A DNA stretch of 55,724 bases. Origin: Okeania sp. KiyG1. Its GTDB lineage: Bacteria > Cyanobacteriota > Cyanobacteriia > Cyanobacteriales > Microcoleaceae. Positions 1 to 55,724 of the stretch are shown piece after piece (positions within the stretch are counted from its first letter, which is position 1; every line of letters starts with the position of its first letter). Under the pieces are notes generated by a model that did no database searches, was not told where the DNA came from, and saw nothing but the letters and a program-made list of their open reading frames with translations. Location of the stretch: the NCBI RefSeq assembly GCF_014132355.1, contig NZ_BLZO01000084.1:1-55724 (forward strand). Reading direction: 5' to 3'. The position numbers and the translations under genes are program-made.

Positions 1-89
1 GAAAGATTTACTGTTGAAGCAAGAGGATAAGTTTTTTGGTCGCGTCAGCGGAACGGAGTTCTATCGCTCATTATCCGGACATGATATTA

Positions 90-196
90 CATATTACAAA
101 TAAAGATTATTTTTTGTGCTTTTTTTCAGAAAATTTCTTGCCTGTTGTCTACTTCTGCAAAAAGTCTATTCTTTTTCAGAGATATCTAATAGCTCA
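90..196. repeat. Dispersed AT-rich repeat, copy A
   Basis: This stretch closely matches 39866-39997. Both have a TTTTTTGTG segment, a run of CCTGTTG-type words, then GCAAAAAGTCTATTC and a TCTAATAG end. The short open frame over it is made of repeat sequence and is not called a gene. Confidence 0.6.
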
Positions 197-242
197 AAAA
201 GTTAGCATTTTGAGCAGACAAGGGTAGAAAAATTACCAAAAA

Positions 243-332
243 ATTGGGTTTAAAGCTTCGCCCTTCTAGGGCGACTTTTTAGTTGTTTTTTTTAATAAAA
301 ATGTTATCATACTGTTAGTTCAGATAGGAATT
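243..332 (+). other. IS200/IS605-type left end
   Basis: A small hairpin (TTCGCCC, CTAG spacer, GGGCGA) lies in a GTTTAAAGC context just before a tnpB start at 333. Similar GCC...GGGCGACTTT hairpins recur at 52711-52756. IS200/IS605 elements carry subterminal hairpins rather than inverted repeats, so this is the probable left end. The exact cleavage site is not resolved. Confidence 0.5.
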
Positions 333-592
333 ATGAAAGCTAGATTTAAGTATCGTATCTATCCAACACCAGGACAAAAATACCGAGAGCGCAAAGCTAT
401 TTGGTTCGGTCCGTGTAGTTTGGAATGATAGTCTAGTTTGCTGCCAAGAAAAGTATTCTTCAGGAGAAAAGAAACCCACTAATTCAGAACTACAAAAACA
501 GTTTATCACATCTGCTAAAAAGACTGAACACAGAGAATGGTTATCAGAAGTTTCTGCTATACCATTACAGCAATCTTTGAATGATTTAAACC

Positions 593-643
593 GTAGGGGC
601 GATTTCCTGCGGAATGCTGCGCAAACGCGAATCGCCCCTACTA
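593..643. repeat. Palindromic repeat with a nested 21-mer
   Basis: The arms are GTAGGGGCGATT and AATCGCCCCTAC. Between them lies a copy of the dispersed 21-bp repeat (606-626; core GGAATGCTGCGCAAAC). The whole insertion keeps the tnpB reading frame open across 577-801. Confidence 0.75.
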
Positions 644-980
644 GGTATTTCTTGAGTTTTGTAGTAGAAATACAACCAGAAATCTTACCTCAAACTGATA
701 ATTCAGTAGGTGTGGATTTAGGTATCAAAACCTTTGCTACATTTAGTGATGGTACGAAGGTTGATGCACCAAAACCACTCAAAAACGAATTAAGAAATTA
801 AGAAAGTTAAGTAAGTCATTATCTCATAAAACTAAAGGATCTAAAAGGTATGAAAAAGCAAGGGTTAGAGTTGCTAAGTTCCATGGCAAACTGAAAGATA
901 CGCTTAACAGATTTTCTGCATAAATTATCTACTAAAATAATTCGTGAAAACCAAACAGTTGTTTTAGAAGATTTGTTTGC

Positions 981-1001
981 GTTTGCGTAGCATCCCGTAG
1001 G
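981..1001 (-). repeat. Dispersed 21-mer, reverse copy
   Basis: Reading the minus strand, it begins CCTACGGGATGC and ends TACGCAAAC. It is a diverged copy of the 21-bp repeat found at 606, 2991, 3102, 3211, 18071, 36298 and 39494. Confidence 0.6.
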
Positions 1002-1043
1002 GAAGCATCTCCGTTGGAAACGTTTCTGGTATGGTTAAGAACC

Positions 1044-1325
1044 GTAACCCACCCTCACCTCCCGGGAGGGGAGCAAGAGGGGTGGGTATCCGATTTAGGA
1101 TGGAGACAATTCAGAACATTCCTAGATGGAATTGCTGAAAAATATGGTCGTGATTTTAGAGTAATTAATCGTTGGGAACCAACATCTCAAACCTGCTCAT
1201 GCTGTGGGTTTAAAGAACACAGCAATAAATATATTAGTCGCGGGCGGGCAGTCCGAGACAAAAACGGACGTGGAGGCAAGTGTAACCCACCCCCATCCTC
1301 CCGGGAGGGGAGCAAGAGGGGTGGG
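1044..1325. repeat. Two copies of a G/C-rich palindromic repeat
   Basis: Copies at about 1044-1085 and 1266-1325 run from AACCCACCC through CCTCCCGGGAGGGG to GAGGGGTGGG. Related copies occur at 1460-1515, 36815-36840, 40052-40082, 40343-40385 and 40867-40905. They interrupt the tnpB remnant and create an apparent in-frame PPPSSREGSKRGG peptide. Confidence 0.7.
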
Positions 1326-1345
1326 TGCAGCAGCCTGTGAGACGT

Positions 1346-1409
1346 CAATCCGCCGAGGAGTTACGGCTCGGTAGAAATCCCCGTGCCTAACAGCCGGGGA
1401 GGATGTCAA
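1346..1409 (+). ncRNA. Candidate omega-RNA 3' end / IS605 right end
   Basis: Directly after the tnpB remnant are the hairpin AATCCCCGTG...CCGGGG and the end ATGTCAA. The hairpin recurs at 52383-52416 as AATCCCCGTGG...CCGGGG followed by AGTCAA. In IS605 elements the omega RNA comes from the tnpB 3' end through the right end. Its assignment here rests on position and on the shared hairpin. Confidence 0.5.
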
Positions 1410-1552
1410 AGGACTCTCATATCCGACCACATCCTCTGTAATTCCCGTGTATCCTGTCTCTCCTCCTCCACGGTCGGGGGGAGGGGCTAGGGGTGGGTTG
1501 GGAGGGGAGGGGCGAGGGGTTAGTTGTCTCCTGTCTCCTGACTCCTACCCTC

Positions 1553-1582
1553 ACCCATAAGACTTATTGAGCAAACCCTATT
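1553..1582. repeat. Isolated IS/MITE end
   Basis: The sequence GAGCAAACCCTA resembles the right terminal repeat of the 36894-37164 element (TCAGCAAACCCTAATTA). No partner end is visible nearby. Confidence 0.35.
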
Positions 1583-1597
1583 TAAGGAGATAATTTT

Positions 1598-2596
1598 GTG
1601 AAAGCTTTTGAAATTCAGGAATTTGGTAATTTAGTTTTAACAGAAAAACCACAACCACAACCAAAATTTGGAGAAGTTTTAGTCAGGGTAAAAGCAGTCT
1701 CGGTTAACTATCGAGATATTTTAATGGTCAAAGGTCTTTACCACCCCCATCTACGTTTGCCTGCTATTCCCTGTTCGGATGGAGTGGGAGAAGTTGTGTC
1801 AGTAGGAGAAGGTGTGACTAAATTTCAACCTGGAGATAGAGTCGCGGGTATTTTTATGCAGAAATGGCGATCGGGTAATTTAACTAAGGAGGGATTTAAG
1901 TCAGCTTTGGGTGGTGAAGTTGACGGAATGTTGGCAGAATATGTGGTGCTGTCTGAAGATGGTTTAGTAAGTATTCCGTCTCACTTATCTGATACAGAAG
2001 CAGCTACTTTGCCTTGCGCTGCAGTAACAGCTTGGCACGCTTTAATGGAAGCAGGTTTAAAACCAGGGGAAACAGTGTTAGTGATGGGAACAGGTGGAGT
2101 TTCTTTGTTTGCTTTACAGTTTGCAGTTATGGCAGGAGCAAGGGTGATAGCAACTTCCAGTAGTGATGAAAAGTTGGAAAGGGTAAAGCAGTTAGGTGCA
2201 TGTGATGTAATTAATTATAAGTCTGTACCGAAGTGGGAAAAACAGGTATTGGAGTTAACTGAGGGAGTTGGAGTTGATTATATTGTGGAAGTTGGTGGAG
2301 CAAATACTTTGAGTAAGTCTTTAAAAGCAGTCAAAATGGGAGGGCAAATTAGTTTAATAGGTGTATTAGCAGGAGCGCAAGCAGAATTTAATCCTTTACC
2401 TGCAGTGATGAAAGGAGTTCGGATACAAGGAATTTTTGTCGGTTCGCGCCAGATGTTTGAAGCGATGAATAAGGCCATAAATGTGAATAAATTGTATCCT
2501 GTATGCGATCGCGTTTTTCCATTTGAGTCAGCTCCAGAAGCACTAAGTTATATGGAAACAGGTTCCCATTTTGGCAAAATTACAATTCAACTTTAG
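1598..2596 (+). CDS. MDR-family NAD(P)H oxidoreductase (quinone oxidoreductase-like)
   Basis: This 332-aa protein belongs to the medium-chain dehydrogenase/reductase superfamily. The N-terminal GroES-like half contains VNYRDIL and CSDGVGEVVSVGEGVTKFQPGDRV. The Rossmann half contains VMGTGGVSLFALQFAVMAG, then ATSSSDEKLERVKQLGA. The usual catalytic-zinc cysteine and the four-Cys structural zinc lobe are missing, so a zinc-free quinone-oxidoreductase-like enzyme is more likely than an alcohol dehydrogenase. The start is GTG at 1598, placed by the AAGGAGA Shine-Dalgarno at 1584-1590. It ends 9 nt before a second MDR gene, now broken, so the two probably formed a tandem operon. The substrate is unknown. 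Confidence 0.9.
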   Translation: MKAFEIQEFGNLVLTEKPQPQPKFGEVLVRVKAVSVNYRDILMVKGLYHPHLRLPAIPCSDGVGEVVSVGEGVTKFQPGDRVAGIFMQKWRSGNLTKEGFKSALGGEVDGMLAEYVVLSEDGLVSIPSHLSDTEAATLPCAAVTAWHALMEAGLKPGETVLVMGTGGVSLFALQFAVMAGARVIATSSSDEKLERVKQLGACDVINYKSVPKWEKQVLELTEGVGVDYIVEVGGANTLSKSLKAVKMGGQISLIGVLAGAQAEFNPLPAVMKGVRIQGIFVGSRQMFEAMNKAINVNKLYPVCDRVFPFESAPEALSYMETGSHFGKITIQL

Positions 2597-2990
2597 GAGA
2601 GAAAAATGAAAGCATTGGTATTAGAAAAACCAGGAATTCCTGATAGTTTACTTATGGCAGAAATGCCCTTACCACAGCCAGAAGTAGATGAAATTAGGGT
2701 AAAAGTCCATGGGGTCGGGTTAAACCCTGTTGACTATAAAGTGGCTGCTTCTGGGTCTTCGAGGTGGAGCATTAACTTAATCAGAGAATAACGATATAAT
2801 AGCTTTAAAAGCATACTATTTAGACTGGCTGCACTCACGCATACATGAAATCCATGATTAACAAAGCTCAAACTTAATAATAAACAGAAAACTCTGATGG
2901 CTCAACACGCGGGCTACTCTCGATGGTGCTATAACTGGGGTAAAAGGTCTGTGGAATGCTGCATACATTGATGGTTACAAACCCAATGCT

Positions 2991-3011
2991 TCCTGCGGAA
3001 TGCTGCGCAAA
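2991..3011 (+). repeat. 21-bp dispersed repeat in tnpB
   Basis: It reads TCCTGCGGAATGC followed by TGCGCAAA. It inserts seven residues (SCGMLRK) between GYKPNA and RKLREVF of TnpB without changing frame. Confidence 0.75.
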
Positions 3012-3101
3012 CGTAAGCTTAGAGAAGTATTTACTAATCACACAAAACCACTTTATCCTTGGATGAAAAACTTGTCATCTAAAGTTTATCAATATGCTTT
3101 T

Positions 3102-3122
3102 CCTTCGGAATGCTGCGCAAAC
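3102..3122 (+). repeat. 21-bp dispersed repeat in tnpB
   Basis: It begins CCTTCGGAATGC and ends TGCGCAAAC. It adds seven codons (PSECCAN) between YQYAF and INLGEAFKRFF, and the frame is preserved. Confidence 0.8.
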
Positions 3123-3210
3123 ATTAACTTGGGTGAAGCATTTAAGAGGTTCTTCCAAGGGTCCTTGTAAACGCCCAAAATTTAAGAAGAAGGGTAAATC
3201 TGATTCTTTT

Positions 3211-3231
3211 CCTTCGGAATGCTTCGCAAAC
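3211..3231 (+). repeat. 21-bp dispersed repeat in tnpB
   Basis: It begins CCTTCGGAATGC and ends TTCGCAAAC. It adds PSECFAN between KGKSDSF and TIDNCGKP, and the frame is preserved. Confidence 0.8.
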
Positions 3232-3474
3232 ACAATTGATAATTGTGGAAAGCCAATAGAGTTAAACGGATGGAGCCACAAGTTACCTTTTATTGGTATT
3301 GTCAAAACTTATGAACCTATTGAGGCAACAGTAAAAAAAATAACTATTAGCAGGCAAGCAGGAGATTGGTATATTAGCTGTGTGCGACTCGTTGGCTAGT
3401 AAAAATCGCCGTAATGCAGGTATAGCAAGCCTTTTAAGTCAAGACATGATGTAAAAACATCGACTTGAAAAACT

Positions 3475-3511
3475 CAGTAGATGGAAAAGTTTTTATTCAA
3501 CAGCGATCGCT
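3475..3511 (+). repeat. Left terminal inverted repeat (37 bp)
   Basis: An exact reverse complement of 4909-4945. The outer end is CAGTAGATGG and the inner end is GCGATCGCT. Confidence 0.93.
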
Positions 3512-3735
3512 CAAAATTTAGTATTTTTTAATACAAAAATTTCAGGGAGTGACGGCTAATGAATTAGTAAAACTTATCATCGGATTCAGCAAAATATTGT
3601 TGTTATCAACCTGATGGAAGATAAATTGCATCAACAACATGGTAAAATTTATCAATAGACTGTTTAAGAAAAGCTAACATCTGTTTAAAAGTAAAGATTT
3701 CTTGATAAATTAATCTGCCTCCACGTCTGGTTGAA

Positions 3736-4752
3736 CTAACTTTTTGCGCCTAGGAGATTGACCCAGATATTAACAAGAAGAAAGGAAATTCCTAGTAATA
3801 GTAATCTAATGATTGGCTTTTTATTAGTGGTTTTAATACGACAGATATTTTTAATTCTATAGCTGCTCTCAATCCCAAAACGTTTTCGGTAATCAGTCTG
3901 AATATAATTTAAGCTAACATCAGCTTTATAGACAACATAGACTAAATATTCAAGGCCATATTTATTTCTTTTTCCTTTCCTATATTTAACAATTATCCAG
4001 AGATCAAAGGTGACATAATCATCCAGACTTTTTTTCATGGTATAAGTCGTTTGATAACTTTTTCTCCCTTGAAGAAACTGATTAATTCCTCCTTGCTTAC
4101 CCCGTCTGATTGCTGGCATAATAAAAGGAATATTTAAAGCTTTTAAGCATCGAATCACAGAAATACTAAAAACCTCTGTCTAAATAAAGAGTTTTAATTT
4201 TAATTTTTAGCGGTTCAATAAAAGCTAATAAATAAGTGATAATTGCTACATTTGTGTCTTGACAACGAATACCTTTGATGGCTAAGGTAAGACGTTTTCC
4301 TTTTTTTAAAACATATAGACTAGCATAAGCATAAAAGGAACAAGTCCCCGCCATACGCTTGACTTCTATAGATATAAGGTTTTTCTTCTTCTGTAGGATT
4401 CCCACACTGAAGGAATCAAGTTTAAGTCGATAGCAAATTTCAGTTTACCTTTTTTGATTCCTGGTAATTTTCGACTTCTTAAAGCTGAGTTAATTTGAAC
4501 TTCTAACTCTTCAAAATTATCAATCTTGTCTAAATGATACCTAATATTTTTACCAGAAGGGGATTTCTTTAAGATTTTAGATGTGTTTTCAATACTATCA
4601 CAGTTACTGGCTGCTCTTACTAATATTTGGAAGAGGTCTGATGAACTAAAAGCCCCTTGTGTTGATAGGGGAATATATTCGGTTAAACAATTAATGGTTT
4701 CTTGCAAGGTTTCTGATTCACTTAAAAGAATCTGATTTTCAACTTTAGCCAA
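3736..4752 (-). pseudogene. ISH3-like DDE transposase, two frameshifts
   Basis: Three consecutive minus-strand frames make one transposase: 4752-4366, 4405-4166 and 4158-3736. Candidate catalytic residues are D in KFAIDLNLIPSV, D in TLYLDRGF and E in KRFGIESSYR. Expected family segments are visible, such as GTCSFYAYASLYV and IPFIMPAIRRGKQGG. The frame changes near 4400 and 4165 would inactivate it, although the perfect terminal repeats suggest recent mobility. Confidence 0.8.
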
Positions 4753-4908
4753 AATTTCAACTTTTATCAGAATTTACTATCTTATATTTTAGCTTTTCTA
4801 TTACTTTTTTGCTCTTCTGTTTTGGTTTGACTAATTAACATAAGTAAATCTTATTAATTTGCCTAGATTAGAACTTATGTATTGAGTAAAAGCTCCCTTT
4901 TTTGGTTT

Positions 4909-4945
4909 AGCGATCGCTGTTGAATAAAAACTTTTCCATCTACTG
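4909..4945 (-). repeat. Right terminal inverted repeat (37 bp)
   Basis: An exact reverse complement of 3475-3511, followed by the AAACT target duplication at 4946-4950. Confidence 0.93.
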
Positions 4946-5451
4946 AAACTCTTATGACCTTGTAGGTGAGATTCCTACTGCCTCGTTGTTGGGTTGACAG
5001 CATAAGCCACAAGGTAGAGACTGAACATCAATCCCTGAAGCTGGCTTAAATGGGGTTAAAGCTTTAACTACCAAATAAGTGAGACCCCTAGCAAAGGCTG
5101 ACAAGTGGACGAACAGGAAGGCAATCTAAACTCTCGTCAGATACAGCCATTCCAAAGGTAGCTATGGAATGTAGGACAAAAGTCAGGGGGTCAATGGATA
5201 ATCTTATTGCAGCTGAGATTATCAACAACCATACCGAATCCTCCGAGGGATTTTGCCTCACTAAATCAGTCGCAATAAAGGCATAAGGGAACGAGAAAAC
5301 CTCTTTAAGACACCTAAGAATACAGGTCGATTAACGAAGGTGCGCCATTCAAGGTCAATCTGCACAACGGTTGCAGGTCTTAAGGAGAGTAGGATTAGGT
5401 CCCAAGGTGGAATTTTAAGGATGTACCCATGACAAGGGACGTTTAGGAGAG

Positions 5452-5487
5452 GAGCCGATTTGGAGGTGAAAGTCTCACGTCCGGTTC
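5452..5487 (+). ncRNA. Group II intron domain V
   Basis: The lower stem pairs GAGCCG with CGGTTC around a GAAA-capped upper helix (GGTGAAAGTC). This is the signature of the catalytic domain V. Domain VI and the AAC 3' end follow within 56 nt. Confidence 0.88.
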
Positions 5488-6128
5488 TGAAGACGAGCAG
5501 ACCCTATAAAGGATTACCCGGAAATGGGTTTGCTTAGTTTAACAGCTTTGAATTTCATCCTCACACCATACCCAAAAAAACTGATGTTATCGGTGTAGAT
5601 TTAGGTGTAAAAACCTTAGCTACTTTAAGTGATGGCAAGGTGTTTCCTAGTATCAAACCATATAGAAAAGCTGAGAAAAAACTGACTAAGTTGCAACGTC
5701 AAGTTAGTAGAAAAGTCAAGTATTCAAATAATTGGTACAAAGCTGTAATCAAGTTAGCGATCGCAGCATAGACGAGTAGCTAATATCCGCAAAGATGCAC
5801 TTGATAAACTGACAACTTACGCAAGCTTTGAACCACGGCAGTGTTGTCATTGAAGTATGACAATGTGTCTGGAATGCTAGCCAACCATAGGCTAGCTAAA
5901 TCAGTTAGCAGATAGTGGTTTTATGAGTTTCACCAGACAGCTTAAATACAAGTGCCAATGGTACGGAAGTGAATTAGTAGTAGTAGATAGATTCTTTCCA
6001 TCATCAAAGACTTGTTCTAACTGTGGTCATGTTCAAGACATGCCCTTGCATCTGAGAACTTATGACTGCAAGAAGTGTGGGTTGTCAATCTTCGCCAAGA
6101 TTTAAACGCAAGTATAAATTTGAGAGAT

Positions 6129-6185
6129 GCGGTCGGTTTGCTCCGCAACGCTAACGCGTTTCGCTCTAGCGTTGCGAAGCAAACG
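6129..6185. repeat. Imperfect palindromic repeat in tnpB 3' end
   Basis: The arms are CGGTTTGCTCCGCAACGCTA and TAGCGTTGCGAAGCAAACG. It lies between LRDAVG and TVNACG of TnpB and keeps that frame open. Confidence 0.7.
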
Positions 6186-6219
6186 ACCGTGAATGCCTGT
6201 GGATGAGTAACCGCCGACG

Positions 6220-6247
6220 GTAGGGACGTTGCATGCAACGTCCCTAC
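6220..6247. repeat. Perfect 28-bp palindrome
   Basis: GTAGGGACGTTGCA joined to its exact reverse complement. Related copies are at 25290-25318, 37245-37272, 37388-37420 and 40513-40541, with varying centres. Confidence 0.85.
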
Positions 6248-6548
6248 AGCAGGAAGTAAACCTCAATTTGTAACGCTATGTAACGCTTTGTATCAGTTTT
6301 ATAGAGCAGTTATCCATTTATTTTGGGGTTAGATGTGGCGGGAGTTATCGTTTAAAAGGCCGTCATGTCCGGGGTAAAATAGTTGCTAAAGTTGCAGAAT
6401 AAAGTGTATTAGAGAAAAAAATACCTTTATAATATCATATCCTGATAATAGGGCGATGAAAAAAAATAAAGTTCCATATTTCAAGCCTCTGAATTCAGGC
6501 AAAGATACTGATAACTGATAACTGATAACTGAAATGACTCCTGACTCC

Positions 6549-7142
6549 TTAGAGATTACATTCTTGAACTTTAGAATATAATATCCGACGCAAACGTTTA
6601 GTAATCATAAATTCGGGAATATTCACAGTAGCATCTAGCTCTCTTAAAGCTATTGGCAAATGACCTTGAGGAGCATTTTCTGAAAAATTTAACTGCTCAT
6701 ATTTTTTCCATTTTCTGGCTTTTCTCCAACCTAATTGGTCACCGAATAGTTGGTAACTTTGTGGGTCGTATGCTTCCAAGTCATTGCCAGTTTCTAAGTA
6801 AATTGACATTTGAATACTAAGACCAAATTTATCTTCAGAATATTTCCGCCATAGTCTATCTATATTGCTAATTTCTTCACAAGAAATTTTTTCTTTTATT
6901 GCTCTTGTATTGATACCTCCTCCTCTCTTTCTTTGAGTTAAAGTTAAAATCAAATCGTATGTTTCTTCGTCTGCTTCTTGCCATTTATTATCTGCTAACA
7001 GATTTTCTAACTTAGCATAAGGAGAATTTTCTTGCTCTGGTGAAGTAATAGTTTGAGATTGAGAAATATCTGATTTATTGTGGGTTAATATTTCTAGATT
7101 ATTAGAGTTCGCTAATGATGGGAGTGCTGCGAAAAAATCCAT
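6549..7142 (-). CDS. GUN4-domain protein
   Basis: This 197-aa protein has a GUN4 domain from about residue 42 to 190. It contains YAKLENLLADNKWQEADEETYDLIL, then IDRLWRKYSEDKFGLSIQMSIYLE, FGDQLGWRKARKWKKYEQLNF and PQGHLPIAL. GUN4 domains bind porphyrins; the classical member stimulates Mg-chelatase. This protein has a poorly conserved N-terminus and an unusual KRGGGINTRAIKEKI loop, and it is not next to tetrapyrrole genes. A sensory or accessory role is therefore as likely as one in chlorophyll synthesis. No clear signal peptide. Confidence 0.88.
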   Translation of the reverse strand: MDFFAALPSLANSNNLEILTHNKSDISQSQTITSPEQENSPYAKLENLLADNKWQEADEETYDLILTLTQRKRGGGINTRAIKEKISCEEISNIDRLWRKYSEDKFGLSIQMSIYLETGNDLEAYDPQSYQLFGDQLGWRKARKWKKYEQLNFSENAPQGHLPIALRELDATVNIPEFMITKRLRRILYSKVQECNL

Positions 7143-7844
7143 AATAAAATAGTTAAATTTTTTAATTTATACTTAATCATAAATTAACCTCCAAATTATT
7201 TATCATCATATTCTATAATTTATTCAATATATAGTAATCCTATTTAATGAAAATTTTAGAGAAAATATATTGGAATTAGCAGCCAACCCCTAAATATTTA
7301 GACTAAAATCCTCTGAATGCTTACAAATCCTCCTCTGAGATAGAGGGGGACTAATACCAATTTGAAAAAAGAATGTTACGAATAGTAAGAGGAATAAAAA
7401 GACAAATGCAGGATATGTCCTTTGACAAAAGAATGATTTATGACCTAAAAAATGGTATTAAAGCTATTAATTATGACTCCTGACTCCTGACTCCTGACTC
7501 CTAAGAAATATCCTAGCTATTTGTAGCAAATATTTATCAATTTGGTATAAGTTACGATAAACATTATCATACATTTTTAAATTGACTAACTTTTTGAAGT
7601 CAAATAATCGTAACCATTCAGCTATTAATAATAAAGTTTAAGGCGTTTCAGCAACATCAAGTTGAATTTTGCTTTAACTTATCAATCGCTTTTACCGAAA
7701 AATCGTGGTCTAAAGACTGCCCTTTTAAGGAGATAAAAAAAAAGAGAATTCCGTATTTTAAGCATCCTTATTACAGAGGTATTGATAACTGATAACTGAT
7801 AACTGAAATTACCTCCTACAAAGCAATAGCTGATAGCTGATAGC
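7143..7844. other. Intergenic, short repeats only
   Basis: No gene is supported. It holds a run of GACTCCT words (about 7474-7502), an IS605-like end fragment (7690-7735, GGTCTAAAG...CCCTTTTAAGGAG) and a GATAACTGATAACTGA run (about 7785-7805). Confidence 0.6.
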
Positions 7845-8846
7845 TTACAAATAATCTTTCCACAAATGAAAATTAGTTGTCCTACCAAGTAAAAATACAC
7901 CTTCTCCTTCTTTTCTTGATTGCCTCAATAAATTACACGCATTTGCTATAACATAATCTAGACAATCTCGATCTGCCAACAATACATCTTGTTCAGTTTC
8001 ATACAATGAAACGCCTTCATTTCGCAAACATCTTCTTGCATAAAATACTGTCATATCTCGTCCTAATATTTGTTTAATCCATGCTCTTGCTCCAATGGCA
8101 AATCCTTGATTCGGATGACACATAAATACTAAACCACAAATACTGCTAATAATAGGTTTGATAAGTTCTCCCTTTTCATTAAAAGCCTGCTCTAATGGTA
8201 AATTTTTAAGTTCTAAATCTTTGGTAGTATAAATTTTTCCTTAATCTTTTTCAACTCTTCATTTGATAATTTAGTCCAAGGTATTGTAGCAAATTTTGAT
8301 TTTTTAAATATTCGACCCACTCAGAATCTAAATTACATTCTTGAGCACCATAAATTAGAGTTTTTAAATATCTTTTAGAAGGCGGTATACCCTCTTTAAT
8401 TATCAGACCTGGGAATTTAATTTTTTCTCTGTAAGCTATATATGTTAGAGCAGTAATAGTAGTATTTGAACCATAAGGCAAAACTCCTACAATTTCTTCT
8501 TGATATACTTGACCTTTACCTTCTAATCCATCAATTACTGCTTTACATTCTGGTGACATTTCATATAAACAACCATGTACAGTAGAATTTTTTGATAAAC
8601 TAAATTAGCGTAACTTGGATCGACATTATTCGTCGGCACATATAAATTAAATTTCAATTCAAAATCTTTTAATATAGCGGGTTGAGAATGTAAAATCAGT
8701 GAGTTAGGTTCTGTATTGTATTTCTCCTTCGTTTGAGGATTTGATGATAATTTGAATTCTAGTAATGATTTAGATAAGTTGGAGCCATAAGCAAAGTATT
8801 TAATATTAGAAGTAGAGCTGGAAAATTGTGCCGAACTTGATTGCAT
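7845..8846 (-). pseudogene. Gamma-glutamylcyclotransferase-like protein, frameshifted
   Basis: Translation from 8846 gives NIKYFAYGSNLSKSLLEFKL, the YGSN signature of the GGCT/AIG2 fold. A frameshift near 8575 leads into HGCLYEMSPECKAVIDGLEGKGQVYQEEI, which continues the fold. Two further frame changes near 8290 and 8240 lead to a C-terminal segment ending GVFLLGRTTNFHLWKDYL. The pieces read as one ancestral protein of about 330 residues, but the last third could be a separate gene. The original substrate is unknown. Confidence 0.65.
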
Positions 8847-8942
8847 ATAGCCTCGATTAGTGAGTAATTAGTAATTTTCATTTTATCAATTTTTCTGAGT
8901 TAAGTTAAACTACTAATGTAATATAATTAAGTAATTTTGTTT

Positions 8943-8992
8943 GTAGTTTTGCTCTAGCAATAAGACAAGTATTAGGGCTAGAGCAAAACTAC
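8943..8992. repeat. 50-bp hairpin repeat (MITE-like), copy 1
   Basis: The arms GTAGTTTTGCTCTAGC and GCTAGAGCAAAACTAC are exact complements around the loop AATAAGACAAGTATTAGG. A second copy lies at 26504-26556. Confidence 0.88.
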
Positions 8993-9169
8993 TATAAAAG
9001 TTGCACATCGCGTTACCGAAAAATTCAGGTCTAAAGCCTCTTCACAGGAACTCCGATCAAGAGTTTAAAAATCGCTATTGACCTGCTAAAGAATTAATAT
9101 AATTCCAAATATTTCCCCCTGGGGAATAGTAAATAGTAGAGATAGGAGTAATTAGTTACTTAAATTTGA

Positions 9170-9363
9170 ATTATGGTCGTGATTAATTACGCCATTCTCT
9201 ACATAACATTCCACAGGATTTTTACCTAAATCCCAAATAGAAGGTGTTTTTTGATGCTGGTGATAATAATTTTCCCATTTTCTTGAATAATCTCAAATTC
9301 TTGGCTTTCTCCTAACAATTCTTTAGGTATTAATAAACCTTGTTCTGTTGCTGTTAATTTAAT
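9170..9363 (-). pseudogene. VapB/AbrB-type antitoxin relic
   Basis: Highly similar to the intact antitoxin at 16292-16504. Its start codon is now ATT (9361-9363), and one base is missing in the T-run near 9248, which shifts the frame. No PIN-toxin gene follows it, unlike the 16-kb copy. Confidence 0.8.
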
Positions 9364-9430
9364 GTTTAATTACCTCAATTAATTTTGTAGATTAATTCAT
9401 TAAAATTACTCATTCTCAGAATTGCAATAC

Positions 9431-9811
9431 TTATGCTAAATTTTCAATTTCCTGCAATACCTCTATCAAAGAAGGAGCATTTGAGGATATAATATTATCT
9501 TCACTTCCATCATGTTTATGATGAGGAAAGTTTGGCAAATTTAGCTTTTTATGATGTCTAGTATTGTCATAACGAAAAATTATATTTTTGGAGGCAGTCA
9601 TATATTGATATACGTACATACCACGATTGATGATTGTTTTTACATTTACAAATTCACGCCAATAAAGAATAGAACCATCTATAAAATTTATTTCACCTAC
9701 AAGAAAACCTCGATCATCTGTTCGTTAATCAGATGTAATACTGAATGAAGTGACTAATGAACAAGAGTTAATTACTTCACGAATTTCCTGAACATAATCC
9801 TTAATTAACAA
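9431..9811 (-). pseudogene. TumE-family toxin (DUF6516-like), nonsense mutant, copy 1
   Basis: It reads from a TTG at 9811 that overlaps the upstream antitoxin stop: LLIKDYVQEIREVINS, then SILYWREFVNVKT, then YQYMTASKNIIFRYDNTRHHKKLNLPNFPHHKHDG and SNAPSLIEVLQEIENLA. It is one frame except for TAA at 9725-9727 (codon 29). An in-frame ATG at 9619 could start only a 62-aa C-terminal piece. TumE proteins are toxins paired with TumA antitoxins. The family call is from the RYDN..HH....PHHKH pattern. Confidence 0.7.
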
Positions 9812-10091
9812 ACTCAACCACCTTTAAATTTTCTACTTCTTCACAGAGATTTTTCAGCATCCAAGATTCTCCAATCCATTCGTCTAATTCTAGAGTTTCT
9901 GTAAATTCATCATTTTCATATCTTCTGAGAAATTCTTCTGTAGATAACTGATATTTAGTCTCAAATTTCTACAATCTTTGTTTGGTTCGTTCAATACCAT
10001 CAGACAAAGACTGTAATTCTTTTTCTACTGCTGCTTTTAAAAAGATTTTTAATGATTCTGGGTGCTGGCATTTAATTTTGAGTTCTGGCAT
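9801..10091 (-). pseudogene. TumA-like antitoxin, nonsense mutant, copy 1
   Basis: Starts MPELKIKCQHPESLKIFLKAAVEKELQ after a GGAAAT ribosome binding site. A TAG at 9969-9971 (codon 41) interrupts it. It then continues KFETKYQLSTEEFLRRYENDEFTETLELDEWIGESWML. Its 3' end overlaps the TumE-like start by 11 nt, which indicates a translationally coupled pair. Confidence 0.7.
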
Positions 10092-10129
10092 ATTTATTAT
10101 TTCCTTTAAAAATGATTTAATCTTGTACT

Positions 10130-10230
10130 AATCAGACTTCTCCTCTTTTCAGATTATTCATTTTCTGTTTCCCAATCTTCAGCAATCCTAACTAATAAAG
10201 GCAGAAGATCAAAATCTTAATACTGTCGCG
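10130..10230 (-). pseudogene. MazEF relic
   Basis: It encodes an antitoxin tail, AEDWETENE, overlapping the toxin start MNNLKRGEV, which then stops at TGA. The arrangement matches the junction of the 15.5-kb pair (GEDWGTEDE / MNNPKRGEV). Only the junction survives. Confidence 0.7.
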
Positions 10231-10331
10231 ATTTCTCACAAACAGCACAAAGCCTGCTGAGGTTATTGTCAGTTAAGCTATTAGAGCGAATAAATATTTT
10301 TTGGTGATGATATAGTCCTTTTGAAACCAGA

Positions 10332-10802
10332 CTAGAAAATTTGTTTGCTAGATTGCCTTGCAGTGGCTGGATTGGATTTAGTATCTATGAATTGCACACA
10401 ATCAAAAGTATTAATCCACAGATGAGCGCCACAACTTGCTGGTTTGTAAGGTCGATAGACTATTTGGCAAGGACCTGAAATATATAACTCATAACCATAA
10501 TAGTTATGACCGCCGTGCTTAACTGACACTACAGCTTCCAATTCTGTTGGAGGCTTATTTTTATTACTTTGAATTTTGTTTTGATTGACATGAATCATTT
10601 TTGGTGTGGTAGATTCTCTCTTGCGCCATATACCTTTCGGACCGCGCCGAGCCGGAATTATTACAGGCATTCCACTTTCAGAAACTGGTATTTCCCAGAA
10701 TCTACCTTTTTTCTGTGCTCCTTTGACTCTTCCTTGAGCTAATAAAACTAATAAACGTTGACGAGACATACCTAATAAAAAAGACGCTTCTCTAGTACCC
10801 AT
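10332..10802 (-). CDS. HTH DNA-binding protein, function unknown
   Basis: A 156-aa protein. Residues 3-40 (TREASFLLGMSRQRLLVLLAQGRVKGAQKKGRFWEIP) look like an excisionase/MerR-type winged helix-turn-helix. The remainder, including VSVKHGGHNYYGYELYISGPCQIVYRPYKPASCG, is not recognised and is basic. The start is ATG at 10802. A near-palindrome, AACTGTTGGACAATAGTT, lies at 10815-10832 just upstream, where an operator or promoter would be. Degraded DNA surrounds it, so a 3' truncation cannot be excluded. Confidence 0.6.
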   Translation of the reverse strand: MGTREASFLLGMSRQRLLVLLAQGRVKGAQKKGRFWEIPVSESGMPVIIPARRGPKGIWRKRESTTPKMIHVNQNKIQSNKNKPPTELEAVVSVKHGGHNYYGYELYISGPCQIVYRPYKPASCGAHLWINTFDCVQFIDTKSNPATARQSSKQIF

Positions 10803-10868
10803 GATTTTTTCCTTAACTGTTGGACAATAGTTAAAAATTATAAAATACCTACTATTTATAAAGTTATT

Positions 10869-10957
10869 AGGACTTACACAGATACGCTATATATAGTACT
10901 CATAACTATTGTCCAATAGTTACTGGACTCTATACACAGTGTCTTTGCGTAAATCCT
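10869..10957. repeat. 89-bp MITE-like palindromic repeat, copy 1
   Basis: The outer arms are AGGACTTACACAGATACGC and GTCTTTGCGTAAATCCT, and the centre has ACTATTGTCCAATAGTTA. A near-identical copy is at 48086-48174. A related half-copy is at 25104-25135. Confidence 0.8.
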
Positions 10958-11274
10958 GGTTATTTAAAAACGAATATAAACAAAATTATTGGTTTTGTCT
11001 ACCTAGAATTTGCTAAAAAAGTATGAGTGGTTAGCGTAGGAGTCAACTGAGACGGCCCAAACCTGAACCGAGAGGTTTCAAACCTCAACTTCTTCAAAAG
11101 ATGTCAAATGGGTTCTATAGAATGAACAATGAAGAAAGGTGATCATATTGTCAACCTAAATTAAACTATCTCAAACTAGGCGCTAAGGTATTTGCCAAAT
11201 GATTCTGGGTTCTGGCATTTAATTTTAAGTTCTGGCATATTTATTATTTCCTTTAAAAGTGATTTATTTTTGTA
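10958..11274. other. Intergenic with TA and IS fragments
   Basis: There is no gene. At about 10998-11043 it resembles the left end of the 36894 element (AGAATTTGCT...GTATGAGTGGT). At 11203-11241 a third copy of the TumA start (MPELKIKCQNPES on the minus strand) ends abruptly. Confidence 0.55.
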
Positions 11275-11808
11275 CACTAATTCATTGAAATTGCTTTTCC
11301 GATAAATCTCTAGCAATATCTTTAGGAATCACATCATCACTTAAGCCAAAGTTTTCTAATGATATTCCCTCAGATTTTAAAGTGGGTATCCGCAAATTAA
11401 AAGCAATCACTAATTGATTATTTTCAATGTTGATATTAGTTACATTAACTACACTTTTTCTGTTAACAAACTATCAAGTGGTACTTGAGGAGATGACCGA
11501 CATCTATATCCATCTATTTCCAACCATTCAGAAATATTTCTCCAATTTTCGATTCTGCGATCGCGCCTATCGACTAAACTTTTGACATACTTATATATGG
11601 TTGCACATAAATCAGTTTCTACACCTTTAGGATTTTTTTCTAGCTTTTCTGCTATTTCTCCAGGACTGTAGCCACAGAGTAAACCTCGTAGATGTAGCTT
11701 TTCAGTAGGAGTCAAACGCTTTCCTTTAGCAGAAGCAAGGTCTGTATAGAGGGTTTCTAAGTCCCAATTTTGGGCTGCTTCTGCAAATTGTTTGTCGATG
11801 GAGGCCAT
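11275..11808 (-). CDS. LuxR-type HTH protein, probably frameshifted near its 3' end
   Basis: The first frame (11808-11449, 119 aa) reads MASIDKQFAEAAQNWDLETLY, then LTPTEKLHLRGLLCGYSPGEIAEKLEKNPKGVETDL at residues 32-67. This is the N-terminal HTH module of many cyanobacterial signalling proteins. It ends in LTEKV. The next frame continues without a start codon: VVNVTNINIENNQLVIAFNLRIP through IARDLSEKQFQ, with a stop at about 11275. One indel near 11455 probably cut a protein of about 175 aa. It diverges from the 11978 operon across 169 bp, so it may be that operon's regulator. Confidence 0.65.
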
Positions 11809-11977
11809 AGTTGAAAGAATTTTGAAAGTTCCTGATGTGATTCTAATATAAGTTCTAAGTTTTATCAGGTGTTAGTGTGAAATTGATTAAGCTATTATCA
11901 TTATTATGATTGGACACTTTTTTTCAATCAAGTTAACTTCAGTAATTACTGATAATTATTAGTGGAGTAACCAACTA
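11809..11977. promoter_or_regulatory. Divergent intergenic region of the AAA+ operon
   Basis: This 169-bp AT-rich gap separates the HTH gene (minus) from the operon (plus) and must hold both promoters. It includes TAATTACTGATAATTATTA (about 11941-11959). I cannot place -10/-35 boxes with confidence. Confidence 0.4.
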
Positions 11978-12406
11978 ATGGCTTGGGATATTTTAATACA
12001 AGCTGCTGCTGGATTTCTTATCGGCGCTGCTGCTGTTTATGCTTTTGCTGCAATAGTTGAAGCTTTATCAAGAGCTTTTGCTAATGTGTGGGAACAATTT
12101 GTTGGTGGGATTAAACAGATATGGGGGTATGTAACAGAAGCTACTAAATATTATTTGGCCTTAGTAGCTCAATTCTTAGACAAAAACTGGCCAGAGATTG
12201 AATCTTATCTAAGACAAGAATTTGGCTATCGTAGCGAGTGGTTGCTAGCAGTTTTCAGGGATGGATTAGATGTAATAGTTGCATTTGTAGATCCAAAACG
12301 CTCAGATGTGCAGCCAGTTATGATTTCTCTAAAACCTTTAGAAGACCAAGATGTTCAGTTGCCAACGGTGCAAAACAAACCGATAGTTGCTGTCTTAAGT
12401 AGTTAG
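11978..12406 (+). CDS. Small membrane protein, operon gene 1
   Basis: A 142-aa protein of no recognised family. Residues 4-30 (DILIQAAAGFLIGAAAVYAFAAIVEAL) form an Ala/Gly-rich transmembrane helix. An aromatic amphipathic stretch follows (FANVWEQFVGGIKQIWGYVTEATKYYLALVAQFL). The C-terminus is soluble: SEWLLAVFRDGLDVIVAFVDPKRSDVQPVMISLKPLED. The start is ATG after GTGGAGTAACC. Gene 2 begins 19 nt downstream behind its own GGAGG site, so the two are co-transcribed. It may anchor or receive the AAA+ ATPase made downstream; this is inference from context. Confidence 0.75.
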   Translation: MAWDILIQAAAGFLIGAAAVYAFAAIVEALSRAFANVWEQFVGGIKQIWGYVTEATKYYLALVAQFLDKNWPEIESYLRQEFGYRSEWLLAVFRDGLDVIVAFVDPKRSDVQPVMISLKPLEDQDVQLPTVQNKPIVAVLSS

Positions 12407-12425
12407 TTAATAGGAGGTAAAATAA

Positions 12426-12767
12426 ATGGGTTTTTTTACATGGGTGGGTAGTCTAATAGATCAGTTTTTAGACTGGTTAGGAGAAGTTTTTAGACGCTTT
12501 ATTCAAGCTTTGGTTGATGCTCTGCAAAAAATCTGGGAAACTTTCGTAGTTGCTGTTCTAATAGCAGCTTTTGGAGCTGGAGCAACTTTATACGTTATTT
12601 TTTATGCTGGTGCAGTTCTTGGGGAAACAATTATGGAAATTTGGGACCCCAGATATGCAAATAGTAAACCTTCAGAAGTTTTCAAACTACAGCAAGCGCC
12701 TCAAGATTCGCCTTTACCTGAATATCGTTCAGAAGCAAAGATACTGAAACTAGAAGATTGGAATTAA
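12426..12767 (+). CDS. Small membrane protein with WDP motif, operon gene 2
   Basis: A 113-aa protein. The N-terminus is amphipathic and aromatic (FFTWVGSLIDQFLDWLGEVFRRFIQALVDAL). A membrane helix spans about residues 41-62 (VVAVLIAAFGAGATLYVIFYAG). The C-terminal module is MEIWDPRYANSKPSEVFKL, then RSEAKILKLEDW. The same module ends gene 4 of the operon (13463-13876), so the two are paralogues. A strong AGGAGG site precedes the start. No known family is recognised. Confidence 0.78.
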   Translation: MGFFTWVGSLIDQFLDWLGEVFRRFIQALVDALQKIWETFVVAVLIAAFGAGATLYVIFYAGAVLGETIMEIWDPRYANSKPSEVFKLQQAPQDSPLPEYRSEAKILKLEDWN

Positions 12768-12789
12768 TTCCAAAAAGGAGTCAATAATT

Positions 12790-13401
12790 ATGTCACGAAC
12801 ACCACAAGAGAAAATCTATCTAGAAATTGGTTTTCGTTCTCCAGAAACCTATGGAAATTTAAAGACTATTGAGTTGTTAGGAGTTCCTGGGCAAAGATTA
12901 AACAATGGAGAGTGTATTGTTAATGAAAAAACACAAAAATTCTTTGATAAATTAATCATCAGAGAGCTATTTCGCCAGAATCGTTTCCTACCTAATTGCA
13001 ATTTTGAATATCTCAAAATATGGCTGTATGACACAGAAATAGAAAACAATGAAAGAGGGTACAGTGTTCCTACAATTGATAGAGGTGATTTAGAAATTAG
13101 GTCTAATATTCCAGGTTCTAAGTTAGAACGAATTTATGTTCTAGATAATGAGTTAAGTGGTCAAGAATACCAAAGTTGGAAAAGAGATACTGAAAATCTT
13201 TTCAACCCTTTATTTAGAAAATTTATTGCACCACCAGAATTTCCATCACTTTTAACTGAAGAATCAATAGCTGACAATCCTTTGATTCAATTATTTAAGC
13301 CATTGGTAGAAGGGATAGACAAAATAACTGAAACTGCCGACCAATATGCCAAAATGAAACAAAGTTTGTTTTTTAATGCTTTGATTATTCAGATAGATTG
13401 A
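12790..13401 (+). CDS. Hypothetical soluble protein, operon gene 3
   Basis: A 203-aa protein with no recognised domain. There is no signal peptide or membrane helix. It has a mixed N-terminal part (IYLEIGFRSPETYGNLKTIELLGVPGQ, then FLPNCNFEYLKIWLYDTEIENN) and a helical C-terminus (PLIQLFKPLVEGIDKITETADQYAKMKQ). The start follows AAAAGGAG with 22 nt to the preceding stop. It sits between the paired WDP-motif genes. Confidence 0.72.
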   Translation: MSRTPQEKIYLEIGFRSPETYGNLKTIELLGVPGQRLNNGECIVNEKTQKFFDKLIIRELFRQNRFLPNCNFEYLKIWLYDTEIENNERGYSVPTIDRGDLEIRSNIPGSKLERIYVLDNELSGQEYQSWKRDTENLFNPLFRKFIAPPEFPSLLTEESIADNPLIQLFKPLVEGIDKITETADQYAKMKQSLFFNALIIQID

Positions 13402-13462
13402 CTGTTGAAATAGAGAGAAAGTTACTTGTTAATTTGAAGTAAAAATTTAGAGGTAGTTATAA

Positions 13463-13876
13463 ATGCCACGAAACGATCCGCCTAGAGATAGAGAATCACA
13501 GTTCCGCCAATATAGTCAGGATAATTCTATGCCAAAAAGAAATAAGAGAAATTTTTTTGATTCGTTAAGTAAATTTTTTGGTGGTAATAGAAGTTCTACA
13601 ACTGAAATGTTGTATAGAAAATTGGAGCCAATTTGGGATACAAATATTGCTCCAGTTTTAATTGAAGCATTTGGTAAAGGAACAACTTTACATTTGATAC
13701 TTTACTTGGAAGGTTATTCTCACGAACTAACTATGGAAGTGTGGGACCCAAAGCACGTTGAAAGCAAACCATCCCAGGTGTTTAAATTATCAGGAATAAG
13801 TGGTAATGATATTAATAATTTTCCCAAAGATAGGTCAAAAGCCAAAATAATGACTTTGGAAAATTGGCATGACTAA
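13463..13876 (+). CDS. WDP-motif protein, operon gene 4, paralogue of gene 2
   Basis: A 137-aa protein with a basic, polar N-terminus (PPRDRESQFRQYS...PKRNKRNFFDSL). It is followed by IAPVLIEAFGKGTTLHLILYLEGY, corresponding to the gene 2 membrane segment but less hydrophobic. The C-terminal module is MEVWDPKHVESKPSQVFKL, then RSKAKIMTLENW. The shared pattern is ME-h-WDP, SKPS-x-VFKL, RS-x-AKI and LE-x-W. Probably one form is membrane-embedded and one soluble or peripheral. Confidence 0.75.
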   Translation: MPRNDPPRDRESQFRQYSQDNSMPKRNKRNFFDSLSKFFGGNRSSTTEMLYRKLEPIWDTNIAPVLIEAFGKGTTLHLILYLEGYSHELTMEVWDPKHVESKPSQVFKLSGISGNDINNFPKDRSKAKIMTLENWHD

Positions 13877-13984
13877 TTTCCTGAATACAATTTCAAGACC
13901 CCAGAAATAAACAGAGTTAAATCAGAGTAATTTATTTGGAGTATAACTGTTAGTTGCAATTTATAACTTAAAGGAAAAATTGTC

Positions 13985-15067
13985 ATGCCAAGAGCTGATA
14001 AAATAGGAGCATTTCGGCAAGCAGGAGGAGAAAAAAACACCTCAGCTAATAATGCTGTTAATGATACTCTACACTCTCAGAATGATGTAAAATCTAGCGA
14101 TTCAGAAAAACCAGAATCAAGTATAGATTATACCTCCTATCTAAGAGAGCCAAAATATACTCTTGAAGATGTTATTTTGCCTCAAACAACTAAAAATCAA
14201 ATAGACTTAATTCTAGCAGAAATTGAGTATCAGGATTTAATCTACGATGAGTGGGGAATGGGTGAAAAACATAAGTTGGATAAAGCTCTTTCCATTAATT
14301 TTTCTGGTCTCCCAGGAACAGGAAAAACCTTGACTGCTGAAGCACTTGCTCATGCACTAAAACTGAAAATTCTAGGTGTTCCTTATCAGCAACTTGAATC
14401 TAAATATGTTGGTGAAACACCAAAGAATATTGCTAAAGCATTTGAATTTGCTAGTAGCAATAATGCAGTTTTATTCTTTGATGAAGCAGACTCTTTTTTA
14501 GGTAAACGTTTAGAAAATGTGACTCAAGCAACAGATACTGCAGTTAATTTGACTCGTAGTGTGATGTTGATGCAGCTTTCTTCTTACGAAGGAATAGTTA
14601 TTTTCGCAACTAACCTAATTCGTAACTACGATCCAGCTTTTATTAGCAGAATTCGATGGAAAACTCAATTTGATTTACCTGATGAAGAGGCGAGGGCAAA
14701 AATTTGGCAAGCTCAAATTCCTAATAAACTTCCATTAGATAAAAATTCAGTAGATTTTTCTGAACTTGCGAAACAGTTTGATGAAATATCTGGTAGAGAC
14801 ATCAAAAATGCTGTGTTTAAAGCTGTAGTTGCTGCTGCTAGGGAAGACAAGCCTAAAGAAGAAAAATGTGTTACTCAATCTCACTTTGCTCAGGCAATAA
14901 CTGAGATTATTGAAGCTAATAAGGCAGCATCTAAACAGGAAGTAAAATTAACGCCTGTTGATGGTACGGTAGAATTACCTCCTCCACCAAAGACAGAAGT
15001 TGATGGTACGGGAGAATCACCTCCTCCATCAAATACAGAAAATGATAGTTATACCATGAAACTTTAG
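13985..15067 (+). CDS. AAA+ ATPase (classic AAA clade), operon gene 5
   Basis: A 360-aa single-ring-domain ATPase. It has Walker A GLPGTGKT at 108-115, pore-loop-like KYVGET at 140-145, Walker B LFFDEAD at 163-169, sensor-1 ATN at 208-210 and arginine fingers in ISRIRW (R222/R224). An AAA lid helix ends in SGRDIKNAVFKAVVAAARED. The first 50 residues are polar and disordered. The tail carries a duplicated proline segment (VDGTVELPPPPKTE, VDGTGESPPPSNTE). No protease domain is attached, so it is a remodelling or unfolding ATPase. It is the last gene of the operon, after a 108-nt gap and an AAAGGAAAA site. Confidence 0.88.
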   Translation: MPRADKIGAFRQAGGEKNTSANNAVNDTLHSQNDVKSSDSEKPESSIDYTSYLREPKYTLEDVILPQTTKNQIDLILAEIEYQDLIYDEWGMGEKHKLDKALSINFSGLPGTGKTLTAEALAHALKLKILGVPYQQLESKYVGETPKNIAKAFEFASSNNAVLFFDEADSFLGKRLENVTQATDTAVNLTRSVMLMQLSSYEGIVIFATNLIRNYDPAFISRIRWKTQFDLPDEEARAKIWQAQIPNKLPLDKNSVDFSELAKQFDEISGRDIKNAVFKAVVAAAREDKPKEEKCVTQSHFAQAITEIIEANKAASKQEVKLTPVDGTVELPPPPKTEVDGTGESPPPSNTENDSYTMKL

Positions 15068-15078
15068 GGAAATTTACA

Positions 15079-15132
15079 AGCGATCGCTTCTCCATCTCAC
15101 AAAACAAATGAGGAGCATCGCTATTTTTTGCT
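15079..15132 (+). terminator. Rho-independent terminator of the AAA+ operon
   Basis: The stem pairs AGCGAT with ATCGCT and then GCTTCTC with GAGGAGC (one bulge, one G-T pair). The loop is about 17 nt and is followed by TATTTTTTG. It lies 12 nt after the ATPase stop. Confidence 0.6.
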
Positions 15133-15176
15133 ACTGATACTTCAATATTTTAATGACATATTTATATATCTATAAT

Positions 15177-15536
15177 TCAACTATCAACATGATAATCTAT
15201 GCAAATAATTAAGCCTGCTAGTAATTCTTCAAGGATAGGATTGGAAACTTGCCCAAGATATTTAACAAATCTTTCATTCGCAATACTACGAACTTGAAGC
15301 ACATTACCCGCATAGTCGTTATCTAAACTATTTTCATCAGTTTTCGGTATCGAAATCATACAAGGGCGGTTTTGAAATTTAGATTGCCATTTGGCTACAG
15401 GAATAATAATTCGGACACTGACTGAGCTAAAAAGGTTTGAGCTAATCACAACTGCTGGGCGAGTTTTTTTGATTTCTTGACCTCTAGTCGGGTCTAGTTG
15501 TACTAACCAAACTTCTCCTCTTTTAGGATTATTCAT
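15177..15536 (-). CDS. mazF: MazF/PemK-family endoribonuclease toxin
   Basis: The start is MNNPKRGEVWLVQLDPTRGQEIKKTRPAVVISSNLF, the classic MazF N-terminus with RGEVW and RPAVV. It continues VRIIIPVAKW, CMISIPK and VLQVRSIANERFV. MazF toxins cut mRNA at short sequences. I start it at 15536, because ATG there overlaps the antitoxin stop by 8 nt, the usual coupled layout. About 119 aa, normal for the family, and apparently intact. Confidence 0.9.
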   Translation of the reverse strand: MNNPKRGEVWLVQLDPTRGQEIKKTRPAVVISSNLFSSVSVRIIIPVAKWQSKFQNRPCMISIPKTDENSLDNDYAGNVLQVRSIANERFVKYLGQVSNPILEELLAGLIICIDYHVDS

Positions 15537-15831
15537 CTTCTGTTCCCCAATCTTCTCCATCAAGAATAGAAAACTCTGTTAATTCTGGGTCATTTAAAAA
15601 ATCCTCAGCAGTTTTAGCTATTGATGCTGTTAATAATTTATGACGCTCTGCTATAGGCAAACGAGCAATTTATTTGAGAGATAACTTATTTTTAGAATCA
15701 ACTTGAGATAGCTTCAATTTATGTTGAATAAACTGAATAAAGTCTAGCACTTCCTGTTGTTTTTCAGGTGGTAATAATTTCAGATTATCTAAAATTTCTT
15801 GTTGAATTTTATTATTTGTTATTGCTGTCAT
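15529..15831 (-). pseudogene. MazF-partner antitoxin (DUF2281-like) with an in-frame stop
   Basis: It reads MTAITNNKIQQEILDNLKLLPPEKQQEVLDFIQFIQHKLK, the pattern of DUF2281-type antitoxins. A TAA at 15670-15672 interrupts the same frame. It then continues IARLPIAERHKLLTASIAKTAEDFLNDPEL and ends EDWGTEDE. The C-terminal toxin-binding half is cut off while the toxin downstream is intact. Either the toxin is silent, or readthrough or reinitiation restores some antitoxin. Confidence 0.75.
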
Positions 15832-15884
15832 AAAAGTCATCTCCAACTCAGATAAGAAGTCATTTTAGCAAAAATATTAAGTTA

Positions 15885-16295
15885 TCATGGTAACACTTCA
15901 AATCCAGCTTGAAGAAAATGGTTATCTAAAGTTAAAGCTGTAACTATCTTTCTTTCTTTCATAATGATAAATGATAAACAATCAGTAAGAGAATAGGATT
16001 TGTCTTGATGCTTTTGAAAATATTGCCATCCTTGATTAAATAGACTTTTATCAATATTAATCAATTCTATATCAGGACTTTCCAATAGTTGATTACCAAC
16101 TTCAACTGCTTTATAATGAAGGTTTCTACTATTTAAGAAAGTTACTACTTCATCAAAAATATATGTTGTTGTTACTAACAAAGGCTGAGATTTGGCTAAA
16201 AAATTCCAATTTTGTAATACTTGTTGATGAGCATCTTCATTTTTTATTTCTAGAGCCAAAATATAGCTAGTATCCAAAAAATAGACTTCTCTCAT
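15885..16295 (-). CDS. vapC: VapC-type PIN-domain ribonuclease toxin
   Basis: A 136-aa PIN domain with the four acidic residues in place: D8 (FLDTS), E49 (IFDEVV), D105 (SLTDC) and D124 (TLDNHF). Such toxins cleave tRNA or rRNA in a Mg-dependent way. The start overlaps the antitoxin gene by 4 nt. It is one of the few intact genes in this TA cluster. Confidence 0.92.
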   Translation of the reverse strand: MREVYFLDTSYILALEIKNEDAHQQVLQNWNFLAKSQPLLVTTTYIFDEVVTFLNSRNLHYKAVEVGNQLLESPDIELINIDKSLFNQGWQYFQKHQDKSYSLTDCLSFIIMKERKIVTALTLDNHFLQAGFEVLP

Positions 16296-16504
16296 TGTTG
16301 ATTATACAGATAACGGTCGTGATTAATTGCGCCATCCTTTACATCACATTCCACAGGATTTTTACCTAAATCCCAAATAGAAGGTGTTTTTTTAATGCTG
16401 GTGATAATAATTTTCCCATTTTCTTGAATAATCTCAAATTCTTGGTTTTCTCCTAACAATTCTTTGGGTATTAATAACCCTTGTTCTGTTGCTGTTAATT
16501 TCAT
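16292..16504 (-). CDS. vapB: VapB/AbrB-type antitoxin
   Basis: A 70-aa protein. The N-terminal SpoVT/AbrB-like part is MKLTATEQGLLIPKELLGENQEFEIIQENGKIIIT. The C-terminal tail SIWDLGKNPVECDVKDGAINHDRYLY binds the PIN toxin in this family. It is coupled to vapC (4-nt overlap). A decayed duplicate lies at 9170-9363. Confidence 0.88.
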   Translation of the reverse strand: MKLTATEQGLLIPKELLGENQEFEIIQENGKIIITSIKKTPSIWDLGKNPVECDVKDGAINHDRYLYNQQ

Positions 16505-16571
16505 GTTTAATTACCTCAATTAATTTACAAAATTAATTCATTAAAATTACTATATTTCAAAATTGGAATAC

Positions 16572-16951
16572 TTATCTCAAATTTTCAATTTCCTGTAATA
16601 CCTCTATCAAAGAAGGAGCATTTGAGGAAATCACATTTTCTTGACTTCCATCATGTTTATGATTAGGAAAGTTGGGCAAGTTTAGCTTTTTATGATGCCT
16701 AGTATTGTCATAACGAAAAATCAAGTTTTTGGAAGCAGTCATATATTGATAGGAATACATATCACGTTCTACAGTTATTTTTACATCTACAAACTCGCGA
16801 AAGTAAAGAATTGAATTGTCTTTAAATCTAGCTTATCCCCGAATAAAACCTTGATAAGTACCTTGTTTTTGGGATTAAATGTAAAATTTTGAATTATTGA
16901 AAATGTCTGAAGAGCTTCATTAAGTAGTTGAAAATATTCTTCAATCAGCAA
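16572..16951 (-). pseudogene. TumE-family toxin, copy 2, frameshift plus stop
   Basis: Homologous to 9431-9811. From TTG at 16951: LLIEEYFQLLNEALQTFSIIQNFTFNPKNK, then a frameshift near 16857. It continues GTYQGFIRG, a TAA at 16833-16835, then ARFKDNSILYFREFVDVKITVERD, YQYMTASKNLIFRYDNTRHHKKLN and SNAPSLIEVLQEIENLR. The lesions differ from copy 1, so each copy decayed independently. Confidence 0.72.
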
Positions 16952-17230
16952 AATCAACTCCTTTATATATTTCTAATTCTTTCCTTAATCGCTCTAACAT
17001 TATTGATTCTCCAATCCATTCGTCTAATTCTAAAGTTTCTTCAAATTCATCATTTTCATATTTTTGTAGAAATTCATTTGTGGATAAATGATATTTAGCT
17101 TCAAATTCTAAGAGTCGCTTTTCTGTACGTTGAATGCTACTGGATATTAAGTTTAATTCTTTTTTACCATATCCTGAAAAAATATCTTTAATGATTCTGG
17201 ATGTTGACATTTAATTTTTAGTTCTGGCAT
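16941..17230 (-). pseudogene. TumA-like antitoxin, copy 2, frameshifted
   Basis: Starts at 17230 with MPELKIKCQHPESLKIFFQDMVKK after a GGAGGTAAA site. One base is missing in an A-run near 17160. The other frame then continues KELNLISSSIQRTEKRLLEFEAKYHLSTNEFLQKYENDEFEETLELDEWIGES. A TumE-like start overlaps its end. If a programmed slip occurred at the A-run, a full protein could still be made; simple decay is more likely. Confidence 0.7.
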
Positions 17231-17309
17231 ATTTACCTCCTATAAAAGTTATTTTATAGAACCGATCGTCAATTTAAAAATTAAAGCGATCGCCAACTGA
17301 TAACTGATT

Positions 17310-17774
17310 TTATGGTTCAATCCAACCTAGACAAGCTGCAATTAAAATATTAGCAACTGGATGATCGATAGCTTCTTTGAATGCTTCTGTTCTTCCTGAT
17401 TTTAACTTATCTAATACAATAACGTTGTTAACATTATTATTAAACTTATCAGCTTCTAAAACTAAATGTCTAAGAGCTGAAGAAGCCAAAGGAATTTTTT
17501 TAGTAGATCGGTTCATAAATCCCGTCCAGAGAAAAGAGTTGTAGTAATTAAGACCACTCAACCGTTCAAGGAAACTTGGTCCTTTTCTAAGGAGCTTAAG
17601 ACCATTTGCTCGAAGTTTACTCTTTTGTTCGATATTAAATATAGTACCAAATGTGAGACCACTACTGCTGCCAAAACCACGAATAGGAGGAGTGAGAAAT
17701 TTAACTTCTTTCCAACCCATCAGCTCTATAATAAAATCATCGCTAATAAAAAGTTGTTTTGGATCGTAAGTCAT
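17310..17774 (-). CDS. Hypothetical protein
   Basis: A 154-aa protein that I do not recognise. It has a Gly/Ser-rich stretch (PPIRGFGSSSGLTFGTIF), a basic middle (KSKLRANGLKLLRKGPSFLERL) and a helical end (RTEAFKEAIDHPVANILIAACLGWIEP). There is no signal peptide or clear membrane helix. It is isolated at the end of the TA cluster. Confidence 0.5.
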   Translation of the reverse strand: MTYDPKQLFISDDFIIELMGWKEVKFLTPPIRGFGSSSGLTFGTIFNIEQKSKLRANGLKLLRKGPSFLERLSGLNYYNSFLWTGFMNRSTKKIPLASSALRHLVLEADKFNNNVNNVIVLDKLKSGRTEAFKEAIDHPVANILIAACLGWIEP

Positions 17775-17903
17775 AAAAATCAGCCTAAAACTAATAATTT
17801 AAAAACAGTTTATACCATACCAAATAGATGCTTTTTTTTACAACTTAAAGCTGATTTATAAAACAAAGATTTAAGATACCTAGAGTTATCAGCAAGTAGT
17901 AGC

Positions 17904-18003
17904 GCGTCAAGCTTGAAATAGTGTTTTAGAAAAATCCTCCAAAGCTTAGTCATAGCAAGAATTATACTAAAAAATTTAATACACCATTTTCAGCTTGACA
18001 CGC
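17904..18003. repeat. 100-bp MITE-like element
   Basis: Imperfect terminal inverted repeats: GCGTCAAGCTTGAAATAGTG at the left, and CACCATTTTCAGCTTGACACGC-type bases at the right. There is no coding capacity. Confidence 0.7.
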
Positions 18004-18110
18004 CAGTAGGGTGGGTTACGCTGGCGCTAACCCACCAAAAAATTATAGATTTGGCGGTGCGTTACACTTTCCTGCGGAATGCGGAGCAAACGTTAACGCA
18101 CCCTACTACT
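18004..18110. repeat. Two palindromic repeats, one with a nested 21-mer
   Basis: First palindrome: AGTAGGGTGGGTTACG with CGCTAACCCACC. Second: GGTGCGTTA with TAACGCACC, whose centre holds the dispersed 21-mer (18071-18091: CCTGCGGAATGC...GAGCAAAC). A run of GACTCCT-type words follows up to the metH stop. Confidence 0.75.
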
Positions 18111-18166
18111 GACTCCTTCTTCCCTCCTGTCTCCTGACTCCTGTCTCCTGACTCCTTCTTCTCTAA

Positions 18167-21100
18167 CTACGCACTAAAATATTTCGCCACTGGATGATAA
18201 GTAATGATCGCTGTCGTAGACTGTTCTGGATAAAGTTGCTCGCTCTCATCCATATACATATCAATTCTATCTACTTGCAACAAGTCTAACTGCTTAAACT
18301 GGTCCTGCATATTCGGACAAGCGGGATAACCAAAACTATAGCGCGACCCTTGATAACGCTGTTTCAGAATATCTTTAATATTGTCTGCATCTTCTGCACC
18401 GAAACCTAACTCCCGACGAATTCGAGCGTGTAACCATTCCGCCATTGCTTCGGCAGTTTGTACCGCCATACCGTGGAAATACAAATAATCTGTATACTGA
18501 TCGGCAGCAAATAATTTCTGAGCAAACTCAGTCGCTATTTCTCCTACTGTTACAGCGTGCATCGGGAACACATCAATAATTCCGGAATCCTTGGGAGCAA
18601 AGAAGTCAGCAATACATAACCGTCGTCCTGACTTTTGTCGTGGAAATTCAAAACTGTTGACAACTGTTGTTGCTTTTCCAGTCTTATTCATTTCGTCGGA
18701 GTCATAAATGAAAAGTGTATTTCCTTCTGATTGACAAGGGAAATAACCATATATTGCTTGGGGATACAATAACTTCTCATCAACTACCCGTGACTTCCAA
18801 GTTTCTAGAATAGGATAAACTTTCTCCGCTAAGAACTCATTATATTCTTCCCGTGGTTGACCTTGGGGTTTGCGGAACTGCCATTGCCCTGCCATCAACG
18901 CTTGCAAGTCTAAATACCAGAATAATTCCTCGAATGGCATATCTTCTGGTTGTAATAACTTGGTTCCCCAGAATGGAGGAGTCGGGCGATGGATATCTAC
19001 TGCTATATCATCGGAACGTCGAGTATCTACCACGACTGGTTCAGCAGGTTTAGTTTCCTGTTTTTCCTCAGACTTAACTTCTGGAGCAGCAACCTTACCA
19101 TTACCATTACCGTTACCATTCTCTTCGGCAAACTCACCTAAGAACCCTTGAATGTCATCCCATTTCTCTCCTGCTTTTGCTGGCATCAACTTATCCATGA
19201 AATGCAAGTCGGAAAACGCATCCTTACCATAAACAACTTTACCTTTGTAGGTATTTTGACAATCTTGATGAACGAATTTAGGTGTTAGTGCAGCACCACC
19301 TAAAATCACCGGAACTGTAATACCTTCTTGGTTAAATGTTTCCAAGTTGTCTTTCATAAATGCGGTTGACTTCACCAATAAACCACTCATGGCGATGCAG
19401 TCAGCATTATGTTCTCGGTAGGCAGCAATAATATTATCAACTGGTTGTTTAATTCCTAAATTAATTACCCGATAACCGTTGTTGGAAAGAATGATATCCA
19501 CAAGATTTTTACCAATATCGTGAACGTCTCCTTTAACAGTGGCAATAACGAAAGTTCCTTTAGAATTATCCTCACCTGACTCTTCTGCTTCCATGAAAGG
19601 TTGTAGATAGGCAACTGCTGCTTTCATAGTTTGAGCAGACTGTAATACAAATGGTAATTGCATTTGCCCGGAACCGAATAATTCTCCTACTACTTTCATG
19701 CCATCTAATAAATAGACGTTGATAATATCTAACGGCGGATATGTTTCCAAAGCTTTTGCCAAAGCATCCTCTAAACCGATACGTTCCCCATCAATAATAT
19801 GTTGTTTTAAACGTTCTTCAATTGGTAAATTTTGTGTAGCAGAACGGTCTTTTTTAGTGGTTTTACCCTGGAACATTGTTGTTAACTCAGCCAGAGGATC
19901 GTAAGTACAAATATCCCCATCAAATTCCCGTTGGTCATATATTAGTTTTCGACAAACTTCTTGATGTTCTGGTTCAATTTTGGACATGGGTAAAATCTTA
20001 CTAGCACTAACAATAGAACCATCCAAACCTACTGCCATTGCTTCATGCAAAAATACCGAGTTCAAAACTTGTCTTGCTGCGGGATTTAAACCAAATGAAA
20101 TATTAGAAACCCCAAGCATTATATGACATTCTGGTAACTCTTCCCGAATCCTTTTAATAGATTCAATTGTAGCTTTTCCATTTTCCCTATCCTCTTCAAT
20201 ACCTGTAGAAACTGGCAAAGCTAAAGTATCAAAGAACAATTCACGGGCAGGAATCCCATATTCTACTGCTGCATCATAAGCTCGTTTTGCTATTTCAAAT
20301 TTCTTATCCGCCGTCCGAGCCATTCCATCCTCATCGATGGTTCCAACTACCACACCAGCACCATATTTTTTCGCCAATTCTAATACTTTAAAAAAACGAG
20401 GTTCTCCATCTTCATAGTTAGTAGAATTGAGCAAACATTTACCGCCAGCAACTTTTAAACCAGCCTCCATTTTTTCCCATTCAGTCGAGTCTAACATCAG
20501 AGGCAAATTAACATTTGTGACTAAGCGAGATGCTAATTCATGCATATCTTTAACCCCATCGCGCCCCACATAATCAACGTTAACATCGAGAATATGTGCC
20601 CCTTCTTTTACCTGAGATTTTGCCAGGGCAACTAAACCATCCCAGTCTTCATTATTTAGTAAAGTTCGACATTTTTTAGAACCACTAGCATTAAGTCTTT
20701 CCCCAACAATTAAAAAGGAGTTATCTTGTTCGTAAGTTTCGGAAGAATAGATGGAAGCTGCTGAAGGAATATAGTTATATTTTCGTTCTTTTGGTGTGAG
20801 AGTTTCAGTAATTTCAGCTAATGATTTAATATGGTCTGGACGAGTACCGCAACAACCGCCGATAACTTGCACTCCTAGGTCTTCAACGAAGTGCATTAAT
20901 GCCATTTTTAACTCTATAGGAGTTAATCTGTAGTGAGCTTGTCCGCCAATATTTTCTGGTAAACCAGCATTAGGAATACAGGAAATAACAAAAGGGGAAT
21001 TTTCTGACAAATAACGAATATGTTCCTTCATTAAATCAGGTCCCGTGGCACAGTTTAATCCCAAAATATCAATAGAATAAGGTTCTAAAATTGTCAGAGC

Positions 21101-21733
21101 AGCATTAATCTCTGAACCGACTAACATAGTGCCAAAAGCTTCCATAGTTATTGACACCATGATAGGGCGACGTTCGCCTTTTTTAGCAAAGGTTTCTTCT
21201 ATGCCATTTAATGCTGCTTTAATTTGTAAAACATCCTGACAAGTTTCTACAATAAATAAGTCTACTCCCCCATCAAAAAGACCTTCTGCTTGTTCGGCAA
21301 AACCATTTTTTAGGGTGTCAAAATCAATATGTCCGAGAGTAGGTAATTTTGTTCCTGGTCCCATTGACCCGGCAACAAATCGAGGCTTTTCTGCGGTAGA
21401 AAATTCCGCAGTAACAGACTTTGCTAATTCGGCCGCTGTTTTATTCAGTTCATAAGCTTTGTCCGCTAAATCGTATTCTGCCAAAACAATTTTTGTACCG
21501 CCAAAAGTATCAGTTTCAATCACATCGGCACCTGCTGCTAAGAACCCTCGGTGGACTGTAGCAACTGCTTCTGGTTTAGTATGGACAAGATATTCGTTAC
21601 AACCTTCGTATTCTTTACCGCCAAAGTCTTCAGCAGTCAGGTTTTGGACTTGGAGATTAGTACCCATTGCGCCATCAAAGACGATAACTGGGCGTTCTGG
21701 GCTATGGAGACGATTCAAAAATGAGCTGTTCAT
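18167..21733 (-). CDS. metH: Cobalamin-dependent methionine synthase
   Basis: A 1188-aa, full-length four-module enzyme that transfers methyl from methyltetrahydrofolate to homocysteine. The homocysteine module binds zinc through C228 (LGLNCATG) and C294-C295 ([10 protein letters not shown]). The pterin-binding module starts near [16 protein letters not shown]. The B12 module has DVHDIGKN with the cobalt-ligand His738. The C-terminal activation domain has YFPCQSEG and [12 protein letters not shown] low-complexity linker (NGNGNGNGK) precedes the activation domain. I choose [15 protein letters not shown] as the start because the upstream 22 codons are AT-rich and unlike the family. No B12 riboswitch was recognised upstream. 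Confidence 0.97.
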
Positions 21734-22254
21734 AATCGAGTGTTTGGTTTTAGATATTAATATTAATTTTATAATACTATTTTCAGAGTTTAAGAGCAAT
21801 TTCTTTTCTTTGCGATAATATGTATTAAGAGGTGCTATGGCAATTAGAACATAAATTGTCTACAGTTAAATAATAACTCAAATTAACTCAAAAAAATTGA
21901 AGTTATGACTCGGTGACTGATGACTTATATATCCTAAAATCTATCAAAATTTTATTAGTATTTATACGATAATCAGCAATAAATATAATTTAAAAAAGAG
22001 AAGGATATATCATCAACAATTATAGATTAATTAAGAATTTATTTATATGACAAAAAAATCAACTTCAGTATTTCAATCCCAATGCTTTGAGTGCATCTCA
22101 ATGCGTGAATAAAGCCAAAAAATTATCGCTTTTAGGCAACAGCTCATCTGGCAACAGGGAATATATAGAAAAATAGTATTTTTGCAAATATGAGAGGCTT
22201 TGTTGCATGAATGTTGCGATCGCAACTTCTCCCCAGAAGAGAAGTTAATTAGTG
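21734..22254. other. metH upstream region, no gene
   Basis: AT-rich. It must carry the metH promoter. I see no cobalamin-box-like element and no convincing small gene. The minus-strand frame at 22073-22291 lacks family features and overlaps the kinase remnant. Confidence 0.5.
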
Positions 22255-22917
22255 AAGAGCGAATTCTACTTTGTAGCTTTCTGGCTGACAATTCTGTATC
22301 ATAGGATGTTGAAAAAATGTTATACCCAGGGAATAAAAGTCGGTACGATAGTCAATTCCTCGGTTCATCCGTCCGGTTTGTTCTGGGGAAATGTAGGACA
22401 GAGTTCCTTCTAAGATGTTGGGGTTGATGAGTTGTTGTTGTTCAGTAGGTAGTAGACTAGAAATGCTAAAGTCGATGAGTTTGACTTGCTTGGTTTCAGG
22501 GTGAATAAGGATATTGCTTGGTTTGATATCTTTGTGGATAATCCGTTGTTGGCTGAGATAGTGGAGAACTGATGCTAGTTGGATAGCTATGTTGAGGAAG
22601 CTTATGAGGGAATAATCTGAGTGCTGTCAATAGTCCGAAAGGGCGATCGCTCCTGAGTCCGGCATCACCAAGGCGTAAGCATGACCGTAATGTTCTAAGA
22701 CTACAGGTTGAACAATAGCTGGATGTTCGAGATGGCGAGTAATGATATATTGGTTGCGGAATTGGACTAACTCGTTGAATGTTGGGTGGTGGTTGCGTAA
22801 GACTTTGATGATGACTGGTTGCCGTTGGATAGCTTGGAACGCTCGATATACCATAGTGCGGGTTCCAGCATATATTTGCTTTGTTTGTTGATAACCACCT
22901 TCTTGAAAACTAGACAA
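22255..22917 (-). pseudogene. N-terminal fragment of a HstK-type Ser/Thr kinase
   Basis: The first frame is IYAGTRTMVYRAFQAIQRQPVIIKVLR (glycine loop and Lys), up to GAIALSDY. A stop/frameshift near 22630 precedes YSLISFLNIAIQLASVLHYLSQQRIIHKDIKPSNILI, then VKLIDFSISSLL, EGTLSYISPEQTGRMNRGIDYRTDFYSLGITFF. This is the kinase domain that starts the large cyanobacterial kinase/AAA/GAF/histidine-kinase proteins. Everything after the catalytic core is missing. Confidence 0.82.
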
Positions 22918-22955
22918 AGCTAGACATTTGCCATCGGTGAGTGCAAATGATTTGA

Positions 22956-24531
22956 TTACTCACCCGTTTCAATGTGTACTTGCTGTGAAAGTTGATGTTC
23001 CGCCCACAAACTATGGGTTAGGATACCCTCAAGGGCTTTCTGACCTTGAAAAAGTTGAGTCCTCCGGATACGATGTAGTTTAATAAAACTAGCAACTCGC
23101 CTCCAATGACTCCAATCATGTTTGTTGACATCCTCTGGTCTCAACAAACACTGTGGTATTTTTTCTGATAATTTTAAGGCTCTACGGCCAATTACTAAAG
23201 CAGCAGCAGTGCCACTATTTAGACCGTATTTAGCCATGTAATTAATCATTCCAATTACGCTAGTAAAAGCTGGATTTACTTTTATTAATTCAACCCCAAA
23301 TCTTCTACAACGTGACAATATAGCTTCTCTAAACATTCCTGTAGACAATAAGACAAGCATCGCATTATAAACTTTACTTTCCTCGCCCATTTTGGATTTT
23401 TTCTTACTAAAGTCTAGAGACTCAATAGCAATAGCACATTCAAAAAATTCTGCTAAGAAAACAATTTGAGAAACAATATTTCTCATAGATGCTTGTCGTT
23501 GTCCTGTTGTTTGATTTTTCCATTTATACGGGATTTCTTCTAAATATTCAATGTTACCATCCCATTTTACATAAGCAACTGAAATTGATTCTGCATTAAA
23601 ATCAATACCTAGACAACCATTTTTTCTAGTATGAACTACTGGTATTTCTTGTACATAAGTTGAAAGATGTATATACCAATTATCCTGTTTATGTTCTCTA
23701 CGAAAAACTTGAATTGTGATTGGTTTTAAACTATTTATGGCATAATCTAAATCTGTTGCTCTATATCTGCCATTCCTATCTGAAACACTAAATTCTAACT
23801 GTATTTTCTGACCATATTTATTCTGTAATGGTCTCGGTAGTTGAACTTGTAATTGATATAACCCATCCTCTTGTAATGGGAAAACTTTGAGCATAGTTCC
23901 ACCCCCTGGCTGAGATTTTCCTACACATAAAAATCTGCCTGAGCGTTTTTTTCTCCAATCTACACCCCATTCTTCTTCGGTTTTATATCCATTTTCTGCT
24001 AAATTATGTTGAGCATTAAATAATTTCTGTGAGCCAAAACAAATATGTAAACGTTCTGTGTTTTTTAACTTCTTTAATTTTCGTTTCAGACTAGCTATTT
24101 TCTGAATTTGACTTTTTAAACCTAGCAATTGATGAAAAAATTTATTTCGGGCTTGTAGATGCGGAAAACCTTTCTTTGTTGCTAATTTTAAGGTTTTTTC
24201 TAGTTTAGTGATGAGTTTTTTTGCAGCAGTTGTTTTAGCTTGAATTTGTAACTCTAATTTAGTGATATTGTTATTCTTAGCTGTTTTTAATTGGTTTAAA
24301 CATTGAGCTGCTTCAGTAGCGATTGAGTCAGCCCATGCCCATTGGATGTTAAACTTTTTCATTACTTCGCTTTTCTAGTTCAGATTCTGATAATTTCTCT
24401 GTTTGCATCCAGTTAATAGCAGAGCGTTTCCAGGATTCATATAATGCTCCGAGTTCTTCAAATACAGGATGGTATTCAATTTTGGCTTCTATCCCTATTA
24501 AGGAACCGTGAGATTTGGCCATTACTTGCAT
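22956..24531 (-). mobile_element. TnpB-like transposon protein gene in two overlapping frames
   Basis: The N-terminal piece (24531-24349, 60 aa) ends SELEKRSNEKV. The larger piece (24362-22956, 468 aa) starts MKKFNIQWAWADS, overlapping by 14 nt at an A-rich tract (AATGAAAAAG). RuvC-like motifs are LGIDFNAESISVAY (first Asp) and CAIAIESLDFSKK (Glu). At the third position it reads LNSGTAAALVIGRR, where canonical TnpB has an Asp before NAA. No CxxC zinc finger is seen. It resembles IS605-accessory TnpB-related proteins. It could be translationally coupled, frameshifted or dead, and its loss of the third acidic residue is notable. Confidence 0.65.
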
Positions 24532-24539
24532 TGAATTAC

Positions 24540-25352
24540 TTCACTCTAAGGTTAGCAGAGCAAGTCTTTGGGTGTCAATCATATTTGTGATAGCTTTGAC
24601 ATGAACTCAAGTTTCGTGTCAGGTTCCTAATTTTTCTGCTTTAGATTGTCTCACATCCTAGACATTTTGTAGATGTTTGTCCAGGATAGTCTATATTTTT
24701 TGGTGTTAGTAAACAACAGTTAACAGGAATAGAATTTTGTCAGTGTCGTAGGCGCAAAAATTCAAAAAAACAGAAAAGCTTGCGCTATGTTGGTCTGGAA
24801 TCATTTGAAAAAAATAGCTTACATTCTAGGAAAAACTATTTATCGACTCAAACATCAATTATTATCTAAATATCTAGTATCTGAACTCAAATATCCTGCA
24901 ATTAAAATGACGGCTATTTAAGTTTTTATCAATAGAGAAATGTTTGGCGTTCGCTCTCTAAAAATTATAGCGCTCGCTCGGTTTACCAGTAACTATATAT
25001 AGTGTCTTGGTATAAGTTATCATATTTTAGTTGTTTAGGCGATAACTTCAAAAATTATAGCGTTAGCGGAGCTTTGCGGAGCGCAATCGCTCTATTTGGC
25101 ATACGCTACATATAGTGTCTTTGCGTAAGTCCTGGGTAATATTAGTTTTCAGGAAACTATTAGACATAAGAATATTTTTTCACTTAAATTGCTATCTTAA
25201 CACAGAAAAATTTTAAGATATATGATATGTATACAACTTGAGATTAAACTTCTCTGCTCAAATTATCAAAAGACTTCTCCAAAAAAAGGAGTAGGGATGT
25301 TGCATGCAACGTCTCTACGATTTATAACAAACACTTATAATAAGAAAATACT
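24540..25352. other. Intergenic with transposase remnant and repeats
   Basis: It contains a transposase C-terminus (24787-24921), the CGCTCG-rich words near 24950-24985, and a half-copy of the 89-bp MITE (25104-25135: TACGCTACATATAGTGTC, then TTTGCGTAAGTCCT). It also has a diverged 28-bp palindrome (25290-25318). The rest is featureless and AT-rich. Confidence 0.6.
24787..24921 (+). pseudogene. IS4-superfamily transposase C-terminal remnant
   Basis: Reads HLKKIAYILGKTIYRLKHQLLSKYLVSELKYPAIKMTAI, then a stop. This resembles the C-terminal tail of IS701/IS4-type transposases. The rest of the gene is absent. Confidence 0.5.
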
Positions 25353-26225
25353 ATGAAATTTTACATTGTAGATGTATTTGCTGAAACTAAATATGCTGGT
25401 AATCAACTGGCTGTATTTACAGGTTCTGAAGTTGAGAATATTTCTGATAATGAAATGTTGCAAATTGCCAGAGAGATGAACTACTCAGAAACTACTTTTA
25501 TTTTATCTTCAACACAACGAAATAATGGTTATGATGTGCGGATATTTACTCCTACTCAAGAATTACCTTTTGCGGGACACCCAACATTAGGAACTGCCTA
25601 TATTATTCAACGAGAAATTATTAAAATTTCGGTGGAACAAGTGATTTTAAATCTGGGTGTAGGACAAATTACTGTGAGTTGGAAAGGTGAAGTTTTATGG
25701 ATGGGTCAGAATATGCCTACTTTTGCTCAAAAATATCAAATTGAATCTTTAGCAGAGGTATTAAATCTAGAGGTGGGTGATATAGATATGAGGTTTCCTA
25801 TTCAGGAAGTTTCGACAGGAATGCCTTTTATAATTGTGCCTTTGAAAAGTCTTAAAGCATTGAAGAAAGCTCAAGTAAATTTGGATAAATATTATCAGTT
25901 TATTCAGACAGCAAAAGTGACAGAAATTTTAATATTTTGCCCAGAGACATACAATAGTATTAATAATTTAAGTGTGAGAATGTTTGCACCATATTTAGGA
26001 ATTACTGAAGACCCGGCAACTGGCAGTGCTAATGGTTGTTTGGCAGGATATTTAGCCGAGTATAATTATTTTGGTGAGGCAAAAATTAATATTAGGGTAG
26101 AGCAGGGATATGAAATTAATAGACCTTCTTTATTATTGTTACAAGCAGAGAAAAAACTAGAAGGAATAGAAGTATTTGTTGGCGGTAAAGTTATCATGGT
26201 GGCTCAAGGAGAATTTGTTGTTTAA
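25353..26225 (+). CDS. PhzF-family epimerase/isomerase
   Basis: A 290-aa protein with the two-lobed diaminopimelate-epimerase fold of PhzF enzymes. The N-lobe reads YIVDVFAETKYAGNQLAVF, with catalytic Glu46 in YSETTF, then FTPTQELPFAGHPTLGTAY. The C-lobe has DPATGSANGCLAGYL. Its length matches the family. Most family members lie outside phenazine pathways, and nothing here suggests phenazine synthesis. The substrate is unknown. It is a single-gene unit and no strong Shine-Dalgarno is visible. Confidence 0.93.
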   Translation: MKFYIVDVFAETKYAGNQLAVFTGSEVENISDNEMLQIAREMNYSETTFILSSTQRNNGYDVRIFTPTQELPFAGHPTLGTAYIIQREIIKISVEQVILNLGVGQITVSWKGEVLWMGQNMPTFAQKYQIESLAEVLNLEVGDIDMRFPIQEVSTGMPFIIVPLKSLKALKKAQVNLDKYYQFIQTAKVTEILIFCPETYNSINNLSVRMFAPYLGITEDPATGSANGCLAGYLAEYNYFGEAKINIRVEQGYEINRPSLLLLQAEKKLEGIEVFVGGKVIMVAQGEFVV

Positions 26226-26503
26226 ATTAAGGAAGAAGGAAGAAGGAAGAGGGAAGAAGGAAGAAGAAAGAAGTGGATGGGGAAATCCCAACAAGCTTGT
26301 CAATACCCTGTAGACGGCGGAGTATTAAACCCAAAATAAAAAGATAAATCATTTAATATTAAGTCCGGATAATTAGTAATGAAAAAACCTATCCTTTTAC
26401 ACAAGGTAAAAATGCGCTTAATAACTGTTGATCGGACCTGACAACCAAAATATTGTATCTTTTATGTAATATCATATTAAGTAGAACAGTTATAATTAAG
26501 ATC
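26226..26503. repeat. Purine-rich GAAGGAA run and intergenic
   Basis: From about 26228 to 26275 the plus strand is almost pure A/G (GGAAGAAGGAAG words). It is the complementary type of the 37470-37635 pyrimidine tract. Confidence 0.6.
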
Positions 26504-26556
26504 GTAGTTTTGTTCTAGCAATAAGACAAGTATTTAAAGAGCTAGAGCAAAACTAC
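26504..26556. repeat. Hairpin repeat (MITE-like), copy 2
   Basis: Arms GTAGTTTTGTTCTAGC and GCTAGAGCAAAACTAC around AATAAGACAAGTATTTAAAGA. It differs from the 8943-8992 copy by one arm substitution and a longer loop. Confidence 0.87.
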
Positions 26557-26635
26557 AGAAAAAATTTCTATTATAACAAATTATCTGCTAGCATAACTTC
26601 CTCGGAGGGAGCAAATAATATAACTAATCTAAATT

Positions 26636-28236
26636 ATGAGTCAATGTTTAAATCCTGAATGTCTAAATCAAAATCCTTCTGATACAAAATTTTGTCAGCA
26701 ATGCGGGTCGAAATTACTTTTAGCAGAACGTTATCGCGCCATTAAAATTATCGGTCAAGGTGGTTTTGGTAGAACTTTTCAAGCAGTAGATGAATTTAAA
26801 CCATCTCAAGCTTTTTGTGTAATCAAGCAGTTTTTCCCTGAAGTTCAAGACCGACAAAATATGGAAAAAACTGCAGAATTATTTGCTCAAGAAGCAGTTA
26901 GATTAGAAGGTTTAGGAAAACATCCTCAAATTCCTGAATTATTGGCATTTTTTACTCAAGATAATCGTCAATATAGCAATATGATTTGAGTTGTGAGATA
27001 TTGGAAACTTTTAGGCAACAGGCAACAGGCAACAGGCAACAGAGAAGAAGAAAAAACGTATCATATGAATGTAATAATTCCTATATTCTGTACTTTTAAG
27101 GAATACTTCAATTCTCACAACTGATTCCTGATTGCTATATTTAGTTCAAGAATTTATTGAGGGGCAAAATTTACAGTAGGAGTTAGAAACAGTAGGTGCG
27201 TTTAATGAAACTCAGATTTGGGAGTTATTAAATGATTTATTACCAGTATTAGAATTTATTCATTCTCAAGAGGTAATTCATCGGGATATTAAACCGGATA
27301 ATATTATTAAGCGACCTCTATCTTCCCAGAAAAAAGGTGAATTAGTATTAGTGGATTTTGGGGCAGCCAAATTTGCAACTCGTACTGCTTTGGCGGTGAC
27401 GGGAACAGTTATTGGGTCTGCTGGATATGCTGCGCCAGAACAAGCTATTGGGAAGTCAGTTTTTGCTAGCGATATTTATAGTTTGGGTGTGACTTGTATT
27501 CATTTATTGACTCAAGTTGAACCTTTTAAATTATTTGATGTAAGTGAAAATGATTGGGTCTGGCGATATTTTTTAACCTCTCCTATTAGCGATAATTTGG
27601 GTGATTTATTAGACCGGATGATTGTCGGAGCAACGAAGAAAAGGTTTCAGTCTGTGGCAGAAATTATGGCATTGATTAAACTTAATGATGTTGATGTTTC
27701 ACTGCCAGAAAAACAGGTAAGTGATTTTGTAGATTCTTCATCTATTCCAGAAGTAAACTTAAATTCAGAAAGGGGGGTAGATTATAGTAAATTGTGCGAT
27801 ATATTGACTCACAAAAAGTGGCGAGAAGCAGATATAGAAACAGCAAAGTTAATGTTAAAAATCGCTAATAGAGAAAATAGAAAGAAATTAAATGTTAATT
27901 CAATTAATAATTTACCTTGCACCGATCTACGGACTATTAATCAACTTTGGGTAAAATATTCCAATGGTAAGTTTGGTTTTTCTGCACAAAAAGAGATTTG
28001 GGAAAATTTGCCCGCTCAAACATTTTTTTTAACTTATGAAAAATTCGGCGATCGCTTGGGTTGGCATTCAATAATTGGTTGGACTAACTACGATAACTTA
28101 GATATTTGATTTAGAAAAAGTACCCCATGGTCATTTACCTGCAATGTTTGCTATGAGTGGAAACTGGGTATGGTTTATGGAGTTAGAAAAGTTATTTTCT
28201 ACTATGGTAAAAAGACTTAATATTTGTCAAATCTAA
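26636..28236 (+). pseudogene. Zinc-ribbon/Ser-Thr kinase/GUN4 fusion, disrupted
   Basis: The N-terminus is a four-Cys zinc ribbon (C4, C9, C20, C23). The kinase N-lobe follows (GQGGFGRTFQA, CVIKQFF) up to NRQY at 26974. A 164-bp MITE follows, then YLVQEFIEGQNLQ, a TAG at 27177-27179, VIHRDIKPDNI, VDFGAAKFATRTALAVTGTVIGSAGYAAPEQ and SDIYSLGVT. The C-terminal GUN4 domain runs from YSKLCDILTHKKWREADIETAKLML to FGDRLGWHSIIGWTNYDNL. A frameshift near 28108 precedes KVPHGHLPAMFAM...FSTMVKRLNICQI. Three lesions make it a pseudogene, though an internal start could still express the C-lobe-GUN4 part. Confidence 0.88.
26974..27137. mobile_element. 164-bp MITE with TA target duplication
   Basis: The ends are TAGCAAT...GTTGTGAGA and its reverse complement TCTCACAAC...ATTGCTA. 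It is flanked by TA at 26972-26973 and 27138-27139. Removing it with one TA restores CAA TAT TTA GTT (QYLV) of the kinase exactly. A GGCAACA run is inside. The TA duplication suggests mobilisation by an IS630/Tc1-type transposase. Confidence 0.82.
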
Positions 28237-28318
28237 GGGAGTAGGGGAGCAGAGGAGTGAGGGAGTAGAGGAGTGAGGGAGTGGAGGAGCGGGGGAGTAG
28301 GGAGTAGAAAAATGCTTT

Positions 28319-29272
28319 TTAAGCTTTAACTAACCAAGAAGTGCTATTAACTTTTTCACGAATTTCTATCGCTTGTTGATGATAATTCTTAGCTTGCTGC
28401 TCTTGCCCTATATTTTGGTAAACTTTTTCGATCAAATCAAGAGTTTTTACTAAATTGTTACCATATTCAGCAAAAATACTTCTGCAAAATCCATCTTTTT
28501 CTTTCTGTTCATAAGTTGCCATTTTGTGAGGATATACATGGCGAGAATGAAGATTTTTTTCTACTTTAGGAAGATTATTTACTGTTAGTGCTAACCGATC
28601 TAGAGAATCTTCCCATAGCTTTTGCCGAATCTCTAAAGCAAGTTCTAAAAATGCTTTAGCTTGACGAGGTCTACTGATGAGAAAATATGCTTCTCCCATG
28701 TTATGTAGTGCAATTGATTCGTTGATTTGGATTGTCAATTTATCATTTTTTGCTGATTGAGCAAGCTTTTGGAAAATATTTAAAGATTTACGAGAATACT
28801 CTAGGGCTTTAGCTGATAATTCAGTTAAATTATAAATCGTACTAATGTGATTAATTGTTTTGCCCATACCCACTACATCTTTTATTTTCTTGAATATTAT
28901 TAGAGCTTGTGAATAACATTTTAAAGCAGTAGAATACTCTTGCAAAAAATGATGAATTTCTCCTTTTTTATTATATATAGCGGCAATTTTTGCTTCATTT
29001 TCTATTTTTTTTGCTAGTTCTAAAGCAAGTTCTATATATTTAAGAGCATTAGCATATTCTCCTATTTTATAGTGAACTAATCCAATCCGATAAACAAGAT
29101 CGAGCCTTTGTTCTTTGTTATTAATTAATCTCGCAATTTCTAAGGCTTTTTGAAATATTTTTAATGCAGTTTCTAGTTGACCGATACTATAAAAGCGATC
29201 GCCTGTTTGAGATAGATGTTGTAATTCATTTTGATGGCTAGGATAAGATTTAAGAGTATTGTTCCCTATCAT
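28319..29272 (-). CDS. TPR-repeat protein
   Basis: A 317-aa protein with about five tetratricopeptide repeats between residues 20 and 225. Typical units are DRFYSIGQLETALKIFQKALEIARLINNKEQRLDLVYRIGLVHYKIGEYANALKYIELALELA and YNKKGEIHHFLQEYSTALKCYSQALIIFKKI. A last repeat is LIEKVYQNIGQEQQAKNYHQQAIEI. No signal peptide and no effector domain. It is a scaffold-type protein, paralogous to the next upstream gene (29432-30403). Confidence 0.88.
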   Translation of the reverse strand: MIGNNTLKSYPSHQNELQHLSQTGDRFYSIGQLETALKIFQKALEIARLINNKEQRLDLVYRIGLVHYKIGEYANALKYIELALELAKKIENEAKIAAIYNKKGEIHHFLQEYSTALKCYSQALIIFKKIKDVVGMGKTINHISTIYNLTELSAKALEYSRKSLNIFQKLAQSAKNDKLTIQINESIALHNMGEAYFLISRPRQAKAFLELALEIRQKLWEDSLDRLALTVNNLPKVEKNLHSRHVYPHKMATYEQKEKDGFCRSIFAEYGNNLVKTLDLIEKVYQNIGQEQQAKNYHQQAIEIREKVNSTSWLVKA

Positions 29273-29431
29273 AGTATTGCTTCCTGATTAAAGTTCATTT
29301 TTTGAGCGATGCACTGGTTAATTACAAAGTAGTTATCCTACTATATTTTTTTGGAAAAAAACAACCACTTACAAACTATATTTTATGAAATTTGTCTGAA
29401 AAATATTGCCAAATAATCTGATAATTTATTT

Positions 29432-30403
29432 TCACGCATAATGACAACGAAATCTTAAATAAAAGGGCAAAATATAGGTATTGTAGATTACATACTTTTC
29501 ACCACAACTTTGCCAAATTTCAAGTTTTTGTTGACTATACTTCTCTGCTTTTCGCAGTTGACCCATAAGGCGATAAACTTTCTCAATTAAATTCATGGTA
29601 TTGGCTAAGTCTGCTTCATATTGGGAGATAATACTTTGACTCAAGCAAATTTTTTCTTGTTGAAGTAGCTGGTTTGTTTGAGATGATTTTTTACTGTTAG
29701 GATAATTATTGTGGAAAATCTTTTTATCTAAAGAATCTGGAGTTTTACTAAATTTATTCAAAGTTACTTTGCAAATTTTCTGACGAATAGCTAAAGTAAG
29801 TTCTAGAATTTCTTTTGCTTGGCTATATCGACCGATCCATAAGTAAGCTTCTCCTATATTGTGAAGAGCTGTAGCAATATTAATTTGGCTAGCTAATTTA
29901 TCTAATTCTGATTTTCTTTCAAATTGCTGGAAAATTTCTAGAGATTTTTGACAACAGTTAAGAGTTTTTTCAAATAACCCTAATAAATTGTATACTTCGC
30001 CTAAATGATTAAGAACTATACCAATGCCTAATAAATTAGAAAAATATTGGGCAATTTCTAAAGCTTGAGCATAGTATCTTAAGGCAGTACTGTATTCTAT
30101 AGACAAACAATAAGTTTCACCAATATCATTCAAAATCATTACAACTTGATTTTGGTCGCCAATTTCTTGAGCAAGTTCCAAGGCTAAATTGAGATATTTT
30201 AAGGCACAATCATATTTTTCTAGACGACGATAAACTAATCCAATGCGGTTTAAAATATTTATTTGTTGCTCAAATGTAAGGACAATTTTTAACGCTTCCT
30301 GAAAAGTATTTAATGCAATTTCAAATTGTCCCAGATCGAATAAGCGATCGCCTGCTTGAGATAGTTGTTTTAATTCTGCGAAATGGATAGCAGTGGACAC
30401 CAT
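29432..30403 (-). CDS. TPR-repeat protein, paralogue
   Basis: I start at MVSTAIHFAELKQLSQAGDRLFDLG (30403) because GGAG lies 8-11 nt upstream and the start then aligns with the 28319-29272 paralogue. The protein is about 323 aa with TPRs such as FEIALNTFQEALKIVLTFEQQINILNRIGLVYRRLEKYDCALKYLNLALELAQ. It is the first gene downstream of the large tandem-repeat block. An upstream ATG at 30493 is possible but lies in repeat-like sequence. Confidence 0.85.
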   Translation of the reverse strand: MVSTAIHFAELKQLSQAGDRLFDLGQFEIALNTFQEALKIVLTFEQQINILNRIGLVYRRLEKYDCALKYLNLALELAQEIGDQNQVVMILNDIGETYCLSIEYSTALRYYAQALEIAQYFSNLLGIGIVLNHLGEVYNLLGLFEKTLNCCQKSLEIFQQFERKSELDKLASQINIATALHNIGEAYLWIGRYSQAKEILELTLAIRQKICKVTLNKFSKTPDSLDKKIFHNNYPNSKKSSQTNQLLQQEKICLSQSIISQYEADLANTMNLIEKVYRLMGQLRKAEKYSQQKLEIWQSCGEKYVIYNTYILPFYLRFRCHYA

Positions 30404-30480
30404 AAGTAGTTTCTCCAGAAGAATGATGATAATTTTCCGGTTGTAAACTACTCTATTTCTCAAAGTTGTCAGGTTATGCA

Positions 30481-32716
30481 GGCTGGAAGTCAAAAGTCAA
30501 AAGTTAAAAATTAAAAGTCAAAAGTCAAAAGTTAAAAGTTAAAAGTTAAAAGTTAGAATTTATCAGCTCAAAACATGGAAGTTAAAAGTTAAAAGTTATA
30601 AGTTAAAAGTTATAAGTTAAAAGTTATAAGTCAATTGAGCATTATTGTTGCCAAATTGGATAATGCCAAACCGAGCAAAATTATCTTTTCTGTAGCGGGT
30701 TCAATACCCCACAGTCTAAACAGTGCTTAAAATTATTTGGGGTTTGTAGAAAAGTCAAAAGTTAAAAGTTATAAGTTAAAAGTTATAAGTTAAAAGTTAT
30801 AAGTCAATTGAGCATTATTGTTGCCAAATTGGATAATGCCAAACCGAGCAAAATTATCTTTTCTGTAGCGGGTTCAATACCCCACAGTCTAAACAGTTCT
30901 TAAAATTATTTGGGGTTTGTAGAAAAGTCAAAAGTTAAAAGTTATAAGTTAAAAGTTATAAGTTAAAAGTTATAAGTCAATTGAGCATTATTGTTGCCAA
31001 ATTGGATAATGCCAAACCGAGCAAAATTATCTTTTCTGTAGCGGGTTCAATACCCCACAGTCTAAACAGTTCTTAAAATTATTTGGGGTTTGTAGAAAAG
31101 TCAAAAGTTAAAAGTTATAAGTTAAAAGTTATAAGTTATAAGTTAAAAGTTATAAGTCAATTGAGCATTATTGTTGCCAAATTGGATAATGCCAAACCGA
31201 GCAAAATTATCTTTTCTGTAGCGGGTTCAATACCCCACAGTCTAAACAGTGCTTAAAATTATTTGGGGTTTGTAGAAAAGTCAAAAGTCAAAAGTCAAAA
31301 GTTAAAAATTATAAGTTAAAAGTTATAAGTCAATTGAGCATTATTGTTGCCAAATTGGATAATGCCAAACCGAGCAAAATTATCTTTTCTGTAGCGGGTT
31401 CAATACCCCACAGTCTAAACAGTGCTTAAAATTATTTGGGGTTTGTAGAAAAGTCAAAAGTCAAAAGTCAAAAGTTAAAAATTATAAGTTAAAAGTTATA
31501 AGTCAATTGAGCATTATTGTTGCCAAATTGGATAATGCCAAACCGAGCAAAATTATCTTTTCTGTAGCGGGTTCAATACCCCACAGTCTAAACAGTGCTT
31601 AAAATTATTTGGGGTTTGTAGAAAAGTCAAAAGTCAAAAGTTATAAGTTAAAAGTTATAAGTTAAAAGTTATAAGTCAATTGAGCATTATTGTTGCCAAA
31701 TTGGATAATGCCAAACCGAGCAAAATTATCTTTTCTGTAGCGGGTTCAATACCCCACAGTCTAAACAGTGCTTAAAATTATTTGGGGTTTGTAGAAAAGT
31801 CAAAAATTATAAGTCAAAAGTCAAAAGTTAAAAATTATAAGTTAAAAGTTAAAAGTTATAAGTCAATTGAGCATTATTATTGCCAAATTGGATAATGCCA
31901 AACCGAGCAAAATTATCTTTTCTGTAGCGGGTTCAATACCCCACAGTCTAAACAGTGCTTAAAATTATTTGGGGTTTGTAGAAAAGTCAAAAGTCAAAAG
32001 TTATAAGTTAAAAGTTATAAGTTAAAAGTTATAAGTCAATTGAGCATTATTGTTGCCAAATTGGATAATGCCAAACCGAGCAAAATTATCTTTTCTGTAG
32101 CGGGTTCAATACCCCACAGTCTAAACAGTGCTTAAAATTATTTGGGGTTTGTAGAAAAGTCAAAAGTTAAAAGTTATAAGTTAAAAGTTATAAGTTAAAA
32201 GTTATAAGTCAATTGAGCATTATTGTTGCCAAATTGGATAATGCCAAGTAGAAAAGTCAAAAGTCAAAAGTTAAAAGTTATAAGTTAAAAGTTATAAGTC
32301 AATTGAGCATTATTATTGCCAAATTGGATAATGCCAAACCGAGCAAAATTATCTTTTCTGTAGCGGTTTCAATACCCCACAGTCTAAACAGTGCTTAAAA
32401 TTGTATGGGGTTTGTAGAAAAGTCAAAAATTATAAGTCAAAAGTCAAAAGTTAAAAATTATAAGTTAAAAGTTAAAAGTTATAAGTCAATTGAGCATTAT
32501 TATTGCCAAATTGGATAATGCCAAACCGAGCAAAATTATCTTTTCTGTAGCGGTTTCAATACCCCACAGTCTAAACAGTGCTTAAAATTGTATGGGGTTT
32601 GTAGAAAAGTCAAAAATTATAAGTCAAAAGTCAAAAGTTAAAAATTATAAGTTAAAAGTTAAAAGTTATAAGTCAATTGAGCATTATTATTGCCAAATGG
32701 GATAATGCCAAACCGA
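30481..32716. repeat. 13-copy tandem repeat of about 175 bp
   Basis: Each unit has a conserved block of about 120 bp. It begins GTCAATTGAGCATTATTG and passes through CCAAATTGGATAATGCCAAA. It ends with GCGGGTTCAATACCCCACAG and ATTTGGGGTTTGTAGAAAAG. A variable spacer of AAAAGTT/AAAAGTC/ATAAGTT heptamers follows. Anchors lie near 30631, 30806, 30976, 31158, 31331, 31504, 31677, 31864, 32037, 32209, 32300, 32488 and 32672. The 32209 unit is truncated. The block is very well conserved, the spacers differ in heptamer number, and no frame is open through it. Confidence 0.93.
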
Positions 32717-32784
32717 TCCTCTTAACTTTATAAGAAGAAGTAATTCTAAATTCTAAATTCTAAATTCTAAATTCTTGAACTTCT

Positions 32785-34182
32785 TCAAGGATTAAATTCA
32801 AAAGGGGGAAAAGTTTCCTGATTTTCTGGTGTTAAATAAACTGTAGCAATAAACTTCTCATTCCAGCCTCCTACAACATTAGTAAATATATAAAAATCAT
32901 CCTCATTAGAATTTAACTTCTGCTCAACTAAAATACCCGTTGCATCACTAACCCGTAATTTTATTTTTTCCGGTAAACCCATCCCTGTAGGTGTACTTAA
33001 TATTAATAGCAACATCCATTCTAATGTTGAATTTGAGACTAGAGACCAAGTTAAAGCATACAATCTTAAAGGAATTCCAGCTAATAATAAATCGTGATAA
33101 CCAACCCTAGCATGAGGAGGAATATATACACCATTTTTGGGCAACTCTCTGATAATTCCGGCAATTTCTTCTGTAGGACAAGATATTCCCCTCATGGGAG
33201 ATAGTACCGATAATTCTGGTAATAAAACCCAGGATAATTCATTCGCAAAATCATCTAATTCATTCTTTAACCAACGCCCCACATTAATTGTTGGTTCAGT
33301 CAAGAGACTAAGTAAATCTGGTAAATATTTACTCAGATTACTTAAAGAGTTTTCTGAACTTTCTGTAATTTCTACTAAATTATTCGGCATATTCCCCTGC
33401 TCTATTTCTACTTGCAATTGCCAATTATATATCCAATTCAATAAATCCAAATTAGTGAGGATAGTTTTTCCCTGTTCCCAGTCAAAAAATTCCCATAAAC
33501 TTTGTTCCGATAGCTGAGGTAATAATTTTGTTAATTCAGCTTTAACTAAAGCTAAATTATTTGACTTAGGTTCTACCTCCGGCAAGGGAATTCCTGCTAC
33601 ATCCAAACAACGAAGATAAAGTAATAAATTATCTATTTCTGTATCAAAGCAACTCCAGGGTATTTGATAATCCCAATCTTCATCTGGCATTAGATTAAGT
33701 TGTGTTTTTTTGCGTATTAAATCTGCATAAGAAATAAAACTATTAATCACAACTGTTTCTAGCTCTTCTTGTACTTCTACCAGTACATATAAATGATGAG
33801 CGAACTCTGGTAAATCTACTACTGCTTTAGGTAAACCAACTTCTTCATCTATAAAACTACCTTGAGTAATTAGACAAACTTTAAACTGATTAATATTCAG
33901 ATGACAAACGGCTGGAATTGAGTTAGAAAGAGCTGGATTAAAAATAGAAGCATCAGCAAAATTAACTGTTAAATTATCTGTGCCTCGTTCTTCTAACCAT
34001 TGTTCAAATCCGAACAAAGCTAACCCATTCAAATAAGTTTGCCATTGTCGCAATTCGTTAGGGATTTGATTGCTAATTTTGATGGCTTGCTCAACTTTAT
34101 CTAATGATAAATGAATAGATTCTGTAGCAATACCTTGAAAATCTAGCAAGTCTTCTAATGTATTAGTTAGTTCATTCTTCAT
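32785..34182 (-). CDS. DUF1822 family protein
   Basis: A 465-aa cyanobacterial protein of unknown function. Family-typical N-terminal text is QWQTYLNGLALFGFEQWLEERG, followed by CHLNINQFKVCLI and YVLVEVQEELETVVINSF. The C-terminal half includes LPKNGVYIPPHARVGYHDLLLAGIPLRLYALTW. It is soluble, with no signal peptide. It precedes the tandem-repeat array and lies downstream of the HTH gene 34633-36057, on the same strand. In other cyanobacteria DUF1822 genes are often near such regulators and CHAT proteins (recollection, not checked). Confidence 0.85.
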   Translation of the reverse strand: MKNELTNTLEDLLDFQGIATESIHLSLDKVEQAIKISNQIPNELRQWQTYLNGLALFGFEQWLEERGTDNLTVNFADASIFNPALSNSIPAVCHLNINQFKVCLITQGSFIDEEVGLPKAVVDLPEFAHHLYVLVEVQEELETVVINSFISYADLIRKKTQLNLMPDEDWDYQIPWSCFDTEIDNLLLYLRCLDVAGIPLPEVEPKSNNLALVKAELTKLLPQLSEQSLWEFFDWEQGKTILTNLDLLNWIYNWQLQVEIEQGNMPNNLVEITESSENSLSNLSKYLPDLLSLLTEPTINVGRWLKNELDDFANELSWVLLPELSVLSPMRGISCPTEEIAGIIRELPKNGVYIPPHARVGYHDLLLAGIPLRLYALTWSLVSNSTLEWMLLLILSTPTGMGLPEKIKLRVSDATGILVEQKLNSNEDDFYIFTNVVGGWNEKFIATVYLTPENQETFPPFEFNP

Positions 34183-34632
34183 TTAATGTTTTCCTTAATA
34201 ATAAGTTTTATATTTTCTTTTGCGGGTTTAATACTCCACCGTCATTTCAGTTATCAGTTATCAGTTATCAGTTATCAGTACCTCTAGCTTTTTGCGCAGC
34301 ATGACAAACAGAAAGTATTGGGATTGAACGACGGAATATCCTTTTTTTTATCTCCTTAAAAGAGGAGGCTTCATTAATTGATAATGGATAATGGATAATT
34401 GATAATTACCTCTGGTTAAAACCGTTACGGAATTGAATATAAGGAATATTGTCTTTTTTTTCCCCTTAAAAGGGGAGGCTTTAAACCTGAATTATTTAAT
34501 TATTAATAATTAATAATTAATTATTCGGTAACTACTCAATTTTTCGGTCAATGGGGGCGCTTAAAATTGTTTGGGGTTTGAATTGATCGGCAATTCTCCC
34601 TACTGCCTACTGCCTACTGCCTACTACCTTCT
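34183..34632. other. Intergenic repeats
   Basis: Contains TATCAGT runs (34253-34280), two IS605-end-like fragments (34375-34400 and 34450-34490: CCCTTAAAAGGGGAGGC), a diverged piece of the large tandem unit (34216-34240 and 34560-34585: AAAATTGTTTGGGGTTTG), and a CTACTGC run. Confidence 0.65.
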
Positions 34633-36057
34633 TCAAGATAAATTACAATAACCAAATCGGTCTAGATGATGACAAACTCTTTGAGCAAATAAATTTGCTT
34701 GAGGACTAGATTGAGACTTATAACCCTCTGATTCTACCTCTTGAAATACTCTATTTATTTGTTCATCTAGAGCAACTTCTATTTTTTTGTCTATAGTTTT
34801 TAGATGTTGTGGATCTGCATAATCTTGAGCAATATCTAATATCCGACCACGCAAACTAATTAATAATTCCTGTCTAATATCAGCCCGAAAAGACTTTAAT
34901 TTTAGTAAGCGAGTTACTTGATATTGAGCTTTTAAACCCACATTTTGAGCAATTTCTGTCATTGATTTTCCCTGACAATGATATAGGTGTAACGCTTGGA
35001 TAAATTGTTCCAATTTTTGTTTTTTTCTTCTCTTTAGTAATTGCAGCCAAGTATCAGTCACTTTCGCTATAGCATCATCTAAACTTAAAAGAAATTGCTT
35101 TCTATAATCGCTCAAAAATTCATTCTGTTCATCCATAGTATCAGCCTCTTGTTCTTGAACAAGAGAAATCTGATTCTCTAAAGATTTATGGTTAGAAGTA
35201 TCTAGCGGTATTGTCGGTAGAGAACCACTTCTCACAGAAATTCGATATTCTCGTACTTGAGAAGCCAGGCATTGCAATTTAGTCAATACTTGCTTGGAAG
35301 AAATATTTTTACCAGTTTTAGTTTTGATTAATTGAGAAATTTGTTCTAATTGTTCTGTAGTTGGTTGTAAGCATTTTCTCCCCGTCATTGACAAACTTTT
35401 TTGGCGACGTTGTGCCCGATAAATAGCATGATAACTTGATAAAATATCGATACTTTCCCGAGTTTCAAAAGCAGTAAAATTATAAAATACGGAGAAGATT
35501 TTCTCTAGTTGTTTGGCAGGAGTATCATTCAGAATTGCCCAATCACTAATTAAATAGACTCCACATTCTAGTAAGAAACTATTAAGTTCGGGATGCTGTT
35601 TAACTTTTCTAGTTGCCCAGCTAGCTAAATTGCTTTGATTTGGATTAAAACTTTGGAGAATTTCTTGGGCAAAAGAACAACAAGAAGTTTGATTTTTTTG
35701 ACTAGAGATTCTGCCGTCATCAGTCAAAACATAAGGAAATAAATTTTGGCTAGTAAAGCCATAATTTTTACCAAAATTAGCCGCTAATTGTTGACAAATT
35801 CGGTCAATTTGCCAAGATATAAAACAGAGAAGACAGCGTTCTGCTAATAAAGAATCTCTCTCTAGATTAGTATCTGAATTATCTTGCACCCATGCTAAAA
35901 GTTTACGCTGAATATTAATGTCCGAAATATCACTATCTGTTACATACTCTGGAAAATTTAAGGTAAAAAATTGTTTTGCCTCTGTAATTTCCAGGATTTG
36001 ACGAGACCCGGAACTATTAATTTTAATCTGTTTCCAGTATTTAGAAGCAGTACCCAT
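34633..36057 (-). CDS. Sigma/HTH-like regulator, uncharacterised
   Basis: A 474-aa soluble protein with no full sigma-70 match that I can confirm. Residues 363-395 (GKSMTEIAQNVGLKAQYQVTRLLKLKSF) look like a region-4-type helix-turn-helix preceding FRADIRQELLISLRGRILDIAQDYADP. The N-terminal half (KYWKQIKINSSGSRQILEITEAKQF, LAERCLLCFISWQIDRICQQL) may be degenerate sigma-like. It lies upstream of DUF1822 on the same strand, with 450 bp of repeats between. Confidence 0.65.
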   Translation of the reverse strand: MGTASKYWKQIKINSSGSRQILEITEAKQFFTLNFPEYVTDSDISDINIQRKLLAWVQDNSDTNLERDSLLAERCLLCFISWQIDRICQQLAANFGKNYGFTSQNLFPYVLTDDGRISSQKNQTSCCSFAQEILQSFNPNQSNLASWATRKVKQHPELNSFLLECGVYLISDWAILNDTPAKQLEKIFSVFYNFTAFETRESIDILSSYHAIYRAQRRQKSLSMTGRKCLQPTTEQLEQISQLIKTKTGKNISSKQVLTKLQCLASQVREYRISVRSGSLPTIPLDTSNHKSLENQISLVQEQEADTMDEQNEFLSDYRKQFLLSLDDAIAKVTDTWLQLLKRRKKQKLEQFIQALHLYHCQGKSMTEIAQNVGLKAQYQVTRLLKLKSFRADIRQELLISLRGRILDIAQDYADPQHLKTIDKKIEVALDEQINRVFQEVESEGYKSQSSPQANLFAQRVCHHLDRFGYCNLS

Positions 36058-36893
36058 TCACTTTTAGATTTGAGATGAATAAAAATGGACAATTATCCAG
36101 ATATATTAGCTTATAGCAGAAGAAAGAATTTAGAATTAAGAATTTAGAATTTAGAATTACCTCTTCTTAATAAATAAGAGGATTGGATCGATGGATTTTT
36201 TTTCTTCTCTTGGTTTCATGGATATGGTGAGGAAACCCGCTCTTGAGAGAGTCGCTCCGAATTGCGCCATCCCACCCTACGGGAAGCTGCGCTTTTTCCT
36301 ACGGAATGCTCCGCAAACATGTCGCGCAGCGTTAACGTAGTTATGCGAAGCAAAACGACCGCTTTTTTCTCCATGAATGGAGAGGCTTTAAACCTTAATT
36401 ATTCGGTAAGAAAGAAGAAGGAAAAGTATTACGTTGTCTTAGTTTTAAACTCTCGATCTGTCCTAACCTTTGCTTCGACTGCTATAAAACATTAATCTGT
36501 AAGATGTTCAATCAACAATAGTGATTATTGTTGATTGTATAATCATTTTTCCTGGTCAAAAGTTTGCTCTAATATCAGGATATTTATCCCGTCAATTGGA
36601 ACATATTTCTATATTCCTAGAGGTTATGCAATATTTGTTGAGGGAAGAAAGAAGAAGTGAAGAGACAAGAAGGAATAGGGAAATGCTTTTTCCGTTGTTG
36701 TTTGTTATACAATTTTGAAAAAGAATACTATAACTTATGCAAAATTTGAATGATTAATATCATGTCCGGTTGAACAGTTATAAATAAATGACGGAGGAGT
36801 CAGGAGTCAACCCACCCCTAACCCCTCCCAGGAGGGGAACTCAGGAGTCAGGAGGAAATAAAGAAGAAGAGAAGGAGAAAGTTTTTTTATCAC
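36058..36893. other. Intergenic with repeats
   Basis: No gene. It carries AGAATTTAGAAT words (36125-36155) like the 49.5-kb array, a cluster of small palindromes (36240-36365), the 21-mer at 36298-36318 (CCTACGGAATGC...CCGCAAAC), and a CCCACCCC...GGAGGGG repeat (36815-36840). Confidence 0.6.
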
Positions 36894-37164
<271 letters not shown>

Positions 37165-37229
37165 TCCGGACATCATATAAGTAATTAGTAGGATTCAATA
37201 ACGTTTTGAGCGATTATTAGCTAGTAGGA

Positions 37230-37470
37230 GAGAACAGGGAATAGGCAGGGACGCCCTTATGCAACGTCCCTACAGATGACACGGGGACACACCGGACACG
37301 GGGACACGGGGATTATGGTTTCTGCTTTCCAAGTGAGGTTGGGGGGGATCGTAGCGTTGGGTTTTACTCACAATTTTACTTTAGACGAGCTAGTAGAGAC
37401 GCTCCATGGAATGTCTCTACTGTGGTCTACCCAATGAATACCTCTGTAATTCATAGTTCGATTCACCAAC
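37230..37470. repeat. Palindromic and ACGGGGACAC repeats
   Basis: Contains AGGGACGCCCTTATGCAACGTCCCT-type (37247-37271) and TAGAGACG...ATGTCTCTA (37391-37419) palindromes, and a short GACACGGGGACAC run (37276-37313). Confidence 0.65.
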
Positions 37471-37635
37471 GCCGATTTTTCTTTCTTTCTTCTTCTTCCT
37501 TCTTTCTTTCTTCTTCTTCCTTCTTCTTCCTTCTTTCCTTCTTCTTTCCTTCTTCCTTCTTCCTTCTTCTTCCTTCTTTCTTCTTTCTTCCTTCTTCCTT
37601 CTTCCTTCTTCCCTCTTCCCTCTTCCTTCTTCCTT
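37470..37635. repeat. Pyrimidine microsatellite (CTTCTTC)n
   Basis: About 165 nt are nearly pure C/T in TTCTTCC, TTCTTTC and CCTCTTCC words. It abuts the stop of the subtilase gene. The frame over it encodes only Ser/Phe/Leu repeats and is not a gene. Confidence 0.88.
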
Positions 37636-37640
37636 CTTCC

Positions 37641-39278
37641 CTAAACTATAACTTGATTAGGATTAGCTGTATCGGTAATTATATATTCCACTTGGTCGGG
37701 AGTTAAAAAAGGATTAGCACTCAAAGCTAAAGCAGCTACACCAGCAACATGAGGAGCTGCCATTGATGTACCACTTAGATTTCCAAAATCATTATTAGGA
37801 AAAGTTGAATAAATATTATCTCCAGGAGCAACAACATAATTTAGTGTTGTTGACCCAGCACGGTTAGAAAAGTCACTAATTCTGCCTGTAATATCTGTTG
37901 ACCCAACAGGAATTCCCCATTGTTGTAGATTATTAGCTGGATATTCAGGAAAACTACTACCGTCATTACCTGCTGACATAACTACCACAACTCCTCTTTC
38001 TGTTGCGTAACGGATGGCATCATTCACTACAGAAGAATAAAAACTTCTCCCAAAACTCATGTTAATCACATGGGCACCATTATTAACTGCATAGTAAACG
38101 CCAGCAGCAGCATCATCAGGGGCAATTGTCTCAAAATTTCCTACTTTAACAGGCATAATTTTAGCATTAGGAGCAATTCCTGTAATTCCTAAGCCATTCT
38201 GTTGAGCGGCGATCGTACCTGCAATATGAGTACCGTGACCGAAAATATCCATCGGGCTATTATCATTATTGATAAAATCCCATCCTCTAACATCATCTAC
38301 ATATCCATTACCATCATCATCAAAACCATTGTTAGGAATTTCATTGATGTTAGTCCAGATATTACCTGCTAAATCAAAATGATTGTAATCAACCCCACTA
38401 TCTATCACTGCTACTACAATACCTTGCCCGGTATAACCTTGATTCCAGACTTCGGGAGCATTAATTGTTTCGACATTCCAATTATTAAAATCAAAAGCTT
38501 CAGGAAAAGGAGTTGGTGCGTTGATAGTTTGAGCTACTGCTGCATTTGCATCAACTAAACCATATCCATAGGTACTATTATAACCACCAGAATTAAATGA
38601 AGGTCCAGAATTAAATGAGGGTGTCGCTGACAAACTCAGATTATAATTTGTATTTCCACTGTATTGACTTACTTTAACGTAATAAGTACCGGGGTTTAAA
38701 TTAGACACATTAATTTCTTCGGGAGTGCTGCCATAAGCAAGGGAAAAATCAATTGTTTCTCCAAAACCATCGTTATTTCTGTCTTCGAGCAAGTCTACAT
38801 CAGCATCTGCACTCAAACCAGATAAAAATAAGTTAAAGTCACTGGTTGTATTCAAATAGAAACGATAATAGTCTACGGAGTCGAAGTCACCTACAAAATC
38901 ACTCCAAGTTTGATTGGTATTCAAAACCCCAATATCGCGAGCGTTTATCAAGGTGTCATCTGACTGTGGGAATTGGTTGATTTGACTTGCTATTCTCTGA
39001 GAGTCAATTAATTCACCAGTTAGTAAATCTGTTCCGGAATGGTTTTCGATAACTTCAGTGTGATATTTTAGGTCAGGAGTAATATTACTGTTTATTTGTG
39101 AGGGGAAATTTATTTCATCTGTCACAATTTGCTGTTTTATTAAGATATTATTAACAGATGAAATTGCTTCTTCATAATTATTTAACTGTTCGGGTTCGGG
39201 TATGATAGAAATGTTATTCACATCAATAACTGGAAGAAGATTATCGGCGGAATTTTCAGGATAGTTTGAAGGAAACAT
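37641..39278 (-). CDS. S8 subtilisin-like serine protease with PPC-like domain
   Basis: A 545-aa protein. Residues about 105-215 form a bacterial pre-peptidase C-terminal-like beta domain (ARDIGVLNTNQTWSDFVGDFDSVDYYRFYL...). The peptidase domain starts near 265. Its triad is D293 (VIDSGVDYNH), H348 (FGHGTHIAG) and S505 (GTSMAAPHVAG), with oxyanion N438 (SAGND). All are intact. Here the PPC-like domain is N-terminal to the catalytic domain. The first 100 residues are low complexity, with no classical signal peptide. The last ten residues overlap the edge of the pyrimidine tract, so the C-terminus may be shortened. Confidence 0.93.
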   Translation of the reverse strand: MFPSNYPENSADNLLPVIDVNNISIIPEPEQLNNYEEAISSVNNILIKQQIVTDEINFPSQINSNITPDLKYHTEVIENHSGTDLLTGELIDSQRIASQINQFPQSDDTLINARDIGVLNTNQTWSDFVGDFDSVDYYRFYLNTTSDFNLFLSGLSADADVDLLEDRNNDGFGETIDFSLAYGSTPEEINVSNLNPGTYYVKVSQYSGNTNYNLSLSATPSFNSGPSFNSGGYNSTYGYGLVDANAAVAQTINAPTPFPEAFDFNNWNVETINAPEVWNQGYTGQGIVVAVIDSGVDYNHFDLAGNIWTNINEIPNNGFDDDGNGYVDDVRGWDFINNDNSPMDIFGHGTHIAGTIAAQQNGLGITGIAPNAKIMPVKVGNFETIAPDDAAAGVYYAVNNGAHVINMSFGRSFYSSVVNDAIRYATERGVVVVMSAGNDGSSFPEYPANNLQQWGIPVGSTDITGRISDFSNRAGSTTLNYVVAPGDNIYSTFPNNDFGNLSGTSMAAPHVAGVAALALSANPFLTPDQVEYIITDTANPNQVIV

Positions 39279-39512
39279 AGTTTTTTTGGGTAGAAAGTAC
39301 GGCGTTGCACAGTGACGAATGATTTGAGATTTTTGATGAACAAGATTTTGGATTTGAGAATTGGTAGAATGATTAATTAATGGTTTTTTTTAGTCAAAAT
39401 CTAAAGCAATTTTTTGCAGTATCATTCCATAATGTGCAACCCCGAAAGTACAAATATTTTTATGTCTATGAAGGAGTCAGGAGGTAAGCATTTCCTGCGG
39501 AATGCTGCGCAA

Positions 39513-39545
<33 letters not shown>

Positions 39546-39865
39546 TAGCCTCCTACCGGAGGAACTGCGGACTTCAGCTTTATTACCTTTAGTGGACAAT
39601 TTAAGCTCGTTGTTCTTGTGCTTCAATTCTTTGTTCAAAAATGCAGTAGAAGTTAAGCAAATACTTGGTTCATTCATTTCTATTGCGCTCGAGCTGACTG
39701 CTAATAGCTAAATGCTTACGTCAGGAGTCAGAAGTCAGGAGGAAAGAAAGAAGAAGAAAGAGAAAGTTTTTTTATCGCGCTCTTATCCAGATATGATATA
39801 AGTCCTGAAAGGGAAAAAGTAGATATTTCCCAAATTTTTACACAAACGATACGAATAGAAATCTC

Positions 39866-39996
39866 CGGAAATTACACATATAGATCATTTTTTGTGTCTT
39901 TTTTCAGAAATTTTCTTCCCTGTTGCCTGTTGCCTGTTCCCTGTTGCCTGTTGCCTACTTTTGCAAAAAGTCTATTCTTTTTCACCAGATGTCTAA
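39866..39996. repeat. Dispersed AT-rich repeat, copy B
   Basis: Matches 90-196: TTTTTTGTG, TTTTTTCAGAAA, GCAAAAAGTCTATTC, TCTAATAG. Its CCTGTTG run is expanded (about six words) compared with copy A. Confidence 0.65.
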
Positions 39997-40126
39997 TAGA
40001 CATCTCCAAAAATTAAAAATAAAATCAATTATTATCCAGAAATTATCAATTATTCCCCTCCAGGGAGGGGTTAGGGGTGGGTTCCCTGTTGCCTGTTCCC
40101 TGTTCCCTCTTTTCTGGAGATGTCTA
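39997..40126. mobile_element. 130-bp MITE (TAGACATCTCCA family)
   Basis: Ends TAGACATCTCCAAAAA and TTTCTGGAGATGTCTA. The interior holds a CCCCTCC...GGGGTGGG repeat and a CCTGTTC run. A second, larger copy is at 50459-50684. Confidence 0.8.
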
Positions 40127-40295
40127 ATGAGAAATGATATGAAAGGAAACCTCAACCTCTATCATATCAACATATATCTGATTGATTAGAGGTTATGCAC
40201 AAAAAGGCGTTGCTGAATAAATGTATGATTTCACAAGAGTCAGGACTCAATAGGTAGCTATATCAAGTATTTATGCTTAATTTATTCTCTAGTAG

Positions 40296-40442
40296 TGGAC
40301 TGTTTCATCTTAAATGTTGCATTAGAAAATGGGGTGATGGGAACCCACCCTCGCCCCTCCCTCCCTGGAGGGGAATTTGGGGGTGATGGGGGGATGGGGT
40401 GACGAAAAAAGCGCTCTGCACTATTTTAGGTGAAACAGTCCA
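40296..40442. mobile_element. 147-bp MITE (TGGACTGTTTCA family)
   Basis: The terminal 12 bp TGGACTGTTTCA and TGAAACAGTCCA are exact complements, extended imperfectly by AAAT.GTGCA. A relative lies inside the 50459-50684 element. Confidence 0.8.
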
Positions 40443-40953
40443 GTAGGGTGCGTTAATGAAATGTAATGTACCTATCTAGATTTTACAGCGGTTTTCATTT
40501 CAGTAGACCATAGTAGGGACGCCCTTATGCAACGTCCCTACAGGGTTTTGGTTATGGCGATGTAGTTCATCAATGAACAAAAGCACTGTAATTTTCTGTG
40601 TGTTATATCAAATCAGCAACACCCACAAAAAAACTCGGTTAATTTCAGTAACCGGGTTTCTAATTGATATTGATATAGCAGTCGTCATTACTGCATTTGA
40701 CTTATGAAATAGCTCAAACAGCAGGATATTACCGAATAATTAATTATTAATTATTAAATAATTCTGGTTTAAAGCCTCCCCTTTTAAGGTAATTATCCAT
40801 TATCCATTAATGAATAATCAAGCTTTTTCTTCTTCCTTCTTCTTCTTTATTCCCTCCTGACTCCTGACTTCCCCTCCCCTCCACGGTCGGGGTTAGGGGT
40901 GGGTTTACTCCTAAGTAATTAAGATTAATACCATACACGCGCTTCAACAACGC

Positions 40954-43860
40954 CTAAAATCCATTTCCTATCAAGATAAATGATGACCAATAGTAAGGAT
41001 TATTTGCTTCTTTATCCTTTCCAGTAATCATATTTATTTGAGCTTGCCGCAATGCTTCTGTTCTGCTTTTTCCTTCTTGTAATACTGTGTAAAAAGTATT
41101 CATTAATTGAGCTGAATCATCATTAACTCGCCACAAGGAGGTAACTATTGCTTCAACTCCGGCATTTTGCATTTGATAACCAAAACCTACTATTTCTTCT
41201 CCATTACCTATTTGTCCGCCAATGTTAGTTTCGGAAGCACTTAATACGACTAAATCTACATCGGGTAATGACCAACTTTCCATATCGCGCAGAGTTACAC
41301 GATCGCCATCTCCAAATAATATGAAAGAGTCTTCTGGTTTCCCATTTCCTGTTTCTCCATTTAATAAGACAACGGGGGTATCTAAATGCACAATATTGTA
41401 GTCATTAAAACTACTAATTGTTGTTTCAGAACTAAATTCGTTGTTAACAAGTTTACGAGAGTCAGGAATTGTTTCTGTTAAATTTTCGACTAATTTTACT
41501 GTTGTTGGTGTTAATTCAACTTGGCGAGTTCCGACCTGAACTTGATAATTACCTTCGGTTAAAGCTGCTGCCAATACACGGGGTTGATTCTTCGGTTGAG
41601 GCTCAAAATTAGTTAGACTAGCTGCAATTATATTATTCACACCAAAATTTTCTACTAACCATTTTTCTCCGTCATAAAGTGCTGCTAAAGGAAGATAATG
41701 TAGTTGATTATCTGGTGCATAAATAATAGTATTGGCATTTGCTTTAATTAACTCATCTTCTATTGGTTTGATTAACCAATTATAGAGTTTTTCCGCAGAA
41801 CCTTTGACATCTCCAACAGGAGTCAAAATTGTTAGCCGAAACTCAGCGATCGCTTGTTCTATTTCTTCTGCTTTTACTTCTACGGTTTTGTGTATTGGGT
41901 CGCCTTCTGCTTTGATTAATACTAATTCTAATTTATCTGCCAAAATTAACGGATAAAATAGCACTGTTCCAGGTAATTTTTGTAATTTTGCTTGTAAATC
42001 CTTAAATTCTGGAAAATCCTCTTTTAAATTATTTTTATCAATCTCCCGTTCTAAAATATCTGTTATATCTTCAGTCAGTATTTGTTCTTCAGCAGCTAAT
42101 AGTTTAACTCCGGTTGCTGTTGCTTCATTCCCCTTAATATTCCCTAGATAATTATCTAATTCTTGAATTTTCAACAAATCTAATACTTGTTGAGCTTCCA
42201 CAATACGTTCTTGTTGTAATAGTAAACCTGCTAAATTTCGATAAATTTCTTCAGGCTTTTCTAAGAAACTTTTCTCGCTTTCCTGACTCCGTATAGTTTC
42301 ATTCAAATTAACAGCTTGCTTATAAAAAACCACTGCCAATTCTGGTTTTTCCTGAGCTACTAATATTGTGCCTAACTGCTCATAAATTTTACCCTCCTTA
42401 AACCTTTCCTCACTCTCTTTATATATTGCCAATGCTTCTACTAAATTTTCTAAAGCTTGAGGATATTGTCTGAGCTGAAACATAGAATCTCCTATTCCTT
42501 CATAAGCCACAGCAACAGCATTTTTATCCTCCTTATCTGGTAAATTATTCAAAGCAAGTTTATGATAATTCAGAGCAATAGAATAATCACCAGAACTATA
42601 ATAAGCTTCACCCAAAGCATTAAAATTGGCAGCAATAACCGACTTTTCTCCTGCTTCCTTATTCATAGGCAAAGCCTTTAATAAAACTTGCTTGGCTTTA
42701 TCATTTTCTCCCAAACGGTTATAAACTTTACCTAAACCAAGAGTGGCTTTACCTTCCCCCGCCTTATCTTCTGCTTCTTGATAAAAAGCTAAACTTTGTT
42801 CATAAATTGATTGTGCTTTAACATCTTCTCCTATTTCATAATAAGCATCACCCAAATAATCCAAAGCCTCTAATTGAGCAGTCTTATCCTCCGCAGCTTT
42901 AGCAGCTTCTAACCCTTTTTCATAAACCTCCAATGCTTTAGTTTCTTCTCCTTGCTTTTCATAAAGTTCCCCCATAAAACCATAAATTCGCCCCACACTT
43001 CTTTGGTCGCCAATACCTTCTAACATCGCCACAGCTTGCCGAAAATATTTCAGAGCTTCAGAGTCTTCACCCTTTTCCCGATAGACAAAACCTATATTAT
43101 TTAATAAACGACCAACCCCAGCATTATCATTAATTTCCCTACGCACAGTTAAAGCTTTTTGATATGTTTCCAAAGCCTTCTCATAATTACCCATCCGAAA
43201 GTAGACCACCCCCATATTATTGAGAGTACGTCCTCTATTTCGGCGATCGCCCACCTCTTCTCGAATAGTCAGCGCCTGTTCGTAAAATTCCAGTGCTTGG
43301 TCAAGTTGTCCCTGACTTGCCTTAACCGCAGCAATATTATGCAATGACTCTCCTTCATTAGGACGGTCCTTCACCGCTTGAGAAATATCTAAAGCCTCTT
43401 GATGCAAATTTAACGCTTGGGAAAATTCCCTCTGTCGTTGATAGGTAAAACCAATCAAGTTTAGAGTCTCCGATATCCCAGGGCGGTCATTTATTTTTCG
43501 GCGAATAGTTAAAGCTTGTTGCAAAACATCTAAAGCTTGTTCATATTCCCTTTGGTTAACATAAACATCCCCCATATTATTCAGGGTTTGGGCAATTCCG
43601 GCCTGGTCCCCCAGCTCCTTACGAATTGCTAAAACTTTTTCGTAGCTTTCCAGGGCCTCATCAAACTTTCCTGTCCGAAATTTTTCCACACCTGTTTCAA
43701 ATAACTTATCTGCTTCAGCCTTGGAGGCAGAAGGTTCTGGCGAACTTTCCGCTTCAGGAGTTTGGGCCAAGACATTCGGGATATTTGTGATGGTGTGTAC
43801 TGGAAAAAGAATAATAGCGATCGCGCTCAAGTAACTAAGGTAGAGATAGGAATTCTTCAC
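40954..43860 (-). CDS. Secreted TPR-CHAT protein with a degenerate catalytic dyad
   Basis: A 968-aa protein. A signal peptide (LSYLSAIAIILFPVHT...NVLAQ) spans residues 1-33. About 12 TPRs follow from residue 48 to 570 (for example ALESYEKVLAIRKELGDQAGIAQTLNNMGDVYVNQREYEQAL). A CHAT caspase-like domain occupies about 690-968. The conserved His motif (normally HLATHG) is H825-L-D-T-P829-V, so the catalytic His is Pro. The catalytic Cys motif (normally LSACET) is LSA-S876-ET. The C-terminal WRVNDDSAQLMNTFY and YYWSSFILIGNG are normal. It probably folds but lacks protease activity. Confidence 0.9.
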   Translation of the reverse strand: MKNSYLYLSYLSAIAIILFPVHTITNIPNVLAQTPEAESSPEPSASKAEADKLFETGVEKFRTGKFDEALESYEKVLAIRKELGDQAGIAQTLNNMGDVYVNQREYEQALDVLQQALTIRRKINDRPGISETLNLIGFTYQRQREFSQALNLHQEALDISQAVKDRPNEGESLHNIAAVKASQGQLDQALEFYEQALTIREEVGDRRNRGRTLNNMGVVYFRMGNYEKALETYQKALTVRREINDNAGVGRLLNNIGFVYREKGEDSEALKYFRQAVAMLEGIGDQRSVGRIYGFMGELYEKQGEETKALEVYEKGLEAAKAAEDKTAQLEALDYLGDAYYEIGEDVKAQSIYEQSLAFYQEAEDKAGEGKATLGLGKVYNRLGENDKAKQVLLKALPMNKEAGEKSVIAANFNALGEAYYSSGDYSIALNYHKLALNNLPDKEDKNAVAVAYEGIGDSMFQLRQYPQALENLVEALAIYKESEERFKEGKIYEQLGTILVAQEKPELAVVFYKQAVNLNETIRSQESEKSFLEKPEEIYRNLAGLLLQQERIVEAQQVLDLLKIQELDNYLGNIKGNEATATGVKLLAAEEQILTEDITDILEREIDKNNLKEDFPEFKDLQAKLQKLPGTVLFYPLILADKLELVLIKAEGDPIHKTVEVKAEEIEQAIAEFRLTILTPVGDVKGSAEKLYNWLIKPIEDELIKANANTIIYAPDNQLHYLPLAALYDGEKWLVENFGVNNIIAASLTNFEPQPKNQPRVLAAALTEGNYQVQVGTRQVELTPTTVKLVENLTETIPDSRKLVNNEFSSETTISSFNDYNIVHLDTPVVLLNGETGNGKPEDSFILFGDGDRVTLRDMESWSLPDVDLVVLSASETNIGGQIGNGEEIVGFGYQMQNAGVEAIVTSLWRVNDDSAQLMNTFYTVLQEGKSRTEALRQAQINMITGKDKEANNPYYWSSFILIGNGF

Positions 43861-44417
43861 TGTAGGAGTCCTCTAAAAAAGTCAAAAGTCAAAAGTCAAA
43901 ATTAAAAAGTCAAAAGTATTGATTTGTAATTGTTTTAGGATTTTGTAACTGGTCAGTTATTTCCGCCATCCTGCACTAGCTAAAGACCATATCATCTTAA
44001 TCTGGCCATTTAGCATTATGGGTCTTACTATATATCCTCTTAAAAGATATTTTGTACTATTTTGTCTATCGGAGATTCTACTTACTAGAGAATTTTGTGT
44101 ATGAGGAGAGTTGATTTAGGATGAGTAAGACCTATACTATTTTTAATAAAAAAATTTCCGTGTAAAATAAGAACTAAGAAACTATATAAATAGATGAAAT
44201 GATAGATATTTTTACCCTTTTATCTTGTTTTTTCAGAAAAATCATTCATAAAAATGTATTTTGACATTGCCAATAAATTTTACTGAAAAATAGGAAATTA
44301 TTTTGATTGTCATGAGAATACTGCACTCAATAATTGTCTACAAGATTTTTTTATAAATTTATATTCTATGGCTGTAAATCTTGATTTACCTAATTCTTTA
44401 TTCAATTCGTATTAAAA
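43861..44417. other. Divergent intergenic region
   Basis: Separates the CHAT gene (minus) from a PATAN-REC gene (plus). Near 43876-43915 it has AAAAGTC heptamers like those of the 30.5-kb array. The rest is AT-rich and must hold both promoters. No gene. Confidence 0.55.
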
Positions 44418-45632
44418 ATGAACAGTAATGAAAATCGGAAAAATAAACTTTTTAATTTGTTGATCAATGAGCTTCCCGATCAATTTACAGGGAAGTTAGA
44501 AGTAAAGGGTTCTCAGAAAAGTTGGATGATCTTCTTTTGTGTTGGTCGTCTGGTTTGGGCTGCTGGTGGCGAACATCCTAACCGCAGGTTTCATAGGATT
44601 TGGAATCAATTTTGCCCGAATATTTCTCTGGCTAATATGAAGTTACGAGAGCAGAACGATATTAATAATTATTACTATCATCTTCTTTCTATTTTGTATA
44701 GAAAAAAAGTCTCAAGTGTCAGCCAACTTAAAGCAGTTGTTATTGAAAATATCAAAGAAGTTTTGTTTGATATTTTACTACAGCAATCACAAGAACTATT
44801 AGCTTATAATCTATCTCCAAGAGGATTAGAAAAATCATTAATTTTAATGTCTGCAATTATTCCTCCTGAAGCTATAATTCCTTCTCTTCATAAATCATTT
44901 TTAGCATGGCAGCAGTCTAATTTAACTGAATATTCTCCTAATTTAGTTCCTGAAATTATTAAACAAAAATTATTACAACAAATAGCTAAACCCAACTCTT
45001 ATAAAGCGATCGTTAAATTAGTGGATGGTCAAAGAACTCTCCGAGAGATAGCTATTTTGATGAATAAAGATTTGCGTCAATTAACTTTATTTTTAATGCC
45101 TTATGTGCGTAATGAATTAATTATTCTTAAATCAGTTCCAGATAAACAACGTATTGAAGGAAGCCCAGGATTACAGCCAGAACTGAATCAAAAGAAACCT
45201 CCAACAAAAATCAAAGAATTAATTATTTGCGTAGATGATAGTAAACAAGTTTGTTATATGTTAGAGAGAATTCTTAAAAGTGCAGATTATAGATTTATCG
45301 CAATTAAAGATTCTATTAAAGCATTACCAATAATTATTGAAAATAAACCCGATCTAATTTTTTTAGACTTAATGATGCCAATTGCTAATGGTTATGAAAT
45401 TTGTACTCAATTGCGACGAGTACCCATTTTTGAGAATACACCCATAATTATCATCACTGGAAACGATGGAGTAGTCGATAGAGTTCGCGCTAAAATGGTG
45501 GGAGCCACAGGGTATATAACCAAGCCTCTTGAGCCGAAAAAAATATTGGCAATAGTAAAGCGATATTTACATAATTATCCTCCTAAGTCACCACCTAAGT
45601 CGCCAGAAAAACCAGATCAAACAAGCTTATAA
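44418..45632 (+). CDS. PatA-like response regulator (PATAN + REC), copy 1
   Basis: A 404-aa protein. The N-terminal PATAN/DUF4388 domain includes LPDQFTGKLEVKG and WMIFFCVGRLVWAAGGEHPNRRF. A helical middle has LVDGQRTLREIAILMNKDLRQLTLFLMPYV. The C-terminal receiver (about 268-390) has D317 in LIFLDLMMP, DD in CVDDSK, T in IIITGND and K in ITKPLEP. There is no DNA-binding domain. Such proteins act in cyanobacterial phototaxis and motility, through pilus-motor contacts, or in heterocyst patterning. A paralogue follows at 45935. No histidine kinase is in the window. Confidence 0.92.
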   Translation: MNSNENRKNKLFNLLINELPDQFTGKLEVKGSQKSWMIFFCVGRLVWAAGGEHPNRRFHRIWNQFCPNISLANMKLREQNDINNYYYHLLSILYRKKVSSVSQLKAVVIENIKEVLFDILLQQSQELLAYNLSPRGLEKSLILMSAIIPPEAIIPSLHKSFLAWQQSNLTEYSPNLVPEIIKQKLLQQIAKPNSYKAIVKLVDGQRTLREIAILMNKDLRQLTLFLMPYVRNELIILKSVPDKQRIEGSPGLQPELNQKKPPTKIKELIICVDDSKQVCYMLERILKSADYRFIAIKDSIKALPIIIENKPDLIFLDLMMPIANGYEICTQLRRVPIFENTPIIIITGNDGVVDRVRAKMVGATGYITKPLEPKKILAIVKRYLHNYPPKSPPKSPEKPDQTSL

Positions 45633-45934
45633 GTTATTTGCAATTGTTTAGCTAGATCGAAATTTAACGACCGTAATAGTACTAATCTAAAACTGACTTT
45701 GAGGCTAATCTCACTTGATAATCAGCTTTTGGTGGCAACGAACGAAGGAATAGAAGTTTCAGTTTAGCCCAAACTAATATTATTTGAATTGACCATTACA
45801 TCTACAAAACTGTCAGTATTTTATTGTTATAAAATTAAAAATATCTTAAATGCCAGTATCAAAAAATTATACTATGTATACTATATTTTATAGTATAAAA
45901 TATCTGTTACAAATCTTATTATTTTAGACAACTT
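45633..45934. other. Intergenic between PATAN-REC genes
   Basis: 300 bp, AT-rich. The second gene probably has its own promoter; TATACTATATTTTATAGTAT near 45877-45897 is a palindrome-rich stretch close to it. Confidence 0.45.
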
Positions 45935-47170
45935 ATGTTATCCACTACAAATATTAATAATCTGAGTCTAACTAATCGACTAATCGCTATTAGTAGAAAA
46001 CAATTTACAGGTGGTTTAAATGTAGTAGCTAGCTCCACAGATAAGTGGAGTCTTTACTTTTTTAGAGGTCGTATAGTCTGGGGTTGTAGTGAACAATATT
46101 CTCGACGACAATTACGACAACATATCATACGGTATCAAGTTAAAATTAATCCGATAAATTTACACCCCTTTCAAATTAATAATAATCATAATTTCTGGAT
46201 TTATCAATTATTGTGTAGTTTACTGCAAGAACAGCAAATTACTAGAGAAAAGTTTGACAAGATAATTAAATCAATAGTTTTAGAAGTACTATTCGATATA
46301 TTACAACAGGAAAATCAGAGAAAAATAATTTACAAAATTGAACCAAATACTAAGAAAAACATCCTGCATTGGCCAATAGTTTTAATTGACACAAAAAGTA
46401 TTCTTAAAAAAGCAGTAGAAAACTGGTGTAATTGGAGTAATTCAGGGTTGAAAAATTTATCTCCTAACTTTGGGATAATTTTATCTCAACCAGAACAATT
46501 CCAAGCACAAATATCACCCATTCTCTATAATAAATTAGGAAAATTAATCAACAGTCAACGTAGTTTAAGAGATATCGCGAGTAAAATAAAATCAGACCAG
46601 TTTCGTCTAGCAAAATTTCTCTTGCCTCATATTCAAAAAGGATTAATTAAGCTGAGAAAACTACCAGATATTCCCGTAATTTTTCCCCACTTACAAAAAA
46701 CAAATCCACAGTTATATAAACAAAGAGAATGTAGCCAAGAGAAAAAAAATCAACCTTTAATTGCTTGTATAGATGATAGCCTAATAGTTTGCCATCAAAT
46801 GAAACAAATTGTGACTGCTAATAGTCTTGATTTTGTTGGTATTAACAGCTCAGTCCAAGCCATCATAACCTTGATAGAAAGAAAACCAGATTTGATTTTT
46901 TTAGACTTAATCATGCCCATAGCAAACGGTTATGAAATTTGTGCTCAGATTCGTCGTATTTCAGAATTAAAAGAAACACCAGTAATAATTTTAACAAGCA
47001 GTAATAGGTTAATAGATAGAGTTCGAGCAACAATGGTAGGATGTTCGGATTATCTGATTAAACCAGTTACAGAAAAACAAGTTCTAGAAATAGTTAATAA
47101 ATATGTAACTTCTAGTTCTTGCTTGCCTCAAAAACCTATGTCTGACACCCTAGCTCTACAGTTTTCTTAA
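45935..47170 (+). CDS. PatA-like response regulator (PATAN + REC), copy 2
   Basis: A 411-aa tandem paralogue of the preceding gene. PATAN: RKQFTGGLNVVASSTDKWSLYFFRGRIVWGCSEQYSRRQ. Middle: INSQRSLRDIASKIKSDQFRLAKFLLPHI. Receiver: IDDSLIVCHQM, D324 in LIFLDLIMPIANGYEICAQIRR, T in ILTSSN and K in YLIKPVTEK. All phosphotransfer residues are present. The sequences have diverged strongly outside the receiver, so their inputs or partners probably differ. Confidence 0.92.
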   Translation: MLSTTNINNLSLTNRLIAISRKQFTGGLNVVASSTDKWSLYFFRGRIVWGCSEQYSRRQLRQHIIRYQVKINPINLHPFQINNNHNFWIYQLLCSLLQEQQITREKFDKIIKSIVLEVLFDILQQENQRKIIYKIEPNTKKNILHWPIVLIDTKSILKKAVENWCNWSNSGLKNLSPNFGIILSQPEQFQAQISPILYNKLGKLINSQRSLRDIASKIKSDQFRLAKFLLPHIQKGLIKLRKLPDIPVIFPHLQKTNPQLYKQRECSQEKKNQPLIACIDDSLIVCHQMKQIVTANSLDFVGINSSVQAIITLIERKPDLIFLDLIMPIANGYEICAQIRRISELKETPVIILTSSNRLIDRVRATMVGCSDYLIKPVTEKQVLEIVNKYVTSSSCLPQKPMSDTLALQFS

Positions 47171-47419
47171 TTGCAATATGAGAATTTAGAATTCTGAATT
47201 CAGAATTCAGGAGTCAGGAGAGGAGAGTCATACCAAGGGTGAAAAAAGAATGTTTTAATCTATAATATAGAATCCGGTTATACAGTATATGTTTATAATT
47301 CTATCCACACTTTCTCGCCTTAAATCTCCCCATCCCCCCATCCCCCCATCTCCCCATCTCCCCATCTCCCCATCCCCCATCTCATATAATAAGTATTTAA
47401 CCGGATTTGATATAATCTG
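47171..47419. repeat. Intergenic with CCCCATC run
   Basis: From 47327 to 47385 it is an array of CCCCATC/CCCCATCT words. An AGAATTC run (47183-47205) matches the 49.5-kb array words. Confidence 0.6.
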
Positions 47420-47956
47420 ATGCCACAAGAATTTATCGTATATGCTTGCCCAGTAGGCAAACTAAATAATCAACTAGAACAATATTTCACCACTACTCGT
47501 GCAGAATGTAGCGAAAATGCTGCACATAAATATATGCCCCACTGCACCTTAACAGGTTTTTTTCACGACCAATTAACCGCAGTTCCAATATATATTCAAG
47601 CTTTAGATACTGCCTTAAAAAATGCTCGTCATAACAGCCCATCCCCACCTATAGTTGTTGTAAATATGGAGTTAAAAACAGACTTTCATTATCTCCAATT
47701 AAAATCAATTTGGCTAGAAAAATTAATTTCTAATTTTGCCGATATTGCCAATTCAACAACTCGTATTGATGAATTACGCCTCAAAAATAATTTACATCTC
47801 AGTTTAGCCTACAAATTCCCATCAGAACAACAACAAACACTAGCAAAAATAGCAAAAAAAATTATCAATCCCCAAGCAGAAGTATCATGGGAATTACGAT
47901 TTTATGAACGCTACCCCAATAACTCTTGGACTTGTCATCAATCTTGGAAACTCTAG
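47420..47956 (+). CDS. 2H phosphoesterase-like protein
   Basis: A 178-aa protein with two HxT/S motifs of the 2H superfamily: H41-C-T43 in MPHCTLTGFF and H126-L-S128 in NLHLSLAY. Members of this fold (LigT, cyclic phosphodiesterases, 2'-5' RNA ligases) act on 2',3'-cyclic or 2'-5' phosphate bonds. Cyanobacterial substrates are unknown. The protein is short and soluble and probably monocistronic. Confidence 0.78.
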   Translation: MPQEFIVYACPVGKLNNQLEQYFTTTRAECSENAAHKYMPHCTLTGFFHDQLTAVPIYIQALDTALKNARHNSPSPPIVVVNMELKTDFHYLQLKSIWLEKLISNFADIANSTTRIDELRLKNNLHLSLAYKFPSEQQQTLAKIAKKIINPQAEVSWELRFYERYPNNSWTCHQSWKL

Positions 47957-48415
47957 TCATTTCAGTTATCAGTTAGCCTCCTATGGTCGTAACTGCGTTA
48001 ACAGTTATCAGTTATCAGTACCTTCTGCTGTTAGTTCCGCATTCCGGACCGAAAGCAGGAGGCTACGAAAATACGGAATATTCTTAGGACTTACGCAGAT
48101 ACGCTATATATAGCGCTCAAAACTATTGTCCAATAGTACTTTAACTCTATAAATAGTGCCTTTGCGTAAGTCCTGATTCTTTTTCTCTTAGGAGCAATGT
48201 AAGAATAAGTTGTACAAATTTTATCTGGGATAAATTGTGAAATATAGCTTTCATTAAAAAAACTGTTCAAGTTATTTTTACACGACTACTTAGTCTCATA
48301 GATATGGCGAGGAGACCATCGACCAAGAGAAAAGAAATAATATTTCCTTATATTCAATTCCGTAACGATTAAAACCCGAGGTAATTATCAATTATCCATT
48401 ATCAATTATCCATTA
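47957..48415. other. Intergenic with MITE and repeat words
   Basis: Contains TATCAGT words near 47965 and 48003-48020, the 89-bp MITE copy 2 (48086-48174), and an AATTATCCATTATC run just before the transporter start. Confidence 0.6.
48086..48174. repeat. 89-bp MITE-like palindromic repeat, copy 2
   Basis: Outer arms AGGACTTACGCAGATACGC and GCCTTTGCGTAAGTCCT, centre ACTATTGTCCAATAGTA. Same length and layout as 10869-10957. Confidence 0.85.
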
Positions 48416-49452
48416 ATGAAAAATATCTCCAACCTTTGGCAAAAAATACCCGGACAAATTTACTTACTATTAGCGATCGTTATTTTCGGTGCTTCTAACG
48501 CAATTACAAAACAATTAACAGAAATTGGTGCCGAAAAATTTCCTGGCGAAAATCCCATTTCATTTTGTAATGTTTTATTTGTGGGAAATATCTGCGCCTT
48601 ATTAATTTTAATTATTATCTATAGAAAACAACTAAATCTACGTTATTTTCAACAATTTTCAAGTCAAGATTGGGCAAGTATGTTAGCCGTTGCATTCCTA
48701 GCTGGCGCTCTATCTCCTGCTGCCTCATTTGAAGCACTTTCTCGCACAATGGTTAACAATGTAATATTAATCGGACGTATTGAACCACCCTTAACTTTAG
48801 CATTAGCTATTTTTTTACTAGGAGAAAAAGTTAATCGGTGGAAAATTACTGGAGCAATTATTTCATTTGCCGGAGTTATTCTAATTATAGTTTTGCAAAA
48901 TTTTGGGCAAAACTCAGTTGATTCTACAAATATGATATCTATCAGTTCAGGAGAAATTTTAGCAGCAATTGGAGCGATAGGTGCGGCAATTTCTAATACT
49001 ATTAGCAAAGCACGTCTTCATCGAATTCCCGTAGGATTTTTTAATATTATTCGTAATGGTTTTGGAAGTTTTATCTTCTTTATAACTGCATTATATTTTT
49101 ATGGCAGCGGTCATTTTATGGAACTATTTTCACCTTTTTTATGGCAATGGATGTTAATTTATAGTGCAGTTATTATCGTAATAGGTCAAATTCTGTGGTT
49201 AAAAGGATTAAGTAAAACCAGTAGTTCTGATGCTTCTATTGCCAGTGCATTTAATCCCATTGCTGGAGTCATAGCAGCCTATTTAATTTTAGGAGAAAAA
49301 CCCATCGCTGCTCACTATATCGGGGAGCTATTATTTTAGTTGGAATTATCTTGAGCCAAGTCGGGAATAAAAACGAAACTGCTATTAATCAACTTACTGA
49401 AAGAGTTCATCCTCAGCAAAGAGAAACAGGTTTAGGATTTAAAGGTTTTTAA
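48416..49452 (+). pseudogene. EamA/DMT-family transporter, C-terminal frameshift
   Basis: The first frame (48416-49339) encodes about ten membrane helices in two EamA repeats (for example IYLLLAIVIFGASNAITKQL, LALAIFLLGEKVNRWKITGAIISFAGVILII, AGVIAAYLILGEKPIAAHYIG). A single-base change near 49322 ends it at GELLF. The other frame continues AIILVGIILSQVGNKNETAINQLTERVHPQQRETGLGFKGF to 49452. Only the last helix is affected, so the truncated protein might work. A sequencing error is also possible. Confidence 0.82.
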
Positions 49453-49457
49453 CTATA

Positions 49458-50457
49458 GTCAGAATTTAGAATTCAGAATTGAGAATTTAGAATTTAGAAT
49501 TCAGGAGAAAATAATAGTAGTCAGAATTTAGAATTCAGAATTCAGAATTTAGAATTTAGAATTCAGGAGAAAATAATAGTAGTCAGAATTTAGAATTGAG
49601 AATTGAGAATTTAGAATTTAGAATTCAGGAGAAAATAATAGTAGTCAGAATTTAGAATTTAGAATTCAGAATTGAGAATTTAGAATTCAGGAGAAAATAA
49701 TAGTAGTCAGAATTGAGAATTTAGAATTCAGGAGAAAATAATAGTAGTCAGAATTTAGAATTGAGAATTGAGAATTGAGAATTTAGAATTCAGGAGAAAA
49801 TAATAGTAGTCAGAATTTAGAATTCAGAATTCAGAATTGAGAATTTAGAATTTAGAATTCAGGAGAAAATAATAGTAGTCAGAATTTAGAATTTAGAATT
49901 GAGAATTTAGAATTTAGAATTCAGGAGAAAATAATAGTAGTCAGAATTTAGAATTCAGAATTCAGAATTGAGAATTCAGGAGAAAATAATAGTAGTCAGA
50001 ATTTAGAATTTAGAATTCAGAATTGAGAATTTAGAATTCAGGAGAAAATAATAGTAGTCAGAATTTAGAATTCAGAATTCAGAATTTAGAATTTAGAATT
50101 TAGAATTCAGGAGAAAATAATAGTAGTCAGAATTTAGAATTTAGAATTCAGAATTGAGAATTTAGAATTCAGGAGAAAATAATAGTAGTCAGAATTTAGA
50201 ATTCAGAATTCAGAATTTAGAATTTAGAATTTAGAATTCAGGAGAAAATAATAGTAGTCAGAATTTAGAATTTAGAATTCAGAATTGAGAATTTAGAATT
50301 CAGAATTGAGAATTTAGAATTCAGGAGAAAATAATAGTAGTCAGAATTTAGAATTTAGGATTCAGAATTGAGAATTTAGAATTCAGGAGAAAATAATAGT
50401 AGTCAGAATTTAGAATTCAGAATTCAGAATTGAGAATTTAGAATTCAGGAGAAAATA
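49458..50457. repeat. Tandem array of about 16 units built on AGAATT words
   Basis: Each unit is a variable run of TTAGAATT, CAGAATT and GAGAATT heptamers followed by the constant CAGGAGAAAATAATAGTAGT. Unit length varies from about 41 to 81 bp. There are no unique spacers, so it is not a CRISPR. It contains no open frame and directly abuts a MITE. Confidence 0.92.
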
Positions 50458-50458
50458 A

Positions 50459-50684
<226 letters not shown>

Positions 50685-50968
50685 ATAGTAGTCAGAATTT
50701 AGAATTCAGAATTCAGATGTGTCCGGTGTCTCCGATGTGTCCGGTGTGTAGCGCCGAAATCATCCCAGTATTCAGCAACGCCCTTTTTTTTAGCCTGCTC
50801 TACTTATATAAGCTATTCTTACTGACTCCTAACTCCTGACTCCTGACTCCTATTCATCTTATCTCCCGTTTGACTTTAAATAATAGACTTTTGACTTAAT
50901 GACCAATACTCCTCTGAATTTGATACTCTAACTAAAATGGTCTATGGTCTTGGGAATAGGTAAAAGTA

Positions 50969-52132
50969 GTGGATATATATATTGGACGTGGAAAAACAGC
51001 TCGCAGAGCTTACGGAATCGATGAAATTGCCCTAGTTCCTGGGGGACGAACACTCGATCCAAGTTTAGCAGACACTAGATGGAACATCGGTGGCATTGAA
51101 AGAGAAATTCCCATTATTGCCAGCGCAATGGATGGAGTAATTGATGTCAAAATGGCCGTTCTATTATCTGAGTTAGGAGCTATGGGAGTTCTCAACTTAG
51201 AAGGTATTCAAACTCGCTATGCTGACCCAGCGCCAATATTAGAAAAAATTAGCTCTGTGGGTAAAGATGAATTTGTGGGTTTAATGCAAGAGCTTTATGC
51301 CGCTCCAATTCAACCAGAATTAATTTCTCAGAGAATTAAGGAAATAAAAAGTCAAGGTGGCATTGCAGCAGTAAGCTTCACCCCTGCGGGAGCACTGAAA
51401 TATGGAAAAGTAGTCGCTGATACTGGAGCAGACTTATTTTTTGTCCAGGCCACAGTTGTTTCCACTGCATTTCTTTCGCCTGAGTCAGTGGAAAACCTGG
51501 ATTTGGTTAAGCTTTGTCAAGAAATGCCTATGCCTGTGGTTTTAGGTAATTGTGTTACTTATGAAGTGGCCTTAAATTTAATGAAAGTAGGAGCTGCAGG
51601 GGTGCTAGTAGGTATTGGCCCTGGTGCTGCTTGTACATCTCGTGGTGTTTTAGGTGTAGGAGTTCCTCAAGCTACTGCTGTAGCTGACTGTGCAGCAGCA
51701 CGAAATGATTATTACCAAGAAACGGGGAATTATGTCCCAGTTATTGCGGACGGGGGCTTAATTACTGGGGGAGATATTTGTAAATGTATTGCTTGTGGCG
51801 CTGATGGGGTGATGATTGGTTCCCCTATAGCTAGGGCCGCAGAAGCACCTGGGCGTGACTACCATTGGGGTATGGCTACTCCTAGTCCCGTTTTGCCACG
51901 AGGTACTCGGATCAAGGTTGGTACTACTGGTACCATCAAACAAATTCTGCGTGGTCCAGCACTATTGGACGATGGTACACATAATTTATTGGGCGCTCTC
52001 AAAACGAGCATGGGCACTTTGGGAGCTAAAAATTTGAAAGAAATGCAGGAGGTTGAGGTAGTTATTGCTCCCTCATTGTTGACTGAGGGTAAGGTTTATC
52101 AAAAAGCTCAACAATTAGGTATGGGCAAGTAA
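50969..52132 (+). CDS. guaB3: GuaB3-type IMP dehydrogenase family protein
   Basis: A 387-aa TIM-barrel of the IMPDH/GMPR family without CBS domains, as in cyanobacterial GuaB3. It starts with GTG at 50969: MDIYIGRGKTARRAYGIDEIALVPGGRTLDPS. The NAD/substrate barrel includes VIADGGLITGGDICKCIACGADGVMIGSP. The catalytic loop is GIGPGAACTSRGVLGV with Cys222. Cyanobacterial GuaB3 has been reported to act as an unusual IMP dehydrogenase, converting IMP to XMP in GTP synthesis. It is monocistronic. The sequence is complete and more conserved than its surroundings. Confidence 0.95.
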   Translation: MDIYIGRGKTARRAYGIDEIALVPGGRTLDPSLADTRWNIGGIEREIPIIASAMDGVIDVKMAVLLSELGAMGVLNLEGIQTRYADPAPILEKISSVGKDEFVGLMQELYAAPIQPELISQRIKEIKSQGGIAAVSFTPAGALKYGKVVADTGADLFFVQATVVSTAFLSPESVENLDLVKLCQEMPMPVVLGNCVTYEVALNLMKVGAAGVLVGIGPGAACTSRGVLGVGVPQATAVADCAAARNDYYQETGNYVPVIADGGLITGGDICKCIACGADGVMIGSPIARAAEAPGRDYHWGMATPSPVLPRGTRIKVGTTGTIKQILRGPALLDDGTHNLLGALKTSMGTLGAKNLKEMQEVEVVIAPSLLTEGKVYQKAQQLGMGK

Positions 52133-52135
52133 ATT

Positions 52136-52420
52136 TACCGAAAAGCGACGTTGAAGGCCCCCGTGTTTTAACCGGGAGATGAAAACAAGGGAGTCGTTTA
52201 GACTAGACAACTTTAGTTGTCCTGCGCTATTTTTGCTAACAAAAAGTAAGCAGAACGCTAGGTATTGGTCTTAGCCGACTGCGTAGGGGCACAATGACAT
52301 CGTCCCCAAAGAATATATCTTTGGTCAGCGCTCGAATAGACGAAGCAACACAAATTTATCCTGTTGCCTAGTATCTACTTAGAATCCCCGTGGCTCTAGT
52401 CCGGGGAATAGTCAATCTAG
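52136..52420 (+). ncRNA. Orphan IS605 omega-RNA/right-end-like region
   Basis: No coding frame. The hairpin AATCCCCGTGG...CCGGGG followed by AATAGTCAA (52383-52416) matches that after tnpB copy 1 (1376-1409). Upstream are further paired segments: CAACTTTAGTTG (52209-52220), and CCCCAAAGAATATATCTTTGG (52302-52322, two arms). It looks like the omega-RNA part of an IS605 element whose tnpB has been lost. Confidence 0.5.
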
Positions 52421-53379
52421 TATTATCTGAAAAGAAATGCTGGTATTATCTGAAAAGAAATGTCAGAATAGAAATAGCGGAGATGCATGTTTCCGTTCAC
52501 TCCTCACACCACACTCCGCCCAAGCTCAAAAAGTTTGGGCGGTTTCTTATGGCCATTCCATGAGCGAGTGACCACTTGAGGCTTGATAGGACAAAATTTT
52601 TTTGGTAGTGACTAGGGTATCACAGATTCGGCATAAGCTACTCAGTTAATTGCTTCATTGTGTATATCACATTTATCGTGCAAATCAAGTAAGGTACACA
52701 CAAATTATAGTTACCGAAAAGCTGGGCCAAAAGCCTCGCCATTTCAGGGCGACTTTGTGTTAAGCTAGGACTGGTTGCAGTACCCGACTCCCTACTCCGT
52801 AGGCTAGATAAATTATCTAGAGGCCAAGAGTCCAAGAAGGTCAAAACTAAGAACCTGTGGTGGCGAAAGCACAGTCAAATTTTGCGTAAGTACTTTTGAA
52901 TGTAAAATGTTATATGATAATTTGTTAACCTTGATACCAGTTTATACTATACTCTTTTATAGATACATTGGTAGGATTAAAACCTACCATATTTTTCAGG
53001 ATTTTATCTTAAATTTTTCCCAAATATTTAAACTAAAATAAATTTAGTGTTTTATGGGAAAAGTTAACTTGCTACAATCAAAAAACACCAAATTAAAATA
53101 AAGGTGTTTTGAAACAGATGTAACTGGCAACTGATGAACTGTATAAAAAAAATTGAGTTGCACTAAGCCTAGTAAATAGGCACACCTTTGCGGTCAGGCA
53201 GACCGTGGCTTGGACTAGCAACCAAGTCTGGAAAGCTTTTGAAGCCAGTCTGGCTGATATACTTGGGAGAAATTCTCGGCTTTCGTTAGTACCAAGTTAA
53301 GTTTAGTCAAGAGGCAATCTGAAAGAAGCAAGAATTCTACGCCATACCATAAAGATTAATATTGAAGGATTAGTAAAGA
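52421..53379. other. Intergenic before trxA
   Basis: Includes a duplicated TGGTATTATCTGAAAAGAAATG (52441-52461, preceded by a partial copy), an IS605-like left end (52706-52756, GCCTCGCCATTTCAGGGCGACTTT), and a structured block at 53150-53330. The trxA promoter must lie near 53300. Confidence 0.5.
53150..53330 (+). ncRNA. Possible structured RNA upstream of trxA
   Basis: Successive short stems are visible: CCTAGTAAATAGG, GGTCAGGCAGACC, and TTGGACTAGCAACCAA. The block is GC-richer than its flanks and ends about 50 nt before the trxA start. It could be a 5' leader, or a fragment of a mobile-element RNA (GAAAGAAGCAAGAATTCTA near 53320-53338 recalls IS605 ends). No known riboswitch class was recognised. 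Confidence 0.3.
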
Positions 53380-53712
53380 ATGACAGCAGCAACTCCAGTC
53401 ACCGATAGCAGTTTTCAGCAAGAAGTGCTTAACAGTAACGTTCCAGTTTTAGTAGATTTCTGGGCACCTTGGTGCGGGCCATGTCGGATGGTGGCTCCTG
53501 TAGTTGAAGAAATTGCAGATCAATACAAAGAAAAAATAAAAGTAGTTAAAGTAAATACGGACGAAAATCCTAATGTAGCAAGTCAGTACGGCATTCGCAG
53601 TATTCCTACCTTGATGATTTTTAAGGGAGGCCAAAGAGTTGATATGGTGGTTGGAGCTGTTCCTAAAACTACATTGGCTCAAACTTTAGAAAAGTATGTG
53701 GATAATGATTGA
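53380..53712 (+). CDS. trxA: Thioredoxin
   Basis: A 110-aa classical thioredoxin. The redox site WCGPC is at 31-35, the buried Asp is D26 in VLVDFWAP, and the cis-proline is P76 in [10 protein letters not shown]. The C-terminal helix is intact. It reduces disulfides of target proteins in the cytosol, itself reduced by ferredoxin- or NADPH-thioredoxin reductase. The start ATG follows GAAGGA at 53364-53369. Complete and typical of the m-type. Confidence 0.98.
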
Positions 53713-54055
53713 GAACTTTTGAAACAGATATGTAGAAAGTTGTAGAAAACTGTTTGTGTCCATAAATTTTTAGAACTAATTAAGATACACTGAACATTTG
53801 ATGAAGTGTCTCTAGAACAACAGAAAAAACGACCATTACTGAGATATTTTTATGTTTAGAAGCAGAAAGTAATTCTCAGTTATACTTTCAATTAGAGCAT
53901 TATGCTCCGTAAAGTTTCTAGTGAACTAATATCAATAATTAAACTGTTTTCTTTCTACAGTCTTAGTTCTCAAGCAAGTAAGGTAGAATTAACCTATTTT
54001 ATGACTTAGCCGAGATTCTCAGTGGTCTCGGAAATTTTGTATATTTATAAATTAA
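53713..54055. other. Intergenic, nothing recognised
   Basis: AT-rich. No gene, repeat or clear terminator hairpin that I can support. Confidence 0.5.
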
Positions 54056-54330
54056 GTAAGCCCCAACTTTGATGTCGGCAAGGGGTCTGCCGTTATACGA
54101 ATGTTAACGGGAGGGGAATTGCCGACAAACAAATAAACTGCGAAGCATCCGCCCGACAGGAGTTTCACCCCTAAAAGCATTGAGTCTATGGGACAAACCT
54201 TGTTCCTATTTGCATTCATTGGTATTATCCAAAATTTTGGGATACTTGGGAATAAATTCCCACAACTTGTTTTCATCCAAGGGCTAAAGCCACTTGGCTT
54301 TCAACTGCACAGTTTTTTTGTAAATTGTTA
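54056..54330 (-). ncRNA. Probable omega-RNA/right-end region of the IS605 element
   Basis: Lies directly downstream of tnpB on the minus strand. Paired segments are visible: AAAGCCAAGTGGCTTT (54285-54300) and GGGAATTTATTCCC (54241-54254). It extends to TTACTTAAT near 54055. The assignment rests on position. Confidence 0.45.
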
Positions 54331-54392
54331 CTTAACTTACTCCTAAAACCGTTCAAATAAATCTGGACATATCTACCAATAAGTAGTCATAT

Positions 54393-55606
54393 CTAGACAA
54401 ATTCATTCTTAGTCCATAATTTCAGAACTAAAGGCATAAACGGCAATGCCTCTATCCCATCCATAAAGTTTGGGATTACTTTTCTTGCTATGTTCAAACT
54501 TCCATTAGTATCAGCATTGATTGTTTTACCAGCAGAAGCCTTGTATAAACCTCTGTTGGTTCTTCTCCCACTAAAGGTATGCTTGCTATTAGGCTTGTAT
54601 TTAGGCAATGTATCACCGTCTAAAGCACTTGCCTTACTGGTATAGGACTCTTCCGTTACAATAACTTGAATCCCTGCTAGTTCGCCTTTATAAATCAACA
54701 TATTGATTAATTTTGAATGAGGTATTTTAGTGAACTGCTGATTATTTCGTTTACCTATTTTTATGCTTTGTTTCCAACCTTGGTTGTTGCCTATTACCAA
54801 GGTTGTTATGTCATTAGCAATGCACCAATTAATGACTCTACGGCTTGCTGTGTGCAGGTAATTATCAATTCGGTTGTCACGCTTGCTATTGAGTTCTTTT
54901 ATCTGTCTGCATGCCTCTTTTGATTGGGCTTTAGAGAGTCTTTTGTTGAAAAATTGATTGATACTTTTTAACGGTCTACCATTAACCAACAGAGGTTTCA
55001 ATCCTGGTCGGTTTGAAGTTACAGCCATTAAATTAGTTAGTCCTAAATCAACTCCAGCAGCGTACTGAGACTGCTTTTTATCAACATCTGGGACAGTGTA
55101 AACAACCTCGATAACGTAACAGTTAAGTCTTGGAACAATGCGAACCTGATTAATGTTAGTAGCTTTGCTGGAGAACTCAATATTGGATTGAGACAGTTTA
55201 ACAATTCCTTTTTTTAACAATGGTTTTGACAGAGCATCTGAAGGATATATAACAGTATTTCTCCCGTGTTCTTTATGCTTATACTTAGGGATTTTAGGCT
55301 TACCTAAATATTTGCCAGGATACTTTGACCAGTCCTTAAGTGCTGCTTTCCAGCCCTTCCAAGCCTCCGAAACTCGTCTAACTATTTGCTTACTTACTTT
55401 TGTTGGTAAGTATCTAAAATCGCTTCATGATTCTTGGTTTGATGGTAAATATCTATTGAGTTGTAATACTTACCTTCAGCAAAAAAGTATTGTCTTTGAG
55501 TGTAATTAGCTGCATTGTACAAGTGTTTTGATTGCAATGCTAGATAATCACATTCTTTCCAAAACTTATGCTGTCTATTGATTGTATGCTTTTCTACTAA
55601 TTGCAT
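54393..55606 (-). pseudogene. tnpB: tnpB (copy 3), frameshifted
   Basis: The N-terminal frame (55606-55394) reads MQLVEKHTINRQHKFWKECDYLALQSKHLYNAANYTQRQYFF. A frameshift near 55415 leads into LPTKVSKQIVRRVSEAWKGWKAALKDW, which continues in frame through KYPGKYLGKPKIPKYKHKEHGRNTVIYPS. Then come AAGVDLGLTNLMAVTSN (first RuvC Asp), TLVIGNNQGWKQ, VIVTEESYTSKASALDGD and KTINADTNGSLNIARK (third RuvC Asp). It lacks the CxxC zinc finger, as in the SYTSKAS subgroup. A single lesion makes it the least decayed tnpB here. Confidence 0.87.
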
Positions 55607-55724
55607 TGTTCGACCTCCAATGCTTGACTACTTCTTTAATATATCCCCATATCTACCTATTTGTCAACTAAATGGGTAGATTCCCATCCGGATTTTGTAC
55701 AGCTTTGGTCATATTATCTATAAG
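55607..55724. other. IS605 left-end region, window edge
   Basis: AT-rich sequence upstream of tnpB copy 3. A GGAGGT ribosome binding site lies at 55612-55617 (minus strand). The element's left end probably falls within or just beyond the window. Confidence 0.4.

Follow-up and report, generated by a model that had tools for sequence, protein, structure and literature searches.

The window analysed here, the whole 55,724-nt stretch of contig NZ_BLZO01000084.1 of Okeania sp. KiyG1, holds a four-level nest, in which a zinc-type dehydrogenase gene is interrupted by a tnpB-only IS200/IS605-type element, the element by a group II intron and the intron by an ISH3-family insertion sequence (IS). Comparison with related sequences confirms that the nest is real and well resolved. 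A first-pass annotation had proposed this nesting from the letters alone, and the identities of all layers held when they were checked through empty sites, family ends, terminal inverted repeats with target-site duplication, and an ISH3 model; alignment of each layer with relatives lacking the insertion, which had been suggested at the time, yielded an empty site for the dehydrogenase, for tnpB and for the intron. The statement that each level resumes cleanly is right for tnpB and for the intron and fails for the dehydrogenase, where a 727-bp stretch is gone 37 bases past the element. The pairings in the nest are all of known kinds; known events are combined in it, and its layers are broken. 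We consider it highly probable that the nest arose stepwise, as mobile elements of three kinds inserted one after another, each using its own known mechanism. The harbouring assembly is a draft of 10.98 Mb in 198 contigs, and the window contains no ambiguous bases (N). The genome is rich in tnpB elements, group II introns and short repeats; a tnpB query against it gave 626 first-look candidates (the best 40 were scored), and the maturase domain GIIM has 33 matches.

The 5′ part of the dehydrogenase gene occupies positions 2606..2769 of the plus strand, which also carries all parts of the nest given below apart from the IS and its target duplication. Orthologues are present in all five same-genus genomes searched (L047-L051) and continue across the join; when 2769 is joined to 6310, the alignment is gapless in 5/5, each providing an empty site. 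The gene does resume to the right of the element, as annotated, but at base 6310 in all five alignments, one earlier than the ca. 6311 first given. Nor does it resume whole. The short piece at 6310..6346 (YPFILGLDVAGV) is ungapped against 5/5 orthologues, and between the equivalents of 6346 and 6347, L047, L048 and L049 each have 727 bases and L051 has a net 727; L050 is itself broken there and uninformative on this point. The alignments show a 727-bp deletion that removed most of the remaining gene and left a 3′ tail at 6347..6402. An intact orthologue matches PF08240 (ADH_N), PF00107 (ADH_zinc_N) and PF13602 (ADH_zinc_N_2). A DNA search of the same genome with the 5′ part, in which the best 40 of 48 candidates were scored, gave no second match.

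The dehydrogenase empty sites delimit the second level, at 2770..6309, with the left flank GGAG and the right end GCAG. A left flank RGAG is present in 11/11 copies displayed, the window included, and a right end CAG in 9/9 copies displayed as well as in the window. At the empty sites the target reads GGAG in four of five cases and GGAA in L047, and the element left no target duplication. Insertion 3′ of a fixed short target without duplication is characteristic of IS200/IS605 elements, and the TnpB gene assigns this one to the tnpB-only type. The gene is a pseudogene in two exons, 2845..3381 (delimited by alignment with copies L015, L016, L017 and L024) and, together with the right end of the element, 5544..6309. 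The latter was identified by tnpB copy alignments and by PF07282 (Cas12f1-like TNB), which scores 65.8 bits on 5923-6105 against a cut-off of 26.3; an intact family member, L134, matches PF01385, PF07282 and PF12323. No Y1 transposase (TnpA) is found inside 2770-6309. Elsewhere in the genome there are 24 Y1_Tnp matches, a whole-genome count not assigned to the family of this element.

The third level is a group II intron without a protein gene (3382..5543; 686 nt without the IS), recognised from the tnpB empty site, the family ends and RF00029. Nine tnpB copies were aligned across the join of 3381 to 5544, which a tenth copy, L018, does not reach. The join is gapless in the close copies L016 and L017, in agreement with the annotation that tnpB is left at 3381 and resumed at 5544 in exact frame. 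It is also gapless in L019, L022 and L023, but these copies are more diverged; one-base gaps occur near the join in L021, L024 and L025, and a palindrome in L015.

Group II introns have the consensus ends GUGYG at the 5′ side and AY at the 3′ side, and the window intron (GTGCGAC...TTTAAC) conforms to both. Within the family, GTGCGAC opens 25 of 26 rows (25 places) and GTGTGAC the remaining one, while TTTAAC closes 16 of 16, a few of these rows repeating the same place. A start at 3380 (GTGTGCG) was rejected: it would leave a frame error, and both the family ends and the empty sites in tnpB give 3382. Rfam did not call the intron at gathering thresholds; in E-value mode, RF00029 reached 36.1 bits on domains V-VI (gathering 40) and RF04357 reached 38.7 (gathering 53). 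A domain V with the AGC triad lies near the 3′ end (5452..5487) and is 36/36 identical to those of L032 and L070. The window intron has no reverse transcriptase/maturase of its own and no room for one. This does not exclude group II membership, because ORF-less members are known, as in Thermosynechococcus elongatus (PMC2882425). The L032 intron contains an open 620-aa maturase frame with GIIM, and domain IV is 304 to 3116 nt longer than in the window in 40 of 47 sister chains (seven were not chainable), with the proviso that tandem introns may lead chaining to pair the wrong neighbours. We do not claim that the window copy alone has a short domain IV, since two copies in genome G011, L128 and L129, show similar short forms, their alignments continuing to position 572 and position 556 of the intron, respectively.

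The exon-binding sites were located by testing all columns of the intron alignment for their pairing, copy by copy, with the exon of that copy; two places stood out. EBS1 (GCAGCT in the window, 5209..5214) pairs with its own exon at a mean of 5.12 of 6 positions versus a shuffled 2.57 in 24 copies, and 5.27 versus 2.65 in 33 copies; for EBS2 (AGATAC, 5139..5144), the corresponding means are 4.79 versus 2.41 and 4.88 versus 2.41. The 33-copy set is what remained of 44 rows after 11 short, truncated or duplicate ones were left out. The partners in the window form a tract of the tnpB exon at 3369..3381. EBS1 makes 6/6 pairs, one of them G-U, with IBS1 (3376-3381), in a register one base off the aligned column that favours 6/6, the window EBS1 loop being one base longer than in the sisters; EBS2 makes 5/6 pairs with IBS2 (3369-3374). 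A combined 11/12 is reached at 7 of 111,424 window positions (both strands), this site included. The covariation among copies and the 11/12 fit here show the EBS1/EBS2 pairing with the 5′ exon that typifies group II introns, and across the many sites of this family the EBS sequences of the introns are fitted to each site.

The gene that received the intron had been described as a selfish nuclease gene, by implication a working one, and this was not borne out. The closest tnpB copy, L015 (95.0% identity over 1311 aligned bases), is intron-free and lies at another locus in another species of the genus. Judged against the open 386-aa frame of L024, L015 and the window have frame-breaking single-base insertions in common, part of which are also found in L017. 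Since the intron-free copy shares these indels, parsimony suggests that the arrival of the intron very probably came after the death of tnpB; gene conversion is, in principle, an alternative source of the common indels. It could be argued that the intron was functionally kept, being spliced to maintain a working tnpB until the IS inserted, and the exact frame across the join, the good EBS/IBS pairing and a domain V identical to that of the maturase-bearing L032 intron all accord with this. Yet the frameshifts shared with the intron-free L015 indicate that the gene was broken first, and splicing therefore had nothing to preserve, which makes functional retention very unlikely. Because L015 and the window carry the common indels at different loci, the comparison also shows that the tnpB-dead element has transposed at least once.

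The fourth level is an ISH3-family IS of 1471 bp on the minus strand (3475..4945), delimited by its inverted-repeat ends, on which the relatives L083 and L084 agree. Thirty-nine of the first 40 bases are inverted-repeated. The AAACT duplication annotated at 4946-4950 was recovered there, with its partner copy at 3470-3474, and a same-family intron, L042, is continuous through the site, providing the empty form; terminal inverted repeats with a short (5 bp) target duplication are as expected for the ISH3 family. The transposase (3736..4752, minus strand) is frameshifted into three pieces, 3736-4158, 4166-4405 and 4366-4752, which match NF033541 colinearly at positions 162-297, 86-156 and 2-78, with 103.3, 51.6 and 33.2 bits. 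Each piece is below the whole-protein cut-off of 225 because the pieces are fragments, and the proposed ISH3-like identity of the innermost IS stands on this match. Pfam gave nothing usable on the pieces, the single match, Mago_nashi, being far under cut-off. By protein, its nearest relatives are found in further cyanobacteria and in a single Cytophagales MAG; among 45 protein-matched loci the top one, in a Crocosphaera MAG, has 82% identity. No IS copy was found by DNA among the candidates scored in 12 relatives, and none by protein in the same genome with one of the three pieces as the query. A single-sequence fold of the intron is too weak to assign the IS to a loop or a stem. With 1.5 kb inside domain I, the intron has very probably lost the ability to splice, and the end product would be inert, with the dehydrogenase lost and tnpB dead.

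In a draft assembly of 198 contigs, where tnpB elements, introns and short repeats are all high-copy, the nest could be suspected of being an artefact of joined repeats. We regard this as extremely improbable: the joins match the empty sites to the base, the EBS sequences of the intron fit this very exon, the IS is flanked by a matching target duplication, and no other IS copy was found in the genome at the DNA level (best 28 of 132 candidates scored).

In the history that we propose instead, successive insertion, a tnpB element inserted 3′ of GGAG in the dehydrogenase without target duplication, as the empty sites show; with its own tnpB already frameshifted, it would have been moved by a transposase from elsewhere. 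The group II intron inserted in sense orientation into the dead tnpB, at the site that matches EBS1 and EBS2; the most likely route is retrohoming or retrotransposition, for which a sister copy would have supplied the reverse transcriptase/maturase. The ISH3-family IS landed in the intron, 93 bases inside the 5′ boundary, and duplicated 5 bases. The 727-bp deletion in the dehydrogenase, which the orthologues reveal, would belong to the same history and is not placed in the order of insertions.

Two points of the order can be read from the sequences, the intron following tnpB decay (by parsimony) and the IS following the intron. The first-pass order of oxidoreductase, IS605, intron and IS holds for the entry of the intron into tnpB and of the IS into the intron; that the element was in the dehydrogenase before the intron came is unproved, as nesting alone does not order these two arrivals. 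Nesting alone would permit a composite move, in which a copy of the element at another locus first received the intron (and perhaps the IS as well) and, so loaded, transposed into the dehydrogenase, and the at least one transposition of the tnpB-dead element deduced from L015 lends this some plausibility. Against it, a query across the tnpB/intron join gave 100 matches in 13 genomes and only the window's own spans the join, no more than the best 40 candidates being scored per genome, out of 45 to 81 seen in each same-genus genome. The lack of a second loaded copy among the scored candidates is no proof, but it makes the first-pass order likelier, and we consider a composite move rather unlikely.

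Several of these features have counterparts in published reports. In T. elongatus, ORF-less introns are mobilised by the intron-encoded proteins of other introns, introns insert into IS elements and into each other with an EBS/IBS fit at their sites, and one intron, TeI4g, carries an IS, ISEL2f (PMC2882425). The window intron resembles these in its ORF-less form, its EBS/IBS fit, its location in an IS element and the IS that it carries. It differs from what is described there in that one and the same intron occupies a tnpB element and is itself hit by an IS, which lies in domain I here and in the ORF in T. elongatus (PMC2882425). The rarity first claimed for this "complete stratigraphy" is therefore relative, introns in IS elements and an IS in an intron having been described for Thermosynechococcus (PMC2882425). 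Trichodesmium, likewise a marine cyanobacterium, has many introns, several of them ORF-less, with nested introns, a twintron and demonstrated splicing (PMC4649490). There the host gene is conserved, whereas here the host is a dead transposon gene. IStrons, in which a group I intron is fused to an IS200/IS605-type element and the whole moves and splices out (PMC4227781), also combine an intron with this type of element; the window, in contrast, has a group II intron that interrupts tnpB internally, not a group I intron fused to an IS end. In Methanosarcina mazei, a group II intron is divided by a transposase, much as the window intron is split by another transposon, although, as far as the available part of the report goes, that intron is apparently not inside a further mobile element (PMC8919778). 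A limited literature survey, mostly of records without full texts, gave no description of a group II intron inside an IS200/IS605 tnpB. The nest is a well-resolved fresh example and not a new kind. It offers a worked example of mobile DNA stacking inside mobile DNA that was dead already, the boundaries of each level having been verified against empty sites.

An independent second case of an intron in tnpB was found at L060 (G005:C29; 642-1239 of L060), where tnpB is interrupted at a different point by another member of the intron family, in truncated form. Window aside, this is the one TnpB match in the exons at 43 intron 5′ ends, of which 39 are distinct; at 19 3′ ends (16 distinct) there was none. 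The indication of an intron preference for tnpB is weak, and we do not claim one. It is conceivable, though we give the idea little credence, that degenerate tnpB copies are landing pads for the group II introns of the genus and that loaded elements could travel by peel-and-paste; if so, they would be a group II counterpart of IStrons.

Additional observations concern the repeats and neighbours of these elements. At L038, L039, L040 and L041, introns of this group II family succeed each other within a few kb. A repeat of ca. 21 nt (TTCCTTCGGAATGCTKCGCAAAC) occurs at several points of tnpB (window 2984-3013, 3094-3123 and 3203-3232); some sister copies are without it, and the gaps are exactly 21 nt, so that the frame is preserved. 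Its 18-nt core has 346 genome matches at no more than one mismatch (reversed control, 0). Close to the element's right end (6136-6184), the window copy has a hairpin with arms of 23 nt, which the four copies aligned with it lack. The 28-nt palindrome GTAGGGRCG-N10-CGYCCCTAC (window 6220-6247) is found at 130 places in the genome (reversed control, 0). In L134, it lies in frame within an otherwise open 387-aa TnpB frame (SCRGERPFAPTNEF); L015 carries it, with a sequence like that in L134, at the exact tnpB point occupied by the intron in the window. Elsewhere in the window, a remnant of another TnpB (577-1340) lies upstream of the neighbouring dehydrogenase gene, and a Yfr1 small RNA is located at 52477-52544.
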